Source: JBFLYE01 sp040756715 [NCBI: bacterium]
GTDB taxonomy: Bacteria; UBA9089; UBA9088
NCBI GenBank assembly: GCA_040756715.1
Contig: JBFLYE010000206.1
Coordinates: 1 to 7,870, forward strand
DNA length: 7,870 nucleotides
Direction: 5' to 3'
In this document: piece after piece, positions 1 to 7,870 of the stretch
Layout of the letters: each line of letters starts with the position of its first letter
Position numbering within the stretch: position 1 is the stretch's first letter
Notes under the pieces: generated by a model
What the model was told of the DNA's origin: nothing
Databases searched by the model: none
Seen by the model: the letters and a program-made list of their open reading frames with translations, nothing else
Made by a program: the position numbers and the translations under genes

Positions 1-1499
1 ATCAATATTTATTGAGCCAGATGAGCCAGGGGCTAGGCAGGGAAGGAGAAAGCTCTTGGTTGTGCCATCAGGCAGAATGTCCTCAATAACCCCATCATTA
101 AGCTCTGTTTGTCCTGTGTTTTGGTATGTGAGGGTATAGGTTATGGTGGATAGGGTATATGCCTCATCTGGTCCATCTTTCTTTAGGCTTATGGTTGGGA
201 TACCAATGAGCTTAAAGGTTGTGGTGACAAAGTTTCCATAAGAATCTGTTGCAGTAATTATCTTTGTACAGGAGGGCTGGGTGTCTACAATAAAGGTGGT
301 GGAAAATGAGCCATATTCATTAGAAGTTGTGGTTGTAATTGTCCAATGTGTGCCGAAGGAGATAGAGATTACACTTTCTGTGGCAAAACCAAAACCTTCA
401 ATAATAACTTGTGTGCCAACATTACCAGAAGATGGGACAACAATAATTTCTCTTTGACCTATCCAGGGTTTATAATCTACCCCGTCAGATACTTTATCTC
501 CTTGTCCAGAAACATTTGTGGTTGGATGATATGGCCCAGATTCATGTCCCCACCAATTGTAAATAGCAGAGATTGTCCCTGAAGAGCCATCGTGATAGAC
601 ACCATAGCCTTTGGTATTATCGCCATTTTTGTTGCTATAGAGGTTGTTGTAATGTATCACTGGATTGGAAGATGAACAAGAATATATTCCACAGCCATTG
701 CCAGGAGAACCCCAAGGACCACGTCCCCATGTTACTCCTCCTCCTTGACCTCCTTGATTATTCAATATTGTGTTTTGTTGGATTGTAATATTTATTGAAT
801 TATAAAGATATATTCCACAACCTATACCACCTGGACAACCAAGTTGACCAGAATATCCACCACTGATTGAATATCCATTCTCACCTATTCCTCCAGCAAT
901 AATGTTACTTCTTATAATAAAATTCTGGCAGTTGATTAAGACAACCCTCCCTAAGTTAGTTGATCCAGAGCCAGCAAGGGTTAAAGTTTGACTTTCAACA
1001 ACAATCCCCAAGGTTCCATAGTAATAATGAATTGATTCACCATTATATGTGTTATTTGGTGAAATAGTATTGTTGTAACTATCTGAACTAATGTGGATAC
1101 CATATCCATTACCAGGGGGCAGCAGGTGGAACAAGCCAACCTCCCGGATCTCCTTCACCACCTTGACTGTTTAATATAGTATTTCCAAATATATTATTAT
1201 TTATTGAATTATTGCAAAGATATATTCCACAGCCTATACCTCCACGACCAGGTGCGACATACCACCAGCCCGCAGCATAATGTCCACCTTTTCCACCTAT
1301 ATTATCTGAAATAGTATTATTTGATACAGTATTTGTGCTTGAATTGTGAAGATAAACCCCAACTCCTGGTTTTTCCCGTTTGAGCATCACCTGGTCCAAT
1401 ATCACCTTTATTATTATGGATATAATTATGAGTGACCACAATTTCTGATGTATTCTCCAGAAATATTGCTTGTTCTGCAAACATAATTTCAGTACGTGT
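1..1499 (-). pseudogene. Broken, 5'-truncated beta-helix surface protein with IPT/TIG-like and DUF11-like domains (continues past left edge)
   Basis: Reading right to left, three minus-strand segments in different frames join into one protein. Segment A (1499 to about 1374; first ATG at 1484) carries TEIMFAEQAIFLENTSE and HNYIHNNKG. Segment B (about 1370 to 1120) carries GVGVYLHNSSTNTVSNNTIS and GGIGCGIYL. Segment C (about 1115 to 1) is open to the window edge. Each switch has the sense of one extra base, in an A5 run (1370-1374) and a C5 run (1115-1119). N/G-rich rungs with NNTI, NTIL and GxGIYL are typical of right-handed beta-helix (NosD-like) proteins. The helix ends in a cap with NWWG (558-547), followed by GP and a VSDGVDYKPW stretch. 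An IPT/TIG-like domain follows (about 460-205; VPSSGNVGTQVIIEGFGF), then the start of a DUF11-like domain (TYTLTYQNTG, IEDILPDGT). No signal peptide is visible, and a TAA at 1502-1500 closes the frame upstream. It was probably an exported adhesin or glycan-binding protein. The frameshifts could be sequencing errors. Confidence 0.72.
741..1243 (-). repeat. Two divergent copies of a beta-helix coil unit inside the broken gene
   Basis: The stretches 1243-1153 and 831-741 encode matching units. Both run GGIGCGIYL, then an N/S/I-rich rung, then NTILN, then a QGG-type glycine turn, followed further on by a GNGxGI motif. The nucleotides are also visibly similar, for example ATTCAATAA and GGAATATATCTTT in both. 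This looks like an old internal duplication with a spacing of about 410 bp. It supports reading segments B and C as one gene despite the frame change between them. Confidence 0.6.
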
Positions 1500-1515
1500 T
1501 TAGCTAAAGCTAAAC
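1498..1515. repeat. Palindrome with 8-bp perfect arms at the truncated end of the beta-helix gene
   Basis: The arms GTTTAGCT (1498-1505) and AGCTAAAC (1508-1515) are separated by two A residues. The palindrome supplies the TAA (1502-1500) that closes the beta-helix reading frame at its 5' side. It may therefore mark a rearrangement junction. This is inference from position only. Confidence 0.6.
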
Positions 1516-1516
1516 A

Positions 1517-1543
1517 ATTGCAAATTGTAGATTGCAAATTGTA
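1517..1543. repeat. Tandem direct repeat ATTGCAAATTGTA x2
   Basis: ATTGCAAATTGTA occurs at 1517-1529 and again at 1531-1543, a 14-bp period with one intervening G. The unit has AATT/CAATTG symmetry. A related CAATTTCAAATTG string sits at 5795-5807 upstream of sepS, which suggests a low-complexity repeat type scattered in this genome. Confidence 0.6.
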
Positions 1544-1587
1544 AAATGAAAGAGAAATGTTAAATTTTGATGGAGATTTTTTAATAA

Positions 1588-1653
1588 CGAATGAAACGAA
1601 TAACAACTAATCACACGAATATTCGCCTAATTCGCTATCATTCGAGCAATTCG
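1588..1653. repeat. CGAAT / ATTCG repeat cluster with inverted symmetry
   Basis: Three CGAAT words on the left (from 1588 to about 1620) are followed by four ATTCG words on the right (to 1653). The two sets meet at the perfect palindrome CGAATATTCG (1616-1625). The spacing between words is 4-13 bp. The arrangement is an irregular inverted cluster and could fold in RNA or cruciform DNA. It is not a CRISPR array, because the units and spacers are far too short. Confidence 0.55.
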
Positions 1654-1820
1654 TTTTTATAAACAAAGCGTTTCTGGCTCTTTAATGAGGAAGCTTAAAC
1701 ACATATTAAGGAGCTAAACACATACAACTTTTAATGTTCCAATGCAGTAGATACATTTTATGAAGATTTAGTGGCCTGACTATATTATGACCATTTATGC
1801 AAAGAACTATAAAGGTCAAG

Positions 1821-1846
1821 GTAACCGTTCAGGTCTGAACACTTAC
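1821..1846. repeat. Imperfect 26-bp palindrome spanning the argH stop codon
   Basis: The inner arms GTTCAG and CTGAAC are perfect around a 2-nt centre, and the outer GTAA/TTAC arms pair across a 2-bp mismatch. The argH TAA (1845-1843) lies inside the outer arm. No run of T follows on the minus strand, so it does not look like a rho-independent terminator. It could stabilise the 3' end of the mRNA or belong to a dispersed repeat. Confidence 0.5.
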
Positions 1847-3189
1847 GAAATAAGAGAGCTAATCCTCTCTTTAAATGCATTTTCTTCATTTTCAACCTCT
1901 TTCTTTGCACCTTTAATCACCTCTCTTGCCTCATCAAGGCAAAGATTGCCACATCCTCCGATAGACTTCCTTTCCTTTATTAAAGAATAGGGGTCAAGGG
2001 GAGGAAGGTTTCCTATATTTTCTCCTATTTTTCTATATGCATCCCTGAATGGGAGGTTTTCTTCTTGAACCATCTTTATTGCATAATCTGTGGCAAATAT
2101 CTCTGGGCTAAATCCCTTTAATAGGGCTGCTTTATTTACCTTAAGGTTTTTTATAATGGTAATTGCCGCATCAATTATGGAAGAGGCCAAATCGCAAGCC
2201 TTGAAAAATGGCCTTTTTGTCTCTTGAAAATCCTGGTTATATCCTGAGGGAAGGCTGTTTATAATGGATAATATCTGGAATAAATATGAGATAAATGTAT
2301 TTGACCTTGCCCTGATCATCTCTAATACAGAGGGGTTTTTCTTCTGTGGCATTAGGGAAGAGCCAAGCAAAAATTTATCTTCCAGGCTAAAATAGCCAAA
2401 TTCAGGAAGCAAAAAGAGCATTAAATCAGTAGAGAATTTAGAAAGGTCAAGGATTGTCCAAAGAAATGAGAATAAAATATAAGATTCTATCTTTCCCCTG
2501 CTATTGTTGACATAAAGAACATTTTTCTGCAATCTTTCAAATCCAAGGATTTCCCTGACAAATTCCCTGTCTATAGGAAGGGATGTTCCATAGCTACTAC
2601 CTGCGCCCAGCACAGATTGATCATTCATCTTATAGCTAGATGAGATAATGGAAATCCCATCCAATATGCTTTCTAAAAATGAACCCAGCCACAGGGAAAC
2701 CGATGATGGCATTGCCTTTTGTAAATGTGTCCTTCCAGGCATTGGGATAAATTCATTTTCCTTTGCAAGATTTAAGAAGGATAAAGCAAGCTCAATATGC
2801 TTTTTCTTTTGAAGGAGCAAGAAATCCTTTGAATAAAGCCTTATAGCCAGAATTACCTGCTCATTCCTTGAGCGTCCTGTATGTATTTTTTTCCCTAAAT
2901 CCCCTAATTTCTCGGTAAGGTAATTCTCTATCTTTGTATGGACATCCTCATCAGGTCTTTCAATGATAAATTTTCCACAATTATCAAGCTCAATGATTTC
3001 AAGAGCGCATTTTTTTATCTTTTCTTCCTCATCTTTTTTAAGGATTCCAATCTTCTGTAAGGATTTTATGTGGCCAATTGAGCCCAAACAATCCCATTTA
3101 ACAAGCCTTTGGTCTAATAAATAATCATCAGAGACAACAAAATCTTCTATTGTCTTATCTATTTCCTGCCCTTTTTCCCAAAGCCTCAT
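1843..3189 (-). CDS. argH: Argininosuccinate lyase
   Basis: Cytoplasmic last enzyme of arginine synthesis, which splits argininosuccinate into arginine and fumarate. The 448-residue product has the family's usual length (about 450-470). Fumarase/aspartase-superfamily landmarks are present in order: [12 protein letters not shown] (80-91), TGRSRNEQV (104-112), [10 protein letters not shown] (152-161) and the signature [11 protein letters not shown] (276-286) in the flexible loop that carries the catalytic serine. The N-terminal LWEKGQ differs from the LWGGRF common in bacterial ArgH, but the following [15 protein letters not shown] matches the family. The ATG at 3189 overlaps the thrC stop as ATGA with no Shine-Dalgarno, so re-initiation from thrC is likely. 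It is the last gene of the sepS-thrC-argH operon. No other arginine gene lies in the window. Confidence 0.96.
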
Positions 3190-4334
3190 CGTTTAAAAAT
3201 GTGTTTGGCTATAACATCAAGATTGCAAGGAAGGCTTTGGGATATATTTGCTGTTTTCATCACCAATTCCGGGTCTTTTAATCCATGACCTGTCAATATG
3301 CAACAAGCTATTTTCCCCTTCTTTAAGTAGCCCATTTTTGAAAGCTTAAGCAAGCCTGCAATGGATGCCGCAGATGCTGGCTCTACAAATATGCCCTCTT
3401 TTGCAATAAGCTTATAGGCATCAAGAATTTCATCATCAGATACCTTCTCTATTATCCCTTGTGATTCGCTTATCGCCTCTTTTGCTTGTTTCCAGGAAGC
3501 AGGGTTTCCTATTCTAATTGCTGTGGCAATGGTCTTTGGCTCTTTTATAATTCTATTCTCTACAATAGGTGCTGCACCTTCTGCCTGAAATCCACACATC
3601 ACAGGAAGGCTTTTTATTTTTCCGCAAAATTTATATTCCTTATATCCCTTCCAATAGGCAGTAATATTTCCTGCATTTCCCACCGGGATAATGTTGTAAT
3701 CGGGTGCTTTTCCTAATCTATCGCATATCTCAAAGCTGGCTGTTTTCTGGCCTTCTATCCTATTTGGGTTTATTGAATTAACCAGGCAAATTGGATATTT
3801 TTTGCTTATTTCTTTAACCAACTCTAATGCATCATCAAAGTTTCCTTGAACAGGAATAACATTTGCTCCGTGAATTAAAGCCTGGACAAGCTTTCCAAGG
3901 GCAATCCTTCCCTCTGGAATTATAACCACACATTTTATCCCTCCCTTTGCTGAGTAAGCGGAAGCAGAGGCAGATGTATTTCCGGTTGAGGCACAGATAA
4001 CCGCCTTTGCACCCTCCTCAATTGCCTTTGAGATAGCCACAGTCATCCCCCTATCCTTAAATGAGCCGGTTGGGTTTAGGCCTTCATATTTAAGATAGAC
4101 AGAGAGACCTGTTGTTTTAGATAGCCTTTCTGAGAAGATAAGGGGCGTATTCCCCTCTAAAAGGGTTATGACAGGCGTTTTCTCTGATACAGGCAAAAAA
4201 TCCCTGTATCTTTCAATTACCCCTTTATAGTCTGGAGTCTGGAGTCTTCTGTCTGGAGTCGGAAATTGGAATTTAGTATTTAAGATTTTGTTCTCTGACT
4301 CCTGACTCCTGACCTCTGACTCCTGACTCTTCAT
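3186..4334 (-). CDS. thrC: Threonine synthase with a repeat-derived N-terminal extension
   Basis: PLP fold-type II enzyme that converts O-phosphohomoserine to threonine. The core (from about residue 38) has the compact Thermus-like layout: [33 protein letters not shown] with the PLP-binding Lys93, [13 protein letters not shown] (115-127), GNAGNI (219-224) and EPASAAS (318-324). At 382 residues it is longer than the roughly 350 usual for this type. Residues 2-36 are encoded by a low-complexity inverted repeat block and do not resemble ThrC; the peptide alternates QES/SEV-like units. No in-frame ATG, GTG or TTG occurs between 4334 and the conserved core; the first such codon is the TTG at Leu47 in RDFLPV. 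The ATG at 4334, overlapping the sepS stop as ATGA, is therefore the only plausible canonical start. It also overlaps argH downstream by ATGA. A role on phosphoserine instead of phosphohomoserine cannot be excluded from sequence, but I favour ordinary ThrC. Confidence 0.95.
4230..4330. repeat. Inverted low-complexity repeat block captured inside the thrC 5' end
   Basis: On the plus strand, 4230-4260 consists of GTCTGGAGTC-type units (three GGAGTC words). The part at 4291-4330 consists of TCTGACTCC/TGACTCC-type units. The two arms are inverse relatives: GTCTGGAGTC differs in one base from the reverse complement of GACTCCTGAC. The centre (4261-4290) is AT-rich. The block has no stop in the thrC frame, so it adds about 35 codons. 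Its position exactly at a gene junction and its unit structure suggest a short mobile or slippage-prone repeat, not ThrC sequence. Confidence 0.7.
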
Positions 4335-5764
4335 CCTGCTTTAATTCCAAAGAACAAAGGCCCCTTTGTGATTATCCTCTTGTTATTTGAGGTAATGTAA
4401 TCCATAATCTCTTTTGGTATGGAAAGGTTTATATCTGATGGATGCTCGGCAATTTTAAATTTCACATCTAGCTCTGTTTTTCCCTCCCTGAATTCCCTCT
4501 CCATTCTTGCCACAAAGCCATCGGTTATTAGCTTTAAAAAGACAAGGCCTGTGTTTATCCCATTTTTATAAACCTCCTCAACTCCCTTTAAAACACCCTC
4601 CTTTGGAAGTCCAAAGATTTCACCATTATAGACCCAGATTTCATTAAAGCCTGCATATGAAACAAGAGGTTTTTCCGAATCCCAATTATAGGCTGATATT
4701 TCTATATCCCTTCCCAAAAACCTTCCGCTATAACACAAAATTTCAATTGGCCCTAATTTATCCTTTGCTTCCTGTATCTTTTTAAAGATAATGGATGAAA
4801 TTTGTGCTCCATAGCTTGGGCTTTGTTCGCAGCCTAATTTTTCTGCAATTTCTTTGTCGGTAAAGATAGGTTTATAAAATTGAAAGAAAAGGAGCCTTCT
4901 TAAATCCTGTTCATTGTTCAATATCCCAGCCAGCCTCTCAACCCCAAAGCCAAGGTTAAAAATAGGGTATTCTATTCCATAGTTTGCCAGGGATTCCTTT
5001 GAATAAAACCCAAGGTTTGCAACCTCAATTCCTTCAGCAAAAACCTCTGTATCTGTCCTTTCCTCATAATAATTAGATGTTACCGCCTTTGTTTTAAATT
5101 CAATATTTTTAAAACCTATTTCCTCAAGAATTTGTGCACAAAGCCTCTTTCCTTTCTCTAAATCAAAGCCTTTTTCAATAACCACACAGGATGATGATGT
5201 GCTTTCAAACAAATGGCTTTCGTCCTGTCTTTGCTCCCTTCTAAACCTTAAACCTTGTGAGAATAGTTTAATGGGAAGGGGCTTTGTTTTTATAAGATGG
5301 CTTAATGTTGGATACCAGGCTGATGTCATATGAGACCTTAATGTCTTTTTGTAGGAAATAGGGTATAAATTTTTAAGCTCAAAAAATACCTCCTCCACCA
5401 GCCTTATTCCATCTTTTTTTGTTATATCAAGCCTTTTTACCAATTCCTCAATAAAATCATCCCCTTCAATATTTCCCTCTTTGTATTCACGAAGAAATCC
5501 CTTAATCTCATCCCATTTTGAAAAATCGGGGATTATTTGCCTTACCCTGCCTTCTTTTTCCTTTGAAATACCAAGCTCTGGTCTATCTAGTCCTGCAATA
5601 TAAAATACCCTATCGAGGATTAAAGGTGCCTCTTTTCCATATTGAAGAAAGACATCCTTCTCATCAACTATTACCGGATTGATTACCTCATCAAAGGAAA
5701 GATTAAGAAATATCTCCCTTAATTTAGCACATAGGCTATTAACAGGATGCTCTTTTCCTCGCAT
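4331..5764 (-). CDS. sepS: O-phosphoseryl-tRNA(Cys) synthetase (SepRS), bacterial form
   Basis: Class II synthetase that attaches O-phosphoserine to tRNA-Cys; SepCysS then makes Cys-tRNA. Matches to archaeal SepRS recalled from memory run along the whole length: GKEHP (3-7), [12 protein letters not shown] (51-62) followed by GIS, LRSHMT (142-147), LPIKLFS (163-169), motif 2 FRREQ (174-178), SSSC (190-193), TEVFAEG (239-245), motif 3 [10 protein letters not shown] (270-279), SDINL (443-447) and KGPLF (467-471). By my alignment Thr147, Ser190, Ser192 and Asn270 fall where archaeal SepRS binds the phosphoserine. At 477 residues it is shorter than archaeal SepRS (about 530-550), mainly for lack of some 40 N-terminal residues. 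A TAA ten codons upstream leaves ATG 5764 as the only canonical start. There is no Shine-Dalgarno. It overlaps thrC by ATGA. The main alternative, PheRS alpha, a relative, lacks LRSHMT/SDINL together. SepCysS and tRNA-Cys are not in the window. Confidence 0.92.
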
Positions 5765-5773
5765 TTTAAGGTT

Positions 5774-5803
5774 TTTAAACTTTTTTAAAATTTACAATTT
5801 CAA
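5774..5803 (-). promoter_or_regulatory. Candidate sepS promoter giving a leaderless or near-leaderless mRNA
   Basis: TTGAAA (5803-5798), an 18-bp spacer, then TTTAAA (5779-5774), 9 nt before the sepS ATG. The -35 is 5/6 and the -10 is 4/6 of consensus. A start 7-10 nt past the -10 would put the 5' end at or within 3 nt of the ATG. The region is very AT-rich, so a chance match is possible. Read-through from rplU is an alternative source of sepS mRNA. Confidence 0.4.
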
Positions 5804-5806
5804 ATT

Positions 5807-5822
5807 GGGCCCTCTAGGACTC
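5807..5822 (+). repeat. Partial direct copy of the tRNA 3' end (att-like duplication)
   Basis: On the plus strand, the sequence at 5807-5822 begins GGGCCCTCTAGGACTC. The tRNA 3' end read on the same strand at 5935-5950 is GGGCCCTGCAGGACTC. The two are 14 of 16 identical, in the same orientation and 128 bp apart. The copy spans the acceptor 3' strand and part of the T arm. Duplications of this kind usually flank DNA integrated at a tRNA gene. No integrase is present here, so this may be a remnant. Confidence 0.6.
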
Positions 5823-5934
5823 TCCCCAAGAATTTTCTAAGGGGAAAAACTCGCACTTGCTCGTTTTTCGCCCTAACAAAATTCTTTGGGTCGGCCCTCA
5901 CTTCGTTCGGGCTTCGAGTCCTTTTCCCCTTAAT
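5807..5934. repeat. Nested palindromic spacer between the tRNA and sepS
   Basis: AAGGGGAAAAACTCG (5839-5853) pairs with CGAGT-cc-TTTTCCCCTT (5915-5931): 15 bp with a 2-nt bulge. The stretch 5824-5843 matches the reverse complement of 5871-5890 at 17 of 20 positions, giving a second, interleaved inverted repeat. GGCCCTCACTTCGTTCGGGC-like sequence near 5893-5912 adds a small hairpin. GGGCCC lies at the left edge (5807-5812), and the tRNA's own GGGCCC (5935) borders the right. No reading frame of note is present. Transcribed, it would be a strongly folded RNA just after the tRNA 3' end. It resembles a small non-coding insertion unit. Confidence 0.7.
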
Positions 5935-6007
5935 GGGCCCTGCAGGACTCGAACCTGCGACCCTCTGATTATGAGTCAGATGCTCTAACCAACTGAGCTA
6001 AGGGCCC
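5934..6007 (-). tRNA. tRNA with CAU anticodon, probably tRNA-Ile2 (lysidine type)
   Basis: A complete 74-nt cloverleaf on the minus strand. Acceptor stem GGGCCCT/AGGGCCC, D stem GCTC/GAGC, anticodon stem TCTGA/TCAGA with loop CTCATAA, T arm GCAGG-TTCGAGT-CCTGC and discriminator A (5934); CCA is not encoded. The CAU anticodon could mean elongator Met, initiator Met or Ile2. Initiator is unlikely, because the anticodon stem lacks the three G-C pairs. The CTCATAA loop and the C4/C5 of the acceptor resemble E. coli and Bacillus tRNA-Ile(CAU), whose C34 is changed to lysidine by TilS. Its first 39 nt overlap the rplU reading frame. A partial copy of its 3' end lies at 5807. Confidence 0.9.
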
Positions 6008-6307
6008 TTCTATCTTTTCTATAAGAATTGAGGTGTATTTTTGCCTATGGCCTTGTTTTTTGTGATAACCCTTTCTTGGGATATGCTTCATTATAGTAAT
6101 CTTTTTTGCCTTTTTCTCTCCCAAAACCCTTGCTTTTACTTTAAAAGAAGAAAGATTATCAAGGATAAGATTATTCTCATCCCTTACCATTAGAAGATGG
6201 GAAAATTCAATCTCACTCTCCTTTGGCTTATCCAAAAGGTCAATATCTATAACCTCTCCCTCCTTTGCCACATATTGTTTTTTTCCTATCTCAAAAACCG
6301 CATACAT
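5969..6307 (-). CDS. rplU: 50S ribosomal protein L21, ending inside the tRNA gene
   Basis: Large-subunit protein L21, which binds 23S rRNA. The start MYAVFEIGKKQY, the KAKKITIMKHIPRKGYHKKQ stretch (67-85) and GHRQKYT (86-92) are diagnostic. Residues 1-100 (ending ILIEKIE) already match the normal L21 length of about 103. The last 12 residues, GPLAQLVRASDS, are the translation of the tRNA 5' half, a peptide familiar from frames running across tRNA genes. There is no stop before the tRNA. The TAA (5971-5969) is made of tRNA bases 36-38 of the anticodon loop. The start ATG 6307 has a strong Shine-Dalgarno. The usual partners rpmA (L27) and obg do not follow; the tRNA and sepS do. It may be transcribed with the tRNA. 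Confidence 0.95.
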   Translation of the reverse strand: MYAVFEIGKKQYVAKEGEVIDIDLLDKPKESEIEFSHLLMVRDENNLILDNLSSFKVKARVLGEKKAKKITIMKHIPRKGYHKKQGHRQKYTSILIEKIEGPLAQLVRASDS

Positions 6308-6312
6308 CTTTT

Positions 6313-6318
6313 CCTCCC
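6313..6318 (-). promoter_or_regulatory. Strong Shine-Dalgarno of rplU
   Basis: GGGAGG (6318-6313) lies 5 nt before the rplU ATG, inside TAGGGAGGAAAAG. It is the only clear ribosome binding site in the window and it fixes the rplU start. The other starts are either ATGA-coupled or appear leaderless. No convincing rplU promoter was seen between 6319 and 6381. Confidence 0.85.
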
Positions 6319-6347
6319 TATATTTTTATAAAATCTTTACCTTTTTT

Positions 6348-6381
6348 ATTCCGCATTCCGCAATCCGCATTCCGCATTTCC
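6348..6381. repeat. Heptamer tandem repeat ATTCCGC between pilU and rplU
   Basis: Plus-strand units are ATTCCGC (6348-6354), ATTCCGC (6355-6361), AATCCGC (6362-6368) and ATTCCGC (6369-6375), followed by a decayed ATTTCC (6376-6381). The array directly abuts the pilU stop codon (6384-6382) and is about 40 bp upstream of rplU. It has no hairpin potential of note and is not a terminator. It looks slippage-prone, so copy number may vary between strains. Confidence 0.85.
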
Positions 6382-7449
6382 TTATACCAGCCCCTTCATC
6401 TTAAGCCTCATATCATTTGGACTGTCAGAATAGCGAAGGGCATCCTCCTGGGTTATCTTTCCTTGATTATAAAGGTCATATATTGCCTGGTCAAAGGATT
6501 GACAACCCTCATTCCTTCCTCCCTCAATGGCTGACTTAAGCTCACCTCCTATCTGACCCCTTCTGATAAGCTCCTTTATCCTTGGGGTGCAAAGCATAAT
6601 CTCAATTGCGGCAACCCTTTTTTTATCAATCCCAGGGATAAGCCTCTGGGAGATTACCGCCTTAAGATTCAATGATAAGGCAAGGAATATCTGAGGATGC
6701 ATCTCATCAGGAAAGAAATTTATTATCCTTTCCATTGTCTGATTGGCATTGGTTGAATGCAGGGTTGATAAAACAAGGTGGCCTGTCTCTGCATAGTAAA
6801 GGGATGAAGATACAGTTTCAAGATCCCTCATCTCGCCGATAAGAATGACCTCGGGTGCCTGACGCAATGCATTCTTTAAGGCAGATGAAAAGGAATGTGT
6901 ATCTATGCCAACCTCCCTCTGGCTTACCACCCCTTTTTTATCCATATGGACAAACTCTATGGGGTCTTCAATGGTGATAATATGTCCTGTCCTATTCTCA
7001 TTCCTGTAGTCAATTAGTGCGGCTAGGGTGGTTGATTTTCCAGAGCCGGTTGCTCCGGTAACCAAAACAAGACCCCTTGGTGTTAAGGCAATCTCCTTAA
7101 AAATAGAGGGTAGATTAAGGTCTTCTAAGGTTGCAATCTGAAGCTTTATCTGGCGAAAGACAATAGCAACCGATTCCCTTTGTCTATAGACATTTACCCT
7201 AAACCTTACCCCAGGAAGGTGATAAGCACAGTTAAGCTCTTTCTCCCTTTCAAATTCCTTCTTTTGCTCATCGGTCATAATGGAATAAGCAAGCCGCTCT
7301 GTATCCTCAGGGGTTAATTTTTCCATCTTTGCCGGAAGGGTGGCTCCTTCTATCTTATACATTGGAGGAGAACCTGTTTTAATGTATAGGTCGGATGCAT
7401 TTGTTTCTACCATTTTTTCAAGCATCTGGTCAATACTCATTGTAATCAT
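6382..7449 (-). CDS. pilU: PilU/PilT-family type IV pilus retraction ATPase
   Basis: Cytoplasmic hexameric ATPase of the type IV pilus machine. Numbered from ATG 7449 (355 aa): an N-terminal PAS-like region with NASDLYIKTGSPP, Walker A GATGSGKST (132-140), Asp box TIEDPIEF (159-166), Walker B VILIGEMRD (201-209) and His box GHLVLSTLH (223-231). The C-terminal QSFDQAIYDLYNQGKIT and ALRYSDSPNDMRL strongly resemble PilU, and the PilT hallmark AIRNLI is absent. I therefore prefer PilU over PilT. The frame also extends upstream to a TTG at 7485, but that TTG coincides with a -35 box. The first ATG past the predicted start site is 7449; ATG 7440 (MSIDQML) is equally possible. It is divergent from trxB. 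No other pilus gene is in the window. The alternative is a generic PilT-like GspE-superfamily ATPase. Confidence 0.92.
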   Translation of the reverse strand: MITMSIDQMLEKMVETNASDLYIKTGSPPMYKIEGATLPAKMEKLTPEDTERLAYSIMTDEQKKEFEREKELNCAYHLPGVRFRVNVYRQRESVAIVFRQIKLQIATLEDLNLPSIFKEIALTPRGLVLVTGATGSGKSTTLAALIDYRNENRTGHIITIEDPIEFVHMDKKGVVSQREVGIDTHSFSSALKNALRQAPEVILIGEMRDLETVSSSLYYAETGHLVLSTLHSTNANQTMERIINFFPDEMHPQIFLALSLNLKAVISQRLIPGIDKKRVAAIEIMLCTPRIKELIRRGQIGGELKSAIEGGRNEGCQSFDQAIYDLYNQGKITQEDALRYSDSPNDMRLKMKGLV

Positions 7450-7455
7450 AGCAAA

Positions 7456-7485
7456 AATATAATTTATTTCTGTAGCATAAGTCAA
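7456..7485 (-). promoter_or_regulatory. Predicted pilU promoter, leaderless arrangement
   Basis: TTGACT (7485-7480), an 18-bp spacer, then TATATT (7461-7456). Both hexamers are 5/6 of the sigma-70 consensus. The ATG at 7449 lies 6 nt after the -10, so the transcript should begin at or next to it, or about 9 nt before the ATG at 7440. No Shine-Dalgarno precedes either ATG, in keeping with a leaderless mRNA. Confidence 0.6.
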
Positions 7486-7495
7486 GTTTTTGTGC

Positions 7496-7525
7496 TTGAA
7501 ACCAAATTCTTGTTAAGTATATAAT
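7496..7525 (+). promoter_or_regulatory. Predicted trxB promoter, leaderless arrangement
   Basis: TTGAAA (7496-7501), an 18-bp spacer, then a perfect TATAAT (7520-7525). The ATG at 7534 begins 8 nt later, so the predicted transcript starts at or within about 2 nt of the ATG. There is no Shine-Dalgarno in ATTTCAAA. Only 10 bp separate its -35 from the -35 of the divergent pilU promoter, so a shared regulator could affect both genes. Confidence 0.65.
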
Positions 7526-7533
7526 ATTTCAAA

Positions 7534-7870
7534 ATGGAGCTTATCATCATTGGTTCTGGTCCAGCAGGATTATCAGCAGGGCTTTATGGAAAAAGGCTGG
7601 GCATTTCCTGCTTGATTATAGAAGGAAAAAACCCCTCCCTTGCAACCCTTACAGAAAAGCTAGAAAATATCCCAGGAGTTCCAAAAATCTCAGGGTTTGA
7701 TTTTATAAATAACCTTAAGGAGCAAGTGAAATCATTTGGTGTCTCTATTATTCCTTCTGATTGCAAAGGAATTATAGAAAAAGATGGTCTATTTGAGGTT
7801 CATTGTGATGACAAATTTTACACAGCCCAGAGCATAATTATTGCAACGGGTGCATCTCTTAAAAGGCTAA
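7534..7870 (+). CDS. trxB: Thioredoxin reductase-like FAD/NAD(P)-dependent oxidoreductase, N-terminal part (runs off right edge)
   Basis: Only the first 112 codons are present. The product opens with a beta-strand and the FAD-binding GSGPAG (7-12). ENIPGVPKISGFDF (44-57) follows, matching the ENxPG region of TrxB, and then IIIATGAS (101-108), the second FAD-fold motif. TrxB proteins usually have GGQ before that ENxPG region; here it reads GKNPSLATLTEKLENIPG, with no GGQ. This may place the protein among TrxB-like proteins, such as ferredoxin- or flavin-dependent variants. The CxxC active site and the NAD(P) motif lie beyond the window, so the electron donor and acceptor cannot be named. The start ATG 7534 is chosen because the family begins right before the GxGPAG strand and because of the promoter position. 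Confidence 0.85.
   Translation, partial: MELIIIGSGPAGLSAGLYGKRLGISCLIIEGKNPSLATLTEKLENIPGVPKISGFDFINNLKEQVKSFGVSIIPSDCKGIIEKDGLFEVHCDDKFYTAQSIIIATGASLKRL

Follow-up and report, generated by a model that had tools for sequence, protein, structure and literature searches.

An O-phosphoseryl-tRNA synthetase on what is probably the only route to Cys-tRNA in a bacterial order

Does a class II synthetase encoded on a bacterial contig charge tRNA-Cys with phosphoserine, and how far does its host depend on it for cysteine? CysRS normally ranks as a universal bacterial gene; a bacterial lineage without it, making Cys-tRNA via phosphoserine only, would mean that a bacterium can run on the archaeal route in place of the standard one. 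The window analysed here, the whole stretch of 7,870 nucleotides from contig JBFLYE010000206.1, contains such a synthetase gene. Our main reading, to which we give a probability of about 0.86, is that it encodes a working SepRS and that its pathway is probably the sole means of tRNA-Cys charging and the sole Cys biosynthesis in the order. The host phylum is probably UBA9089/Ca. Desantisbacteria, from which 19 genomes were compared with 14 controls; the window genome, G000, is an assembly 96% complete in 218 contigs, with four other genomes in its order.

The sepS gene, its product and its neighbours

The features of the window are listed below, with A. fulgidus SepRS residue numbers counted from the alignment with the window SepRS and rows referring to a 67-row SepRS tree.

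4331..5764, minus strand: sepS, encoding SepRS; ATG start, 477 aa, identified by profile and structure matches
4865..5764, minus strand: class II catalytic part, residues 1–300, also alignable to PylRS/PheRS; PF01409 at residues 83–292
4334..4864, minus strand: C-terminal part, residues 301–477, which includes the anticodon-binding domain; SepRS_C match marginal
5324..5332, minus strand: H145-M146-T147, equivalent to His186-Met187-Thr188; H145 and T147 in 67/67 rows
5189..5197, minus strand: S190-S191-S192, equivalent to Ser231-Ala232-Ser233; S192 constant in 67/67 rows
4949..4957, minus strand: N270-x-G272, the Asn-X-Gly motif (Asn325-X-Gly); N and G in 67/67 rows
4679..4690, minus strand: Y359-N360-W361-D362, a clade signature with N360 at Glu418 and D362 at Glu420
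4607..4609, minus strand: L386, at the m1G37-reading Ile444 position; Leu in 12/13 clade rows and Ile in the other
3186..4334, minus strand: thrC-like PLP enzyme (TIGR00260, 330 bits, cut-off 167), downstream of sepS and overlapping its stop by ATGA
1843..3189, minus strand: argH (TIGR00838, 292 bits, cut-off 279.5), overlapping thrC by ATGA
5934–6007: tRNA-Met gene, between sepS and rplU

As the first-pass annotation had proposed, the 477-aa product of 4331–5764 is an O-phosphoseryl-tRNA synthetase and not PheRS-alpha. It scores 420.2 bits with the TIGR00470 sepS profile (curated cut-off 380.65, E 1e-125), against 62.2 bits for pheS (cut-off 237.45) and 42.9 bits for PylS_Cterm (cut-off 178.15), and a PheRS-alpha or PylRS identity was rejected on these scores. 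Pfam tRNA-synt_2d matches with 123.3 bits, and SepRS_C marginally over residues 374–406 (27.1 bits, cut-off 26.9). The TIGR00470 match starts at profile position 44 of 533, the first ~40 positions being absent from the window SepRS, and the open frame extends just 9 codons upstream of the ATG (to 486 aa). The window SepRS has no fused editing domain. On the opposite strand, 4331–5764 contains 29 stops. A reassigned TGA was rejected, as the sepS stop is itself TGA, inside the ATGA junction.

Structural comparisons gave the same ranking. Among 35 matched sequences of solved structures, the top eight are all SepRS (2odr, 2du7, 5x6c, 2du5 and 2du3; E 1.6e-89 or lower), followed by PylRS at E 8.1e-8. 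An AlphaFold model, built from an alignment of the window protein with 33 of the best 80 relatives, has a mean pLDDT of 92.7, and Foldseek places SepRS chains first (2du3, E 1e-49; first PheRS 1.1e-13). With VIA-align, SepRS chains reach Z 30–32 over 328–464 residues, and PylRS/PheRS chains Z 25.8 or less over about 200–220 residues. SepRS chains cover model residues 2–477; among the matches listed, PylRS/PheRS chains cover residues 2–300 and only SepRS chains reach residue 477.

The Thr, Ser, Ser and Asn previously assigned to the phosphoserine pocket align with A. fulgidus SepRS as T147, S190, S192 and N270. We take H186, T188, S231 and S233 to be Sep pocket residues. The equivalents of H186, T188, S233, N325 and G327 are invariant in 67/67 rows, and position 190 is variable (Ser in 12/13 rows of the window's clade, 16/54 elsewhere). 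The window SepRS keeps its pocket residues, and its best structural matches are SepRS. The names of these residues were not found in PMC5688128, and no literature was found on SepRS Asn325 or E418, or on SepRS in candidate phyla. Mukai et al. 2022 (PMC8762117) name the Asn-X-Gly motif and describe it as altered in SepRS-like proteins.

The gene neighbourhood is bacterial, with thrC, argH, rplU (bL21) and, by a profile that cannot separate PilT from PilU, a pilT-family ATPase where the annotation had pilU. The last two lie upstream of sepS. An archaeal origin of the contig was rejected on bL21 and the bacterial neighbours, and a bacterial-type PheS (335.7 bits) is encoded elsewhere in the genome. 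Contamination was likewise rejected, since sepS recurs at 87% identity in a same-genus genome and at 66% in a same-family genome with the same gene order. The latter genome, G017, repeats the overlap of sepS with the thrC-like gene; in G016, of the same genus as G000, the thrC-like gene follows sepS at a contig end (C112:6787-6894). The thrC-like gene and argH are likely in the same operon as sepS, a linkage that would reflect operonic company and not mechanism.

A scan of genome contigs with an alignment yielded 82 relatives, and the best 80 went forward; a single-sequence scan gave 70 pattern matches, none confirmed as a relative. The tree comprises 61 of the best 80 relatives, the window and five phylum rows. 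Nine relatives were not extracted, being partial or short (L142, L145, L163, L168–L171, L174 and L175), and ten were skipped: L173, whose chosen frame held 26 stops, and nine others judged by eye to be near-copies of retained rows (L131, L151, L153, L154, L156, L161, L164, L166 and L167). L161 is titled Desulfobacteraceae Eth-SRB1, a bacterium, and was also omitted from the CysRS search of relatives; because its start reads like an Argoarchaeum row, a bin mix-up is suspected.

The window SepRS falls in an all-bacterial 13-row clade made up of 12 phylum rows and HyVt-268 (L099), with an SH-aLRT of 100, in agreement with the expected placement among SepRS. As this quick tree has 12 open forks among 64 inner branches, only the 13-row clade and its membership are used, and as it was built without PheRS, separation from PheRS rests on the HMM and structure scores. 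The tree, which has no Chloroflexi row, puts the Patescibacteria rows in a clade of their own.

Cysteine routes in the window genome and its phylum

The proposed replacement of CysRS or CysK gained ground from the genome contents: the assembly has neither CysRS over cut-off nor cysK/cysM, and the tRNA-Cys(GCA) gene that had been suggested as a check is present on contig C49, with A37 and U73. CysRS gave no match over cut-off in G000 or its four order-mates, drafts 78–97% complete that cannot prove absence. The best weak match in G000 is MetRS, and three more are Leu-, Ile- and ValRS-like frames by eye. Across the phylum, CysRS was found over cut-off in 9/19 genomes, compared with 13/14 controls; each of the ten without it has SepRS or SepCysS, and one relative, G018, retains a CysRS remnant. 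No cysK or cysM exceeded its cut-off in the 96% complete G000 assembly, and the phylum total is 3/19 (controls, 11/14). All three of these genomes are among the four without SepRS and SepCysS (Fisher p 0.004 for the contrast of cysK with SepRS, the genomes not being independent because those four are one genus). Because CysRS and CysK/CysM are missing, the SepRS route is probably the sole one in the order, and with CysRS missing from the assembly and its close relatives, protein Cys is probably made as in many methane-producing archaea. We found no description of CysRS-less bacteria in the portions of the cited SepRS papers available.

The best-placed alternative, unlikely in our estimate, is that a CysRS gene sits in the unassembled part of the genome and SepRS serves Cys biosynthesis beside the direct route, as in some methanogens. 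An assembly of 218 contigs at 96% leaves room for such a gene, and G007, G012 and G013 do hold SepRS, SepCysS and CysRS together (the G012 SepCysS below cut-off). Within the order, however, 0/5 genomes have CysRS over cut-off, and the product of the missing fractions is 1.7e-6 if gaps are independent, a rough figure as MAG gaps are not.

The anticodon site and the conversion to cysteine

SepRS would attach O-phosphoserine to tRNA-Cys(GCA), and the clade carries its own signature in the anticodon domain. The Glu418 site is Asn in 13/13 clade rows and Glu in 54/54 other SepRS rows, and Asn at this position might change tRNA choice. The segment after L386 is no shorter than in A. fulgidus SepRS. 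By its entry title, 2du5 is an A. fulgidus SepRS E418N/E420N mutant in complex with tRNAOpal; a clade-wide Asn at the first of these two sites would suit a SepRS-like protein of altered amino acid or tRNA specificity, comparable to the SepRS-like proteins that Mukai et al. 2022 describe from Thermoplasmata and Deltaproteobacteria. We regard this as improbable, as Asn-X-Gly and the equivalents of H186, T188 and S233 are intact and 10/13 SepRS-bearing phylum genomes have SepCysS homologs (two below cut-off; one SepRS is a contig-edge fragment). The natural Asn offers a testable clue to anticodon reading by SepRS, which would be useful in building tools for phosphoserine incorporation.

The search of the rest of the genome for SepCysS came back empty: TIGR02539 had no match at E 1e-3 in the 96% complete assembly, whose seven PF00266 matches comprise one SufS-like, one BhcA-like and one class I aminotransferase-like protein and four that resemble sugar aminotransferases. 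SepCysS is present in G016 (511 bits) and, below the 365 cut-off, in G017 (319 bits). Three of the 13 SepRS-bearing genomes are without it (G000, G014 and G006, the last with SepRS and CysRS), compared with 0.66 expected from incompleteness; the reverse state, SepCysS without SepRS, occurs in G008 and G018. sepS and SepCysS lie on separate contigs in 10/10 phylum genomes with both. Because SepCysS is missing from the G000 assembly, the case for a second step comes from the relatives, and its gene would lie in the unassembled part. Phosphoserine insertion at Cys codons was rejected as an outcome of the missing SepCysS: Cys codons occupy the intact CxxC motifs of MetRS and DnaJ, which implies that cysteine is being decoded and that a cysteine-making step should exist. 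G000, G016, G017 and G014 have no HcyBio, the homocysteine protein of methanogen type, and HcyBio is no pathway marker because it occurs in 15/19 genomes, including the four without SepRS and SepCysS.

A true loss of SepCysS, with another PLP enzyme such as the thrC-like protein translationally coupled to SepRS, converting Sep-tRNA-Cys, ranks a shade lower still. It would account for the empty search, for the overlap or adjacency of the two genes in G000, G017 and G016, and for a second threonine synthase-like gene elsewhere in the genome (contig C120, 283.5 bits). G016 and G017, however, retain SepCysS alongside the same thrC-like gene, and the protein scores as a threonine synthase at twice the cut-off, with only 74 bits as a cysteate synthase. 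A PheRS-alpha or PylRS paralogue mistaken for SepRS, which the common class II core and the weak PheS and PylS matches might suggest, has next to no chance given the profile and structure rankings and the true PheS in the same genome.

The preferred reading remains a working SepRS on what is probably the order's only route to Cys-tRNA. Beyond the order, we lean slightly towards a wider scenario in which CysRS and CysK/CysM were dropped by the entire order and by several other lineages in its phylum, all of which rely on SepRS–SepCysS alone, with an anticodon site re-built as Asn-Trp-Asp for Glu-X-Glu/Asp that includes E418N, one of the two changes of the 2du5 mutant. If so, an archaeal-type pathway replaced bacterial Cys decoding wholesale, and the G018 CysRS remnant is a fossil of the change. 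Genomes with CysRS alone, with both routes, with SepRS but no CysRS, and with a CysRS remnant occur side by side in the phylum, where the change can be studied.

Comparison with known SepRS systems

The archaeal enzymes (A. fulgidus 2du3, M. jannaschii 2du7 and M. maripaludis 2odr) share the fold and Sep pocket with the window SepRS at 34–38% identity in structural alignments; the window enzyme differs in its Asn for Glu at 418, its missing N-terminal extension and its bacterial host. According to PMC8762117, many methanogens have SepRS and no CysRS in the genome, a state probably shared here by a bacterial order, with the window's family lacking HcyBio.

SepRS of Parcubacteria and Chloroflexi was described by Mukai et al. 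2017 (PMC5424206), where two bacterial enzymes charge A37 and G37 tRNA-Cys in vitro; the tRNA-Cys of the window genome, with A37, is of a type so charged. In the sequences presented there, the Ile444 position is mostly Asp and the following helix is lost, whereas the window SepRS has the hydrophobic L386 and neither feature of that type. sepS and SepCysS form one operon in those groups and lie on different contigs in the host phylum.

The closest precedent is the report by Mukai et al. 2022 (PMC8762117) of 'Desantisbacteria-like' and Nitrospirae HyVt-268 SepRS, the latter in the same tree clade as the window SepRS. The HyVt-268 genome has CysRS, unlike the window genome, where none exceeded the cut-off. 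The tRNA-Thr-ED fusion described in that paper is found in G010, G011, G012 and HyVt-268 and is absent from the window SepRS. The suggestion that the window represents another bacterial group with this pathway therefore holds for the presence of SepRS in the group and not for its novelty: SepRS in this group is already published, and the window enzyme is a further member.

The window synthetase and its surroundings

The open reading frame that the first-pass annotation had taken for a bacterial SepRS (O-phosphoseryl-tRNA synthetase) is real, and the initial finding was right and worth following. The features of the window are as follows.

1–1606, minus strand: a beta-helix/DUF11-like protein over two overlapping frames (weak Pfam scores), perhaps a frameshift
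4220–4334: the first ~35 codons of thrC, resembling an inserted repeat, with 16-nt direct repeats at 4293 and 4314; thrC of G017, a genome of the same family, is without this start
4331–5764, minus strand: sepS, encoding SepRS, 477 amino acids
4679–4690: the motif YNWD, SepRS residues 359–362
5934–6307: the rplU frame entering a same-strand tRNA-Met gene, its last 12 residues tRNA-encoded and its L21 match covering residues 2–99

Profile searches separate the product from PheRS-alpha, with 420.2 bits for TIGR00470 (curated cut-off 380.65) as opposed to 62 bits for PheS, and 43 bits for PylS. Among sequences of solved structures, SepRS accounts for each of the best eight distinct matches (E at most 1.6e-89), and the first non-SepRS match is PylRS at 8.1e-8. 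The bacterial surroundings that had been described are present, with thrC and argH downstream, joined to sepS by two ATGA overlaps, and rplU, a pilT-family ATPase gene and the tRNA-Met gene upstream. The contig carries bL21 and is therefore bacterial, as had been claimed; the GC content of sepS, 36.5%, is near the 35–42% of the adjoining genes, in a window of 38% GC.

In a quick maximum-likelihood tree of 67 SepRS rows, the nearest neighbour of the enzyme is that of same-genus G016, followed by UBA9088 and then DeMMO4_10, all within a bacterial clade of 13 rows (12 from the phylum and Nitrospirae HyVt-268; SH-aLRT 100) set apart from four other bacterial and 50 archaeal rows. Pairwise alignment places A. 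fulgidus H186, T188, S231, S233 and N325 at window H145, T147, S190, S192 and N270. The H186, T188, S233, N325 and G327 positions are identical in all 67 rows; position 231 is variable, with Ser in 16 of the 54 rows outside the clade, and hence non-diagnostic. An AlphaFold model (mean pLDDT 92.7, pTM 0.72, 34 alignment rows) ranks SepRS chains first both in Foldseek (A. fulgidus SepRS, 2du3, E 1e-49; first PheRS 1.1e-13) and in VIA-align (Z 30–32 over 328–464 residues). The whole-chain rmsd to SepRS chains is 7–9 Å, so the domain arrangement is either different or poorly predicted.

Cysteine pathways across the phylum

SepRS itself belongs to an already known kind of protein; the stronger point is that CysRS and CysK/M appear, in draft genomes, to be absent across a bacterial order, where SepRS with SepCysS, the second pathway step, would be the remaining route. 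Across 19 genomes of the host phylum (G000–G018), SepRS is above cut-off in 12, with a contig-edge fragment in G015, and SepCysS in 10, with G012 (350.6 bits) and G017 (319.1) slightly below. CysRS passes in nine (G001–G004, G006, G007, G008, G012 and G013), by a search that 13 of 14 control genomes pass, and was not found above cut-off in the other ten (G000, G005, G009, G010, G011 and G014–G018). All ten have SepRS or SepCysS; G005, G009, G010, G011, G016 and G017 have both (SepCysS of G017 being sub-cut-off), and G015 combines SepCysS with the SepRS fragment. The proposed replacement of CysRS agrees with the draft assemblies: none is above cut-off in the window's genome, G000, or in the other four genomes of its order (G014–G017). 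The route's SepCysS was not found in G000.

The companion proposal, replacement of CysK, is likewise in line with the census: among the 15 genomes that have SepRS or SepCysS, G000 included, cysK/M passes nowhere. It passes in three of 19 (G001–G003) and in 11 of 14 controls; G001–G004 form one genus without SepRS and SepCysS, and G004 has only a cysK/M fragment. Weaker matches in the 15 reach 62 bits and were typed individually in G000 alone. Of the four PALP matches there, two are halves of trpB at contig ends, one is the window thrC and one is a further threonine synthase-like gene.

G018, which has SepCysS, holds a CysRS remnant (L077:482–720, contig C185) of ~45 N-terminal residues followed by ~37 C-terminal residues out of frame, the middle being absent; it may reflect decay or, indistinguishably, assembly error. 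G006 (99% complete) has SepRS and CysRS, with SepCysS not found; same-genus G005 has SepRS and SepCysS, with CysRS not found. The homocysteine protein HcyBio lies on the SepCysS contig in G005, G010, G013 and G015 (L037, L038, L044 and L046), and is also present in all four genomes without SepRS and SepCysS. Loci L038 and L046 also carry a ferredoxin-like frame and a small helical frame that, read by eye, may be SepCysSn. SepCysS seemingly takes other forms within the phylum (L042, L047 and L048): the G016 copy, which adjoins a ThiF/MoeB-like gene (by eye), and the lower-scoring pair in G012 and G017.

SepCysS and the host genome

The window is contig C206 of G000, which comprises 1.55 Mb in 218 contigs, and TIGR02539 finds no SepCysS in this 96% complete assembly. 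A class V aminotransferase profile gave seven matches, none of them SepCysS: one SufS-like (365 bits, under its own cut-off), one BhcA-like, four sugar-aminotransferase-like and one class I aminotransferase-like. This search should have caught the enzyme, because the same model detects those of G016 and G017, at 50 and 43 bits. The latter genes sit on short contigs, 3.3 and 3.8 kb, which are probably easily lost in binning. DnaJ and MetRS of G000 retain their CxxC motifs at Cys codons, so tRNA-Cys must receive cysteine through some enzyme, and we read the absence as a probable assembly gap.

The phylum is probably GTDB UBA9089, of which UBA9088 is presumably a member. The text of PMC10591310 equates UBA9089 with Ca. 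Desantisbacteria, and that of PMC11382960 with Ca. Omexiota (34–44% GC, 1.09–3.11 Mb). The window, at 38%, lies within that GC range, but three of the 19 genomes are larger than 4 Mb and so outside the size range, and the name is therefore provisional.

Anticodon recognition and known bacterial SepRS

One tRNA-Cys was found in G000, with anticodon GCA, A37 and U73, by a zero-mismatch pattern that a second, odd tRNA-Cys could escape. Elsewhere, three tRNA-Cys(GCA) calls, one 91 bases long, surround a Patescibacteria SepRS gene (L139:335–3609). At the A. fulgidus Glu418 position of the anticodon domain, all 13 clade rows have Asn and all 54 others Glu; in the clade, Trp follows, then Asp at Glu420, within the YNWD motif that is invariant in the phylum rows and HyVt-268. 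Structure 2du5 is titled as an E418N/E420N mutant complexed with tRNAOpal, and, as judged by alignment, the clade Asn would be a natural counterpart of one of these two changes.

Five further SepRS genomes with bacterial titles were searched for CysRS, a sixth (L161) being excluded as a suspected mix-up. CysRS is above cut-off in two, HyVt-268 and one Patescibacteria genome, and was not found above cut-off in three genomes of unstated completeness, which carry the titles Parcubacteria, Nealsonbacteria and 'bacterium', so CysRS-less SepRS bacteria may occur in more than one phylum. We found no CysRS-less bacterium described in the open-licence texts of PMC8762117, PMC5424206, PMC9499178 and PMC11580382, whose figures or supplements may hold one.

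According to the text of PMC8762117, SepRS of Desantisbacteria-like bacteria and of HyVt-268 carries a threonyl-tRNA editing domain at its N-terminus; we find this domain in G010, G011, G012 and HyVt-268, but not in the window enzyme. Activity is reported for two bacterial SepRS in the text of PMC5424206; the Ile444 position is mostly Asp in the bacterial enzymes described there, whereas the window enzyme has Leu.
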